Shown: one piece after another, positions 1 to 50,606 of the stretch
Layout: the number at the start of each line of letters is the position of its first letter
How positions within the stretch are numbered: position 1 is the first letter of the stretch
Assembly (NCBI GenBank): GCA_030608565.1
Contig: JAUWDY010000008.1
Location: forward strand, 1-50,606
DNA length: 50,606 bases
Reading direction: 5' to 3'
Source: Candidatus Bathyarchaeota archaeon
Lineage (GTDB): Archaea; Thermoproteota; Bathyarchaeia; Bathyarchaeales; Bathyarchaeaceae
Notes under the pieces: generated by a model
Told to the model about the DNA's origin: nothing
Database searches by the model: none
The model's input: the letters and a program-made list of their open reading frames with translations, nothing else
Position numbers and translations under genes: made by a program

Positions 1-2
1 AT

Positions 3-839
3 CAGCATCATGTAGATTTGGAAATTGTTAGGCCCAGCGAACCAGCTGAGCAGGGGCTCTTACACCTAGCGGACTTTGAAAAAGCAGTTGACGATAAGAC
101 AAAGCTGGTGGCGATAACACATGTTTCAAACGTTTTAGGAACAATTACACCTGTTAGAGAAATAACTGAAATAGCGCATGAGCATGGAGCCTACGTTCTC
201 ATCGATGGGGCTCAGTCTGTTCCACACATGAAAGTGGACGTTCAGAAAATCGGGTGCGACTTTCTCGCATTTAGCGGGCACAAGATGTGTGCACCGACTG
301 GAGCTGGCGCCCTATACATCCGAGAGGATTTGATGAAGGAAGTTGAACCTCTATGTATTGGTGGAGGAACCATAGCGGATGTGGGCGTCGATTACTACAA
401 GCTTGAAGAAAACTCCACGCGGTTTGAGGCAGGAACCCCCGCCATTGCAGAGTCTATTGGCTTAGGAGCAGCGGTTGACTACTTACAGAATTTAGGAATG
501 GAAAACATTGAGAGCTACGAAAAGGAGCTTACAGAACAGATGTATGAAGAGTTCATAAAACTTCCTAAAGTTAAACTGTATGGTCCTGAACCCAAAAATA
601 AGATAGGAATCACAGCGTTTAACGTGAGCGGCTTGAATCCACACGACGTGGCTTTAGCGCTCGACGTTTCAGCCAACATCATGGTTCGCTCAGGACACCA
701 ATGTGCCCTACCTCTTATGAAAAACATCATTCGTAAGTCTGGAAGCGTTCGAGCATCCGCCTACTTCTACAACACAAGGAATGAAATAAATAAACTTGCA
801 TCAGCAGTGAGAGAAATAGCGGAAGCAATGGCTAAATGA
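3..839 (+). CDS. sufS: Cysteine desulfurase, SufS/CsdA type (5' partial)
   Basis: PLP-dependent class V aminotransferase-fold enzyme that removes sulfur from cysteine for Fe-S cluster or thio-modification pathways. The reading frame is open to the left edge (QHHVDLEIV before the first internal start), so the N-terminus, including part of the substrate pocket, lies outside the window. Visible landmarks are DGAQSVPHMKVDV, the PLP lysine in SGHKMCAPTGAG (Lys codon 282-284) and the catalytic-loop cysteine in RSGHQCALP (Cys codon 702-704), the form seen in group II desulfurases. No scaffold gene (SufU/IscU) lies on this side; the next gene is a DNA glycosylase 54 nt downstream. SufS rather than kynureninase-like is inferred from the RSGHQCA loop. 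Confidence 0.9.
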   Translation, partial: QHHVDLEIVRPSEPAEQGLLHLADFEKAVDDKTKLVAITHVSNVLGTITPVREITEIAHEHGAYVLIDGAQSVPHMKVDVQKIGCDFLAFSGHKMCAPTGAGALYIREDLMKEVEPLCIGGGTIADVGVDYYKLEENSTRFEAGTPAIAESIGLGAAVDYLQNLGMENIESYEKELTEQMYEEFIKLPKVKLYGPEPKNKIGITAFNVSGLNPHDVALALDVSANIMVRSGHQCALPLMKNIIRKSGSVRASAYFYNTRNEINKLASAVREIAEAMAK

Positions 840-893
840 GGAAACCGCATGTTCGGTTCATTTCGGAATTGTTTTCGTCAGAGTTGAATTGCG

Positions 894-1487
894 GTGTCTA
901 AGCAAGATTTGATGCGAGCAGTTGTGACCGAAGTTATCGGCTGCCGTGGGTGTGAGTTGTGGAAGCAGCGCCGTAACCCTGTTCCTGGAGAAGGGAATGT
1001 TGATGCGGCCGTGATGTTTGTAGGCGAGGCGCCTGGCTACTGGGAAGACGTGAAGGGTCGACCATTCGTTGGAGCCGCGGGCAAGCTTCTTGACGAGTTA
1101 TTGTCAGAAATCGGGCTTTCTCGAGGCGACATATACATTGCGAACCTTCTCAAGTGTAGGCCTCCGGAAAACCGTGATCCCTTACCAGACGAGGTTGAGG
1201 CTTGCACCCCTTTTCTGAATCGGCAAATCCAAATTATTAGGCCAAGGCTTATTGTGACGCTTGGAAGACATGCAACTTCTTATATTCTCTCTAAGGCTGG
1301 TTTGCCCGTTGAAGGTATCACTAAGCTTCATGGGAGAACGTTTAATACAAGGATTCTTGGTTTGCAAGTGGTTGTGATTCCTACGTTTCATCCTGCTGCC
1401 GCATTATATCAGCTGAAGTATAAACGTGGGCTTGAAGACGATTTTCAAATCGTAAAACTTGAGCTTGAAAAACTGGAGGAACTTTAA
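894..1487 (+). CDS. udg: Uracil-DNA glycosylase, family 4 (4Fe-4S)
   Basis: Removes uracil produced by cytosine deamination from DNA, starting base-excision repair. The 197-residue length fits family 4. The GEAPG motif lies at about 44-48, followed by GRPFVGAAGKLLDELL, and the HPAA motif has His166. Four cysteines (C17, C20, C88, C104) match the C-x2-C...C-x15-C iron-sulfur ligands of this family. It starts with GTG at 894 and has no obvious strong ribosome binding site. It follows the cysteine desulfurase on the same strand; sharing a transcript with an Fe-S-related enzyme would make sense but is not proven. Confidence 0.93.
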   Translation: MSKQDLMRAVVTEVIGCRGCELWKQRRNPVPGEGNVDAAVMFVGEAPGYWEDVKGRPFVGAAGKLLDELLSEIGLSRGDIYIANLLKCRPPENRDPLPDEVEACTPFLNRQIQIIRPRLIVTLGRHATSYILSKAGLPVEGITKLHGRTFNTRILGLQVVVIPTFHPAAALYQLKYKRGLEDDFQIVKLELEKLEEL

Positions 1488-1500
1488 CTGAGTCTGGCTT

Positions 1501-2220
1501 CTATGTCAGTTTTGGGAAGTCTGTGAAAGAACCTCCGACGACTTTCAGTCTAGGCTCAATTTTTCCGTTCTCGATTTTGATGACGTTGTACGAGTTTTCG
1601 AAGAATCCTCGTAATCTCATAGTTGAAATGGCGCCTGAGAATAGAAAGTTGATGTCGTTCAGTTTCCACAGCCACGGTCTGTGTCGATGACCGCTTAATA
1701 CGAGATCTGGGCTTAGCTTTGAAAGTAGTTTTAGAACGTCGCCTGCGTCTTCCACCATTGCGGCTTCAAGCCCCGTGTCTGGAACTGGGATCAGATGGTG
1801 ATGCATGACTAGAATATTGAATTTTCCTTTGGTGAAATTTTCTTTGATGAATTGGATCTGATCTCTTCCAACTCTTCCCTCATCTTTGTCTGGTCTTGCA
1901 GTGTTGACGTAGATGACTCTGTACTTTTGGTTTTCAAATGTTCCTGATGGGGGCCCGAAGAGACTTTCGTAGTGTATGTAGCCCGTGTAAAGTGAGTCGT
2001 GGTTGCCCATGGTTACGATTTTTCGGGGGCACTTGATTTGGTCGATGAATCTTTTTGCTTCCTCAAACTCAGTTTTGAATCCCATATCAGTCAAGTCTCC
2101 AGCGATGACTACGAGGTCTGGGTTTAGCCTGTTGATTTCGTTCATCGCCGTTGTTAGTTTTTCTCGTAGAAATGAGGGCCCACTTGTGCAGTGTAGATCA
2201 GACATTTGAACGATGATCAC
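1501..2220 (-). CDS. Calcineurin-like metallophosphoesterase
   Basis: Dimetal phosphoesterase of the cyclic-nucleotide phosphodiesterase/CpdA-like branch. All the family motifs are present in order: SDLHC near the N-terminus, GDLTDMG, GNHD, MHHHLIP and SGHRHRPW. These supply the metal-binding Asp, His and Asn residues. There is no signal peptide, so it should be cytoplasmic. It starts with GTG at 2220, with a GGAGATGA-type ribosome binding site about 8 nt upstream. It converges with the glycosylase gene, leaving only 13 nt between stops. The substrate (cyclic nucleotide, dinucleotide or other phosphoester) cannot be read from the sequence. Confidence 0.87.
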   Translation of the reverse strand: MIIVQMSDLHCTSGPSFLREKLTTAMNEINRLNPDLVVIAGDLTDMGFKTEFEEAKRFIDQIKCPRKIVTMGNHDSLYTGYIHYESLFGPPSGTFENQKYRVIYVNTARPDKDEGRVGRDQIQFIKENFTKGKFNILVMHHHLIPVPDTGLEAAMVEDAGDVLKLLSKLSPDLVLSGHRHRPWLWKLNDINFLFSGAISTMRLRGFFENSYNVIKIENGKIEPRLKVVGGSFTDFPKLT

Positions 2221-2501
2221 GTTTGTTCATCTCCTTTTCCAATTTTCCGTCAACCAGAAACGCTTGAAGTAATTAAATGTTACCTTTTGAAGGTACTATG
2301 AATTGTAAGCAGATGGTCGGTAGGAGTGTTTCTTTGATTCCAATACGCTCCAAACGATTTTTCACCATTGCCAACCAAAAAGGCTTCAGTGTTTCAAAAA
2401 CCAATTTTTTGCCAAAACTCTAGACTCTTCACACACAAACACAAAACACATAACATCTAAAATATTAAATCTCTCTGCCCGTTATCTAACAGGGTGCGAA
2501 T

Positions 2502-3269
2502 ATGTCTTTCAAACGCAAAATGGATCGTTCCGTAAAAAAAGCAGGTTCAAACATAGTCTTAGCCTTAGACCTTCCCTTTGATCCGCCCCAGCGTCTTCTG
2601 CATCGAAGCGTTAAAACATTGGAGACCGTGCATCCATACATCTGTGCGGTGAAGATAAATCGTCAGCTGGTTCTCCCGCTCGGCTTGTTTGACGGCGTGC
2701 AGAAAATTGTGAACTTAGCTCACGATTATGGTTTGCCAGCAATCATGGATTGTAAAATCAACGATGTAGGACACACCAATCGTTCAATTGCAGAATGTTA
2801 TTATAAAGCGGGATTTGACGCTGTCATCGCTAACCCTTTTATCGGATGGGATGAGGGGCTTCAGCCAGTTTTTGAGGTCGCCAAGGAGATGGGGCGCGGA
2901 GTTATCCTTCTTGTGTACATGAGTCATAAAGGTGCCGGTGAAGGATACGGTCAAACGGTGCGTGACTTCAAGAGCGAAAAGTTGATGCCCCAATACTTGA
3001 TTTTTGCTAAAAAAGCGTTGTCTTGGAACGCTGATGGCGCAGTGGTAGGCGCCACTTTTCCAGAGAAAATAAGAGAGATACATGCGATTTTGGAGACCCG
3101 TGTTCCTATATATTCGCCTGGTGTTGGCGTTCAGGGAGGAGGTATCGACTCAGCTATTGTTGCAGGTACGCGATTTCTCATTGTTGGACGGTCTATAACG
3201 CTTGCCGAAGATTCGTGTGAGGCTGCAAGACGCATCAGAGATGCTACGATGCGTTGTTTGGAAAAATAG
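2502..3269 (+). CDS. pyrF: Orotidine 5'-phosphate decarboxylase
   Basis: Last step of UMP synthesis: OMP to UMP plus CO2. The TIM-barrel family signature is clear: ALDLPFD at about 21-27, and the catalytic Asp-Lys-x-x-Asp set as D83-x-K85-x-x-D88 in MDCKINDVGHTNR. The phosphate-binding end is SPGVGVQGGG and FLIVGRSIT. At 255 residues it is slightly longer than the roughly 210-230 usual in archaea, with an N-terminal extension of basic character. A TATA-like AAAATATTAAAT at about 2458-2469 would place transcription start shortly before the ATG. No other pyrimidine gene is adjacent. Confidence 0.9.
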   Translation: MSFKRKMDRSVKKAGSNIVLALDLPFDPPQRLLHRSVKTLETVHPYICAVKINRQLVLPLGLFDGVQKIVNLAHDYGLPAIMDCKINDVGHTNRSIAECYYKAGFDAVIANPFIGWDEGLQPVFEVAKEMGRGVILLVYMSHKGAGEGYGQTVRDFKSEKLMPQYLIFAKKALSWNADGAVVGATFPEKIREIHAILETRVPIYSPGVGVQGGGIDSAIVAGTRFLIVGRSITLAEDSCEAARRIRDATMRCLEK

Positions 3270-3347
3270 TATGGTCAGTCTTAGTTGTTGATTCGTTGGT
3301 CGTTCCAACGTTCCTTCCGTTAGATTTTCATGCACAAACAGTTTTTA

Positions 3348-3497
3348 TTATTCTCGTCTGCCCCATAGTTCTTTTTTAAGCATGTCTCTAACTGCTGCTC
3401 GAATCGCCGCGCTTCGACTTGGATACATAGATGCTCTTACGAGTTCGTCAAGTCCTTCTAAATAGGCTTCAGGAAGTAGAACTGTTACAAGCTTCAT
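3348..3497 (-). CDS. Short ribbon-helix-helix (CopG/NikR-like) DNA-binding protein
   Basis: A 49-residue protein. It begins MKLVTVLLPEAYLEGLDELV and continues into RASMYPSRSAAIRAAVRDML, which is the pattern of one RHH domain: a beta strand with alternating polar residues, then two helices joined by an SRSAAIR turn. A good ribbon-helix-helix ribosome site (GAGGTGG) lies 8 nt before the ATG. It probably dimerises on DNA. Two AT-rich palindromes sharing AGCATATAT sit just upstream (3518-3529 and 3553-3562) and could be its own operator. No toxin gene is adjacent, so a stand-alone regulator is more likely than an antitoxin. Confidence 0.75.
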   Translation of the reverse strand: MKLVTVLLPEAYLEGLDELVRASMYPSRSAAIRAAVRDMLKKELWGRRE

Positions 3498-3977
3498 TAA
3501 TTTCCACCTCAACGCTTAGCATATATATGTAGCTATTATTATAACTATGTTGAGCATATATGGTTTTTAGTATAGGTTTGGTTTTAAAACTTGTTTGTGT
3601 GTTTTCTGAGGGGTTAGTTACGTTGTCTAAGTATGTATCTCTCTTATTAGGCCCCCTATAGCCCCCCTATAATTTTTTTTATAGTTTTTCATTCTCTCTC
3701 TTTATAGACCCCCCTACCTAGGGGGGTAGTGGCTCATATCAGAGTTGTTTTGGTGTTTTGTTCTAGTCTCTACACTTGAGTTGATGCGTACATGCATTTA
3801 GAAACTTCTAAAGACTTGACTTCGGATTCTGAAGCGTTCTATTCTATGAAAATCTTGTTGGCGCACGCTTAAAAAGACGGTTCCTCACACTAGTAAGTCA
3901 AGGCATTCTAACCTACAAAACGTATAAGAACAAACGCCGTAAAATGCTACACATTAACAATAGGCGTGGTGTGGTAA
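3498..3977. other. Gene-poor intergenic region with GC-rich hairpin
   Basis: About 480 nt without a convincing intact gene. It holds the paired palindromes near 3515-3563. It also has two tandem CCCCCTATA-type units (3651-3671) followed by a run of eight T, and a strong C6/G6 hairpin at 3709-3726 (CCCCCC TACCTA GGGGGG). From about 3836 to 3970 a frame reads like the end of a winged-helix protein but lacks a start. The run of T after the tandem units could act as an archaeal terminator, but no gene obviously needs it. Confidence 0.4.
3515..3563. promoter_or_regulatory. Pair of palindromic AT-rich repeats upstream of the RHH gene
   Basis: The sequence AGCATATAT occurs at 3518-3526 and again at 3553-3561, 35 nt apart. 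Each lies in a perfect palindrome: CATATATATG at 3520-3529 and CATATATG at 3555-3562. The pair sits immediately upstream of the minus-strand RHH gene, overlapping where its promoter should be. RHH repressors often bind paired short palindromes, so an autoregulatory operator is plausible. One copy may simply serve as a TATA element. Confidence 0.35.
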
Positions 3978-4010
3978 GTGTCAGAACGATATGCGTACAT
4001 TCTTATGGAT
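3836..4010 (+). pseudogene. Possible remnant of a winged-helix protein
   Basis: A short open frame with no usable start. It reads ENLVGARLKRRFLTLVSQG followed by ILTYKTYKNKRRKMLHI, resembling a recognition helix and basic wing of an archaeal HTH protein. It is preceded in frame by TGA, and its end overlaps the GTG start of the next gene in a different frame. A neighbouring frame carries a 26-codon ORF (3791-3871), so a frameshifted gene is possible. Short length makes chance resemblance a real alternative. Confidence 0.2.
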
Positions 4011-4415
4011 AACGAAAAATGGTGGAACCGACTCTGCAACCAAAATAGAGCAGGAAAAAAATTGCACGCATTTATTCGCAAAAACATAGTAGGTCCCAAA
4101 AAAGCAGAAATGCTTCTTTTCTACGTAACGCATCCAGTTAAGGAAATTCGGGGTTACGGCGAATTTGTTGAACGAATCGTTGGAGACGCTGAAGAACTCT
4201 GGAACACTTATGGAAGCGAAAGTTGCCTGAATTCCTATAAAGAATACAAAGGCTTCTTGCAGGGAAGATCGAAAGCAACGTTCATCAGGTTCAAAAATCT
4301 ACGTGAGCTTTCCCCATCCATTCCAGCAAGCGTTATCTATCAAATCCTAGGAATACGTAGAATGTCTCAGAACGGTAGATATATAAACAGAAAAACGACG
4401 CATGAATTAATCTAA
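3978..4415 (+). CDS. Hypothetical protein, PUA-like (ASCH/EVE/DUF365-type) fold suspected
   Basis: A 145-residue soluble protein starting with GTG. The central segment (KKAEMLLFYVTHPVKEIRGYG, then EFVERIVGD) has the shape of PUA-superfamily domains: a strand, a hydrophobic YVTHP turn and a glycine-rich strand reporting a small-molecule or RNA-contact site. A WNTYG...Y element follows, and the C-terminus is basic. It stops 14 nt before guaAb and is probably cotranscribed with it. I recognise no specific family with certainty; a role in nucleotide or RNA binding is inferred from fold resemblance and its neighbour. Confidence 0.55.
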   Translation: MSERYAYILMDNEKWWNRLCNQNRAGKKLHAFIRKNIVGPKKAEMLLFYVTHPVKEIRGYGEFVERIVGDAEELWNTYGSESCLNSYKEYKGFLQGRSKATFIRFKNLRELSPSIPASVIYQILGIRRMSQNGRYINRKTTHELI

Positions 4416-4429
4416 CGAGGTTACATAAT

Positions 4430-5632
4430 TTGCAAGAGTTTAATCCTCAAGAATTCGTAAACAAACAGGTAGCAGAAATCAGAAAAGTAGTTAACGGTGA
4501 AAAAGCTCTCATCGCGGTTTCAGGAGGCGTCGACAGCACCACTTGCGCTGTACTCGCCCACCGCGCCTTAGGAGAAAACCTTCTCTGCGTAACCATTGAT
4601 GACGCCTTCATGCGAACCGGAGAATCCGAAAGGATCGCTCAGCTACTATCTCAGCCTCCCCTGAACCTGCCAATGAAAATACTGAACGTTCAAAAACATT
4701 TCTTAAGTGCACTGGAAGGGTTACGTGACGCCGAGGAGAAGCGAAAGGCGTTTCGAGAAACCTTCTACAAATCTTTGAGCGCGACTGCTAGAAAGGAGAG
4801 CTTTCGATTCCTCGTACAAGGAACCATCCGCGCAGACATCGACGAAACTACCAAGGGCATAAAGACTCAGCATAACGTGCTATCACAGATAGGAATCAGT
4901 CCCGCCGAACGGTATGGCTTCCAACTCATTGAACCTCTGGTGTCTATCTACAAGCCACAGGTAAGAGAGGTGGCAAGACATCTGGGAGTTCCGTCAGAAC
5001 TATCTGAACGTCAACCATTTCCAGGCCCAGGACTCTCTGTGCGAGTTGTCGGGCAGAACAGAACCGACAAGCTGGGGTCGCTAAAAAAAGCTACTGCTAT
5101 AACCGAGGAAAACCTAGCAAAACATCGGCCAGATCAATACTTTGCAACAATTATTGACAACGAAGAAAAGCCACAGCATCCAAGACTAACGCACATACGA
5201 GAAACAGTAGCTCAACATCTTAATGTTCCATCAAGACACGTCTTTGTGAAGGCATTTCAAGATAAAGCAACTGGTATAAAAGGTGGCGTGCGACACTACG
5301 GAGAGATTGTCGCAGTTAAAGTTCAGACAACAAACGACAGTGTTCATCAGCCACCCATCCAAGACCTAGTCGACCTCCAAACAAAAATCATCAGGGCAAA
5401 CCCATCCTTCACCCGAGTCTTATATGGTGTTCAAGAAACTTCGCAAAAACAACCCTACGTGATTACCATACGGGCAATCCAAACGCATGATTTCTTAACC
5501 GCCGAAGTGTCTGAAATCCCTTGGACAACCTTGAGTCAGACTGCGCAAAAAATTCTTGAAGTCTGCTCAAACGTTTCATGTGTCTATTATGACGTGACGC
5601 CGAAGCCGCCGGCAACCATCGAAATGGAATAG
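4430..5632 (+). CDS. guaAB: GMP synthase, ATP-pyrophosphatase subunit (GuaAb)
   Basis: Activates XMP with ATP and aminates it to GMP, using ammonia from a separate glutamine amidotransferase subunit, as in most archaea. The PP-loop SGGVDST is at 31-37, the FPGPGL motif at 197-202 and the C-terminal SKPPATIEWE-like end (PKPPATIEME) at 391-400. At 400 residues it is about 90 longer than the usual archaeal subunit. The extra segment (about 225-320) includes GGVRHYGEIVAVKV, which resembles the dimerisation-domain strand that also occurs later around 340-355. It starts with TTG at 4430. The glutaminase partner gene is not in the window. Confidence 0.92.
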   Translation: MQEFNPQEFVNKQVAEIRKVVNGEKALIAVSGGVDSTTCAVLAHRALGENLLCVTIDDAFMRTGESERIAQLLSQPPLNLPMKILNVQKHFLSALEGLRDAEEKRKAFRETFYKSLSATARKESFRFLVQGTIRADIDETTKGIKTQHNVLSQIGISPAERYGFQLIEPLVSIYKPQVREVARHLGVPSELSERQPFPGPGLSVRVVGQNRTDKLGSLKKATAITEENLAKHRPDQYFATIIDNEEKPQHPRLTHIRETVAQHLNVPSRHVFVKAFQDKATGIKGGVRHYGEIVAVKVQTTNDSVHQPPIQDLVDLQTKIIRANPSFTRVLYGVQETSQKQPYVITIRAIQTHDFLTAEVSEIPWTTLSQTAQKILEVCSNVSCVYYDVTPKPPATIEME

Positions 5633-5703
5633 GCGTATACTTTGTTTAGGAAACGCATAAAGCCTTCAACGTGTTAGTAGACGCTGGTTATAAGTGAACT
5701 GAC

Positions 5704-6030
5704 ATGATACGAGTGAGAGTTCAGAAAATCGAGTCTATACGGGACCCTGATGGGAACCTTGGAAAACGGATAGAATTGATTGAGGAACGCAGAATTCCAA
5801 GATTTGCGGTTAGACCTTCCACGGAAGAAGCGAGGATGGTTCAAGGCGTTGTTCAAGCGTTGCAACAACAGCTTCCCATGTTTCCAACTCGAACCCAGTT
5901 TAGCCTACCAAAGATGATTCTTTTTCTGACAGAACAAGAATACGAGCAGCTTGGCATCGCCTTTGACGTAAACCAGATATACGAGCTTGAGTTGTCAAAT
6001 CAAGCTGTCAAATTTAAGAAGGCACCCTAG
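5704..6030 (+). CDS. Small conserved protein, arcadin-1-like
   Basis: A 108-residue soluble protein. It opens with a strand-rich segment (MIRVRVQKIESIRDPDGN), followed by GKRIELIEERRIP, a helical middle (EEARMVQGVVQALQQQLP) and an acidic end with LTEQEYEQLGIAFDVN. This order resembles arcadin-1 proteins that accompany crenactin in TACK archaea, although no actin homologue is visible here. The assignment rests on remembered similarity and is tentative. It has its own ATG 73 nt after guaAb. Confidence 0.5.
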   Translation: MIRVRVQKIESIRDPDGNLGKRIELIEERRIPRFAVRPSTEEARMVQGVVQALQQQLPMFPTRTQFSLPKMILFLTEQEYEQLGIAFDVNQIYELELSNQAVKFKKAP

Positions 6031-6044
6031 TCAAAGCGCTTGCG

Positions 6045-6368
6045 TCAAGTCAACGTGCATATTTCTTTCCTTATAGTTTGCAAGGCTGAATGCTTAGGGT
6101 GAAAGGAAAGCACGAACATCATGTTTTTGATGGCGTGGTAAACGTCTTCTTCGTTTCCATCTTTGCCCCAGTCGCAGTATACAGGAATCTCTTCCTCACT
6201 ACATTCACTTCGATAGTACACATAGATGGGGAGAGGCTTCTTTGTTTGGGCTACCTCGATTCTGAGTTTTAATGTCTCAGCAGCTTTTGCCACCGCGGGT
6301 TTAACGATTCTTAGACGCCCATGCTGATTTGAAGCGTATATTAGAAATTTCCCATTGTTAGATAGCAT
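6045..6368 (-). CDS. Hypothetical protein, 107 aa
   Basis: I do not recognise this family. The protein is soluble with mixed alpha/beta character. It has a short N-terminal strand region (NGKFLIYASNQHGRLRIV), a helix, then YVYYRSECSEEEIPVYCDWG and a C-terminal helix with a conserved-looking FHPKHSAL. Two cysteines about 8 residues apart (SEC...VYC) might bind metal or form a disulfide, but there is no paired set. It converges with the arcadin-like gene, with 14 nt between stops. Codon use resembles its neighbours, so I take it as a real gene. Confidence 0.55.
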   Translation of the reverse strand: MLSNNGKFLIYASNQHGRLRIVKPAVAKAAETLKLRIEVAQTKKPLPIYVYYRSECSEEEIPVYCDWGKDGNEEDVYHAIKNMMFVLSFHPKHSALQTIRKEICTLT

Positions 6369-6531
6369 GTTGCTTGCCTCAATAGAAGTTTGCGTCTCTA
6401 AGTGCTTTTAAAAAGCTCGAAGCAACGACATTGTGGAAAGTGGGGAGAGTGCGGTGAAAGTGTTAATAGATCGAGTTGTGTGATGGCTAGAGAGACAGAC
6501 GGGTATAGCCTCATATCGGAGAGGGATGCGG

Positions 6532-6816
6532 ATGGTGAAGGTTAAGGCTCATGTTTTTGTAGGTGGTAGGGTTCAGGGTATTTTCTTTCGGTATGAGACT
6601 AGGCGTTTGGCTGTTAAGTTTGGCGTTTGTGGTTGGGTTAGGAATCTGTTTGATGGGAGGGTTGAGGCTGTTTTTGAGGGGGAGAAGGATAATGTGAAGA
6701 GGCTTGTAGAGTTTTGTAGAAGAGGCCCTCCAGGAGCCAGAGTAGCTGGTGTGGAGGTTTTGTGGGAGGATTATAAGGGGGAGTTTGAAGGGTTTAGGAT
6801 TCGATATAGAGGTTGA
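6532..6816 (+). CDS. acyP: Acylphosphatase
   Basis: Hydrolyses acyl phosphates such as 1,3-bisphosphoglycerate or carbamoyl phosphate. The 94-residue length fits the family. The active-site loop GRVQGIFFR carries the catalytic Arg (R20 from this start), and GWVRNLFDG carries the catalytic Asn (N38). The GPPGARV turn near the end is also typical. Two ATGs are possible (6526 and 6532). The second is preferred because GGAGAG at 6518-6523 then lies 8 nt upstream, whereas it abuts the first. Codon choice here is unusually G/T-rich (many GTT, GGG, TTG) compared with flanking genes. Confidence 0.93.
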   Translation: MVKVKAHVFVGGRVQGIFFRYETRRLAVKFGVCGWVRNLFDGRVEAVFEGEKDNVKRLVEFCRRGPPGARVAGVEVLWEDYKGEFEGFRIRYRG

Positions 6817-6942
6817 CTTTGCGTGTGTGTGACGGTTTCTACCCCCCTGTCTATATAAACCAAATAGGGGTCAAATAGAGCTTAGAGTCTACTTTGTTTT
6901 AATAGGCTGGAAAGACTTCTGTTGGAGATGTAACCTAACTGG

Positions 6943-7341
6943 TTAGTATTCCTCATGTAATTCTTTAGGAACTCGGAAATGCGACTGTTTCCCAGCGCTA
7001 ATGTATTCTCCACCCACACCGCGGATGATAGACGCAATTTTGCCAAAATTGTCTGAACCCAAATACTGACGTGGCTTAACCACAATAAACTCTCCTTTCT
7101 CCTCAAAACTCAACATATCCTCTAAATCCTTGGAAAACAGCATCTTAACATCCTCAACACCACGTGTAACCGCAGCACCAGTAGGCGTAGCAGCGGCAGG
7201 AACCTCAGGGGCACTAGGAACAGTCACGGTCTTAAGCGACTTCGAAACCTCACTAAGGTCCCGAGAAATCATCTTCAAAACATTGAGCAGCTCATCAATC
7301 CTCTCTAGCAGCTCTTCTGCACTCAACTTCTTTTCACTCAC
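6943..7341 (-). CDS. Hypothetical protein with coiled-coil and C-terminal conserved domain
   Basis: A 132-residue protein of unknown function. An N-terminal helix (about 5-40, EELLERIDELLNVLKMI) looks coiled-coil. It is followed by a low-complexity Pro/Ala/Thr linker and a compact C-terminal domain (EFIVVKPRQYLGSDNFGKI...GGEYISAGKQSHFRVP). The frame could extend to an ATG at 7359. However, GGAGGT lies inside that extension exactly 6 nt before the GTG at 7341, so 7341 is the better start. The linker resembles that of small nucleic-acid-binding or scaffold proteins, but that is a guess. It is divergent from rtcA. Confidence 0.6.
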   Translation of the reverse strand: MSEKKLSAEELLERIDELLNVLKMISRDLSEVSKSLKTVTVPSAPEVPAAATPTGAAVTRGVEDVKMLFSKDLEDMLSFEEKGEFIVVKPRQYLGSDNFGKIASIIRGVGGEYISAGKQSHFRVPKELHEEY

Positions 7342-7454
7342 AGATAAACCTCCACACATAGTTATTTTATACGGCTCCTCATTTATTTTTATCCTAGCAA
7401 CATCATTGTTACATAAAAAGAATCCAGATAAGGTGAGAACTTAGAGGCTCAAAC

Positions 7455-8495
7455 ATGCTAGAGATCGACGGAAGCCAAAAAAGCGGAAGCGGCACCATAC
7501 TACGCCTATCCATCGCCCTAGCCACCATCCTAAACCAGTCACTACACATCTACAACATCCGCCAAAAACGCACACAACCCGGCCTAAGACCACAACACCT
7601 AGAAGCCGTACTCACAGCCGCAAAACTCTGCAACGCGGAGCTTAAGGGCGCCACGCTGGGTTCTCGTGAACTCTGGTTCACCCCTCAAGAAATCACAAGC
7701 GGCAACGTACACGCCGAAATAGGAACCGCCGGCAGCATCCCCATGCTATTGCTAACTATTCTACCAATTTGCGCCTTCATCAAACACTCTGTGCGCGTCC
7801 ACGTTGTCAAAGGCGGCACCGACGTTCGCCACGCACCCACCATAAACTACCTAAACCACGTGCTTCTTCGAATGCTGAAACGAATGGGCTTGAACGCTTC
7901 TCTCACCATCCACAAGTACGGTTACTACCCAAAAGGAATGGGAGAAGTTACCCTAGAAGTTCAGCCGACTGAGAAACTTAGTCCACTACGTCTCGAAGAA
8001 TTTGGAACCATAGAAGAGTTGTGCGGCGTCTCTGTATGCACTTTCTTGGCAGATCGAAAAGTCGCAGAACGCCAAGCCAACGCAGCCAATAAATATCTTG
8101 CAGCTCACGGTCACGAAGCAAAAATTCAAGTGATCAACGACATGTCTAACCCTCTTCAGAAAGGCAGTTCCCTCGTGTTGTGGGCGAAAACCAGCACAGG
8201 TGCACTGCTCGGGGGAGATGCTATCGGCGAGCTTCGCAAGCCCAGCGAGGTTGTGGGACGGGAAGCCGCTGAAAACCTCTTTAAAGAAATCAAACCTCAA
8301 CCAACAGTGGATACACACTTAGCTGACATGCTAGTTCCATATGTTGCGCTTGCTGACGAAAAATCAACTTATCTAACCCGAACCATAACCGAACATCTGG
8401 ACACAAACATATGGCTCACCCAAAAAATCCTAGGTGTGAAATTCCGAGTTTCGAAGACAAAGAATCTCTATCGAATCGAGAAAAAAGAGTCGTAA
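7455..8495 (+). CDS. rtcA: RNA 3'-terminal phosphate cyclase
   Basis: Converts RNA 3'-phosphate ends to 2',3'-cyclic phosphate using ATP through a covalent enzyme-AMP. It has 346 residues, the family length. Seen motifs: DGSQKSGSGTILRLSIAL near the N-terminus, RPGLRPQHLEAV-type sequence (PGLRPQHLEAV), the GATLGSRELWFTP strand and GTAGSIPMLL. The C-terminal THLADMLVPYVAL contains the histidine that is adenylylated in characterised enzymes. It lies 19 nt before the FAU-1 ribonuclease gene, so the pair probably forms an RNA-processing operon. Confidence 0.94.
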   Translation: MLEIDGSQKSGSGTILRLSIALATILNQSLHIYNIRQKRTQPGLRPQHLEAVLTAAKLCNAELKGATLGSRELWFTPQEITSGNVHAEIGTAGSIPMLLLTILPICAFIKHSVRVHVVKGGTDVRHAPTINYLNHVLLRMLKRMGLNASLTIHKYGYYPKGMGEVTLEVQPTEKLSPLRLEEFGTIEELCGVSVCTFLADRKVAERQANAANKYLAAHGHEAKIQVINDMSNPLQKGSSLVLWAKTSTGALLGGDAIGELRKPSEVVGREAAENLFKEIKPQPTVDTHLADMLVPYVALADEKSTYLTRTITEHLDTNIWLTQKILGVKFRVSKTKNLYRIEKKES

Positions 8496-8514
8496 AGAAG
8501 GAGGCTTCCACTCG

Positions 8515-9531
8515 TTGGCTACAGTTCGGGTTCGAGGCATCTACTCAACCGCCCTAACGAAACTTCTTCTCGACCACAACTTCACCATAGTTAAATCATC
8601 AGCCACCATAAACGAAAGGTTCAGACTGGAAGAACTCGACGAGCCACCTGACCTCGACGTCTACGATCGATCTGACCTGCAAGGGGTTCAAGTCTGCGGA
8701 AAAGTCGAATCCATAAACGCATTCAAGTCCATCTTGCAGTCCAACCTTGACGACGTTGTTGTCAGGGAATGGCATACTGCGGCTCCGCATCCGCTGGCTG
8801 GCGTATTGGGCGGCAAGAGAATCAACCTTGTGAAAGAAGGAGAATCCGCGATAGATGTGGAGTTTCCTGCCTTGTCAAAGAAGAAACTGGATGAGCTTCG
8901 AAGTACCGTTGCCCCCACGCTAGACGGACACCATTACTACAAGGCTTGCGGAGAAATGGTTTCATCGGCACTCGATATGGCTGAGAAGATGCTCGAGAAA
9001 GGTTGTTCACGTGTAGATGTGGAACATCTTTTCAAACAAACCATTGAAGCAAACTATCCACGGGTGGGTTCCTTAATAGATATAGAACACGTGAAACTAG
9101 ACGGCCAAGTCTTCAACCTCGGAAAAGCCTCGATTGAAGCTTTCAACCACAATAAATCGTTCATTCAGCTCAGCCGAGTTTTCAAAACCGCAGGAGTATA
9201 TGACGGTCTTAAAACACGCAAAGCGCCCGATGACTACGCTGTCACCGAAGTCAAACTTGGAGAATGGCACTACAAAACCCAATATTTCTCAAAAAACGGA
9301 CGATACAAAGGAGCTTACATCAACCTAAACACGCCGATAGAACTGTACCCATATGGAATTCGCTACGTAGACTTGGAAGTGGACGTTTGCGTTTGGCCGA
9401 ACGGTCGGGTTAGGGTGCTAGATGAGAAAAAGCTTGAAGACGCAGCTACAGAAGGCTTAATCACGCGGAAATTAGTTAAAAGTGTCAAGAAAAAACTGCG
9501 AGAACTTGTGAAAGAACTTTCATACCGCTAG
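8515..9531 (+). CDS. fau-1: Probable ribonuclease FAU-1 (RNase E/G-like, DUF402)
   Basis: Archaeal RNA-binding protein related to the S1-like/DUF402 part of RNase E/G; family members bind AU-rich RNA and act on rRNA precursors. The N-terminal half begins ATVRVRGIYSTALTKLLLD, an S1-type strand set. The C-terminal DUF402 region shows GAYINLNTPIELYPYGIRYV followed by DLEVDVCVWP, then a helical tail. At 338 residues it is slightly shorter than the roughly 450 of some homologues. It starts with TTG; AAGGAGG at 8497-8503 lies about 11 nt upstream. It is likely cotranscribed with rtcA. Confidence 0.85.
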   Translation: MATVRVRGIYSTALTKLLLDHNFTIVKSSATINERFRLEELDEPPDLDVYDRSDLQGVQVCGKVESINAFKSILQSNLDDVVVREWHTAAPHPLAGVLGGKRINLVKEGESAIDVEFPALSKKKLDELRSTVAPTLDGHHYYKACGEMVSSALDMAEKMLEKGCSRVDVEHLFKQTIEANYPRVGSLIDIEHVKLDGQVFNLGKASIEAFNHNKSFIQLSRVFKTAGVYDGLKTRKAPDDYAVTEVKLGEWHYKTQYFSKNGRYKGAYINLNTPIELYPYGIRYVDLEVDVCVWPNGRVRVLDEKKLEDAATEGLITRKLVKSVKKKLRELVKELSYR

Positions 9532-9608
9532 ACAATGCGCTGGAGGCGGAAGAATGAGTAGTAAACAATATAAGTCTCTTTAGGTCCAACGTTTTTAAGG
9601 TTGAGTCC

Positions 9609-10568
9609 ATGAGTAGCTTATGGAAACTCCGATTCTCTATGTTCGGAACCTTATCTGTCATCATTGGACTGTCAACACTCTTTTTTGCGGGTGTCCTCTA
9701 CATGACTGGCATAAGCTTCATGGTGTTACCCTTCATCATCGTAGCATTTAACATTGGTCAGTGGCTGTTTGCTCCGCGTCTCATAGATGCTATGTACCGA
9801 GTGAAAGAAGTGTCAAGATCAGATAATCCCGAATTGTACGAGACGGTGGAGAGGTTAAGCAAAAAGAGCGGCATCAAAATGCCAAGAGTTATGCTAGCTA
9901 AAATTCCTTTACCAAACGCCTTCGCCTACGGGTCACCCATCGGCGGAACTAGAGTGGCGGTTACAAAGGGACTTTTAGAAACATTGGAGGCCGAAGAAGT
10001 GGAAGCTGTGATCGGCCACGAGTTAGGGCATCTGAAGCACAAGGATGTCCAGGTGATGATGTTTGTCTCACTTCTACCCGCGTTGTTTTATGCCATCGGC
10101 CTCTCTATGCTTTTTTCCTCTCGAACAGGTAGGGGTGAAAGGAGTGGTGGAGCTGCAATCATAGGCCTTGCCAGCATCATTCTCTACTGGATTCTCACCT
10201 TATTCACGCTATACCTAAGTCGCTTGCGTGAATACTACGCTGATCGCCACACCGCCATGATAGTTGAAGATGGTCCTCGAAAGCTTTCTGAAGGCTTAGC
10301 AAAAATCGTACGTTCAACTGGAAGGATGAAAAAACATCGTCGAGGTACCAGCGGTTCCAGCTCGCTTAAAAGCCTCTTCATAACAGATCCTGATCGCGCA
10401 GACTTGGATGCAACGTCTATGAGACAGGCTGGAGTGTACTCTACTGATCGAAAGCTTGTTGAGGACGTTCTTAGAAGAAAAATAACAACGTTGGATAGGG
10501 TAATGGAGTTCTTTTCCACTCACCCTAACATAGTTAAACGTCTGAAGGCACTGCAAGAACTAGCATAA
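9609..10568 (+). CDS. htpX: M48 family zinc metalloprotease, HtpX
   Basis: Membrane protease that degrades misfolded membrane proteins. The zinc motif HELGH is at 137-141 and the third zinc ligand is the Glu in SRLREYYADR near 210. Hydrophobic segments are visible at about 13-33 and 36-55 before the catalytic domain and at about 150-167 and 180-203 after HELGH, the HtpX topology. It has 319 residues. It follows the FAU-1 gene by 77 nt on the same strand and converges with hutH, with 22 nt between stops. Confidence 0.93.
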   Translation: MSSLWKLRFSMFGTLSVIIGLSTLFFAGVLYMTGISFMVLPFIIVAFNIGQWLFAPRLIDAMYRVKEVSRSDNPELYETVERLSKKSGIKMPRVMLAKIPLPNAFAYGSPIGGTRVAVTKGLLETLEAEEVEAVIGHELGHLKHKDVQVMMFVSLLPALFYAIGLSMLFSSRTGRGERSGGAAIIGLASIILYWILTLFTLYLSRLREYYADRHTAMIVEDGPRKLSEGLAKIVRSTGRMKKHRRGTSGSSSLKSLFITDPDRADLDATSMRQAGVYSTDRKLVEDVLRRKITTLDRVMEFFSTHPNIVKRLKALQELA

Positions 10569-10590
10569 TCGTTATTTGTTCTCGAGTCTG

Positions 10591-12150
10591 TTACCACTTC
10601 TTCTGCGTCATCGTTGCCTCTACAGCCTTTGCAAGCTCTCCGTTTCGAACTAATTCAACCACTGTTTCTATATCTCTAGATGATGCTCTGTCTTCTTTTA
10701 ACATAGGCACTCTTTTTCTTATCACCGAATAAGCTGTCTTTGTTCCTTTTCCAAGCTTGTCTGAGCCTCGAAAATCTATGCCCTGCGCCGCGCACAACAG
10801 TTCAATAGCCACAATATACTCTACATTTCTGAGGATTTCCACAGCTTTTCTCGCAGCAATGGTTCCCATGCTTACGAAGTCTTCAAAATTCGCTGATGTG
10901 GGTATCGAGTCAACGCTCGCCGGATGCGCCAAAGCTTTGTTCTCTGAAGCCAACGAAGCAGCAGTGTATTGGACTGACATGTAACCGCTATGTATTCCTT
11001 TTTCAACTTCTCCAGATATCAGAAAGGCGGGCAATCCCTCGCTTAAATTTTCATCAACAAGTCTCGCCATTCTTCTTTCAGAGATGTTGCCGACTACGGT
11101 AAGCGCTATCCCCAGCAGGTCCATTGCAACGGCTATCGGTTGTCCATGGAAGTTCCCGCCGGACAAACACTCTTTATCATCAGGAAAGATTAAGGGGTTG
11201 TCTGTAGCAGAGTTGATTTCTATTTCAATTATTCTTCTCGCATAAGCGACAGCGTCTCTCGCTGTACCCAAAACTTGCGGGGAGCATCTCAAGGAATAGG
11301 GGTCCTGAGGGGACCTGTTTTTCATCTTCATCACCGCTTCACTAGACTGGATTATCTTGCTTCCAGCCGTCAACGATCGTATGTTTTTGGCGCTCTCAAC
11401 TTGACCAGGATGAGGCCTTACATGATGGATTTTTTCGTCGAACGCATCCGATATTCCACTTAATGCTTCGAGACTCATCGAGGTAGCGATTTCAGCTGTT
11501 CTGATCAATGTTTCACTGTCGTAAACTGCTAGCACTCCAACTGCTGTCATCATTTGAGCACCGTTGATTAGGGCTATTCCCTCCTTGGAGTCGAGTTCAA
11601 CGGGGCTGATTCCAGCTTTGTCGATCGCCTCTCTTCCACTCATCTTCTTACCCTTGTACTCCGCCTCACCTTCGCCTATCATCACCAACGTCATGTGCGC
11701 TAACGGAGAAAGGTCGCCGCTAGCACCCACAGACCCTTTTTCCGGAATCACCGGATGCACTCCCTTGTTGATCATGTGAACCAGTGTCTCTAGTGTTTTC
11801 AGCCTTATTCCAGAATTCCCTTTTGCCAGAGTGTTGACCCGCAACATCATCAGTGCCCGTGTTACATCTCTATCCAATGGTTTTCCAACGCCTGACGCAT
11901 GGCTTCTAATCAGGTTGAATTGTAGTTGTTTAATGTCCTTTGTAGGGATTTTCACACTGCCTAAAGCCCCAAATCCTGTCGTAACGCCATAAACAACCTT
12001 CTTCTCTTTCACGAATTCCTCAAGAATATGCCTACATCTTGTGACTTTCTTTCGTGTCTTCTGTGGAATCTCCACTTCAGCATCATTACGCGCTACTGCA
12101 ACCACATCTTCAATCGTTAAGGTTTCTCCGTCAATAGCCACTTTCCTCAC
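10591..12150 (-). CDS. hutH: Histidine ammonia-lyase
   Basis: First step of histidine catabolism: histidine to urocanate plus ammonia. The Ala-Ser-Gly triad that cyclises into the MIO cofactor is in GSVGASGDLSPLAHM, about residue 143. YGVTTGFGALG, the NLIRSHASG segment and the GNFHGQP motif also match. The open frame reaches a TTG at 12180, and an ATG lies at 12165. The GTG at 12150 is favoured because GGAGGAG lies 6 nt upstream and the protein then begins MRKVAIDGETLTIEDVV, as is usual. It is the last gene of the hut operon, 75 nt after the DUF3795 gene. Confidence 0.95.
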   Translation of the reverse strand: MRKVAIDGETLTIEDVVAVARNDAEVEIPQKTRKKVTRCRHILEEFVKEKKVVYGVTTGFGALGSVKIPTKDIKQLQFNLIRSHASGVGKPLDRDVTRALMMLRVNTLAKGNSGIRLKTLETLVHMINKGVHPVIPEKGSVGASGDLSPLAHMTLVMIGEGEAEYKGKKMSGREAIDKAGISPVELDSKEGIALINGAQMMTAVGVLAVYDSETLIRTAEIATSMSLEALSGISDAFDEKIHHVRPHPGQVESAKNIRSLTAGSKIIQSSEAVMKMKNRSPQDPYSLRCSPQVLGTARDAVAYARRIIEIEINSATDNPLIFPDDKECLSGGNFHGQPIAVAMDLLGIALTVVGNISERRMARLVDENLSEGLPAFLISGEVEKGIHSGYMSVQYTAASLASENKALAHPASVDSIPTSANFEDFVSMGTIAARKAVEILRNVEYIVAIELLCAAQGIDFRGSDKLGKGTKTAYSVIRKRVPMLKEDRASSRDIETVVELVRNGELAKAVEATMTQKKW

Positions 12151-12224
12151 AGTTTTCTCCTCCATTTCCTTTAAACTCAAAGTGTCTAATCATCAAGGGT
12201 GTTACGAGGAAATGAGTTTTAGGT

Positions 12225-12689
12225 TTATTTTCTCCATGGTACACGAGTGTCTGCGTACACTACTCCACGTTTAGCTCTTGCCTCCTGCTCTTTAACCCAT
12301 GCCTTCAGCCCTATCTTTCGCAATCTCTTTCCATCCTGAATAACCATGACATAATGTTCGGCGAGACTCTCAATTAGGCTACAAGGATATTCCGCGCAAA
12401 AAGGACACAAATCCACTCCCTTCTCTTTGGCACATATCCTTATCTTGCAGTCTGGAGGCCCTCCGCCAGTTCTGCAGGTGCAATCCATTTTCACCAAGCT
12501 GTCAAGGAACTTCCAGAACGTTGGGAAAGTATCTTTCATCAATGGATAATACTTGTACCACGAGTCCATGCCTTCCTCGTGAAGCGTTTCCCGCAAAAGC
12601 TTTGCACGTTGTGGAATTCTGTTTCTGTGGGCGCATAAACCGCAGTAAAGTCCGCAATATCCCACGAGCTGAAGCGTATTTTCAGTCAT
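12225..12689 (-). CDS. DUF3795 cysteine-rich protein in the hut operon
   Basis: A 154-residue protein with many cysteines: YCGLYCGLCAHRNRIP near the N-terminus (C-x3-C-x2-C), then CTCRTGGGPPDCKIRIC and LCPFCAEYPC. This is the DUF3795 pattern, of unknown function and presumed to bind zinc or an iron-sulfur cluster. The ribosome site AGAGGT lies 9 nt before the ATG. It sits inside the operon between hutU (24 nt upstream) and hutH. Its position suggests an accessory role in histidine catabolism, perhaps metal or redox handling, though DUF3795 genes occur in many other contexts. Confidence 0.8.
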   Translation of the reverse strand: MTENTLQLVGYCGLYCGLCAHRNRIPQRAKLLRETLHEEGMDSWYKYYPLMKDTFPTFWKFLDSLVKMDCTCRTGGGPPDCKIRICAKEKGVDLCPFCAEYPCSLIESLAEHYVMVIQDGKRLRKIGLKAWVKEQEARAKRGVVYADTRVPWRK

Positions 12690-12713
12690 CGATAAAACCT
12701 CTCAAGAAAAATA

Positions 12714-14360
12714 TTATTTTAACATCGGTATTTTGATTCTCTTCTCTTTCGCTATTCTTTTGGCTTTTTCGTAGCCCGCGTCTGCATGTCGGACAATAGC
12801 GGTTCCAGGGTCTGTAGTCAACACAGTGACAAGTCGTTTTTCAGCTTCTTTGGTTCCGTCGGCGACTAGGCACATTCCAGCGTGGATGCTGTAGCCTATT
12901 CCGACTCCTCCACCATGATGTACGGAAACCCAGGTGGCACCAGCCACAGCGTTGAGAAGAGCGTTCAAGATGGGCCAATCTGCAATTGCATCACTTCCAT
13001 CCCGCATGCCCTCGGTCTCACGGTTCGGCGAAGCCACGCTTCCCCCATCTAAATGATCTCGTCCAATCCACATGGGCCCTGAAAGCTCTCCTTTACGAAC
13101 CATATCGTTCATGATCTTTCCAAACCTAGCTCTCTCGCCAAAACCAAGCCAGCAAACCCGAGCGGGCAAGCCTTGAAACTTCACTTGTTCCTTTGCCTTT
13201 CTGATCCAGCGGCAAAGCTCCTCGTTATACGAGAATTCTTTCAGAATAACATCGTCAAGCTTGCAGATATCTTCGGAGTCCCCAACGAGTGAGGTCCATC
13301 TGAAGGGGCCTCGTCCCTCACAAAACATCGGTCTGATGTACCTTCGCACAAAGCCTGGAAAGGTGAATGCTTCTTTGAATCCATCGTCGTAGGCCTGCTG
13401 TCGTATGTTGTTGCCGTATTCAAACGTGACGGCTCCTTTCTTCATCATTTCAACCATGGCTTTTACTTGAGCATGAATGCTTTTCTTGGCTTTAGCGATG
13501 TAGTCTTTAGGATTCGAATCTCGAAGTGCGTCTGCCTCTTTCATAGAAAGTCCAGCGGGGTAATACCCGTTAAGCAGATCGTGTGCAGCCGTCTGGTCAG
13601 TTAAAACATCTGGAATTATCCCTCTTTTCATAAGTTCTGGATGAACCTCAGCGGCGTTTCCGAGCAGTCCAATACTCTTTGGCACTTCTTCCTCCTTCGC
13701 CTGTTGCGCCATGTCAATCGCGTCGTTCAGATCATCCGTCCATGTTTGAACGTATCCGTATTTCAGTCTTCTCTCAATCATCTTTTTGTCGATTTCAACG
13801 ACCAGAGCGACGCCGTCATTCATTGTCACAGCTAACGGCTGCGCTCCACCCATCTCGCCTAGTCCAGCAGTCAGCAAAAGCTTTCCTTTTAGGTTGCCTT
13901 TGAAGTGTTCTTTCGCCACAGCCGCCAGCGTTTCATAGGTGCCCTGTAATATGCCCTGTGTTCCTATGTACGCCCATGAGCCAGCGGTCATCTGGCCATA
14001 CATGATTAGCCCCTTCTGTTCTAGCTCGTAGAAGTAGTCCCACGTGGCCCACTTCGGCACAAGCATGCTGTTGACGATTAACACTCGTGGAGCCCACTTG
14101 TGTGTCTTGAACACTGCCACAGGCTTTCCGCTTTGAATCAAAAGCGTTTCGTCGATTTCCAATTCTTTAAGGGTTTCAACTATTTTGTCGAAGTATTCCC
14201 AGTTTCTAGCAGCCTTTCCTGTACCACCGTAAACGATGAGGTGCTCGGGGTCTTTGGCAACTTCAGGGTCAACCACATTGTGCAACATGCGGAGGATGCC
14301 CTCAATTTGCCAATTTTTGCAATGCAACTCAGGACCCGTTATACATTTTACCGTTTTCAT
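12714..14360 (-). CDS. hutU: Urocanate hydratase
   Basis: Adds water to urocanate to give imidazolone propionate, using tightly bound NAD+. It has 548 residues, the family length. Seen: [17 protein letters not shown] near 44-60, [20 protein letters not shown] (the NAD-binding region), [10 protein letters not shown] and the end motif [18 protein letters not shown]. The ribosome site GGTGA lies 7 nt before the ATG. It is transcribed after hutI (45 nt gap) and before the DUF3795 gene. Confidence 0.96.
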
Positions 14361-14405
14361 CTATATGTCACCATGACTATTTCATAAATGAGAAGCGACC
14401 TTATT

Positions 14406-15686
14406 TTATTGTTCTTTAATTACTGTTCCTTCGTCCACAACAAGCCTTCCTTCTTTTATCACCTTGTCCACCAGATTTACTCCAAACCGGTACCCGAGAA
14501 ATTTATGATTAGAAGCGTCTAAAACAATGATGTCAGCCTTCTTGCCAGGCTCTAAGGTTCCTACATTCTGTGCTCGGCTTATAGCGTGAGCGGCGTTTAT
14601 GGTTGTTGCCACTATAGCTTCTGCAGATGTCATCCTCATCTCGCGACAAGCTAACACAATTACGATCTGCGGATTCTCTACCCAACAGTTCGGGTTGTAA
14701 TCCGTTCCTAAGGCAACAGGTACACCCAATTGAATAATCTTTCCAGCGTCCGCATAGTGGTTCATCATAAGCGAGAAAGACGCTCCTGGAAGCAGAACCG
14801 CAACCGTCCCCTGCTTCGCCATCGCCCTTAACCCATTGTCAGAAGCGAAAATCAAATGATCCGCTGAAACCGCTCGCATTTCCGCGGCCAATTCAGCTCC
14901 TCCAAGCCTGGTCATCTCGTCTGCGTGTAGTTTGGGTAATAAACCATGTTTTCTACCACTTAGGAGAATTCTTCTAGACTGTTCTACGCTAAATACTCCC
15001 TTTTCGCAGAAAACATCACAAAATTCCGCTAACCTACTACCTGCAACTGCGGGAATCATCTCGTTTATCACGAGGTCTACATATTCATCTGCCTTGCCTT
15101 TATACTCTAATGGGATCGTGTGAGCCCCAAGGAATGTAGGCACAATGGCGATTGGGTGCTCTTGGTCCAACAGTTTCATGACTTCTAAGCATTTTATCTC
15201 ATCTTTTGTAGTTAATCCGTAACCGCTTTTCGCTTCCACAGTAGTTGTTCCATGCCGCAACATAATGTCCAAGGTTTTCCTACAACTTTCAAACAGGGCC
15301 TCCTTACTGGCTTTTCTCGTTTCATTCACGGTTCTCAGAATTCCGCCTCCTCTCTCTAGGATTTCCATGTATGTAGAACCATGTATCCTCATTTCAAATT
15401 CGTCTTCTCTAGAGCCGGAGAAAACTAGGTGTGTGTGCGGGTCTACAAAGCCTGGCATAACCACTTTTCCATTGACATCTATCGTTTCCTCGCTTTCAAA
15501 TTTCCTTTTGATTTCCCGTGTTTTCCCTACAGAAACTATTCTTCCCTTCCTAACGGCTATACTGCCGCCTTTGATGATGCCCAAATCTCTCATTCGTTCG
15601 CCCAGAAGTGGCCTTTGAGTTCCTCCACGTAGGGTAACGAGTTCACTAGCGTTTTCAATCAGTAAATTTACCTTTTCTTTGGCCAC
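14406..15686 (-). CDS. hutI: Imidazolonepropionase
   Basis: Opens the imidazolone ring to give N-formimino-glutamate. It is a metal-dependent amidohydrolase-fold enzyme of 426 residues. Metal and substrate motifs: PGFVDPHTHLVFSG with the HxH pair, KSGYGLTTKDEIKCL, KLHADEMTRLGGAELAAEM and GTDYNPN. It starts with GTG at 15686, one base after the ftcD stop, so the two are translationally coupled. Confidence 0.95.
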   Translation of the reverse strand: MAKEKVNLLIENASELVTLRGGTQRPLLGERMRDLGIIKGGSIAVRKGRIVSVGKTREIKRKFESEETIDVNGKVVMPGFVDPHTHLVFSGSREDEFEMRIHGSTYMEILERGGGILRTVNETRKASKEALFESCRKTLDIMLRHGTTTVEAKSGYGLTTKDEIKCLEVMKLLDQEHPIAIVPTFLGAHTIPLEYKGKADEYVDLVINEMIPAVAGSRLAEFCDVFCEKGVFSVEQSRRILLSGRKHGLLPKLHADEMTRLGGAELAAEMRAVSADHLIFASDNGLRAMAKQGTVAVLLPGASFSLMMNHYADAGKIIQLGVPVALGTDYNPNCWVENPQIVIVLACREMRMTSAEAIVATTINAAHAISRAQNVGTLEPGKKADIIVLDASNHKFLGYRFGVNLVDKVIKEGRLVVDEGTVIKEQ

Positions 15687-15687
15687 T

Positions 15688-16602
15688 TCACTCTCGCCCT
15701 TTTTCTATGGCTTTTTGTACAGCAACTTCCAAGATTCTATCTTCATCTAAATCGTCTATTTTCAGGTAATACTTGATTGTATCTATCATCGCCCGCAACG
15801 GAGCCAATCCACAGAATTCTGACCCGACTATAGGAACATTGTATCGTTTCGCCTCAATTTGAATCAATTCGAAAACTCTGTACAGAGGCGTTTTTTCGAA
15901 GTTGCTTATGCTCATTCCAATCTGAGTGATCTTTTTCTCCGGTATTTCCGCGGCCATGGCCTTCACAAAGACCAGTCCTCCCTTCTTAGCATGCAACGCC
16001 TTGGCTATTTTCTTGGCTATTCGAATATCGGCTGTTCCGAGGTTCACGTTAAAACCTGCCATCACTTTTCGGGCACCAGTTATCGTTGCGCCTGCTGTGG
16101 GGTGGGGCGAAGCAGGTCCAAAGTCTGGTTTCCGTTCAGGCTTCACGAGCATTTCTTGGAGACCTTCATATTCACCTAGCCTTATCCAGTCTAAATCGCT
16201 TCTTTCAGAACTGCTGGCGGCTTCTCCGTAAAGATAGACTGGTACATTGCATCTTTCTGCTAGCTTTTTCCCAAATTTCCTTGCCAGCTCGATGCAGTCT
16301 TTTATGCTGACGTTGCGGATTGGAATAAACGGTACGATGTCCACGGCTCCGGTGCGTGGATGCTGGCCCTTATGACTCTTCATATCTATGAGTTCAATGG
16401 CTTTTATGGCCGAGTTCAGAGTCGCCGCAAGAACCGATTTCTTGTTACCTATGTAGGAAACAACGAGCCTATTATAGTAGTCATCGTATGTGTGGTCAAG
16501 GAGATAGGCTTCCTCAACGCTCTTTATCTCGTTTAGGATAGCTTCCACAACTTTGGGATTGGATGTGCTAAAATTTGGTATGCACTCAACTATTTCTTTC
16601 AA
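15688..16602 (-). CDS. ftcD: Glutamate formimidoyltransferase
   Basis: Transfers the formimino group of formimino-glutamate to a tetrahydrofolate-type carrier, releasing glutamate. It has 304 residues, matching the stand-alone transferase without the cyclodeaminase domain of animal FTCD. VECIPNFSTSNPKVVEAI opens the protein; GQHPRTGAVDIVPFIP and GPASPHPTAGATITGARK are family landmarks. It starts with TTG at 16602, with GGAGGA about 10 nt upstream. It is first in the operon. A cyclodeaminase gene is not seen in the window, so handling of the formimino product must be encoded elsewhere. Confidence 0.93.
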   Translation of the reverse strand: MKEIVECIPNFSTSNPKVVEAILNEIKSVEEAYLLDHTYDDYYNRLVVSYIGNKKSVLAATLNSAIKAIELIDMKSHKGQHPRTGAVDIVPFIPIRNVSIKDCIELARKFGKKLAERCNVPVYLYGEAASSSERSDLDWIRLGEYEGLQEMLVKPERKPDFGPASPHPTAGATITGARKVMAGFNVNLGTADIRIAKKIAKALHAKKGGLVFVKAMAAEIPEKKITQIGMSISNFEKTPLYRVFELIQIEAKRYNVPIVGSEFCGLAPLRAMIDTIKYYLKIDDLDEDRILEVAVQKAIEKGRE

Positions 16603-16764
16603 GTTATACGTCCTCCATTCCTATGAGTTGGATTATTATACTGTATTAAATCTTAAGTTCTTTTAGAAAAACCATGGAGCAACATCACTTGTTTGTTCAA
16701 GGTGGCAAGGCTTAAATTATTCATTGCTTCAACTTCTATTCCGCTTTTCCCGAGGAGAAAAATC

Positions 16765-17364
16765 TTGGGCTCAGAGTTGAAATTGGAGATTCCTACGTGG
16801 GAGCAGATTTATGAAATGCTTCTGAATCTCGCCAACAAAATCCGAAAAGATTGTTTTAAACCAGACGTGATTCTAGGCGTTTCGCGTGGAGGATGGCCTC
16901 CCGCGAGAGTGCTGTCTGATTTGCTGGAAAACCCTGAGCTTGCGAATGTTAAGACAGAATTTTACATGGGGGTTGCAGAGACCAAGGGTGAACCCACGAT
17001 AACGCAACCAGTTTCCATTTCAGTGCGAGACAAAAAGGTGCTTGTTGTAGACGAAATCGCAGACACAGGTAAAAGCCTTCGACTCATACAATCGCATTTG
17101 AAGAAGCAGGGTGCATCCGAAATCAAGATTGCAACAATTTATTATAAACCCTGGAGCGTGGTGACTCCCGACTATTACGAAAAAGAATCAAGTGCATGGG
17201 TTGTTTTTCCTTGGGAAAGAAAAGAAACTGTCAGAAAACTTATCGAACAGTATAAGCGTCAAAGAAGAACCGTCGAGGAAGTTAAGGAAAAACTTGTGAA
17301 ACATGGAATGGACCGCAAACTTGTAGAGCGCTTTATTCAAGAAGTTTCTGAGGGCCAGATTTGA
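16765..17364 (+). CDS. Purine-type phosphoribosyltransferase (Hpt/Gpt-like)
   Basis: PRPP-using transferase. The PRPP-binding motif VLVVDEIADTGKSL is clear, preceded by the ILGVSRGGWPPARVLSD loop. A C-terminal extension (about 160-199) is basic and helical. The frame is open back to a TTG at 16693. The TTG at 16765 is preferred because GAGGAG lies about 8 nt before it and the protein then begins GSELKLEIPTWEQIYEML, as homologues do. It overlaps the Cgi121 start by 4 nt (TTGA), so the genes are coupled. The exact base substrate (hypoxanthine, guanine or xanthine) cannot be decided. Confidence 0.85.
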   Translation: MGSELKLEIPTWEQIYEMLLNLANKIRKDCFKPDVILGVSRGGWPPARVLSDLLENPELANVKTEFYMGVAETKGEPTITQPVSISVRDKKVLVVDEIADTGKSLRLIQSHLKKQGASEIKIATIYYKPWSVVTPDYYEKESSAWVVFPWERKETVRKLIEQYKRQRRTVEEVKEKLVKHGMDRKLVERFIQEVSEGQI

Positions 17365-17927
17365 TCAAAAAGCTGGAGGAATTCAATAAATACGTCGCCA
17401 TAGCTGGCTTCAGAAACGTCAAAATAAACGATGTTAACAACTTCTTCGGCCAAGTTCGAAAGAAGGCCAAAGATACCGACATTCAGCTTTTCGATGCTAA
17501 ACTGATAGCAGGATGGGAGCACCTGTATTTTGCCGTCTTGAACGCGCTGAGGGCCTTCGAAGGCAGGTTGAACATTTCAAACAGTTTAGCTGTTGAAGCT
17601 CTTCTTTACGCTTCAGCTCAACGGCAGATCAGCAAAGCCGTGGATTTGCTTGGAATTAAGCCAGAGTCCCTGCACGTTGCGGTTCTTGTTATAGCCGAAA
17701 CAAAGCAAGGGGCGAACGCGGCTTTAGAAATCGTTTCTCAGCTGATGCCCGGTGAACGTGATGATAATGTTCTTGAGCTGATTGATGAAAAAGTGGAGGA
17801 TATCAGAAGGTTGTTCGGTATTTCTGATCTTGAACTTGAGGCTAAATTGGAGAAGAAAGGCCTTGAAAAGGAAGCCTTGATTGACTTGGTGATCGAACAC
17901 GTGGCTTTGCTGGTAACTCGGCGTTAG
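17361..17927 (+). CDS. cgi121: KEOPS complex subunit Cgi121
   Basis: Subunit of the KEOPS complex that makes N6-threonylcarbamoyl-adenosine (t6A) in ANN-decoding tRNAs; Cgi121 binds Bud32 and helps recruit tRNA. The diagnostic stretch is IAGWEHLYFAVLNALRAFEG followed by NISNSLAVEALLYASAQRQI and SKAVDLLGIKP, about residues 49-101. It is 188 residues long, with a C-terminal helical tail (LEAKLEKKGLEKEALIDL) that looks like an extra helix-hairpin. It starts with TTG, overlapping the preceding phosphoribosyltransferase. It is adjacent to sua5, another t6A gene, across a convergent THUMP gene. Confidence 0.9.
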   Translation: MIKKLEEFNKYVAIAGFRNVKINDVNNFFGQVRKKAKDTDIQLFDAKLIAGWEHLYFAVLNALRAFEGRLNISNSLAVEALLYASAQRQISKAVDLLGIKPESLHVAVLVIAETKQGANAALEIVSQLMPGERDDNVLELIDEKVEDIRRLFGISDLELEAKLEKKGLEKEALIDLVIEHVALLVTRR

Positions 17928-18449
17928 CTATGTCCGTTCTTTCACCACCGACAAGATGTCTGCGGGTTTTATAACTGATAAACCTGTTAGTTCCCCAATG
18001 ATTTCTATGAGAACGATTTTGTCTGGATTTTCCAGGTCCACTTTTCTATCAATGTTCGTTGCTGCAACTTCGACTATCTCTTTAGTTGAAAGCGCAGTGA
18101 ATCTTTTCTCCACCGCCACGCGGAATGTTTCGTTTTGATTTATTTTTGAAGCGAGTTCCGTAGCTGTTTTTTGGATCTCTTCGAGATTCGTGTCTACAAT
18201 CCTTTCGATGGGAATAACTCTGAGTGTGTAGCGGAATTCCCATGGGCTTTCTTTTAGTATCTCTCGAAACTTTTTGATGACCTCGAAGGGGTTAAGTGTT
18301 GTTTTGGCGGTTACGAGTCCTACGACCCCTGTTTTGTCAATCGTAACTGATGTGTCGCCTATTACACTTAACAAGTGCCATGCCTCAGAACATGTGTTTT
18401 CTTCGTTCCCCCGAGAAGTCGAAATAAGTAGGTTGAAGTCCTTCAGCAT
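17928..18449 (-). CDS. THUMP-domain protein (Tan1-like)
   Basis: A predicted tRNA-binding protein consisting essentially of a THUMP domain: DFNLLISTSRGNEENTCSEA at the start and FRVAVEKRFTALSTKEIVEV in the core, then a strand pair ending DKIVLIEIIGELTGLSVI. It resembles Tan1, the adaptor for tRNA N4-acetylcytidine formation. The frame is open to 18476, but the ATG at 18449 has AGGAGG 8 nt upstream and is preferred, giving 173 residues. Its stop abuts that of cgi121. It is probably cotranscribed with the upstream sua5, consistent with a tRNA-modification theme. Confidence 0.82.
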   Translation of the reverse strand: MLKDFNLLISTSRGNEENTCSEAWHLLSVIGDTSVTIDKTGVVGLVTAKTTLNPFEVIKKFREILKESPWEFRYTLRVIPIERIVDTNLEEIQKTATELASKINQNETFRVAVEKRFTALSTKEIVEVAATNIDRKVDLENPDKIVLIEIIGELTGLSVIKPADILSVVKERT

Positions 18450-18483
18450 CAACTTTTTCCTCCTAAAGCTAAACAAGACTATT

Positions 18484-19092
18484 TTACTGAAGAAAACTAA
18501 AGATATCTTTAGAACTTACTGGTCCCTTACGCATGATTTTCAGCTTCTCTGAAGTCAAATTAATCACAGTTGATGGTACACCAAGAGATGTAGGTCCCAT
18601 ATCAAGGATCACATCTACCTCTTTCCCTAACTGTTCGGCAGCCTCAAAGGCGGTCAGTGCCGGTTTTTTCCCTGTTTTGTTGGCGCTAGTCCCCACGAGG
18701 AGACCATTTGACAAGGAGATGAATTGAATGGTTAAATCGTGTTTCGGCACCCGTACGCCCACGGAACCTAAGTTGCATGTGACAATGTTTGGGAGAGTTG
18801 GCTTCTTCGGAACGACAATCATGAGCGGGCCAGGCCAAAACCTGTCCGTAATCTTTCTGGCATTTTTTGACAAATAAGCTATTTTTTCAACATGTTCAAT
18901 ATCTGAAGCTAATATGGGTAGCGGTTTCTTCCTCTCGCCTTTCACCTTAAAAACCCGCTTGACAGCCTCTACATTGAACGGGTCGCAGCCTAGCCCATAA
19001 ACAGTATCTGTCGGATACACCACTAAGCCTCCAGTTTTCACTGTTTGCGAAGCAGTTAGAATGTTTTCTCTCGTTATCTTCAGAATTCGCAT
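18484..19092 (-). CDS. sua5: L-threonylcarbamoyladenylate synthase (Sua5/YrdC)
   Basis: Makes threonylcarbamoyl-AMP from threonine, bicarbonate and ATP, the donor for t6A formation by KEOPS. Seen: VVYPTDTVYGLGCDP, the KxR-type KGERKKPLPIL and the SANKTGKKPALT nucleotide-binding loop. It is a YrdC-only form; the C-terminal Sua5 domain present in some archaeal homologues is absent. The frame is open to a TTG at 19122, but the ATG at 19092 preceded by AGGTG is preferred (202 residues). It is upstream of the THUMP gene on the same strand. Confidence 0.92.
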   Translation of the reverse strand: MRILKITRENILTASQTVKTGGLVVYPTDTVYGLGCDPFNVEAVKRVFKVKGERKKPLPILASDIEHVEKIAYLSKNARKITDRFWPGPLMIVVPKKPTLPNIVTCNLGSVGVRVPKHDLTIQFISLSNGLLVGTSANKTGKKPALTAFEAAEQLGKEVDVILDMGPTSLGVPSTVINLTSEKLKIMRKGPVSSKDIFSFLQ

Positions 19093-19266
19093 TTCTTCAC
19101 ACCTTTTGAGATGGTAAAACAAGTAGTTAAGTTCACGGTTATTGATCTCGCCTTATTTTCTCACACGGGCATATGATTAGTTTTGTTGTTGTTAACACAT
19201 GAGATAGGTTTTAAATCCAAGACCTAAGCATGTAACTACCAAATTCGATTGCAAAAGGTGAGAACC

Positions 19267-20226
19267 GTGCAAGAACCTGTGATCGTCGTTCACGGTGGGG
19301 CCGGAGTTTGGCGAACTGAAAGAAAAAATCTTGGCCTTAGAGGTGTAAAAGAAGCTACAAAGACTGGATTCGAAATCTTGAAGAGTAATGATAGTGCCAT
19401 TAACGCAGTTGAAGCAGCAGTTGCACAGATGGAAGATAATGAAGTTTTTAACGCTGGACTTGGTTCAGCCCTAACCATCGACAAGCGTATAGAAATGGAA
19501 GCATCTATCATGGATGGAAAAACGCTTGACGCCGGAGCCACCGGACTACTAAGCGACATCAAAAATCCAGTTTGCTTAGCGCGAATTGTGATGGAAAACA
19601 CTGATCATGTGTTTGTTGTAGCGGATGGAGCTGAAAAACTGGCTGATCTTTTTGGTTTAGAAAGAAGAAATCCGCTTACAGAACTCCGGACACGGTATTG
19701 GCGTGATCTCAAGGAAAGGTTGATGCGAAAAAAGCTGGATTACCTACCAAAGTTGTACAAGCTTGTTTCCTCCCACTCGCAACTTTTCGAGCCAAGTACG
19801 GTGGGTGCTGTAGCGCTGGACAAAGATGGAAACGTGGCGGCGGCAACCTCTACAGGAGGATTTTCCCTCAAGTTTCCCGGAAGGATCGGAGACTCTCCTC
19901 TCATAGGATGTGGCACGTACGCGGACAATGAAGCTGGCGCCTGCTCTACAACGGGAATCGGAGAGATCGCTATCAAACTTGTTTTAGCAAAGAACACTTG
20001 TGACTCCATGTGCAGTGGAAAATCTGCGCAAGAAGCAGCTGAAAGTTCAATTAGACTTGTGAATCGAAGGATGCACAGTGGCTCTATGGGTTTAATTGCG
20101 GTGGACATGCTCGGCAGGATAGGCGCAGCACATAATTCTCCGAATCTCTGCTGGGCATACATGACGATGAAAACTCATCAACCAAAAGCCGGGTTGAAGG
20201 CAAAAATCGTAAAAGAGGCTGCCTAG
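19267..20226 (+). CDS. Isoaspartyl peptidase / L-asparaginase (Ntn hydrolase)
   Basis: Plant-type asparaginase that self-cleaves to expose a nucleophilic threonine. The start VHGGAGVWRTERK, the STVGAVALDKDGNVAAATST cleavage-site region (Thr of TVGAVA) and the GDSPLIGCGTYADN segment are diagnostic, followed by CSTTGIGE. The GTG at 19267 is preferred to the TTG at 19249 because AAGGTGAG lies about 5 nt upstream. A TATA-like GTTTTAAATCC at about 19208-19217 supports a single promoter. It yields about 319 residues, typical for the precursor. Confidence 0.92.
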   Translation: MQEPVIVVHGGAGVWRTERKNLGLRGVKEATKTGFEILKSNDSAINAVEAAVAQMEDNEVFNAGLGSALTIDKRIEMEASIMDGKTLDAGATGLLSDIKNPVCLARIVMENTDHVFVVADGAEKLADLFGLERRNPLTELRTRYWRDLKERLMRKKLDYLPKLYKLVSSHSQLFEPSTVGAVALDKDGNVAAATSTGGFSLKFPGRIGDSPLIGCGTYADNEAGACSTTGIGEIAIKLVLAKNTCDSMCSGKSAQEAAESSIRLVNRRMHSGSMGLIAVDMLGRIGAAHNSPNLCWAYMTMKTHQPKAGLKAKIVKEAA

Positions 20227-20538
20227 AACATTTCTCATTCCTTTTTGACTGTTAATTTCTTTGACTAGTGCATAGAAAAACTTAAAAAAACCTTCAGGTG
20301 TTTGGGTAAAATGACCGAGGGCTGAGTGGCGATAAAGGAGGTGAAAACGGTGGAGGAAGAAGAGGAGGAAGAAGATGAAGAGTGAGAAGAGGAAGAATGG
20401 TAGCTTTTTGCTGAATAATTGATATCGTATAGTTCTTATTCTGGGCGTTTAAGCCCCTGTTCTAATAATTGATGACCCAAGCTTATTATCTTTCCTTCTA
20501 TTCATTTTATTCTAAATAATGTGAGAACGGAGAGAAAC
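20227..20538. other. Intergenic region with purine-rich block
   Basis: About 312 nt between the asparaginase and ABCE1 genes. It contains a TATA-like CTTAAAAAAACC (20281-20292) and a strongly purine-biased segment (20331-20400) with AAAGGAGGTGA. Only mini-ORFs occur: a 4-codon ATG frame at 20311-20325 and an acidic frame at 20326-20385. No tRNA or classic C/D box pattern was found. Confidence 0.4.
20326..20385 (+). CDS. Possible acidic mini-protein (19 aa)
   Basis: A GTG-started frame of 19 codons ending EEEEEEEDEE. It starts immediately after the TGA of a 4-codon ATG frame (20311-20325). A second GTG at 20350 lies 9 nt after a perfect AAGGAGG, so a shorter 11-residue product is possible. 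The purine-rich block could instead be a regulatory leader for the downstream ABCE1 gene. Short length makes coding status uncertain. Confidence 0.2.
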   Translation: MAIKEVKTVEEEEEEEDEE

Positions 20539-22332
20539 ATGATTCGAGTTGCAGTGCTCGATAAGGATCGATGCAAACCGAAGCGTTGCGGTAGACTCTG
20601 TTACCGTTTTTGCCCAAAAGTGAGAAGCAAGATCGAGGCCATTCGATTTGAGGACGATAAGCCTCTGATTGTGGAGGCGTTATGTGTGGGATGTGGCATC
20701 TGCGTAAAGAAGTGTCCGTTCAAAGCGCTTTCTATTGTTAATCTTCCCGACGAACTTGAGAAAGAATGTAGCCACCGGTTCGGTCCGAACGCTTTCAAAC
20801 TCTTTCGTCTGCCTACGCCTTCTCCTGGCGTAGTGTTAGGACTGCTAGGTCAAAACGGAATTGGAAAAACCACTACGCTTAACATTCTTTCTGGAGAAAC
20901 TAAGCTAAACCTCGGAAACTATGATGAGCCCCCTGAATGGCCACAAATCGTTCAGCACTTTCGAGGTTCAATTCTTCAAGAGTATTTTCAAAAGCTGAGT
21001 GATGATGAACTCAGAGTGGTGCACAAGCCGCAGTATGTGGACAAGATTCCACGCGTCGTTTCAGGGGATGTTGGAAGCCTCCTCGAAAAAGTGGATGAAC
21101 AGGGCAAGTTGAAACTTCTTGCCGAACAGCTTCAGCTTCAAACCATTTGGGATCGAACTCTTGACGTTTTGAGCGGGGGCGAACTTCAGAGAGTCGCTAT
21201 CACCGCTACAATTTGTCGGAATGCAGATGTCTATCTTTTCGATGAACCTTCAAGCTATCTAGACGTGAAACAGCGTCTTGAAGTTGCAAGGGCTATACGT
21301 GGTCTCAAAAAAGACGAAAAAACCGTGATGGTGGCAGAGCATGATCTCGCCGTCCTTGATTATCTGTCTGATCAAATTTGCGTCTTTTACGGAACCCCAG
21401 GAGTTTACGGTATCGCATCTAACGTTCATGGAGTAAGGGTTGGAATCAACATTCACTTGGAAGGGTACATTCCAGACGAAAACGTTCGCTTTAGGAAGAG
21501 TGCAATCATCTTCCATGTGAAGCCTCCAACAACGAGTTTGGTGGCTGGCGAAACACTGTTGAAGTGGGACGCGATGAAGAAGGCGTTTGAAGGATTTGCA
21601 CTATCTGTGGTGCCTGGAGACGCAAAACAAGGCGAGGTTATTGGGATATTGGGGCCCAACGGCATTGGAAAAACGACTTTCGTGAGACTACTTGCAGGAA
21701 TCGAAAAAGCCGACGAAGGGGCAACTTCGATGCCATATAAACTAGACGTTAGTTACAAGCCCCAATACATTTCGGCAGAGTACAAAGGAACCGTGGAAGA
21801 CCTGTTAAAAAGCGTAGCCAAAGACGACTTTTCCTCCAGTTGGTATCGAAGCGAAATCCTGCAACCCCTAAATGTGCAGCCCATCCTTGATCGCGACGTG
21901 ACAGAGCTCAGTGGAGGCGAGCTTCAGAAGGTTGCCATCACCACTTGCCTTTCAAGAAAGGCTCAACTATATCTACTTGACGAGCCAAGCGCTTTTCTGG
22001 ATGTTGAGGAAAGATTGTCGATGGCTCGAACTATCCGAAGAGTAGTGGAGAATCGAAACGTAACAGCCTTTGTCGTCGAACACGATGTGGTGGCTCAAGA
22101 TTTCATTGCTGACCGCCTCATGATATTCACCGGAGAGCCCGGAGTCTACGGCGTTGCCAATCCGCCTACCAGCCTTCGAAAAGGCATGAACACATTTCTG
22201 AAAGATATGGAGATTACTTTTCGGAGAGATCCTACGACAAAGAGACCGCGGGTGAACAAAGAAGGGTCTAAGCTGGATAGGCATCAGAAAAAAATCGGGG
22301 AATACTATTACGTGGCCACTAGAGAGAAGTAA
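20539..22332 (+). CDS. abcE1: Ribosome-recycling ATPase ABCE1 (RLI)
   Basis: Splits ribosomes after termination. The N-terminal Fe-S domain has C-x4-C-x3-C-x3-CP (CKPKRCGRLCYRFCP) and CVGCGICVKKCPFKAL, the two [4Fe-4S] ligand sets. NBD1 carries Walker A GQNGIGKTTT and signature LSGGELQRV; NBD2 carries GPNGIGKTTF and LSGGELQKV, with DEPSSYLD and DEPSAFLD Walker B segments. The frame opens at a GTG at 20521, but the ATG at 20539 follows GGAGAG and gives MIRVAVLDKDRCKPKRC, the normal start. Length is 597 residues. Soluble, cytoplasmic. Confidence 0.96.
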   Translation: MIRVAVLDKDRCKPKRCGRLCYRFCPKVRSKIEAIRFEDDKPLIVEALCVGCGICVKKCPFKALSIVNLPDELEKECSHRFGPNAFKLFRLPTPSPGVVLGLLGQNGIGKTTTLNILSGETKLNLGNYDEPPEWPQIVQHFRGSILQEYFQKLSDDELRVVHKPQYVDKIPRVVSGDVGSLLEKVDEQGKLKLLAEQLQLQTIWDRTLDVLSGGELQRVAITATICRNADVYLFDEPSSYLDVKQRLEVARAIRGLKKDEKTVMVAEHDLAVLDYLSDQICVFYGTPGVYGIASNVHGVRVGINIHLEGYIPDENVRFRKSAIIFHVKPPTTSLVAGETLLKWDAMKKAFEGFALSVVPGDAKQGEVIGILGPNGIGKTTFVRLLAGIEKADEGATSMPYKLDVSYKPQYISAEYKGTVEDLLKSVAKDDFSSSWYRSEILQPLNVQPILDRDVTELSGGELQKVAITTCLSRKAQLYLLDEPSAFLDVEERLSMARTIRRVVENRNVTAFVVEHDVVAQDFIADRLMIFTGEPGVYGVANPPTSLRKGMNTFLKDMEITFRRDPTTKRPRVNKEGSKLDRHQKKIGEYYYVATREK

Positions 22333-22391
22333 TTCGCGAAGTTTTCTTTTCAATTCCAAAATTCTTTTAATGGTTGAGACATACGCTATAG

Positions 22392-23087
<696 letters not shown>

Positions 23088-23212
23088 CTAAGGTTTGAAC
23101 ATACATACAATTTTGTTCTGTCCAAATAAGTCCTATGCCCTGTTTAACCTTCGCACACACATGAAGTTTTAAATGTTAGTTGCAGTGTTGTGGAATTGAA
23201 AAGTGAGAAAGA

Positions 23213-25726
23213 ATGAATGGAAAAGCGGTTTCAGGACTAATGCTGGCGTTATTGTTGATAGGCATGTTAACGTTGGCATTTAATATTCAACTAGTTAAAT
23301 CTGGGCCTGGAACGATAATAGTTCCAGATGATTACTCAACTATTCAAGAAGCCATAAACGCTGCGAATCCAGGAGACACAGTATTTGTTGAGAACGGGAC
23401 GTACTATGAGAATGTAGTTGTTAACAAAACCCTATCGCTAACTGGAGAAGATAAAGAAACAACCTTTATTGATGGAAACAGAACAGGCGTAGTTGTTAAG
23501 ATAGACGGGAGCAATGTTGCCGTTAGGGGATTCACGATTCAGAACGGCAACATTGGCATCTCTGTAATGGGCAACTACCATAGCCACAACATAAGCTACA
23601 ACATCGTAACAAACAATACTAAAGGAATCTATCACGTTATATCTTCAAACAATATACTCTCTGGAAACAACATTACTGACAATGACTATGGTGTGTGGTT
23701 CTCGCGATCTTCTAACAACACTCTCTCTGGAAACTTGATGACCGATAACAAATACAACTTCTACGTTGGAGGCGAAGAACTGGGTCATTTCTTGCATTCA
23801 ATTGATGATTCCAACCTTGTGAACGGAAAGCATGTTTACTATCTTGTAAACCAGACAGGACTCGTAATGAATCCTGTAACACACCCTGAAGTCGGATATT
23901 TGGGGCTTATAAACTGTGGCAACTCAACTGTTGGCGATCTAACCCTGTCAGACAATGAGCAAGGGCTTCTACTTGCATATACAAACAATTCCAGAATCTC
24001 TGGAAACAACATAACAAATAATCATATTGGCGTCTGGTTCTTCTCGTCTTCTAACAACACACTCTCTGAAAACGACATAACAAATAACGATTCTGGCATC
24101 GAGTTGAGTAACTCCTCTAACAATATACTCTCTGGGAACAACATAACAAACAATAACAAAAGTGGCTTTGGACTTTCATCATCTTCTAACAATATACTCT
24201 TTGGAAACAACATAACAGACAACGATTCTGGCATTGAGCTGAGTGAGTCTTCAAACAACAGAATCTCTGAAAACAACATAACAAACAGCCTTTACGGCAT
24301 CGATTTTTTCGAGTCGAACTATAACGTTATTTCTGAAAACAACATAGTGCACAACACTGATGGCGTCTGGCTTGGCTCGTCTTCTAACAATACTCTCTCT
24401 GGAAACAGCATAGCAAACAACACAATTGGCATCAATCTCGAATATTCTTCCAGCAACAGCATTTCTGAAAATCACATAACAGGCAACAACTACGCTGGCA
24501 TCTCTCTCTATGATTCCTCTAACAACAGCGTTTCCGGAAGCAATCTAACAAAGAATGAGGTCGGCATTGAAATGGTTGCATTTGCGTCCAACAACAAATT
24601 CTCCCACAACAACTTCGTTGATAATACCAAGCAGGTGGACGTCCTCATATCTGGCTATGCAAACTCTTGGGATGATGGATACCCTTCGGGCGGCAACTAT
24701 TGGAGCGACTATGATGGCGTTGATGAGTACAGTGGTCCTTATCAGAGCAAAACTGGAAGCGATGATATCGGTGACACTCCGTATGTTATTGATGCAGACA
24801 ATCAAGACAATTATCCTTTGATGGCTCCCTACTTTCCGCCTCAACTCTACACTCTTACAATCTTAAGTTCGCCTTTGGAAGTGACATTCATTGTCGATAC
24901 CGTATCTTATACCACTCCTTGGTCAGGAACCTATGGTGACGGTATCTCAGTTGGTTTAGTTATGCCTGAAACATATACTGGATACGTCTGGTCCCAGTGG
25001 CTTGAAGATGAAGATTCTAAGGGGACAAAGACCGTTACCATGGACAAAGACATTACACTAACTGGTGCATTCACACTGGACACTATACCTCCCACTATCT
25101 CCATTCTATCTCCAGAAAACAAGACTTATCCCATTAGTGCACATTTCCCCTTAACTTTTCATGTGAGTGAAGCAACATCTTGGATTGGCTACAGCTTAGA
25201 CGGTCAAATGAACGTAACTATTAATGGCAACACTACCCTGGTCAGCTTATCAGATGGAGTACACACTCTAACAGTTTATGCCAATGATATTGTTGGAAAC
25301 ATGGGTTACTCTGATGCAGTTTGGTTTACTATCCAACCTCCTGTGAAGGATACGATTCCCCCAACTGTCTCGATTTTGTCACCTGAGAACATAACGTATG
25401 CGACAACTGACATTCCATTGATTTTCACAGTAGACGAATCAGTTTTGTGGATGGCCTACAGCATCGACAACAAGGCGAACATGTCCATTACTGGAAACAT
25501 AACTCTATCTGAATTATCTGAGGGATCACATTACATCAGACTTTATGCAAATGATACAGCTGGGAACACTGGAGCCTCTGAAATGGTTTACTTCAGCATA
25601 GAAGTCGCACAACCTGAGCCTTTCCCAACATGGATCGTAATGATAACAGTCATAACTGTGGGAGTCGGAGTAGCCCTTCTGGTTTACTTCACAAAAGTCA
25701 AGAAAACAACTGAGAAAGTCAAATGA
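23213..25726 (+). CDS. Cell-surface NosD-type beta-helix protein
   Basis: An 837-residue exported protein of the NosD/CASH family. A signal sequence covers about 1-30 (LMLALLLIGMLTLAFNIQLV). The segment DDYSTIQEAINAANPGDTVF opens a right-handed beta-helix built from about a dozen repeats of about 23 residues of the form NNTLSGNNITNNDSGIELSN (residues about 120-470). A GGNYWSDYDGVDEYSGPYQ motif follows. Two Ig-like repeats start DTIPPTISILSPEN and DTIPPTVSILSPEN (about 625 and 717). A C-terminal membrane anchor (about 806-827) is followed by a Lys-rich tail. There are many N-x-S/T sequons. Surface anchoring and sugar binding are inferred. Confidence 0.85.
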   Translation: MNGKAVSGLMLALLLIGMLTLAFNIQLVKSGPGTIIVPDDYSTIQEAINAANPGDTVFVENGTYYENVVVNKTLSLTGEDKETTFIDGNRTGVVVKIDGSNVAVRGFTIQNGNIGISVMGNYHSHNISYNIVTNNTKGIYHVISSNNILSGNNITDNDYGVWFSRSSNNTLSGNLMTDNKYNFYVGGEELGHFLHSIDDSNLVNGKHVYYLVNQTGLVMNPVTHPEVGYLGLINCGNSTVGDLTLSDNEQGLLLAYTNNSRISGNNITNNHIGVWFFSSSNNTLSENDITNNDSGIELSNSSNNILSGNNITNNNKSGFGLSSSSNNILFGNNITDNDSGIELSESSNNRISENNITNSLYGIDFFESNYNVISENNIVHNTDGVWLGSSSNNTLSGNSIANNTIGINLEYSSSNSISENHITGNNYAGISLYDSSNNSVSGSNLTKNEVGIEMVAFASNNKFSHNNFVDNTKQVDVLISGYANSWDDGYPSGGNYWSDYDGVDEYSGPYQSKTGSDDIGDTPYVIDADNQDNYPLMAPYFPPQLYTLTILSSPLEVTFIVDTVSYTTPWSGTYGDGISVGLVMPETYTGYVWSQWLEDEDSKGTKTVTMDKDITLTGAFTLDTIPPTISILSPENKTYPISAHFPLTFHVSEATSWIGYSLDGQMNVTINGNTTLVSLSDGVHTLTVYANDIVGNMGYSDAVWFTIQPPVKDTIPPTVSILSPENITYATTDIPLIFTVDESVLWMAYSIDNKANMSITGNITLSELSEGSHYIRLYANDTAGNTGASEMVYFSIEVAQPEPFPTWIVMITVITVGVGVALLVYFTKVKKTTEKVK
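23570..24620 (+). repeat. Tandem NosD coding repeats
   Basis: About a dozen imperfect 66-72 nt units within the beta-helix gene, each with a TCTAACAA-type core followed by CTCTCTGG or similar and AACATAAC. The repeats match the helical turns of the encoded protein and are not of CRISPR type: spacers are not unique and the frame is kept throughout. Such repeats are prone to slippage and length variation. Confidence 0.75.
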
Positions 25727-26378
25727 TAATTTTAGAGTTTGCAAGTATGCAGTAAATCGAAGCGTTTCTCGAGGTAGTCTCGAATACATGGCTGAAAAAG
25801 ATGACTTGATGTTCATCCGGAAGTGGCGGTGAAGGGCAATTTAAACGGGAATTTCGGGTAGAAGCAACCTTGTGTAGTGTCTATGGTATGAGTACATTGT
25901 ACGGCAAAACCATGACTATGCGTTATTTGCTGAAAAGCTAACTTCTTAGTTAAGGTTTCCGTAAATCGTATTTGGAGCTGCTCACAGTTAGCACGAGCGA
26001 TTTTTGGGCAAATAGGTCAGTTCTTTTAGTTTGGACGAATGGAAGTTAGGATGCTGAAAGAGAAAGGAGTTTGGGAAAGTAGAAAAATCCCTATTTTTCT
26101 AACTTCCATTCTCTGTCCCTTTTTGTTCATCGCCCCCTCATAGCAAGAACTTTTATTGATTTGTCGCTTCTATCTTAAAAATCTTTTGTTTTTTTCCAGA
26201 AATGTGTCGGTTCTTTGCCAAAAAGAAAGCAAGGCAACAGACACTGCTTTTGTTGTTAATGAGAATGTACTAATCTGAGATAGAATTCCACTGCGGAAAA
26301 AAGCTTGGGGCGCATTGGTTTTCTTATAACGAAAGTATCGAGCGTAAAACTCAACTCAGGAATTAACTATTTCAATAT
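25727..26378. other. Long gene-free region
   Basis: About 652 nt between the beta-helix gene and the convergent tandem Lrp-like gene. Only very short frames occur (the longest with ATG are 14-17 codons at about 25790 and 25888). The one notable structure is a nested inverted repeat at 26038-26111. No tRNA or mobile-element gene is visible. Confidence 0.5.
26038..26111. repeat. Nested inverted repeat
   Basis: GAATGGAAGTTAG at 26038-26050 is perfectly complementary to CTAACTTCCATTC at 26099-26111 (13 bp, 48 nt apart). Inside, TAGAAAAAT (26080-26088) pairs perfectly with ATTTTTCTA (26093-26101) around a CCCT loop. The two stems overlap by three bases, so they are partly alternative. It could be a transcript end for either convergent neighbour, or a MITE-like remnant. 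Confidence 0.45.
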
Positions 26379-27512
26379 TCACTTGCGCGTTATGTCCTCC
26401 AGTCTCTCAAGTTTCTTCTTGTAGTTATAGGTCCATTTGTTTTCTTTGAAAAACTCGTACGAGATAGTTTGGCGCCTGAATGAGGCAGTATCAAAGGTTA
26501 CGTAGAGAAAGCCTGTAGTTAGTTTCTTCTCGGTTAGTCGGTTCATCGAGTCGATGAGTTTCGAAAACTCTGTTTTTGGGATATATGCGTGAACTACGAG
26601 AGAGTGTTGGCCAATGACTTTTCCATAGCTAAAGATGAAAGGTTTGTTTTGCAGACTGTTAGCAAATTTGGCCAACTTCTCTTCGTTTTCAAAGTCAATT
26701 AAGAAACCACACATATCAGATGTAGGGAGTGGATATGGAAGTGTTGCAACTTCATAATCAGTGAGAAGACTACGTCCAACGACATGTTTATGGTATCGAT
26801 ATCTAACTCCCTGTGGTGTTATGTTCACCACTTTTGCCAGTTTGGTGAATTTGGTTGTTCCGTCTTTCTCCAATTCCTTCAAAATTAATAGGTCCGTTTC
26901 ATCAACTCGAATGGAATAGGTTTTGGATTCCATAAGTTTTCGAGGAAGTTTTTCAGACGCGTTTTGAACTTCGTCAATCCAACGTTTCCACTCGAAGTTC
27001 CATGATTTACTTTGAAAGTCAAACCAATCGAAGTTAGGCGCAACCTCAGTGAAATTAGTGGTGCGGTAGAAAATGTAGCGTGAAAATGTTTTTAGTTGTG
27101 CGGCTTTATCTAGGTATTCTTCCATTTCTTTCTTATACTCTGCCGGAAAGGCAAAAATAGTGTAATATCCGTCGTATTTTCCGTAGCATCGTGTCATGTA
27201 AGTCCAATAATCGAGATTGATAATGGCTTGCTGCAACTTCTTTTTCTGTCCAGGCTTAGATTCTGCAATGAGAACTGCCTTCATTAATCCGAGACTAGAG
27301 TAATCTAGGTTAGTCCTTATTTGAAGAAATCCTTCTTTCATCAACTTTTTCATACGAAAGGCTACGGTTTTAGGGGACAATCCTATCGACTTGGCTAATG
27401 CCAAAATGTTCCTTGGACCATGCTTGCCAAGTCCTTCCAATATCTTTACATTAGTCGAATCTAACATTTTTAGATATTGAAGCATCCACTCGTAGTCTTC
27501 AAGCTTACTCAC
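26379..27512 (-). CDS. Tandem Lrp/AsnC-like transcription regulator
   Basis: A 377-residue protein with two related halves. Each has an N-terminal winged HTH (about 17-60: VKILEGLGKHGPRNILALAK then LSPKTVAFRMKKL; and about 207-245: DLLILKELEKDGTTKFTKLA then ITPQGVRYRYHKH), followed by an effector-type alpha/beta segment. This duplicated architecture occurs in several archaeal regulator families. It starts with GTG at 27512, with AGGAGGT 7 nt upstream. It follows the 75-aa exported peptide gene by 56 nt on the same strand, so they likely form one unit. The ligand is unknown. Confidence 0.8.
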   Translation of the reverse strand: MSKLEDYEWMLQYLKMLDSTNVKILEGLGKHGPRNILALAKSIGLSPKTVAFRMKKLMKEGFLQIRTNLDYSSLGLMKAVLIAESKPGQKKKLQQAIINLDYWTYMTRCYGKYDGYYTIFAFPAEYKKEMEEYLDKAAQLKTFSRYIFYRTTNFTEVAPNFDWFDFQSKSWNFEWKRWIDEVQNASEKLPRKLMESKTYSIRVDETDLLILKELEKDGTTKFTKLAKVVNITPQGVRYRYHKHVVGRSLLTDYEVATLPYPLPTSDMCGFLIDFENEEKLAKFANSLQNKPFIFSYGKVIGQHSLVVHAYIPKTEFSKLIDSMNRLTEKKLTTGFLYVTFDTASFRRQTISYEFFKENKWTYNYKKKLERLEDITRK

Positions 27513-27568
27513 CTGATTACCTCCTTATCGAACTTCTTCGGTCTGTTAGGGCTTACCTAAAGTTGGCA

Positions 27569-27796
27569 TCAATGAGGTTTTACGTCGTCAACAGGGTCTC
27601 CCAAAATTTCGAAGTTTGGTTTGGGCGGGGGCAGTTTTGCGTTTTTACCGGGGTCTTCAGCTATGATGGTAGGTCCAGAAGACATACCATCTACAGACAG
27701 TGTTTCGTGGCTAGGCAAAGCGGTGTTGCTGCAACCGTAGACGATTGACAGGGCCACCAGACCGATCAACAGGAGAGAGGTGATTTTTTCGTTCAT
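27569..27796 (-). CDS. Small exported peptide with signal sequence
   Basis: A 75-residue protein starting MNEKITSLLLIGLVALSIVYGC; the N-terminus is a clear signal or lipoprotein-type sequence (Cys22 is preceded by VYG, a poor lipobox). The mature part is short, Pro- and Asp-rich (KLPPPKPNFEILGDPVDDV). A GGAG site lies 10 nt before the ATG. It is unlike its neighbours and recognised by no family. A possible signal or surface factor whose level is sensed by the downstream regulator is speculative. Confidence 0.5.
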   Translation of the reverse strand: MNEKITSLLLIGLVALSIVYGCSNTALPSHETLSVDGMSSGPTIIAEDPGKNAKLPPPKPNFEILGDPVDDVKPH

Positions 27797-27810
27797 TTGT
27801 TTTTGACTCC

Positions 27811-27870
27811 ATTATATAGTTAAGCAGTTTGCCTATTTTACTTTTCGCAAGAATTTCATAAATTCCTTGC
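27811..27870. promoter_or_regulatory. Candidate promoter and imperfect palindrome between divergent units
   Basis: On the minus strand ACTATATAAT (27811-27820) reads as a TATA box for the small peptide gene, although it is only about 20 nt from the ATG, closer than usual. At 27847-27870 lies GCAAGAATTTCATAAATTCCTTGC, a near-perfect palindrome with one bulged G, positioned as an operator between the divergent peptide/regulator and DUF89 genes. Confidence 0.35.
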
Positions 27871-27983
27871 ATAAAACGTAACATTCTGATTGCTTGAATT
27901 GTACTGACATGTTGAAAAAGAACATTCTCAGTGTTTCAGAGAGGATGCTTTCTTCAGAATAGTGGGGCTTTCTGCGAAGTACG

Positions 27984-28000
27984 TTAATATATAAAATTTA
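27984..28000 (+). promoter_or_regulatory. TATA-like element for the DUF89/debranching gene group
   Basis: TTAATATATAAAATTTA is the best archaeal TATA match in the divergent intergenic region. It would place transcription start near 28018, about 70 nt upstream of the DUF89 start, allowing an untranslated leader. Confidence 0.4.
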
Positions 28001-28087
28001 AATGAAGAAGCCAAGTTACGTAACATAAACCATAACTATGAAGTGCGATATCGCTAAGGTTATTACAAAGGTGTAAGAGGTTCAGGT

Positions 28088-28969
28088 TTGAAGGTTGAAG
28101 TTGAATGCGCTGCTTGTATTTTCCACCGTGGCTATCTGGAAATCATAGGGGCAACGAATGACCCGTCTATTCAGTTTAAGGCAATCTCTGCTTTTACGCG
28201 TCTCTTAGCTAAGGAATTTAAGCCTAACAAGGTTCCTGCTTTTCTAGGTACAGAAAGGGACAGGTTAATAAAACGACTCACAGGCAATCCAGACCCATAC
28301 GCGAAAAAGAAGCGGTTGAGTAATCAGAAGGCCTTAGAAATTCTGCCGCTAGCGAAAAAGCTTGTATCAAACCAGTCTTGCGCGGAGTCTCGGTTTAGAA
28401 AGGCTTGTCTAAGCTCTATAGTTGGCAACATCATAGAATTCGGCATTCCAGATCACATGTTCAAGTTTCAAGACATTAAAAAACTGATTCTGCGGGCTGA
28501 AGAAGACTTGGCTATTGATGAAATTCCCAAAATTTTTGATACAGCAAAGAAGGCAAAACGAGTCCTATACTTAACTGACAATGCAGGTGAGATAGCCTTC
28601 GACACACTGCTTGTGCATGAGTTAAAAAAATTGGGAGCACAAGTTACGGTGGCGGTGAAGGGCAAACCGATAAGTAATGACGCTACTCTTGAAGACGCCA
28701 AATTTGTAGGAATGCATGAAGTTGCGGATAACATAATAACTACGGGTACAGATGCTGTTGGCTTGATTCCTGATGAATGCTCTAGCGAATTCTTAACTTC
28801 ATATAACTCAGCAGATTTAGTAGTAGCAAAGGGCATGGGGCACGCTGAAACACTTACAGAACTTAACTTAACCTCTCCACATGCGCTTCTGATGAGAACA
28901 AAATGTAATCCCGTTGCCAACTTCTTTAACGTGAGCAGAGGAAAGAACGTTGCTAAACTGATGTTTTAA
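28088..28969 (+). CDS. DUF89 family metal-dependent phosphatase
   Basis: Protein of the DUF89/ARMT1 family; members dephosphorylate damaged or toxic phosphometabolites such as sugar phosphates. Visible landmarks: CAACIFHRGY near the N-terminus with paired Cys, LYLTDNAGEIAFDTLLVHEL (the Asp-Asn metal site) at about 160, VAVKGKPISNDATLEDA and the terminal LLMRTKCNPVANFFNVSRG. Length is 293 residues. It starts with TTG at 28088. It ends 7 nt before the debranching-enzyme gene, so it probably protects glucan or sugar-phosphate metabolism. Confidence 0.87.
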   Translation: MKVEVECAACIFHRGYLEIIGATNDPSIQFKAISAFTRLLAKEFKPNKVPAFLGTERDRLIKRLTGNPDPYAKKKRLSNQKALEILPLAKKLVSNQSCAESRFRKACLSSIVGNIIEFGIPDHMFKFQDIKKLILRAEEDLAIDEIPKIFDTAKKAKRVLYLTDNAGEIAFDTLLVHELKKLGAQVTVAVKGKPISNDATLEDAKFVGMHEVADNIITTGTDAVGLIPDECSSEFLTSYNSADLVVAKGMGHAETLTELNLTSPHALLMRTKCNPVANFFNVSRGKNVAKLMF

Positions 28970-28976
28970 ACGTTGG

Positions 28977-31064
28977 ATGATGAAAATGGACATAGATTTA
29001 CCCAAAATCCATGTTGGGCCAGATGTTCTTTCCAATTTTGACAAAGCCGTTCAAATGGAATGGATTGTAGCCAACGGCCTGGGTGGATACGCCTCCTCAA
29101 CCGCGTTAGGAATCAACACTCGAAAGTATCACGGACTTTTGGTTGCTGCCTTTAACCCTCCCGTAGACCGCAGGGTGATTCTCATCAAACTCGATGAGGA
29201 ATTTCAGATCAAAAATGAAACATATCCCATAGGATCAAACGAGTTCAAAAGTGGCGTTCAGCCTAAGGGTTACCAATTTCTATCCGATTTCTTGCTTAAC
29301 CCTCTTCCCACCTACAGATACGCTGTACATGGTTTTCAACTTCAGAAAAAAATCTTCATGCCACAGGGAAAGAACGCAACCGCAGTGATGTATGAGGTCT
29401 TCAATTCTAATGAAAACGAAGCGTTTCTTCGCATCTCGCCACTGGTCAACTCTAGACACTTCTACTCAGTCACGAAGAAAGAAAACTTGGCTTGGAACTT
29501 CATTCAAAAGCCGTTTGAAAAAGGAGTGATCGTCAAACCATCCACTTTGCTGTCAACTCTCATCCTCTTTTCAAGTGAAGGACGATATTTCGCTGGTAAA
29601 GGCAACTGGGTTAGAGAGATTTACTTTCGAGTGGATAATTCTCGTGGGGAAAGCTGTTTCGACGATAGTTTTCAGCCAGGATCGTTTGAGCTTAGAATAG
29701 CTCCGAAGGAGAGAAAGAACTTTTATGTCATTGCAACCGGAGGTAGAAACGAAAAGGAAGCTCAGAGCGTTCTTTCGTCAATTTGTAAAGGACAGGATAA
29801 CGCAGACCTTTTATACACTCAGGAGTTAAAACGTCGGAAAAGTTTGTTAACAACGTTTCAAAAACAGTACGCTGACGTTAAGATGGAAGACTGGCTAAAA
29901 TGGCTCATCTTAGCAGCCGATTCCTTCATTGTGAACAGAGAGTCAACTAGGACAAAAACTGTGGTCGCCGGTTACCACTGGTTTGAAGACTGGGGAAGAG
30001 ATTCGATGATTTCTCTGCCAGGATTAACACTTGTCACAGGTAGATTTGAGGTTGCAAAAGAGATTCTGTTAACGTTCAAGCATTATTGTTGCAAAGGCCT
30101 CATTCCTAATCGATTTCCAAATCAAGCTGGAGACAAACCAATCTACAACACGGTGGACGCCACTCTCTGGTACTTCAACGCGGTTCTTCAATATCTTAAA
30201 TACACAGGAGATTTCGATTTCGTCAGAGTGCAACTGTGGGACACGCTACAGTCCATCATTAAACATCACATTCAAGGAACCTTGTACGGCATACACATGG
30301 ATGGCGACGGGTTAATCGTGCATGGTCCACAGCTAACATGGATGGACGCAATGATAGGCGACCAGTTTGTCACGCCTAGAAACGGAAAGACTGTAGAAAT
30401 CCAGACATTATGGTACAACGCTTTAAAAATCATGGAACTTCTTGCCACTCGTTTTAACCAAAAGGAAGACGCAAAGAAGTATTGGGATATGGCTGAAAAA
30501 ACTAGAAAAAGCTTCGTAGAGAAATTTTGGAACCCACAAAAACGTTGCTTATTCGATGTGGTTTGCGAAGAACAAGGAGACGCGTCGTTAAGGCCAAATC
30601 AGATAATGGCTGTTGCATTACGCTTTTCAATGCTGGACAAAGCGAGAGAGAAAGAAATTGTGGAAACTGTTTGGAGAGAACTCTGGGGCACCTATGGGCT
30701 GAAAACCTTACCGAAAGATGATCCGCGGTACATAGGAAAATATCTAGGAGACTGGGCGTATCGGGATAGGGCGTACCACAACGGGACGGTTTGGGCTTGG
30801 CTTCTCGGACCTTTCACCACCGCCTTTCTAAAAGTCAAAGACTACGAGGAGCGTTGGAGAAGCTTCGCTTTCCAAAACTTCTTGCAGCCTCTGTTCCAAG
30901 AGGAGACTTTCAAAGTAGGGCTCGGGACGATAAGCGAAATATTTGACGGTGACCCGCCCCACGCTTCTCGAGGATGCATATCTCAGGTTTGGAGCGTGGC
31001 TGAACCTTTGAGAGCCTTTGTTGAGGACGTTTTGTTGAAGAGGCCTCCATATGAGAGAAAGTAA
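28977..31064 (+). CDS. Glycogen-debranching enzyme (amylo-alpha-1,6-glucosidase)
   Basis: Hydrolyses alpha-1,6 branches of glycogen. The N-terminal GDE_N region shows EWIVANGLGGYASSTALG followed by RKYHGLLVAAFNPP, and the C-terminal (alpha/alpha)6 region shows AGYHWFEDWGRDSMISLPGL, TWMDAMIGDQFVTPRNGK and VEIQTLWYNALKIM, characteristic of the amylo-1,6-glucosidase family. Length is 695 residues. Three ATGs lie within the first four codons (28977, 28980, 28986). No signal peptide, so it is intracellular. It is paired with the DUF89 gene and followed by a UPF0173 hydrolase. Confidence 0.94.
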   Translation: MMKMDIDLPKIHVGPDVLSNFDKAVQMEWIVANGLGGYASSTALGINTRKYHGLLVAAFNPPVDRRVILIKLDEEFQIKNETYPIGSNEFKSGVQPKGYQFLSDFLLNPLPTYRYAVHGFQLQKKIFMPQGKNATAVMYEVFNSNENEAFLRISPLVNSRHFYSVTKKENLAWNFIQKPFEKGVIVKPSTLLSTLILFSSEGRYFAGKGNWVREIYFRVDNSRGESCFDDSFQPGSFELRIAPKERKNFYVIATGGRNEKEAQSVLSSICKGQDNADLLYTQELKRRKSLLTTFQKQYADVKMEDWLKWLILAADSFIVNRESTRTKTVVAGYHWFEDWGRDSMISLPGLTLVTGRFEVAKEILLTFKHYCCKGLIPNRFPNQAGDKPIYNTVDATLWYFNAVLQYLKYTGDFDFVRVQLWDTLQSIIKHHIQGTLYGIHMDGDGLIVHGPQLTWMDAMIGDQFVTPRNGKTVEIQTLWYNALKIMELLATRFNQKEDAKKYWDMAEKTRKSFVEKFWNPQKRCLFDVVCEEQGDASLRPNQIMAVALRFSMLDKAREKEIVETVWRELWGTYGLKTLPKDDPRYIGKYLGDWAYRDRAYHNGTVWAWLLGPFTTAFLKVKDYEERWRSFAFQNFLQPLFQEETFKVGLGTISEIFDGDPPHASRGCISQVWSVAEPLRAFVEDVLLKRPPYERK

Positions 31065-31101
31065 ATAAATTCCGAGCATCATGGAAGGGTAGGTGTAAAG
31101 A

Positions 31102-31746
31102 ATGGATTTTTTAGTGAAATGGTTGGGTCACGCCAGCTTCATTATCAAAGCAGAGGGCAAAACCATCTACATAGACCCTTATGAGGGAGAATACGCCGAG
31201 AAGGCGGATCTCATACTGGTAACCCACTCCCATCACGATCACTACGATCCCTCTAAGATCAACAAGGTTCGCAAGGACAACACCACGATAATCGCGCCGG
31301 CTGACTGTGTCCTCAAGATAGGAGGAAAGGTGAAAACGCTCAAGCCTGGAGAGAAAGCCATAGTAGGAAATATAATCGTGGAAGCCACGGAGGCCTATAA
31401 TTACAAGCGTTTCAGATCGCCAGGAACCCCCTATCACCCTAAAGGCCTCGGAGTAGGCTACCTCATAACCGCAGAAGGAAAGACGGTCTACCACGCAGGG
31501 GACACAGACTTCATACCAGAAATGAATCGATTAGGAAAAATCGACTTAGCCCTGCTTCCCAGCGGAGGCACCTACACCATGGACAACCCTGAGGCTGTGG
31601 AAGCCGCCCTCGCCATCAAACCAAAAGTGGCCATTCCCATGCACCGCTGGGACACCGACCCCACAGAATTCAAAAGAGGCGTCGAGGCTAGGTCACAAAT
31701 CAAGGTTGTTACGCTAAGACCAGGACAACAATTTACGCTACAATAG
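31102..31746 (+). CDS. UPF0173 metal-dependent hydrolase (metallo-beta-lactamase fold)
   Basis: A 214-residue metallo-beta-lactamase-fold protein. The LGHASFIIKAEGKTIYIDP opening, LVTHSHHDHYDP zinc motif, HAGDTDFIPEM and the C-terminal PMHRWDTDP are the UPF0173 signature. The substrate is unknown. An AGGTG-type ribosome site lies 7 nt before the ATG. It lies 37 nt after the debranching enzyme, possibly in the same transcript. Confidence 0.92.
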   Translation: MDFLVKWLGHASFIIKAEGKTIYIDPYEGEYAEKADLILVTHSHHDHYDPSKINKVRKDNTTIIAPADCVLKIGGKVKTLKPGEKAIVGNIIVEATEAYNYKRFRSPGTPYHPKGLGVGYLITAEGKTVYHAGDTDFIPEMNRLGKIDLALLPSGGTYTMDNPEAVEAALAIKPKVAIPMHRWDTDPTEFKRGVEARSQIKVVTLRPGQQFTLQ

Positions 31747-31851
31747 TCTATAACAAAGAGGAAGCGAGGAATCTCAGCAAAAATCAATATGCCAAGCAAG
31801 CTCGCTTTCCCAAACTATGCATACTTCTATGAAGATAAAAAGTAAAAATGT

Positions 31852-33033
31852 TCATTCCTCAAAACAGTATTCAACTTTTTGAAACTCAGCACAAAGTTTA
31901 GCAACATCTTTCTTAATTTTCTCTGGCTGTTCTTCGTCAACAACCGTTCTCTCAATCAATCCAGCTATTTTCAACATTTCCTCCTCCTTCATTCCGCGTC
32001 TCGTAACCTCACACGTGCCAATCCTAACACCGCAGTCAACAATGATATTTGCAGGTTGAAGTTTTTCCGCTATAACTCTGCCTTGCTTGTAGCCTCCATA
32101 ATTTAAGAGCACTTGATGCGACTGGGTGAATCCTAAATGTTGGCAAACAACAGGAAAACCATAATCATGCAAAGCTTTGGCTAAGGTTTTTGAGTTGTCG
32201 ATCACCTGTTTTGCGTAGGCTTTACCGAAATTTTTCATTTCAGCTAATGCCAAAGTTAGTGCTGCTATGCGGTTCCAGTGGGCGTTATCCACAAAGGTTG
32301 GATAAATTTTTGCTTTCATGATTTCTCCATGCTCTTTGTCCGCCAAAATTATGCCTCCTTGAGGGCCGAAAAAGGTTTTATGGGTTGAACCAAACAAGGT
32401 ATATGCGCCTTCCTTTAGCGGGTCTTGAAATTGTTTGCCAGCAATGAGTCCCATAACGTGTGAGCCATCAAATCCTATGTATGCGCCATTTTCACGGGCA
32501 ACTTCAGCTAGTTCCTTAACCGGGTGCGGGAAAGTAATTAGGCTCGCGCCAAAAATCACAAGTTTAGGCTTGAAGCGTCTTATAGCCTCTTTTGCTTCTT
32601 CAACTTTTATGTTCATGTCATGTTTCGAAAAAGGGAAAGGCACAGCCTTAAGGCCAAAAAGTCCAGCTAAGCCATCGTTCCACATTCCAGGATATCCGCC
32701 ATTCTCAGGAGAAACACACATAAGCACATCTTTGGGCTTTGCGAAACTAGCTAGGAAAATTAAATCAGCGATATGTCCAGAGAGAGGACGCAAGTCTGCG
32801 GTCTCAGCTCTAAAAACTTCTTTCGCGATTTCTTCGCCGCAGTGTTCGATTTCATCAATGAAGCTGGTGCCCATGTAAAAGTGATCTCTTGCGGTGTAAC
32901 GGTGTCCAAGATCCGAGGAGAGAAGCTCTCGAACAGCAGGGCTCATAACGTTCTCAGAGGGAATGAGATTCAAGCATTGTTTTCCACGCCAATCTCGATG
33001 CTTCTCAACCAAGCTTAAAATTTCATTAATCAT
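31852..33033 (-). CDS. Serine hydroxymethyltransferase-like PLP enzyme
   Basis: Related to serine hydroxymethyltransferase. NLIPSENVMSPAVRELLSSD matches the family opening, and GSTHKTFFGPQGG carries the PLP lysine where canonical enzymes have TTTTHKTLRGPRGG. It is only 393 residues, and residues after the lysine (FF, Q) differ from the consensus, so the acceptor or amino acid may differ. The ATG at 33033 is preferred to the TTG at 33039 because GAGGG lies 6 nt before it. Convergent with the UPF0173 gene. A canonical SHMT is the main alternative. Confidence 0.8.
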   Translation of the reverse strand: MINEILSLVEKHRDWRGKQCLNLIPSENVMSPAVRELLSSDLGHRYTARDHFYMGTSFIDEIEHCGEEIAKEVFRAETADLRPLSGHIADLIFLASFAKPKDVLMCVSPENGGYPGMWNDGLAGLFGLKAVPFPFSKHDMNIKVEEAKEAIRRFKPKLVIFGASLITFPHPVKELAEVARENGAYIGFDGSHVMGLIAGKQFQDPLKEGAYTLFGSTHKTFFGPQGGIILADKEHGEIMKAKIYPTFVDNAHWNRIAALTLALAEMKNFGKAYAKQVIDNSKTLAKALHDYGFPVVCQHLGFTQSHQVLLNYGGYKQGRVIAEKLQPANIIVDCGVRIGTCEVTRRGMKEEEMLKIAGLIERTVVDEEQPEKIKKDVAKLCAEFQKVEYCFEE

Positions 33034-33192
33034 ATCCAACCCTCATAGTCTAGGCAATACTACTTTACGCATTTAAGTCATTTTTCTGCTAGAGCTTCCC
33101 AGTGGCCAAGCAGTTTGCCTTTCTTATTCGCGAATTCATCTAATTTTAGACTAAGCATATGAAAGTTTTTCAGTAATCCAAAATTCATTTCA

Positions 33193-33200
33193 TTTATAAA
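33193..33200 (+). promoter_or_regulatory. TATA element for the GH57 gene
   Basis: TTTATAAA lies about 60 nt before the GTG start of the GH57 gene, in the short divergent region shared with the SHMT-like gene. It is a good archaeal TATA match. Confidence 0.4.
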
Positions 33201-33256
33201 GTGTCTCTGGTTAAATAATCAAAAGAATACTCAAAATTTGCATGGTGGTTGCGTGA

Positions 33257-34828
33257 GTGACTGACGTTTGCTTTATTTTTGAGGTTCATCAGCCGTTCAG
33301 GCTAAACCGCATTTTTCATCAGGACTTGTTGAGCCGTCGATCCGTGAGCAAAAAAGACCTTTTTGAACTTTATTTCGACCATAGGTTAAACCGTTACATT
33401 TTTGATAGAGCCGCCAAAAAATGCTACTTGCCTTCAAACAACATCATTCTAGGACAAATTGACAGATACAAAAGAGATCGGAAACAATTCAAGGTGGCCT
33501 ATGGCATTTCTGGAGTTTTCATTGAACAGTGCGAGCGTTGGAACACGGATCTTCTTGATTCATTCAAGCAGCTAGCTGATTCCGGATGTGTAGAATTTCT
33601 TGACCAACCGTACTATCACTCACTTGCCAGTCTATACGGAACAGATCGCTCAGAATTCGTTGAACAAATCAATATGCACCGTCAGCTTATGAAAGACCTT
33701 TTTGGATATGAGCCAAGAGTTGTCGAAAACACCGAGTGTTTATATAATAACGCCATCGCCAAAACCGTTGAAGGACTCGGCTACGAAGCTACAGTAACGG
33801 AGGGCACCGAAAGGATTCTCGGCTGGAGAAGCCCAAACTACGTATATAGAGCCAAAGATTCTGCTCTTCGCGTTCTGCTCCGCAACTATCGCCTCTCAGA
33901 TGACATAGGCTTTCGTTTTTCTTCAACATGGTGGGAGGAATGGCCATTGACTGCGGACAAGTATGCAGGTTGGTTGGCGTCAACTGCAGGACAGGCTATC
34001 ACCATTTTCGTTGACTATGAAACCTTCGGTGAACATCACTGGCCGGAAAGCGGAATCCACGAATTCTTGAAGTGGCTGCCAGATGAAGTGATTAAATGGG
34101 AGCATCTTCAGTGGTGTACTCCTTCGGAGGTTGTCCGCCGAAATGCACCGGTTGGAGAAATTGATGTTTACGACTATAATACAATCTCTTGGGCGGACCT
34201 TGAACGAGACCCGAGCGCTTGGATCGACAACCCCATGCAAAAAATTTGTTATGGCTCCTTGAAAGGGTTGGAACAACCCGTGAAGGCAACGGGTGATGAG
34301 GACTTGATAAAGTTGTGGCGGTACCTTCAGATGAGCGATCATCTATACTACTTAAGCGTGAAGGGCGGAGGTCCCGGAGATGTGCACAGCTACTTTAATC
34401 CGTGCAGTAGTCCCATCGAAGCCTTTGCAGGATATTCAAGAATTATCTCCGACCTTGAGGCCAGAATCATGCAGGAATTGGAGCGACCTGAGTTCATGGC
34501 GAAAAGAGTGCTACGCCAGCTTCCAATAGGGAGAGGTTTCACCTTTTTCTACGAGTTTGCACGACCCAGCCAATGGACTGTTCATAGTTTGGATGAATTC
34601 TATTCTGCTCTCAAGACTGTTAATCTAAAGTCAATTCGATTTCATGTAGAACGAGGAGATTTTGAACAGTGGGTTCGTCAAGTTGTCGGAGATGACAAGC
34701 TAGCTAGTAAGATAGCTGGTCTATCTGATAAGAAATTGACCGGTGAAAAATTGCGCAAAAGAATACTAGGTGTTGTTGAGAGAAGGCTAAAAAAACTACA
34801 AGAGACAGCGGCCAAGGTTTCGCCATAA
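33257..34828 (+). CDS. GH57 family alpha-glucan enzyme with C-terminal DUF5752-like module
   Basis: Glycoside hydrolase family 57, likely an intracellular alpha-amylase or glucanotransferase. CFIFEVHQPFRL opens the barrel (His11). NTECLYN holds the likely nucleophile Glu160, and VDYETFGEHHW the likely acid/base Asp253. The LSVKGGGPGDVHSYFNP segment also matches. The last about 105 residues (GFTFFYEFARP... to ...LRKRILGVVERRLKKL) form a separate module that recurs in the 44.6-kb winged-helix protein. It has 523 residues and starts with GTG. Exact bond specificity is not readable. Confidence 0.9.
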   Translation: MTDVCFIFEVHQPFRLNRIFHQDLLSRRSVSKKDLFELYFDHRLNRYIFDRAAKKCYLPSNNIILGQIDRYKRDRKQFKVAYGISGVFIEQCERWNTDLLDSFKQLADSGCVEFLDQPYYHSLASLYGTDRSEFVEQINMHRQLMKDLFGYEPRVVENTECLYNNAIAKTVEGLGYEATVTEGTERILGWRSPNYVYRAKDSALRVLLRNYRLSDDIGFRFSSTWWEEWPLTADKYAGWLASTAGQAITIFVDYETFGEHHWPESGIHEFLKWLPDEVIKWEHLQWCTPSEVVRRNAPVGEIDVYDYNTISWADLERDPSAWIDNPMQKICYGSLKGLEQPVKATGDEDLIKLWRYLQMSDHLYYLSVKGGGPGDVHSYFNPCSSPIEAFAGYSRIISDLEARIMQELERPEFMAKRVLRQLPIGRGFTFFYEFARPSQWTVHSLDEFYSALKTVNLKSIRFHVERGDFEQWVRQVVGDDKLASKIAGLSDKKLTGEKLRKRILGVVERRLKKLQETAAKVSP

Positions 34829-34845
34829 CGCAGAACATTGCACAC

Positions 34846-34855
34846 TAAATATAAA
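34846..34855 (+). promoter_or_regulatory. TATA element for the sugar nucleotidyltransferase gene
   Basis: TAAATATAAA at this position puts transcription start near 34877, only a few bases before the second ATG of the following gene. This supports a nearly leaderless transcript and the later start. Confidence 0.45.
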
Positions 34856-34880
34856 TTACGGTTTCTGGTTAATGCATAAT

Positions 34881-36185
34881 ATGAACGCAAAGGAATTGAG
34901 ATGCTTCGTTCCAATTGGTGGTCAAGCGAAAAGATTAAGACCCTTAACACACGATGTGTCAAAGCCTTGTGTCAGATTTTTGAATAGATCGTTAATCGAA
35001 TTTTCGATGGTAACGCTGGCTGAACAGGGTGTAAGGCATTTCATTTTCGGAGAGTGTGGTTATACTAATTATTCAAACCTCTTTGATCAGTATGGAGAAG
35101 GAGTTGGATTTTCAGCAAAGTATAAGATCTCGCCGAGAGTGCATATTAAACATCAACCAAACCTTGATGACTTGGGAAGTGCTGATTCTTACAGGCTGAA
35201 CATGGAATATTATGAGGTTGATGATCCAGTGCTTGTTGTGCAAGGAGACAACCTTTTTGACATCGATCTGGATGATTTGATTAAGAAGCATGAAGAAAAA
35301 GGAGCACTGATGACGATTGCTCTAACAAAAGTGGAAAAGACAGAAGGGTATGGTATAGCCGAGCTAGATAAAGATAAGAGAATTAAAAGGTTTATTGAAA
35401 AGCCTCCCGCAGACAAAGCACCAAGCAATCTCGCTAACGCTGGTATATACCTTCTGTCACCTGAAGTCAGAAAGGAAGTCGAAAGCGAAGAGGTCAAAAA
35501 AATAATAGAAGAGAGAAGGAGGCTTGACTTCGGTTTTGACTTCATTCCCTACTTAGTAGATAAGGGATTTCCAGTCTATGGATACGAATTAACGGTATGG
35601 TATGATGTAGGAAGTCCGGAAAACTATCTAAAAGCCATGCACGATGTTCTTCATGGAAAGTTGGACATAAGAGTCTCCGAAAAGAGAATTCTACCAGACA
35701 GGAACGTGTGGGTTCAAGGATACAGTGAGACATCCATCAAAAGGCGGGAGGAAATACTCAGGAAAATCAGAGAAAACAAGTTGTCCATCGAGGGCGCTGC
35801 TCTGATTGGTAGGCACACTCGAATAGGTGATCACTCCAAGATTGCAGATTCAAACGTCGACAACTTTTGTATCCTCGGTGAGCATGTAAGCATTGAAAGA
35901 TCAGCGATTTTGGATGCCGCGAAAATGGGGGATTATGCTTACGTCGCAGATAGTGTTCTAGGTAGAAAAGTTGTCGTAGAGTCAACCTATGAAAGTCCTA
36001 CCCATATTGAATCGACTTCGGTCATCGGCAACGCAGTTCATATTGGGGCGGGTTGTAAGATCATAAAAACCAGAATCAATCCTAACCTAACAATTCTACC
36101 CGGCATGACGTACATTGAAAAGTTTCTGAAAAATTACGAAGATGTTGCCCAATTAGCAACCAAAGAGTCGCTCAATTCAACTTAA
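34881..36185 (+). CDS. NDP-sugar pyrophosphorylase (nucleotidyltransferase with left-handed beta-helix)
   Basis: Makes an activated sugar nucleotide (NDP-glucose or similar) from NTP and a sugar phosphate. PIGGQAKRLRPLTHDVSKPC is the nucleotide-binding loop, VVQGDNLFDIDL the metal-binding Asp region, and EKPPADKAPSNLANAGIYLL the sugar pocket. Residues about 320-420 have isoleucine-rich hexapeptide-type repeats of a left-handed beta-helix. The ATG at 34881 is preferred to 34872 on TATA spacing. It sits between the GH57 and glycosyltransferase genes, suggesting precursor supply for glucan synthesis. Confidence 0.88.
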   Translation: MNAKELRCFVPIGGQAKRLRPLTHDVSKPCVRFLNRSLIEFSMVTLAEQGVRHFIFGECGYTNYSNLFDQYGEGVGFSAKYKISPRVHIKHQPNLDDLGSADSYRLNMEYYEVDDPVLVVQGDNLFDIDLDDLIKKHEEKGALMTIALTKVEKTEGYGIAELDKDKRIKRFIEKPPADKAPSNLANAGIYLLSPEVRKEVESEEVKKIIEERRRLDFGFDFIPYLVDKGFPVYGYELTVWYDVGSPENYLKAMHDVLHGKLDIRVSEKRILPDRNVWVQGYSETSIKRREEILRKIRENKLSIEGAALIGRHTRIGDHSKIADSNVDNFCILGEHVSIERSAILDAAKMGDYAYVADSVLGRKVVVESTYESPTHIESTSVIGNAVHIGAGCKIIKTRINPNLTILPGMTYIEKFLKNYEDVAQLATKESLNST

Positions 36186-36250
36186 ACGCGCTCTTAAATC
36201 TTCAGAGATAGCAATCATGAAATTGCATATGGAATTAACGTGCACATAAA

Positions 36251-36260
36251 CATATAAAGT
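36251..36260 (+). promoter_or_regulatory. TATA-like element for glycosyltransferase 1
   Basis: CATATAAAGT about 70 nt before the ATG of the GT4 gene is the best TATA candidate in the 140-nt intergenic region. Confidence 0.35.
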
Positions 36261-36325
36261 TAGATATTCAGAAAGCTTATCAAGCAAGACACGCGTGCGC
36301 ACAAATCCTGTATCGGTGTGTTTGG

Positions 36326-37489
36326 ATGAACATTTGTATGGTAACATGGGAGTTTCCACCTCGAATCGTAGGAGGTATCGCCCGTCACTGCGAGGGCTTA
36401 GCTAAAGCGCTAGTCCGTAAGGGGCATGAAGTCTATGTTATAACTTTGGATCTTCCAGGCGCACCCTACTACGAAGAAATGGAAGGAGTCAAGGTCTATC
36501 GCACAGCAGTGCAGTTAGGCCATCCTGAGTTTCTCACATGGGCTCTTTTGTTCAATCACTTTATGGCGAAGAAGGTGGCAGAGGTGAGCCGAAAAGTCAA
36601 GTTTGATATTGTTCATGTTCATGATTGGTTAACCGCGTTTGCAGGTATCTCCTCCAAATATCACCTGAAAAAGCCGATGATCACTACCATTCATGCCACC
36701 GAAATCGGTCGAGCGCAAGGTCTTCACAATCCCAGCTCGCTAACTATTGATGGAATAGAATGGTGGTCAACATACGAAGCGAGCAAGATCATCGTAACAA
36801 GTGGCTCGATGAGAAAGGAAATTTGCGATCATTTCCATCTACCATGGGAAAAAATTGAGATAATTCCCAATGGAATTGATTTGACGAAATATAATACATC
36901 TGTTGACCGATCGGCAGTTAGAGGACGTTACGGAGTTAGCCCCAATGAGAAACTGGTTCTCTGTGTAGGCCGATTAGTTCCTCAGAAAGGGATAGAGTAT
37001 CTGATTCAGGCGATTCCTATGATAAGTCAACGTCGTCCAGAGACGAAGTTCATCATTGTGGGTGACGGGTGGTTAAGAGACCATCTTGAAGGCTTGGCGC
37101 AATCAACTGGATATCGATGGAAAACCATTTTCACAGGCTTCATTTCAGACTCAGAGGTTATAGCACTAATGACCAGTGCTGACACCTTAGTTGTTCCCTC
37201 CATCTATGAACCATTTGGCATCGTTGCTCTAGAGGGGATGGCTGGGGGCATTCCGGTGGTGGCAAGCCAAATAGGAGGCTTAGCAGAAGTGATTGAACAT
37301 GATAGAACCGGGATTTTTGCACATTCGCGAAATCCAAGTTCTATTGCTTGGGGAGTTGACCGCGTTTTATCTGACCCAGATCATTCTAGATGGTTAGCTC
37401 AAAACGCCAAAGAAATGGTCCAAAAAACTTTTAGTTGGGAGGCAATCGCTACTAAGACTGCCAAAGTTTATGAAGAAGTGATAGGATAG
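36326..37489 (+). CDS. GT4-type glycosyltransferase (glycogen-synthase-like)
   Basis: GT-B fold transferase. The opening MNICMVTWEFPPRIVGGIAR resembles starch/glycogen synthases. VCVGRLVPQKGIEYLIQA starts the nucleotide-sugar domain, and SIYEPFGIVALEGMAGGIPV holds the donor-binding Glu motif (EPFGIVALE). Length is 387 residues; cytoplasmic. It could use ADP/UDP-glucose for glucan or another sugar for a compatible solute or glycolipid. It is followed 9 nt later by a small HTH gene. Confidence 0.88.
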   Translation: MNICMVTWEFPPRIVGGIARHCEGLAKALVRKGHEVYVITLDLPGAPYYEEMEGVKVYRTAVQLGHPEFLTWALLFNHFMAKKVAEVSRKVKFDIVHVHDWLTAFAGISSKYHLKKPMITTIHATEIGRAQGLHNPSSLTIDGIEWWSTYEASKIIVTSGSMRKEICDHFHLPWEKIEIIPNGIDLTKYNTSVDRSAVRGRYGVSPNEKLVLCVGRLVPQKGIEYLIQAIPMISQRRPETKFIIVGDGWLRDHLEGLAQSTGYRWKTIFTGFISDSEVIALMTSADTLVVPSIYEPFGIVALEGMAGGIPVVASQIGGLAEVIEHDRTGIFAHSRNPSSIAWGVDRVLSDPDHSRWLAQNAKEMVQKTFSWEAIATKTAKVYEEVIG

Positions 37490-37498
37490 GAAATAGAC

Positions 37499-37771
37499 AT
37501 GAGTTCTTCATTTGGCCCATCATATAATTCTACGATGCCTGAAGAGTTTCGGCTTCTCTGCATGTTGCACAACATTGGTGCAACCACCTCAGAAAAATCG
37601 TTGCCGATCGAGAAAATATCTGAATGGACCAGAATGGAAATTTCTGCGGTACAACTTCAACTTCGAAAACTTGTTGAGCTTGATTTTGTTCAACGTATCG
37701 AGGCAGAAGGGGTTAACAAGTATCATATTACACTTAACGGGATCAGAAAAGTCCTGAGCACGTATTCTTAA
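37499..37771 (+). CDS. Small winged-helix regulator
   Basis: A 90-residue protein with one winged HTH: EFRLLCMLHNIGATTSEKSL, MEISAVQLQLRKLVELDFV and a wing (RIEAEGVNKYHITLNGIRKV). The AGGA ribosome site precedes the ATG by 7 nt. It lies between two convergent glycosyltransferase genes and is probably cotranscribed with the first, so control of glucan synthesis is a reasonable inference. Confidence 0.7.
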   Translation: MSSSFGPSYNSTMPEEFRLLCMLHNIGATTSEKSLPIEKISEWTRMEISAVQLQLRKLVELDFVQRIEAEGVNKYHITLNGIRKVLSTYS

Positions 37772-37785
37772 TTTCGAGAACAAGG

Positions 37786-39051
37786 CTATTTTTCAGGTTT
37801 TTTTTGTTTAATTAACTCTTTGTAGAATTCAATTGTTTTCTTAGCGGAACTATTCCAAGTAAACTTTTGAAGAACTATTTTTCTGCCGTTTTTGCCTAGT
37901 TGCACCTTTCTTTGAGAATCTTGTACGGCGTTGATGATTCCCCAGGCTATATCCGCAGGATCGTTTGGATTGATGTGAAAGCCGCATTGGTCTGGACCGT
38001 TTGGGACAATGATTTCTTTCATTCCGCTGGCATCTGTGGCTCCTACAACTACAGGTTTTTGCATGCTCATTGCCTCCAATGCGACGATTCCGAAGGGTTC
38101 GTATAGGCTTGGGAAGACTGCTACGTCGCATGCTGCGTAGTGGGCGATGCGCTCTTGTTCTGGCACAAATTCAAAGCGGAATTTCACGGAGTTTTGAAGT
38201 TTGGATTTCTCAACTAATGCTTCTAAGTAGCTTCGCATCCCACCGAGGCCAACTATCACGAGTTTGGCGTTTGGAACTTTCTCTAGAACGTGGGGCATTG
38301 CTGCGATTAGTTTGTCCGCTCCCTTAACCCCCACGAGTCTGCCAATGAAAAGTACCATCGATTCATTGTCTTGAATTCCATATCTGTTTCTTAGTTCCTT
38401 TATCTTTTCTTGGCTCACTTTTTCAGGGTTATACTTCTCTGGGTCCACCCCATTGTAGCACACTTTGATTTTCTCTGGTGGAAAACCTAATTGCGTCAGC
38501 TCATTTTTCATCATGTGCGAAACTGTGATTATCCTGTCTGCTATCTGTGCGCCGCGGTATTCGATGTTGCTGACGACGTCTGATCCGTTGCCTAACGTTC
38601 GTCCTTTCTCTGTGGAGTGTACGTGAAAAACGAGGGGTAAGCCCAGCTCCCTTTTGATTGCGATGCCTGCCATTACAGAGAGCCAGTCGTGGGCTACCAC
38701 TATATCGTATTTGAATTCCTCTTTTCGAACGAGTTCATTGACTAGTTTTGAAGCGCTTAAGTAGTTGTACACAAGAAGTTTGGAGAATAACTTGATGCCT
38801 CTGCCCCATTTTCTAACGTCTTCTGCAACTACGTCTGGCAGAGAATCTGACACATCGATGTCTATGGGTCTATGGATTTCGATGCCTCGCCAGAGTTCTC
38901 TTGTTGGAAGGCCTCCCGTATCGTCGTTCATGGTAAAAATGGTTACGTCGTGGTCTAGCAAAACGAACTTTCTCGTAATCTCAGCAGCGTATGTTCCCAA
39001 GCCTCCAACAATCTTTGGAGGATACTCGTAGACTAGAACTGCCATCTTCAT
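37786..39051 (-). CDS. GT4/GT5-type glycosyltransferase (glycogen-synthase-like)
   Basis: A second GT-B fold transferase, 421 residues. It opens AVLVYEYPPKIVGGLGTYAA. LFIGRLVGVKGADKLIAA starts the C-terminal domain, and SLYEPFGIVALEAMSMQKPV holds the donor-binding Glu motif. It shares about a third of positions with the other glycosyltransferase by eye. ATGs at 39051 and 39045 are both possible. It is convergent with the small HTH gene, so the two glycosyltransferases are separately controlled. Confidence 0.88.
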   Translation of the reverse strand: MKMAVLVYEYPPKIVGGLGTYAAEITRKFVLLDHDVTIFTMNDDTGGLPTRELWRGIEIHRPIDIDVSDSLPDVVAEDVRKWGRGIKLFSKLLVYNYLSASKLVNELVRKEEFKYDIVVAHDWLSVMAGIAIKRELGLPLVFHVHSTEKGRTLGNGSDVVSNIEYRGAQIADRIITVSHMMKNELTQLGFPPEKIKVCYNGVDPEKYNPEKVSQEKIKELRNRYGIQDNESMVLFIGRLVGVKGADKLIAAMPHVLEKVPNAKLVIVGLGGMRSYLEALVEKSKLQNSVKFRFEFVPEQERIAHYAACDVAVFPSLYEPFGIVALEAMSMQKPVVVGATDASGMKEIIVPNGPDQCGFHINPNDPADIAWGIINAVQDSQRKVQLGKNGRKIVLQKFTWNSSAKKTIEFYKELIKQKKPEK

Positions 39052-39260
39052 TTTTAGCTCGCTCCGAAAGATATAATGTTCATTACTTGTTTGAAGGGAT
39101 AAGCTCTATGAAATATACTTCTATTCAAAGGTTTCTGTTGCTATTCAATTGGTTTCTAGCATTTGACTTTACAGAATAGCTTTACGCCGTCAGTTTCGGC
39201 GACCTACTCAAACCCCAGCTCTGTCAACGCCTCTGCTTCTTTGATTCCTTTATAGCCTAA

Positions 39261-39270
39261 AGTTATAAGT
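39261..39270 (+). promoter_or_regulatory. TATA-like element for the DUF885 gene
   Basis: AGTTATAAGT places transcription start near 39292. This excludes the TTG at 39282 as the start and favours the ATG at 39297 or 39309. Confidence 0.4.
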
Positions 39271-39308
39271 CACATCTCAAATTGAGTATAGCAAAAATGG
39301 TGAAACAA

Positions 39309-40943
39309 ATGAATGTAGACGAAGCATTTGAAAAGCTTGCTCAAGAAGGCTTGCACCAGTTCTTGGACAAAAACCCTGAAATGGCTACCTTTCTAGGTTT
39401 CCATGAGCCCTACGATAAGTTGCTTTCCGATGGCAGCATAGAACAAGTGTACGAAAACTTGAAATTACTAGAAAAATGGCTTAACAAGATGCAGACAACG
39501 ATAAACTTTGATGAACTTAACGAAGAACATAAAATGGATTGGAGGATACTCGAAAACGCTTACGAAAGATTCAAGTTTTCCACATACGAACATCGTACGC
39601 ATGAGAAAAATCCTGAAGCCTTACAAGGCATTGGTTCCATGATTTTCGTAGTTTTGACTAGGGAATATGCCCCCTTAGAGAACAGAATCGAAGGCATTGT
39701 TTCTCGACTAGAAAAGTTACCGTTACACCTAGAGCAGTTTCGAAGGAGTTTTGAAAAATGTGTGCCAGTAAAGTTATGGACTGAAATCGCTATTGAACAA
39801 GGCCAACAAATACTTGGTTTCTTCCAGTTCCTTATCGCTGTGACAAAAGGGAAAATCTCAGAAGAGCTCCATCAAAGACTTCAAAAGGCAATTGCAGACT
39901 TACATCAACCACTTGATGAACATCTCGAGTGGCTGAAAGCACTGTTGCCAAAGGCAAAGGCTGACTGGGTGCTTGGAACGGAAAAGTTTGAAAAACTCTT
40001 GAAACTTAGAGAACTCGGAATGCGTGCTGATGAAATTCATGAATTAGGAGTAAAGTTCCTTAGAGAAATGAAAGAGGAAAGAACTAGACTAGCTAATAAG
40101 ATTTCTCCTGGAAAAACTGTTGAAGAAGTAATGAAAGAAATACAAGCTGACGCTCCCAAAACCTTTGAAGAAGCGTTAGAATTTACGCGAAAGGAGATGG
40201 AACGGGCAAAAAACTTTGTACTTAAACATGACATTGCGACAATTGACGAAAGAGAAAGGCTTCATGTTACAGAAACACCTTCATTTATGGCTCCCTTAAT
40301 TCCCTTTGCAGCGTTATGGTTGCCAGGCAAATATGAAAAGACTCAAGAAGGAATCTACACTGTAACCCGCCCAAAGGACACAAAAGACTTGGGCAAGGAT
40401 GCAAATTACGCAAGCATACCAAACACTGCAGTACACGAAGCTTATCCCGGACATTTCTTGCAAACCTCACGTTCAAACCGTCTTGGCTCTTTCATTCGGT
40501 ATCTTGCTCAAGGAACAGAAACCATAGAGGGTTGGGCGCATTACTGTGAAGAGATGATGATGGAACACGGCTTTCAAGGAGGCTTAAAATCCAGGTTCAT
40601 GCAGGTAAATGACATTATATGGCGTGCTGTAAGAATGGTAGTTGATGTCAAACTTTCCCGCGGAGAAATGAGCTTCGACGAAGCAGTCGATATGTTAATG
40701 AAAGAGACAGGAATGTCAAAAAATGGTGCAGTTGCCGAGGTTCGCAGATATACGCAGACACCTGGATACGCACTCTCATATCTTCTCGGTAAGCATTTAA
40801 TGTTAAAGTTGCGAGACGAAGTAAAGGACAAAATGGGTGACAAATACAGCGAGAAACTCTTCCATGATGTCATAACAGCCAACGGATATCTCCCTCTATC
40901 AAAGCTCAGAGAAATCTTCGAACAGAAACTTGGAAAATTGTGA
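39309..40943 (+). CDS. DUF885 family putative zinc peptidase
   Basis: A 544-residue soluble protein of the DUF885 family, thought to be metallopeptidases. TAVHEAYPGHFLQ at about 380-392 supplies HExxxGH zinc ligands, and ETIEGWAHYCEEMMMEHGF supplies the third Glu. The N-terminal part is helical. The frame opens at a TTG (39282); the ATG at 39309 is preferred because of the GGTGA 5 nt upstream. ATG 39297 is also possible. Peptide substrate unknown. Confidence 0.85.
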   Translation: MNVDEAFEKLAQEGLHQFLDKNPEMATFLGFHEPYDKLLSDGSIEQVYENLKLLEKWLNKMQTTINFDELNEEHKMDWRILENAYERFKFSTYEHRTHEKNPEALQGIGSMIFVVLTREYAPLENRIEGIVSRLEKLPLHLEQFRRSFEKCVPVKLWTEIAIEQGQQILGFFQFLIAVTKGKISEELHQRLQKAIADLHQPLDEHLEWLKALLPKAKADWVLGTEKFEKLLKLRELGMRADEIHELGVKFLREMKEERTRLANKISPGKTVEEVMKEIQADAPKTFEEALEFTRKEMERAKNFVLKHDIATIDERERLHVTETPSFMAPLIPFAALWLPGKYEKTQEGIYTVTRPKDTKDLGKDANYASIPNTAVHEAYPGHFLQTSRSNRLGSFIRYLAQGTETIEGWAHYCEEMMMEHGFQGGLKSRFMQVNDIIWRAVRMVVDVKLSRGEMSFDEAVDMLMKETGMSKNGAVAEVRRYTQTPGYALSYLLGKHLMLKLRDEVKDKMGDKYSEKLFHDVITANGYLPLSKLREIFEQKLGKL

Positions 40944-41056
40944 TTTGTTACCATCAAACGAGAAAAACATAACTACCGAAGCAAAAGAGCGAAGAAACCA
41001 AAGAACCTACTTTTTTGCAAAGAATCAAAAAGGCAATAATAGATGTGTGAAGGCAG

Positions 41057-41542
41057 ATGGCAAGCTCTCGAATGAGAGTTAGTTACGACTCTCTCTCCAA
41101 GAGAATAAATAAGAAGTTGAGAGATGCTATCAAAATATTAAAGGAATTGGGATACGAAAGCCAACATGTCTCCCCGAAGGAGTTTTACGATTACATGACG
41201 GGAGAAACTCCGACTGGCGATACTATCACCCTTGTTGACGTTCTTGGCAACGATTTTCTCATAATTCATGAAATTGTGGAAATAAGCGAACTCAAAAAAA
41301 TGGGAATCCCAATACACAGACGCACAATTATGATGTTTCATCCCAAGGTTTATGAAGCCCACTTCACCGCGATCGAATATGAACTTAATTATGCTTTAGA
41401 CAAAAAGGACTATGATTGGCTGAAAGTCAGAATAAAACACGCAAAATCTTGGCTGGAAGACGATTATCTACCACAGCATTTGATCCCACGATGCAAAGCC
41501 ATAGTGAAAAGGTTTTCAGAGGGTCTACTGAAAGGGGAGTGA
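41057..41542 (+). CDS. Hypothetical protein, 161 aa
   Basis: Unrecognised, soluble, mixed alpha/beta. A strand pair TLVDVLGNDFLIIHEIVEIS is followed by KKMGIPIHRRTIMMFHPKVY and a C-terminal helical region (WLKVRIKHAKSWLEDDYLP). The HEIVE might suggest a zinc site but lacks HExxH. It overlaps the next short gene by 4 nt (GTGA), which indicates translational coupling. Confidence 0.6.
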   Translation: MASSRMRVSYDSLSKRINKKLRDAIKILKELGYESQHVSPKEFYDYMTGETPTGDTITLVDVLGNDFLIIHEIVEISELKKMGIPIHRRTIMMFHPKVYEAHFTAIEYELNYALDKKDYDWLKVRIKHAKSWLEDDYLPQHLIPRCKAIVKRFSEGLLKGE

Positions 41543-41748
41543 AATATGGCAAAAATAAACAAGCGAAAGAATATCATATCAATGTTAAGTGGGTTTATGG
41601 GAGATGTCTCCACTGTGGGGAGATTTGGACCCATCCTGCTATCAAAGTATTCAGCTCTGCTTCTGTAGGAATAAAGGGCAAGTTTTTCCGCGCGTGTGAA
41701 TGGAGAGACCGTTATACAGGCAGAGCAAAAATCTACAATCCATTCTAA
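41539..41748 (+). CDS. Short CxxC protein coupled to the upstream gene
   Basis: A 69-residue protein. Its GTG start overlaps the TGA of the previous gene. It contains CLHCGEIW (C-x2-C) and a later single Cys in FRACEWRDRY, so it has an incomplete zinc-ribbon pattern unless two chains pair. Rich in Lys, Trp and Tyr. The frame extends further upstream inside the preceding gene in another phase; the overlap GTGA makes 41539 the best start. Function unknown; probably a nucleic-acid-binding partner of the 161-aa protein. Confidence 0.5.
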   Translation: MKYGKNKQAKEYHINVKWVYGRCLHCGEIWTHPAIKVFSSASVGIKGKFFRACEWRDRYTGRAKIYNPF

Positions 41749-41774
41749 CGTGCGCTATAAAGCAAAGAAAAAGG

Positions 41775-41825
41775 GGAGATTGGGTGATATCTCCACGCAG
41801 TAGGGGGTTCAAATCCACCCCTTGT
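41775..41825 (+). other. tRNA-like double hairpin
   Basis: Hairpin 1 is GGAGAT-TGGGTGAT-ATCTCC (41775-41794); hairpin 2 is a T-arm-like GGGGGTTCAAATCCACC (41803-41819) with one mismatch. No matching acceptor or anticodon arm is found, so it is not a complete tRNA. It lies between convergent genes. Confidence 0.3.
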
Positions 41826-41837
41826 TCACGTCTTATC

Positions 41838-43226
41838 TTAAGGTGTTTCCCATTCATCGAGTGCCTTCTTCATGTGTTTGATGGCTTCTTCCTCGAAGGG
41901 TTTAACTTTTCTGAGAATCTCTGCTGCTTTCTTTCGATCCTCTAGTTTCATTTTACCTTGGTGCTTGAAGGGAAAGACTCGGGCAAACTCTTTCATGAGC
42001 TCCGCTCCTTTCTCGTAGCACCCAGCAGTTTCTTGTAAATTCTTCGATTGTTTCCCTTGGTACTTCTTGGAAAGTCGCTTTAGGAACTCCGCTGACATGA
42101 ATCGGCCTTCACCGACGCAAGCACCGACGTAGCTGTTACCGTGATAGTTCTGTTTGTCCTCTGGAAGGTTCTCTAGAACGTTCGCCCATTCATCTAGCGC
42201 TGCTGGACCTCCAACATACTTGTCGTGGATTGGCACTTTGGCTTCGGCGAAGTTTATGGCTCTCTCAAGTGCCTCTCTGTCAGCTACAGCAGCATCCCGC
42301 TCAACTCTGTCTCGGAAGAAGAAAGCATCAATGCAACCGGGTGCTTTCAAGTCGTAGAAGAGGATTGGTTCTTCAGGTTGGTTAATGAGGCTTCGGAAGG
42401 TACTTGTTATGTAGAAGTCTCCTTCATATCCCTTGACAATTCCATACTCGGGTATAGCTAGTCCCCAGAGGACTACAGGCTTATCTCTTTCGTCTATCTC
42501 TTGTTTGATTTTCTTGAACAGGTTCTTTGCTATTTCAATTTCTTGGGGTGTTGGGTTGCCCTCCTCTGCTGGATAAGAATGGGGGTACTCATAGTGTTTC
42601 ATTGTCCATCCGAGACTTTCGGTGCCCTTATGGATTTGTTTCCAAGTTTCAAGGGGTAGGGCGGTTGGTCCGGAAGGACAAGTTACGCCTTTGGCAACGT
42701 TGATTATGAATGCGTATCCGGAGTAGCCGCCTACATCTGTTGGGTCGCAGTTGACTCCTAAGGCTCTTAGTGATCCAGCTATCGCGCCAGTGTAGGACAA
42801 CCAGCATGGTTGATACTCAGCTTTTTTGCTTATCACTTTTTTACTCAATGATTTTCCCTCAATCAAACCCTCGGTGTAGCGTCTTGATAAGAGCTTTCTT
42901 CTCTCCTCTTCTCTCCGAGCAGAATCCTTGTACACAGCCGCTGCTGCGTTTAATAGTTCTTTGCCGTCAACTGTTAGATTGTATTTTCCCCTAGCAACCC
43001 TCTGGACGAGTCCCTTTTTCATCAGCTGGTTCAAGTGGTTGGCTAGGGCTGTTTTCGATAGTTCTGTATGCTGCATTAATTTAGAGAAGTCATGTTCTCC
43101 TTGTAAGAGAAGTGCTAGTACCTGTATCCTTACAGGATGGGCGGCCGATCTTAGTAGTTCTGCTACTCCCTTAGGAGACTCGAAGAGAATGTTTTGTATT
43201 TGTTTATCGTTAATCCTCTTGCTCAA
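41838..43226 (-). CDS. ArsR-type HTH fused to a BtrH/C39-like domain
   Basis: A 462-residue protein. Residues about 15-100 form a winged HTH of the ArsR family (VRIQVLALLLQGEHDFSKLM, LSKTALANHLNQLMKKGLV). The remainder resembles the BtrH N-terminal/C39-like papain fold: PCWLSYTGAIAGSLRALGVN with a Cys-Trp pair, DVGGYSGYAFIINVAKG and later ILFYDLKAPG. Such C39-like domains are normally stand-alone acyltransferase or peptidase folds. It starts with TTG at 43226. A metabolite-sensing repressor is one inference; an unusual enzyme-regulator is another. Confidence 0.75.
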   Translation of the reverse strand: MSKRINDKQIQNILFESPKGVAELLRSAAHPVRIQVLALLLQGEHDFSKLMQHTELSKTALANHLNQLMKKGLVQRVARGKYNLTVDGKELLNAAAAVYKDSARREEERRKLLSRRYTEGLIEGKSLSKKVISKKAEYQPCWLSYTGAIAGSLRALGVNCDPTDVGGYSGYAFIINVAKGVTCPSGPTALPLETWKQIHKGTESLGWTMKHYEYPHSYPAEEGNPTPQEIEIAKNLFKKIKQEIDERDKPVVLWGLAIPEYGIVKGYEGDFYITSTFRSLINQPEEPILFYDLKAPGCIDAFFFRDRVERDAAVADREALERAINFAEAKVPIHDKYVGGPAALDEWANVLENLPEDKQNYHGNSYVGACVGEGRFMSAEFLKRLSKKYQGKQSKNLQETAGCYEKGAELMKEFARVFPFKHQGKMKLEDRKKAAEILRKVKPFEEEAIKHMKKALDEWETP

Positions 43227-43350
43227 TTAAGCTACACCCTGGGCGAATTAACCTAATCGTTCACCGATTTAAAGGTTTCGATTATGGTGAACTGAAGAAC
43301 TAATTTTGATGAACAATGCATGCAATTGTGTTTTTTGCTTTGAGGATTAC

Positions 43351-44313
43351 CTATGCCGCTAGTATATTCGCTAGCTTTAGTAGGTCTAAATCCAAAGGCT
43401 TTTCCGCTTTGCATGATTTCTCAAGTTTGATGCTGGTTATTCTGCCTTTTTGTAATCCAACTATTCTGTTTCCCTGTTCCTTCGATAACATTTCAACTGC
43501 TTTGTCTGCGAATAAGTTGGCTAAAAGCCGACTCCTGGTCGTGGGGTTGCCGCCTCTCTGGGCGTAACCTAAAATGCTAAGTCTGACCTCTGCTCCACTT
43601 TTCTCTTCGAGATCTATTGCAAGCTTTCGGGTGTCTCCAATTCCTTCCGCCGCTACGATTATGCCTGACCTCTTTCCTCTGGCACTGTTTTCTCTTAGCG
43701 TTTTAAGGATTTTCTCCTTCGTATATTTGACTTCTGGAACCAGAATTATTTCGGCTCCAACGGTGACCCCTACTGTTAACGCGAGGAACCCTCTTTTTCG
43801 TCCCATAACTTCAACTATGAAGATTCTTTCATGCGAAATTGCTGTGTCTCGGATTTTGTCAATCTCAGTGACCGCGGTGTTTGCAGCTGTGTCGAAGCCT
43901 ATCGTTTCATCTGTTCCAAAAACATCATTATCAATTGTCGCGGGAACCCCAACTATTAACGTGTCGGTTTCTTTGCTTAATTCTAGAGCTCCCTTGAAAG
44001 AGCCATTACCGCCAATAACTATGATCCCATCAAGATTGTTCAGAGCAAGAGTTTCAGCAGCTTTCTTAACCCCGTCTCTCTTTCTAAACCGTGGGCACCT
44101 TGATGTATAAAGAATAGTGCCGCCCAATTGTAGTATTCCACCAACAGAGCGGGGAGTTAACGTCTTAAACGTATTTGTTATCAAACCTTCCCACCCTCTC
44201 TTGAAACCTAAAACTTGAAAATTCTTCGAATAAGCGATGCGGACAACTGCTCGAATAGCAGCGTTCATGCCAGGCGCATCTCCACCACTTGTGACCACAC
44301 CTATATTCTTCAA
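43351..44313 (-). CDS. pfkA: ATP-dependent 6-phosphofructokinase (PFK-A family)
   Basis: Phosphorylates fructose 6-phosphate to fructose 1,6-bisphosphate. It has 320 residues, the bacterial PFK-A length. Seen: VTSGGDAPGMNAAIRAVVR, IVIGGNGSFKGALELS and VGVPATIDNDVFGTDETIGF, with the catalytic TIDND. Residue 104 is Gly, the ATP-type signature; residue 103 is Asn where E. coli PFK has the Mg-binding Asp. Most archaea use ADP-dependent or other kinases for this step, so transfer from bacteria is plausible. Starts with TTG at 44313. Confidence 0.92.
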   Translation of the reverse strand: MKNIGVVTSGGDAPGMNAAIRAVVRIAYSKNFQVLGFKRGWEGLITNTFKTLTPRSVGGILQLGGTILYTSRCPRFRKRDGVKKAAETLALNNLDGIIVIGGNGSFKGALELSKETDTLIVGVPATIDNDVFGTDETIGFDTAANTAVTEIDKIRDTAISHERIFIVEVMGRKRGFLALTVGVTVGAEIILVPEVKYTKEKILKTLRENSARGKRSGIIVAAEGIGDTRKLAIDLEEKSGAEVRLSILGYAQRGGNPTTRSRLLANLFADKAVEMLSKEQGNRIVGLQKGRITSIKLEKSCKAEKPLDLDLLKLANILAA

Positions 44314-44556
44314 CTTTCACTTCTCCCAATCGCTAAACTTATCTCAGAACAACATGTTACTCTGGCTAAAATAAATCTGACCTTATTCCTGTTGGCACTC
44401 TCATGATGTAGCAAGATTTTTTATTTTTTAAAAAGGTAAATTGAAGGAAATATCGTCATTATAGGCCATTCAAACTTTTACCTCAAGAATACGCCGAAAA
44501 TCTGAAAAGCGGTAGGCACAATAATATGGTCAAATCTCTTAGAAGGCATATGTCAC

Positions 44557-45111
44557 ATGAGCATAAGTCAAATCAAAAGGAAAATTCTCCAAATATTGTG
44601 GGCATCTGGAAAACCGATGAGAGTCCAAGACATAGCAGAAAAGGCGGGATTAAGCATCTCTTCATCCATGATGCACCTGCTCTGGCTTAAAAAAGCTGGA
44701 CACATCTCCACTCCTGAAAAAAGCTACTACGCTATAACAAAAACTGGTAAAGAAGCCATAGACTTACCAGGACTCACCAAAGAAAAAGCCCTACACATTC
44801 TACGCGAACTACCTAAAGAGGAAGCCTTCCATTTCTACACCGGAATCGGCCAACACGTGGGCGTCTACGCAAACAGCCTCAACGACTTTTGTGATAAAAT
44901 TCAAACAATGAACGTGAAATCCATTGAGTTCCATGCTCCTCGCAGAGACTTGGAACTTTGGCTTGACAGCTTGGGAGACTTGGAACTGGCCAAAAGAATG
45001 GGTATGATACGAAGGGCTAGTTTGTCTGGAGAAAATCTTCGCAAAAAAGTTTACGAGTCTGTTAAATCTCGCTGTGAAGAATTAGCGGATTTATCCAGTG
45101 AAGTACACTGA
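44557..45111 (+). CDS. Winged-helix protein with DUF5752-like C-terminal module
   Basis: A 184-residue protein. Residues about 5-70 are a winged HTH (KILQILWASGKPMRVQDIAE, LSISSSMMHLLWLKKAGHIS). Residues about 88-180 are a module shared with the C-terminus of the GH57 enzyme: EEAFHFYTGIGQHVGVYANS, MNVKSIEFHAPRRDLELWLD and SGENLRKKVYESVKSRCEEL. It lies between pfkA and the FBP aldolase/phosphatase gene. A regulator of upper glycolysis is inferred. Confidence 0.78.
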   Translation: MSISQIKRKILQILWASGKPMRVQDIAEKAGLSISSSMMHLLWLKKAGHISTPEKSYYAITKTGKEAIDLPGLTKEKALHILRELPKEEAFHFYTGIGQHVGVYANSLNDFCDKIQTMNVKSIEFHAPRRDLELWLDSLGDLELAKRMGMIRRASLSGENLRKKVYESVKSRCEELADLSSEVH

Positions 45112-45177
45112 CTTCATTAAAGACAATCATTGAGGGCGGGTCTTCGCTGTCTCCTCTTTTATATGAAAAGAAGAGAA

Positions 45178-46299
45178 TTAGGCAGGCTTAAATCTACCCT
45201 TCAACTTTTCCAAGAGTTTAGGCAAAGTAGTGTACTCCATAGCATCAGTGCTTAGTCGGGCAGGTTCAAACTCGCCCATACGACGCAAGGTAACAGCATA
45301 CTCAACAGCTTCACGACGAGCCAAGTCAAAGGCTGGATCATCAAACAAGTCACTTATCAAAGGATTACCCTGATCATCGCTAGCAATTCCACCATGGGCA
45401 ATCTGCAGACCAAGCGCGACCATCCTCGGAGGCCCATCAAAAGCAGTACACTTACTATCCTTTAACCCAACGGGCATTAATGGACCCCAGTGACTACCAC
45501 GCATCCAACCCTCCACAAAGAAACTGTGCATAAAGGGCACCAAAACTTCCCCAAGCGCAGGCAAGCCGTGTTGAGTTCTTACAATGGAAACGGGATCATC
45601 CTTTCCAACGTATTTGCCTGCAATCAACGAGAGCTTCGTTGTGCTGGTTGCAGCGCATATAAGATCATCTCTGGCTCGCCGCACATGCGAAACCGTGTAG
45701 CGCCCAGGCGTTCCGATTAGTGCAATTAATTCGTACATTTCTTCGGGACATTTCAGAATTATTTTCTTGTTTTCTATTAAATCGAGTACCTCAAATTTAA
45801 ATCCGCCAGCCATGTCTGGATCGATTACAAGCCCTGCGGTGCTCATGGGGTCACCAAATATGCGGAACATGGGATAATTGAAGGCCCCTGGCTCCGTCTT
45901 GTCAGCGGCGAAGACAACGATTGGATCAGAGCCTCTCTCCTCTATTTCCATTTCAGCCACGCCAGGGCCCATTCCGCGAATGTTTCCACTGAAAGCTGTC
46001 TTCAAGAGGTCTTGTCCTGCGCCGTATAACTTGAGGTCACTAGCCTTTTTGGCGGCTTCTTGGAAAGTGTTCCAAGCCAGCTTATGAATCTCAGGGTTGT
46101 TCTCTCCTCTTTTGTGAACCATAAGGAGTTCAAGGTCGTCTCCAGCGTGAAACACGTAGTGACTGTTAACGAGTCCATTCTCTTGTGCCTTTTTTAGACG
46201 TTTTTCACCGATTTCCAGTAGTGGTTTAGGTACAGTGTGGTGTCCTGCTAGGGAACCTACATCACATTTTATGACCGATATAGTCGTTTTTTCAGGCAT
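45178..46299 (-). CDS. fbp: Fructose 1,6-bisphosphate aldolase/phosphatase (archaeal bifunctional)
   Basis: Archaeal gluconeogenic enzyme that condenses triose phosphates and dephosphorylates the product to fructose 6-phosphate. It opens TTISVIKCDVGSLAGHHTVP, and contains YHAGDD-type YVFHAGDDLELLMVH, GPGVAEMEIEERGSDPIVVF, AADKTEPGAFNYPMFRIFGD and ADDQGNPLISDLFDDPAFDL-type SDDQGNPLISDLFDDPAFD. Length is 373 residues from the ATG at 46299; a GTG at 46308 is less likely. Together with pfkA it encodes both directions of the step. Confidence 0.95.
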   Translation of the reverse strand: MPEKTTISVIKCDVGSLAGHHTVPKPLLEIGEKRLKKAQENGLVNSHYVFHAGDDLELLMVHKRGENNPEIHKLAWNTFQEAAKKASDLKLYGAGQDLLKTAFSGNIRGMGPGVAEMEIEERGSDPIVVFAADKTEPGAFNYPMFRIFGDPMSTAGLVIDPDMAGGFKFEVLDLIENKKIILKCPEEMYELIALIGTPGRYTVSHVRRARDDLICAATSTTKLSLIAGKYVGKDDPVSIVRTQHGLPALGEVLVPFMHSFFVEGWMRGSHWGPLMPVGLKDSKCTAFDGPPRMVALGLQIAHGGIASDDQGNPLISDLFDDPAFDLARREAVEYAVTLRRMGEFEPARLSTDAMEYTTLPKLLEKLKGRFKPA

Positions 46300-46459
46300 C
46301 CTACACACACTTCATAACTTTCCATTTCCGACGTAGTTTCTCTGAGAGTGTCTTAAAAGACTTCCCCCAAATTATTCAGCTCTAATCGAACGAGGGACTT
46401 TGTTAGTCTGGCAACTAATGCTTTTTATTGTTCGAATTAAAGTAAATATGGGAAAGATC

Positions 46460-46960
46460 ATGGGAAAAGTTGCAGTCGTGTCTGCCAAGATACCGGACGA
46501 GGTTTACAGAGAACTCGTTCTCCGCGTTCCAGATGGAGAAAGAAGCAGCTTTATTCGCGATGCTATTATGGAAAAACTGCAAACGGTTCCTCGACCTGAC
46601 AAGATTTTTGAATTGGAACAGAAAATTAGCAGACTTGAGAAGGATCTATCCGAGATAAAGAAATACCTAGCTGAGCTTGAGGTCCTCACGTATGAGCGGG
46701 GTAAAATAAACCCTCACACCTTTTGCATAGACGAAATCGACCACAAAATCGTGGATTATCTCATTCATTATAAGGGAGCTACAACACCCGAACTCGCAGA
46801 TTTTCTGAAAACCAACCGATGGTTGATTCTCAACAGACTCCGAAAGATTCAAAGACTTTCTAAGAAGCAGCTTGGGAAACCTATCGTTGAATACTGTTCT
46901 GGAGAAAGGTCAGGTAAAAGAAAGGCTTGGTGGATGAGCGAGGAGCTTATCGAGACATAG
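46460..46960 (+). CDS. RHH - coiled coil - winged-helix regulator
   Basis: A 166-residue protein with three parts: an N-terminal RHH-like strand and helices (VAVVSAKIPDEVYRELVLRV, SSFIRDAIMEKL), a coiled coil (KIFELEQKISRLEKDLSEI) and a C-terminal winged HTH (HKIVDYLIHYKGATTPELAD, RWLILNRLRKIQRLSKKQLG). ATG 46460 fits a TATA near 46426; ATG 46448 is the alternative. It ends 41 nt before the tRNA-Arg gene. The combination of two DNA-binding domains suggests a chromosomal or operon regulator; the target is unknown. Confidence 0.65.
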   Translation: MGKVAVVSAKIPDEVYRELVLRVPDGERSSFIRDAIMEKLQTVPRPDKIFELEQKISRLEKDLSEIKKYLAELEVLTYERGKINPHTFCIDEIDHKIVDYLIHYKGATTPELADFLKTNRWLILNRLRKIQRLSKKQLGKPIVEYCSGERSGKRKAWWMSEELIET

Positions 46961-47033
46961 CACAACGATTTTATTCGAATTGGCAGACGATTTCGACGAA
47001 TGGGCCCGTAGCCCAGTTCGGATTAAGGCGCCG

Positions 47034-47059
47034 AGCTGTTCTAATGGAACAGCGCGTAG
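47034..47059 (+). other. tRNA intron 1 (position 29/30)
   Basis: 26 nt starting AGCTGTTC. GCTGTTC pairs with GAACAGC around TAATG. Adjacent 5' GCGC can pair with GCGT in the intron end, with three-base bulges CGA and AGG at the splice sites, which fits the archaeal splicing endonuclease motif. Confidence 0.65.
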
Positions 47060-47067
47060 GCCTCCGG

Positions 47068-47079
47068 ACGATGGAAGAA
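47068..47079 (+). other. tRNA intron 2 (position 37/38)
   Basis: 12 nt ACGATGGAAGAA after G37, leaving A38 before the GCCGG stem. It is at the canonical position; the central helix is short (TCC with GGA) and has a weak fit, so exact ends may shift by one base. Confidence 0.5.
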
Positions 47080-47118
47080 AGCCGGAGATCCGGGGTTCAA
47101 ATCCCCGCGGGCCCGCCA

Positions 47119-47441
47119 AACTGAATCTGGTTCATTATTTAAACGTGATAGCGCTTTATGGGATGCCTTTATTTTGCTTGTGAGACCGGTTTAGTAGAAC
47201 TATCAAATTCGTTGCACTAGGAAATAGGGGGTTTCAAAGGAACTAAAAGGGCTGGAAAAGGGTTAGATACTATGTTGTTCTTGTCTCTCTTTATCCTGAG
47301 AAGTCAAATATCATAGCTTCGAAATAGATGGCAAATAGTCTTATTTAGATAATCTGAAGGTGAATCTCGCTTACTCGTCAATACTTAACTAAATATAGCA
47401 AGAACGGTCAATATCACTCATCAATTATGGAGGAGATTTTC
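47119..47441. other. Gene-free region before deoC
   Basis: About 323 nt with no gene. A TATA-like ACTAAATATAGC near 47389-47400 sits about 26 nt before the likely deoC transcript start. The rest is AT-rich with nothing else recognised. Confidence 0.4.
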
Positions 47442-48119
47442 ATGAAGATTTCGAGGAAAGACTTGGCTAAGATGATTGATCATACGTTAGTGAAACCTGC
47501 CGCAACTAAAGATGAAGTTGCAAAATTGTGCGAAGAGGCTGAGAAATATCGTTTTGGCAGCGTCTGCGTCAATCCCACGTATGTGTTTCTGGCTACGCGG
47601 TTATTGAAAGAGACCGACGTAACGGTTTGTTCCTCTGTTGGCTTTCCATTCGGAGTTACTCTGCCTGAGGTGAAGGCGTTTGAGGCTAGGAGGGCTGTGG
47701 AAAATGGGGCTTGTGAAATAGACATGGTCATCAACATAGGTGCATTGAAGTCTAGGGATTACGAGACCGTGAAGAGAGACATCGAGGCAGTAGTTGATGT
47801 GAGGCACTATCGTGATGATGTGGTGGTGAAAGTTATCATTGAGACCGGATGCTTAACCGCTGAAGAAAAGGTGATGGCGTGCAAACTTGCTAAAGAGGCT
47901 GGAGCAGACTTTGTAAAAACCTCAACTGGATTCATTAAAGGAGGAGCGACTGTGGAAGATGTTAGGTTGATGCGTGAAACAGTAAGCGAAGATATGGGGG
48001 TCAAGGCGTCAGGTGGTATACGAACCCTTAAGCAAGCATTGGCAATGATTGACGCTGGAGCAAACAGAATTGGAACAAGCACAGGAGTTGCCATAATCGA
48101 AGGATTTCCAAATACTTAA
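47442..48119 (+). CDS. deoC: Deoxyribose-phosphate aldolase
   Basis: Cleaves 2-deoxyribose 5-phosphate into glyceraldehyde 3-phosphate and acetaldehyde in nucleoside catabolism. It has 225 residues. [20 protein letters not shown] and [13 protein letters not shown] open the barrel; VKVIIETG and [10 protein letters not shown] carry the Schiff-base lysine, and [13 protein letters not shown] the second lysine. The ATG at 47442 is chosen over 47427 because GGAGGAG lies 7 nt upstream. Confidence 0.95.
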
Positions 48120-48168
48120 CAACAATAGATTAACGCTTTTTAAACTACGCAGGAAAACAAACTAAAAT

Positions 48169-50118
48169 TTACATTCTCTCAGGAGCCTCTATTCCAAGGA
48201 GGTTTAAGGCGTTTCTGAGCACCATTCTAGTGGCGTCTACAAGAGCAAGTCTGGCATCACTCAATTCAACTGGCTCAGCTCCAATCACACGTAGTGCTGT
48301 GTAAAATGTATTGAATTTGTCGGCTAGCGCGTTAGCAAAGTCAGCTATGGTGTTGGGTCTTAGGTTCTCAGCAGCATCCACGAAAACCTCGGGAAAGCGG
48401 GCTAGCATTATGGTTATATCACGTTCTACGGGATTCGTCAACAAGGAGTAATCAGGGTTTTCGGGTTTTCTGGAAGCTTTTCTTAGGATGCTACACGCTC
48501 TAGCATGTGAATATTGAATGTATGGCGCGCTGTTCTTCTCAAAGTCTAACACTCGGTCCCACGTAAAAGCCACAGATTTCATTGGGTCTACTTCAACGAG
48601 AGCATATTTCATGGCTCCAATGCCGACGATGTCTGAGATTTGGCGTTTCTGTTCATCTGGCAAATGTGGAGATCGTTTCGAAACTTCTTCGTATGCTCTC
48701 TTGACCGCCTCAGTCATTACCTCGTCTAGAGTCACGTAGCGGCCTCTGCGGCTTGACATTGTGTATCCTGGGAGGGTGACAAGATTATAGGCAAAATGGA
48801 TCAAGTTTTTTGCCTGATCCCCATATCCCAGAGCATACAAAGCTAGCTTCAACTGTAACTGAGACAATTTCTGCTCCATCCCTACTACGTTAATCACTTT
48901 CTCGGCTCTCTGAAGCTTCCACAGACTGTACGGGATGTCACGGGTGGTGTATAAGGTGGTGCCGTCTGCTCTCACTAGAGTCAGAGATGGAAGCTCATAT
49001 CCCTCTCTCAAGCCTAACGTTTCTTTGAGATCAAAATCTCGAACAACTTTTTCTGCGTCAAATTCCAAAACGTTTCCAACGCGGAAAACGTAGGGGGTCT
49101 TCTTCAGCTGTTCAAGAGTTCGTGTAACGTCGCCGCTCCACGCTAAGCTACTCTCCCAATCCCACGAATCTAAGAAGATTCCCGCTCTATCAAGGGTTTC
49201 TCTAAAACCTTCGATGCAAAGTTGGCAGACTTCTCTGATCAATTGTTTTACTTCTTCTTCGCCTGCCTCATACTCACGAACAAAACTGCTCATTTTAGAT
49301 TCGGGATTCTTGTCTTTGTTAATTGCGTTAAGAAGTTGATTGAAGAGTTTGGGAAATCTGCCTTCGAGGTCAACTGCTACCGACGCCCAGTCGTCGAGTT
49401 CTCGTTGTAGCTCTGTAACTTCTTCAGCTGGCACAGATTCCTTTGTTTGTCCAACCTCTCTTTTGAGCCGTTGAATTTCTGTTATGCAACTTGTTGTTGT
49501 ATAGATTATCCCGATGAAGTGGTCGGGCTTTCCTTCAGGTTTGGGCTTACCGAGCTTTTCATATCCATAAGCTATGACTGCTGTTTGACGACCAACGTCA
49601 TCAACGTAGTAGTGTCGAAAAACCGTGTGCCCCTGAGCTCTCAGGATACGTGCAAGTGCGTCACCTAACACTGGGTTCCTCGCATGTCCGACGTGAATAG
49701 GGTGAATTGGGTTGACGCTGGTGTGCTCAACGATGATTCTTCTAGGCTCATCGGTCTTGACGTATCCATATTCAGCGTCGAGAATTCTGATTGACTCAAA
49801 TGTTAAGGATGAGAATTTTGCAAAGTTTGCATAGAAATTGATGTATCCCTCTCCAGCAGCCTTAACGGATTGAATTAATGGAAACGGTGATATGTTCACA
49901 GCCTTTACGATCTGTTCAGCCAATTGGAATGGCTTTTTTTTGGTTTTCTTAGCGAGTTCAAAGCATATAGACGAGGATAGTTCGCCAAACTGCAGGCTTG
50001 GAGGGATTTCAAATGTGATGGAAGGAACAGAAACTTTAGGAAGTATCTTGTTTAAAGCATCTCCTAATGCTATTTCGCATCCATTTCGGAATTCTGTAAA
50101 TGGATTAACAGAGGTCAT
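48169..50118 (-). CDS. argS: Arginyl-tRNA synthetase
   Basis: Charges tRNA-Arg. It has 649 residues. The class I signature HVGH appears in NPIHPIHVGHARNPVLGDAL; the KMSKS-like motif is MSSRRGRYVTLDEV; the C-terminal anticodon domain ends NALNLLGIEAPERM. The Add-1 N-terminal domain is present (about 1-110). GAAGGA precedes the ATG. Directly upstream on the same strand lies the 3' half of tRNA-Arg(GCG), so tRNA and synthetase were probably once cotranscribed. Confidence 0.96.
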   Translation of the reverse strand: MTSVNPFTEFRNGCEIALGDALNKILPKVSVPSITFEIPPSLQFGELSSSICFELAKKTKKKPFQLAEQIVKAVNISPFPLIQSVKAAGEGYINFYANFAKFSSLTFESIRILDAEYGYVKTDEPRRIIVEHTSVNPIHPIHVGHARNPVLGDALARILRAQGHTVFRHYYVDDVGRQTAVIAYGYEKLGKPKPEGKPDHFIGIIYTTTSCITEIQRLKREVGQTKESVPAEEVTELQRELDDWASVAVDLEGRFPKLFNQLLNAINKDKNPESKMSSFVREYEAGEEEVKQLIREVCQLCIEGFRETLDRAGIFLDSWDWESSLAWSGDVTRTLEQLKKTPYVFRVGNVLEFDAEKVVRDFDLKETLGLREGYELPSLTLVRADGTTLYTTRDIPYSLWKLQRAEKVINVVGMEQKLSQLQLKLALYALGYGDQAKNLIHFAYNLVTLPGYTMSSRRGRYVTLDEVMTEAVKRAYEEVSKRSPHLPDEQKRQISDIVGIGAMKYALVEVDPMKSVAFTWDRVLDFEKNSAPYIQYSHARACSILRKASRKPENPDYSLLTNPVERDITIMLARFPEVFVDAAENLRPNTIADFANALADKFNTFYTALRVIGAEPVELSDARLALVDATRMVLRNALNLLGIEAPERM

Positions 50119-50135
50119 TTTCCTTCACCATTTAG

Positions 50136-50180
50136 CGGGCCCGCGGGGATTTGAACCCCGGATCTCCGGCTTCGCAGGCC
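50136..50180 (-). tRNA. 3' half of tRNA-Arg(GCG), candidate attachment site
   Basis: On the minus strand this reads from GGC (29-31), loop CTGCGAA (anticodon GCG), GCCGG, AGATC, T-arm CGGGG-TTCAAAT-CCCCG, CGGGCCC and G. A CCA is not encoded (CTA follows). The 5' half with GGGCCCG is not found within the window. From 50135 to 50172 it is identical to the tRNA-Arg(CCG) over 38 nt. The break in the anticodon stem next to an integrase start is typical of a tRNA attachment site. Confidence 0.75.
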
Positions 50181-50606
50181 ATCTTTCTATGACTTATGAA
50201 CTTCCTTCATTTAAGGATAGGGAAACGTTAGTCAAGGATTTCTATCGGTTCTGTAGAGGTCAAATGAGCTTACGACATAGCACTGCTGAAACTCATGCTT
50301 ACTTAGTTGGAAAATTTCTCCGAGAGGTTGAAGGCCCGGTAAGTGCTGAAGTTCTTAGCGAATATCTACTTAGAATCAAAGAGCCTGGAACAAGGAAAAA
50401 CTATCTTAGTGCTTTCAAACGGTTTTTCAGAGACTTTCTGAAGCTTGATATAGTAAATGATTTCAAATCTCCTACACCAAACGATAATCCTACACCATGT
50501 CCAAGTGATGAAGATGTTAGGTTAGTGTATCAGAATCTTGAGTATGACCGGGATCGTTTGATTTACCTTATGGCCAGCACAGCTGGTTTACGTAGAGGAG
50601 AGATCT
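50173..50606. mobile_element. Left end of an element integrated at tRNA-Arg
   Basis: From the tRNA half to the right edge, carrying an integrase gene. The other end, which should restore a complete tRNA-Arg(GCG) on the minus strand, lies beyond the window. The nature of the element (virus, plasmid or integrative island) cannot be told. Confidence 0.6.
50189..50606 (+). CDS. Tyrosine recombinase/integrase (3' partial)
   Basis: Runs off the right edge; 139 codons visible. The N-terminal core-binding part (LVKDFYRFCRGQMSLRHSTA, ETHAYLVGKFLREVEG, TRKNYLSAFKRFFRDF) is followed by CPSDEDVRLVYQNLEYDRDR and the start of the catalytic domain, ASTAGLRRGEI, with the box I Arg. The ATG at 50189 starts 9 nt inside from the tRNA half; ATG 50264 is possible. 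No good ribosome site precedes 50189, so a leaderless transcript or different start may apply. XerA-like or SSV-like class cannot be fixed without the C-terminus. Confidence 0.85.
   Translation, partial: MTYELPSFKDRETLVKDFYRFCRGQMSLRHSTAETHAYLVGKFLREVEGPVSAEVLSEYLLRIKEPGTRKNYLSAFKRFFRDFLKLDIVNDFKSPTPNDNPTPCPSDEDVRLVYQNLEYDRDRLIYLMASTAGLRRGEI

What the first reader, a model, noticed from the sequence alone, without database searches (positions are those of the whole stretch)
50135..50606. Integrase gene abutting a truncated tRNA-Arg(GCG): probable edge of an uncharted integrated element
Only the 3' half of a tRNA-Arg(GCG), from anticodon-stem position 29 onwards, is present, and a tyrosine recombinase starts 9 nt away reading outward. 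Archaeal integrases commonly insert in tRNA anticodon loops. The element content lies beyond the right edge.
Basis: partly seen in the sequence, partly recalled or inferred. Interest (0 to 1): 0.75.

Follow-up and report, generated by a model that had tools for sequence, protein, structure and literature searches.

The report
Tiny tRNA-inserted element with self-splitting integrase
A small mobile DNA element in a Bathyarchaeia archaeon has inserted itself into a transfer-RNA gene and in doing so cut its own integrase gene in two, leaving a small DNA-binding domain at one end and the catalytic part at the other; relatives of this self-splitting integrase, fused to an antitoxin-like domain that SSV1-type integrases lack, turn up at tRNA genes across this group of archaea.

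Summary
The window is contig C37 of a Bathyarchaeia MAG and ends inside the integrase gene. Both ends share a 48-nt exact repeat (51 nt with one mismatch). The element is about 4.83 kb.

The integrase was itself split by the insertion. Joining the two ends restores a 358-aa reading frame that runs through the tRNA sequence: a CcdA-like ribbon-helix-helix (RHH) domain, a tRNA-encoded linker, then a tyrosine recombinase. This is the SSV-type ("suicidal") layout, but SSV1 has a different N-terminal domain (PF07935).

Uninterrupted fusions occur in five other genomes, and five more elements have tRNA repeats. In 25 of 30 best RHH loci, and 29 of 40 further loci, the RHH frame points antisense into a tRNA 3' end at a near-constant distance. 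Purifying selection and operator-like palindromes at stand-alone RHH remnants suggest, but do not show, that integration turns the integrase into a repressor. Known kind of element, new variant.

The parts
48169..50118 (-). argS (arginyl-tRNA synthetase), host gene flanking the left attachment site
   Evidence: ORF; relatives in 79 loci, 83% identity to CP070754.1
50131..50181 (.). left attachment site (attL): 51-nt direct repeat (1 mismatch; 50134-50181 exact, 48 nt) of C30:9826-9876
50135..50181 (-). 3' part of tRNA-Arg(GCG), position 28 to the 3' end; remnant of the host gene after insertion
50182..50606 (.). left end of the integrated element; continues on contig C30 (reverse strand) from 14233 down to 9877; about 4.83 kb in all
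   Evidence: 76-nt exact overlap of the C37 end with C30:14309-14234
50189..50606 (+). int(C): start of the C-terminal part of the split tyrosine recombinase (275 aa once continued on C30 to 13824)

Best explanation
A cryptic integrated element of about 4.83 kb sits in the host tRNA-Arg(GCG) gene between argS and lysS of a Bathyarchaeia genome. Its SSV-type (type I, 'suicidal') integrase carries the recombination site inside its own gene. In the circular form one frame encodes a CcdA-like RHH domain (residues 1 to about 45), a linker encoded antisense by the tRNA 3' part (about 65-80), a SAM-like core-binding region and a tyrosine recombinase catalytic domain. Recombination between attP (in int) and attB (the tRNA 3' part) rebuilds a full tRNA at one end next to int(N) (the RHH piece with its own promoter), and leaves a tRNA 3' fragment plus int(C) at the other, which is the window edge. 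Shown: fragment, complete tRNA, repeat, frame continuity, synteny, uninterrupted homologues, other split pairs. Inferred: that the enzyme catalysed the insertion, that the excised circle existed, and what the RHH piece does afterwards.
For: Complete tRNA-Arg(GCG) on C30; 48-nt exact repeat and 76-nt exact contig overlap inside one integrase frame; the reconstructed attP gives an open frame of 358 aa with CcdA 29.9 bits, Phage_integr_3 44.5 and Phage_integrase 31.7, all above cut-off. In CP070754.1 tRNA-Arg(GCG) is intact beside argS, with lysS about 2.1 kb away on the other side, the same side as on C30. Independent cases with repeats: G025 63 nt at 97%, on a single-contig genome; G079 tRNA-Lys 44 nt at 100%; G097 tRNA-Gln 45 nt at 100%; G156 66 nt at 88%; G096 29 nt at 100%. 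Uninterrupted RHH-tRNA-integrase ORFs in G150, G032, G068, G114 and G075 (G114 lacks the first residues, G075 the C-terminus). RHH frames overlap tRNA 3' ends antisense in 25/30 and 29/40 loci, 157-228 nt from the RHH start in the second set, on many tRNA species. SSV1's 44-bp site occupies nearly the same place in int. AlphaFold model: helices 13-21 and 26-47, low confidence 48-72, then a recombinase fold. Element GC 38% against 43-44% for the host.
Against: C30 joins the same integrase half to 0.8 kb of an M14 peptidase gene, so one of the two joins at the 76-mer is a misassembly or a minority variant. The M14 tail occurs nowhere else in the bin. No reads are at hand. lysS lies next to the tRNA on C30 but about 2.1 kb away in CP070754.1.
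Confidence: 0.93

Rival explanations
1. A classical (pNOB8-type) integrative element whose integrase gene stays whole after insertion; the RHH ORF at the far end is an unrelated antitoxin or regulator gene that happens to run into the tRNA.
For: The integrase frame starting at ATG 50189 (275 aa) covers the SAM-like and catalytic regions. RHH genes are common on archaeal elements, for example near the integrase on Sulfolobales plasmids.
Against: Uninterrupted RHH-integrase fusions with the tRNA-coded stretch in the middle exist in other genomes. The RHH frame lies antisense into tRNA 3' ends at a near-constant distance in 29 of 40 loci, and the frames match across the attachment site.
Confidence: 0.04
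2. A split or fragmentary host tRNA gene, not a mobile-element boundary; the neighbouring integrase is a coincidence.
For: Split and intron-containing tRNAs are known in archaea (PMC3293823).
Against: A complete, colinear tRNA-Arg(GCG) exists, with a direct repeat and integrase halves in frame; no trans-spliced partner is needed.
Confidence: 0.01
3. The C37-C30 join is wrong: the window integrase belongs to a different element in the same tRNA, and C30 holds a related one.
For: C30 has an alternative join (M14) at the same 76-mer, and the genome has 18 tyrosine recombinase matches.
Against: The joined integrase aligns without gaps to relatives across the junction. No other complete tRNA-Arg(GCG) and no second copy of this integrase were found. 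The lysS and argS flanks fit the relative's gene order.
Confidence: 0.05

Closest known systems
SSV1 / fuselloviral integrase (type I archaeal integrase)
   Same: Attachment site inside int, tRNA 3' part as target (SSV1 also uses tRNA-Arg, 44 bp), gene split on insertion, PF16795 catalytic domain; R...R...Y residues align (PMC3293823).
   Different: SSV1 and SSV-RH carry PF07935 at the N-terminus; this one carries a CcdA-like RHH. Box II starts with Q (QxxR), not K. No fuselloviral genes were found in the element. Identity to SSV-RH is about 25%, over the recombinase part only.
pTN3 and pT26-2 suicidal integrases (Thermococcales and others)
   Same: Suicidal architecture, tRNA targets, PF16795 (PMC8371274).
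   Different: Found in hyperthermophile plasmids or viruses; their N-terminal domains could not be tested here because the pT26-2 record was not held.
Cryptic integrated elements of Thaumarchaeota, such as NitEve-E3 with a split SSV1-like integrase
   Same: Integrase-defined island without viral or conjugation hallmark genes, split integrase (PMC6563490).
   Different: Those have a median of 17 kb; this one is 4.83 kb with no recognised replication gene.
CcdA antitoxin (PF07362)
   Same: RHH domain matches above the Pfam cut-off.
   Different: It is the N-terminus of an integrase; no CcdB was detected on the element.

Membership tests
Type I (suicidal) archaeal integrase, broad class | Attachment site lies within the integrase gene, so insertion splits it | tested here: met
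   The 358-aa frame through the repeat is restored only by joining the ends; uninterrupted homologues
Type I (suicidal) archaeal integrase, broad class | Target is the 3' part of a tRNA gene, which is rebuilt on insertion | tested here: met
   48-nt exact repeat; complete tRNA-Arg(GCG) on C30
Type I (suicidal) archaeal integrase, broad class | PF16795 (Phage_integr_3) domain | tested here: met
   44.5 bits, cut-off 27
Type I (suicidal) archaeal integrase, broad class | Catalyses integration and excision | not testable with these tools
   Needs an assay
SSV1-like family in the strict sense | N-terminal domain PF07935 | tested here: not met
   Present in SSV1 and SSV-RH, absent here; CcdA found instead
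SSV1-like family in the strict sense | Catalytic signature R...KxxR...Y | tested here: not met
   R, R and Y are present but box II reads QMLR; relatives have Q, R or K at that place
pNOB8-type integrase | Integrase gene remains whole after insertion | tested here: not met
   int(N) and int(C) lie at opposite ends of the element
Cryptic integrated element (CIE) | Integrase and attachment repeats without viral or conjugation hallmark genes | tested here: met
   Pfam, PHROGs and NCBIfam scans of the element ORFs show only recombinases, Fic/Doc, a weak HepT-like match and unknowns
CcdA antitoxin | Partner toxin CcdB next to it | tested here: not met
   No CcdB match among the element ORFs

The most novel reading that the evidence does not exclude
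Insertion works as a genetic switch. Splitting the gene disconnects the recombinase half from its promoter and frees the RHH half, still under its own promoter, as a stand-alone DNA-binding repressor that keeps the integrase promoter shut and guards the tRNA against related elements. Hosts then keep the RHH stub after the rest has decayed.
Probability: 0.3. Interest if true: 0.78.

Novelty: new variant of a known kind. Interest (0 to 1): 0.56.

Why it matters
Suicidal integrases are described mainly from hyperthermophiles (Sulfolobales, Thermococcales and a few others; PMC8371274), and how elements that destroy their own integrase persist is an open question. Here is a large relative family across Bathyarchaeia with a different N-terminal domain whose ordinary job, as an RHH protein, would be to bind DNA as a dimer. 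The att stretch encodes a low-confidence, probably disordered linker in the model, which would explain why so many different tRNA sequences can serve as targets without wrecking the protein. Stubs now annotated as CcdA-like antitoxins next to archaeal tRNAs may be integrase N-termini.

Tried and rejected
Close relatives of the integrase by protein pattern scan in GTDB contigs and IMG/VR: none. Profile scan of IMG/VR: two contigs. One (L206) has int(C) beside a tRNA-like fragment; the other (L207) has no RHH. The M14 peptidase tail on C30 was checked as a possible real fusion: no second copy in the genome, truncated domain, judged an assembly artefact or variant. tRNA 3' partners for five stand-alone RHH loci (G000 C42, G024 C17, G018 twice, G013) and the G002 tRNA-Pro locus were searched up to tens of kb away: none found. 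PDB sequence search with the RHH profile: only weak hits (best E 0.14, antitoxin Rv0298). A first palindrome test used sequences picked partly by eye; it was repeated on all 75. The 25/30 tRNA count used a profile that included tRNA-coded columns, so a second set of 40, mostly matched without those columns, was counted.

Full report
WHAT IS THERE. The window is contig C37 (50,606 nt) of a 1.76 Mb, 45-contig genome. Its closest named argS relatives are Candidatus Bathyarchaeota, best CP070754.1 at 83%. At 50135-50181, minus strand, lies the 3' part of a tRNA-Arg(GCG), and at 50189 a tyrosine recombinase starts towards the contig end.

THE MISSING PART. A complete tRNA-Arg(GCG) lies at C30:9796-9872. 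The window end shares exactly 76 nt with C30:14309-14234 on the reverse strand, and those 76 nt are in the same integrase reading frame. Following C30 from there, one passes the rest of int(C), a Fic/Doc protein (46.8 bits), a weak HepT-like protein, a second small tyrosine recombinase (195 aa), two unknown ORFs, an 86-aa RHH ORF, and then the complete tRNA followed by lysS. The two tRNA ends share 51 nt with one mismatch (48 exact). The element length is 4,833 nt. GC is 37.9% inside against 44.2% and 43.3% in the flanks. In the complete chromosome CP070754.1 (probably the same genome as G025, judging by length) tRNA-Arg(GCG) is intact 16 nt from argS, and lysS lies about 2.1 kb beyond, past a PAS/histidine-kinase-like gene. 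The order argS - tRNA - lysS therefore supports the join of C37 and C30.

ASSEMBLY CAVEAT. C30 does not end at the shared 76-mer; it continues into a truncated M14 peptidase frame found nowhere else in the bin. One of the two joins is wrong or a minority variant. The C37 join gives a full integrase that aligns without gaps to homologues; the M14 join gives a chimera broken inside the peptidase domain.

THE SPLIT INTEGRASE. Joining the element's two ends in silico gives one frame of 358 aa running through the tRNA sequence...GKEGLAGPRGFEPRISGFAGHLSMTYELPSF.... Pfam: CcdA at 7-42, Phage_integr_3 and Phage_integrase at the C-terminal half, all above cut-off. The same stretch in the SSV1 integrase aligns to it, and the SSV1 record marks its 44-bp integration site about 190 nt into int; here the tRNA 3' end is 195 nt after the RHH start. 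SSV1 and SSV-RH have PF07935 at the N-terminus instead of CcdA.

INDEPENDENT SUPPORT. Single ORFs with both parts and a tRNA-coded stretch in between exist in G150 (394-codon frame), G032 (383), G068 (362), G114 (N-terminally cut) and G075 (C-terminally cut). Further cases with tRNA repeats: G025 (single contig; 63 nt, 97%), G079 (44 nt, 100%), G097 (45 nt, 100%), G156 (66 nt, 88%), G096 (29 nt, 100%). For G097 a repeat and int(C) were found but no RHH match. Across 163 genomes of the order, the RHH profile hits 79 and the int(C) profile 46. In the 30 best RHH loci, 25 run antisense into a tRNA 3' end. That profile contained tRNA-coded columns, so 40 further loci, mostly matched by the RHH part alone, were checked: 29 overlap a tRNA, at 157-228 nt, across Ala, Gly, His, Leu, Pro, Ser, Thr and Tyr. 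From about 45 tRNAs per 1.7 Mb one expects far fewer than one such overlap by chance (my estimate). Six genomes outside the order show the same arrangement.

STRUCTURE. The AlphaFold model of the G150 protein (pLDDT 85) has helices 13-21 and 26-47 as in an RHH, a low-confidence stretch 48-72 that covers the tRNA-coded linker, and a Xer-like recombinase (best PDB match XerA 5hxy, E 2.5e-11; SSV1 Int catalytic domain 3vcf, E 1.2e-3). The RHH part was not matched by the fold search; its assignment rests on Pfam and the predicted helices.

HOW IT LIKELY WORKS. Shown by sequence: site inside int, gene split, tRNA rebuilt, repeat. Inferred: the 358-aa enzyme recombines attP with attB in the tRNA 3' part; the RHH dimerises the enzyme and binds DNA, as the N-terminal part of IntSSV2 controls multimerisation (PMC8371274). 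Speculative: after insertion the RHH piece remains under its own promoter as a repressor. For this speak inverted repeats within 45 nt upstream of the RHH start (21 of 75 sequences at p<=0.05, 3.8 expected; 5 of 75 in the next 40 nt upstream), and pN/pS of 0.10-0.48 between RHH copies, including pairs at tRNA-His loci with conserved host flanks in genomes where the int(C) profile finds nothing (G026, G013). Against it: mobile copies can be under selection as parts of active integrases, and repeated insertion at the same tRNA cannot be excluded for the His pairs. Counts of stubs depend on profile sensitivity.

NOVELTY. The architecture is known (SSV1, pTN3, pT26-2; PMC8371274; a split SSV1-like integrase in a thaumarchaeal cryptic element, PMC6563490). 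In the open-access library I found no report of an RHH N-terminus or of such a family in Bathyarchaeia; subscription papers were not searched. One reported 'CcdA antitoxin' in a Bathyarchaeia provirus (PMC11705971) might be such an int(N); not checked.

Noticed in passing
C30 (L063):14310-15109: Truncated M14 zinc-peptidase frame fused to the integrase half at the 76-nt shared stretch; probable misassembly or strain variant, no other copy in the bin.
   Followed up: partly
G000:C42:1034-1267 (L181): Second RHH int(N) stub in the same genome, antisense into tRNA-Val(GAC), with no convincing tRNA fragment partner found within 80 kb; related stub at G024:C17.
   Followed up: partly
window 47002-47115: Another tRNA on the + strand, apparently intron-containing (Rfam 40.4 bits, missed by ARAGORN), whose last 38 nt are identical to the tRNA-Arg(GCG) 3' arm.
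   Followed up: no
G068:C4 (L269:9228-10313 and 19130-19411): An uninterrupted RHH-integrase gene and, 10 kb on, an int(N) stub at tRNA-Ala with 90% identical DNA over 212 nt: possibly two elements in tandem, which would regenerate a whole integrase gene at the internal junction.
   Followed up: no
order-wide, e.g. G018:C1:57420-57545, G000:C39:12748-12912: Many short ORFs hold only the last 40-60 residues of int(C), with the catalytic tyrosine; probably remnants.
   Followed up: no
L206 (IMGVR_UViG_3300031876_000127):89-988: int(C) relative beside a tRNA-like 3' fragment on a contig classed as viral: the integrase family may also serve viruses.
   Followed up: no
G000, 18 places: Many tyrosine recombinase matches for a 1.76 Mb genome, including pairs or more on C12, C9, C16, C20 and C30.
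   Followed up: no
L302, L235, L304, L342, L323, L352 upstream of the RHH start: Near-perfect palindromes just upstream of the start codon (e.g. ACCTTTGTATGCAAAGGT, CTGTATATACAG): candidate operators.
   Followed up: partly
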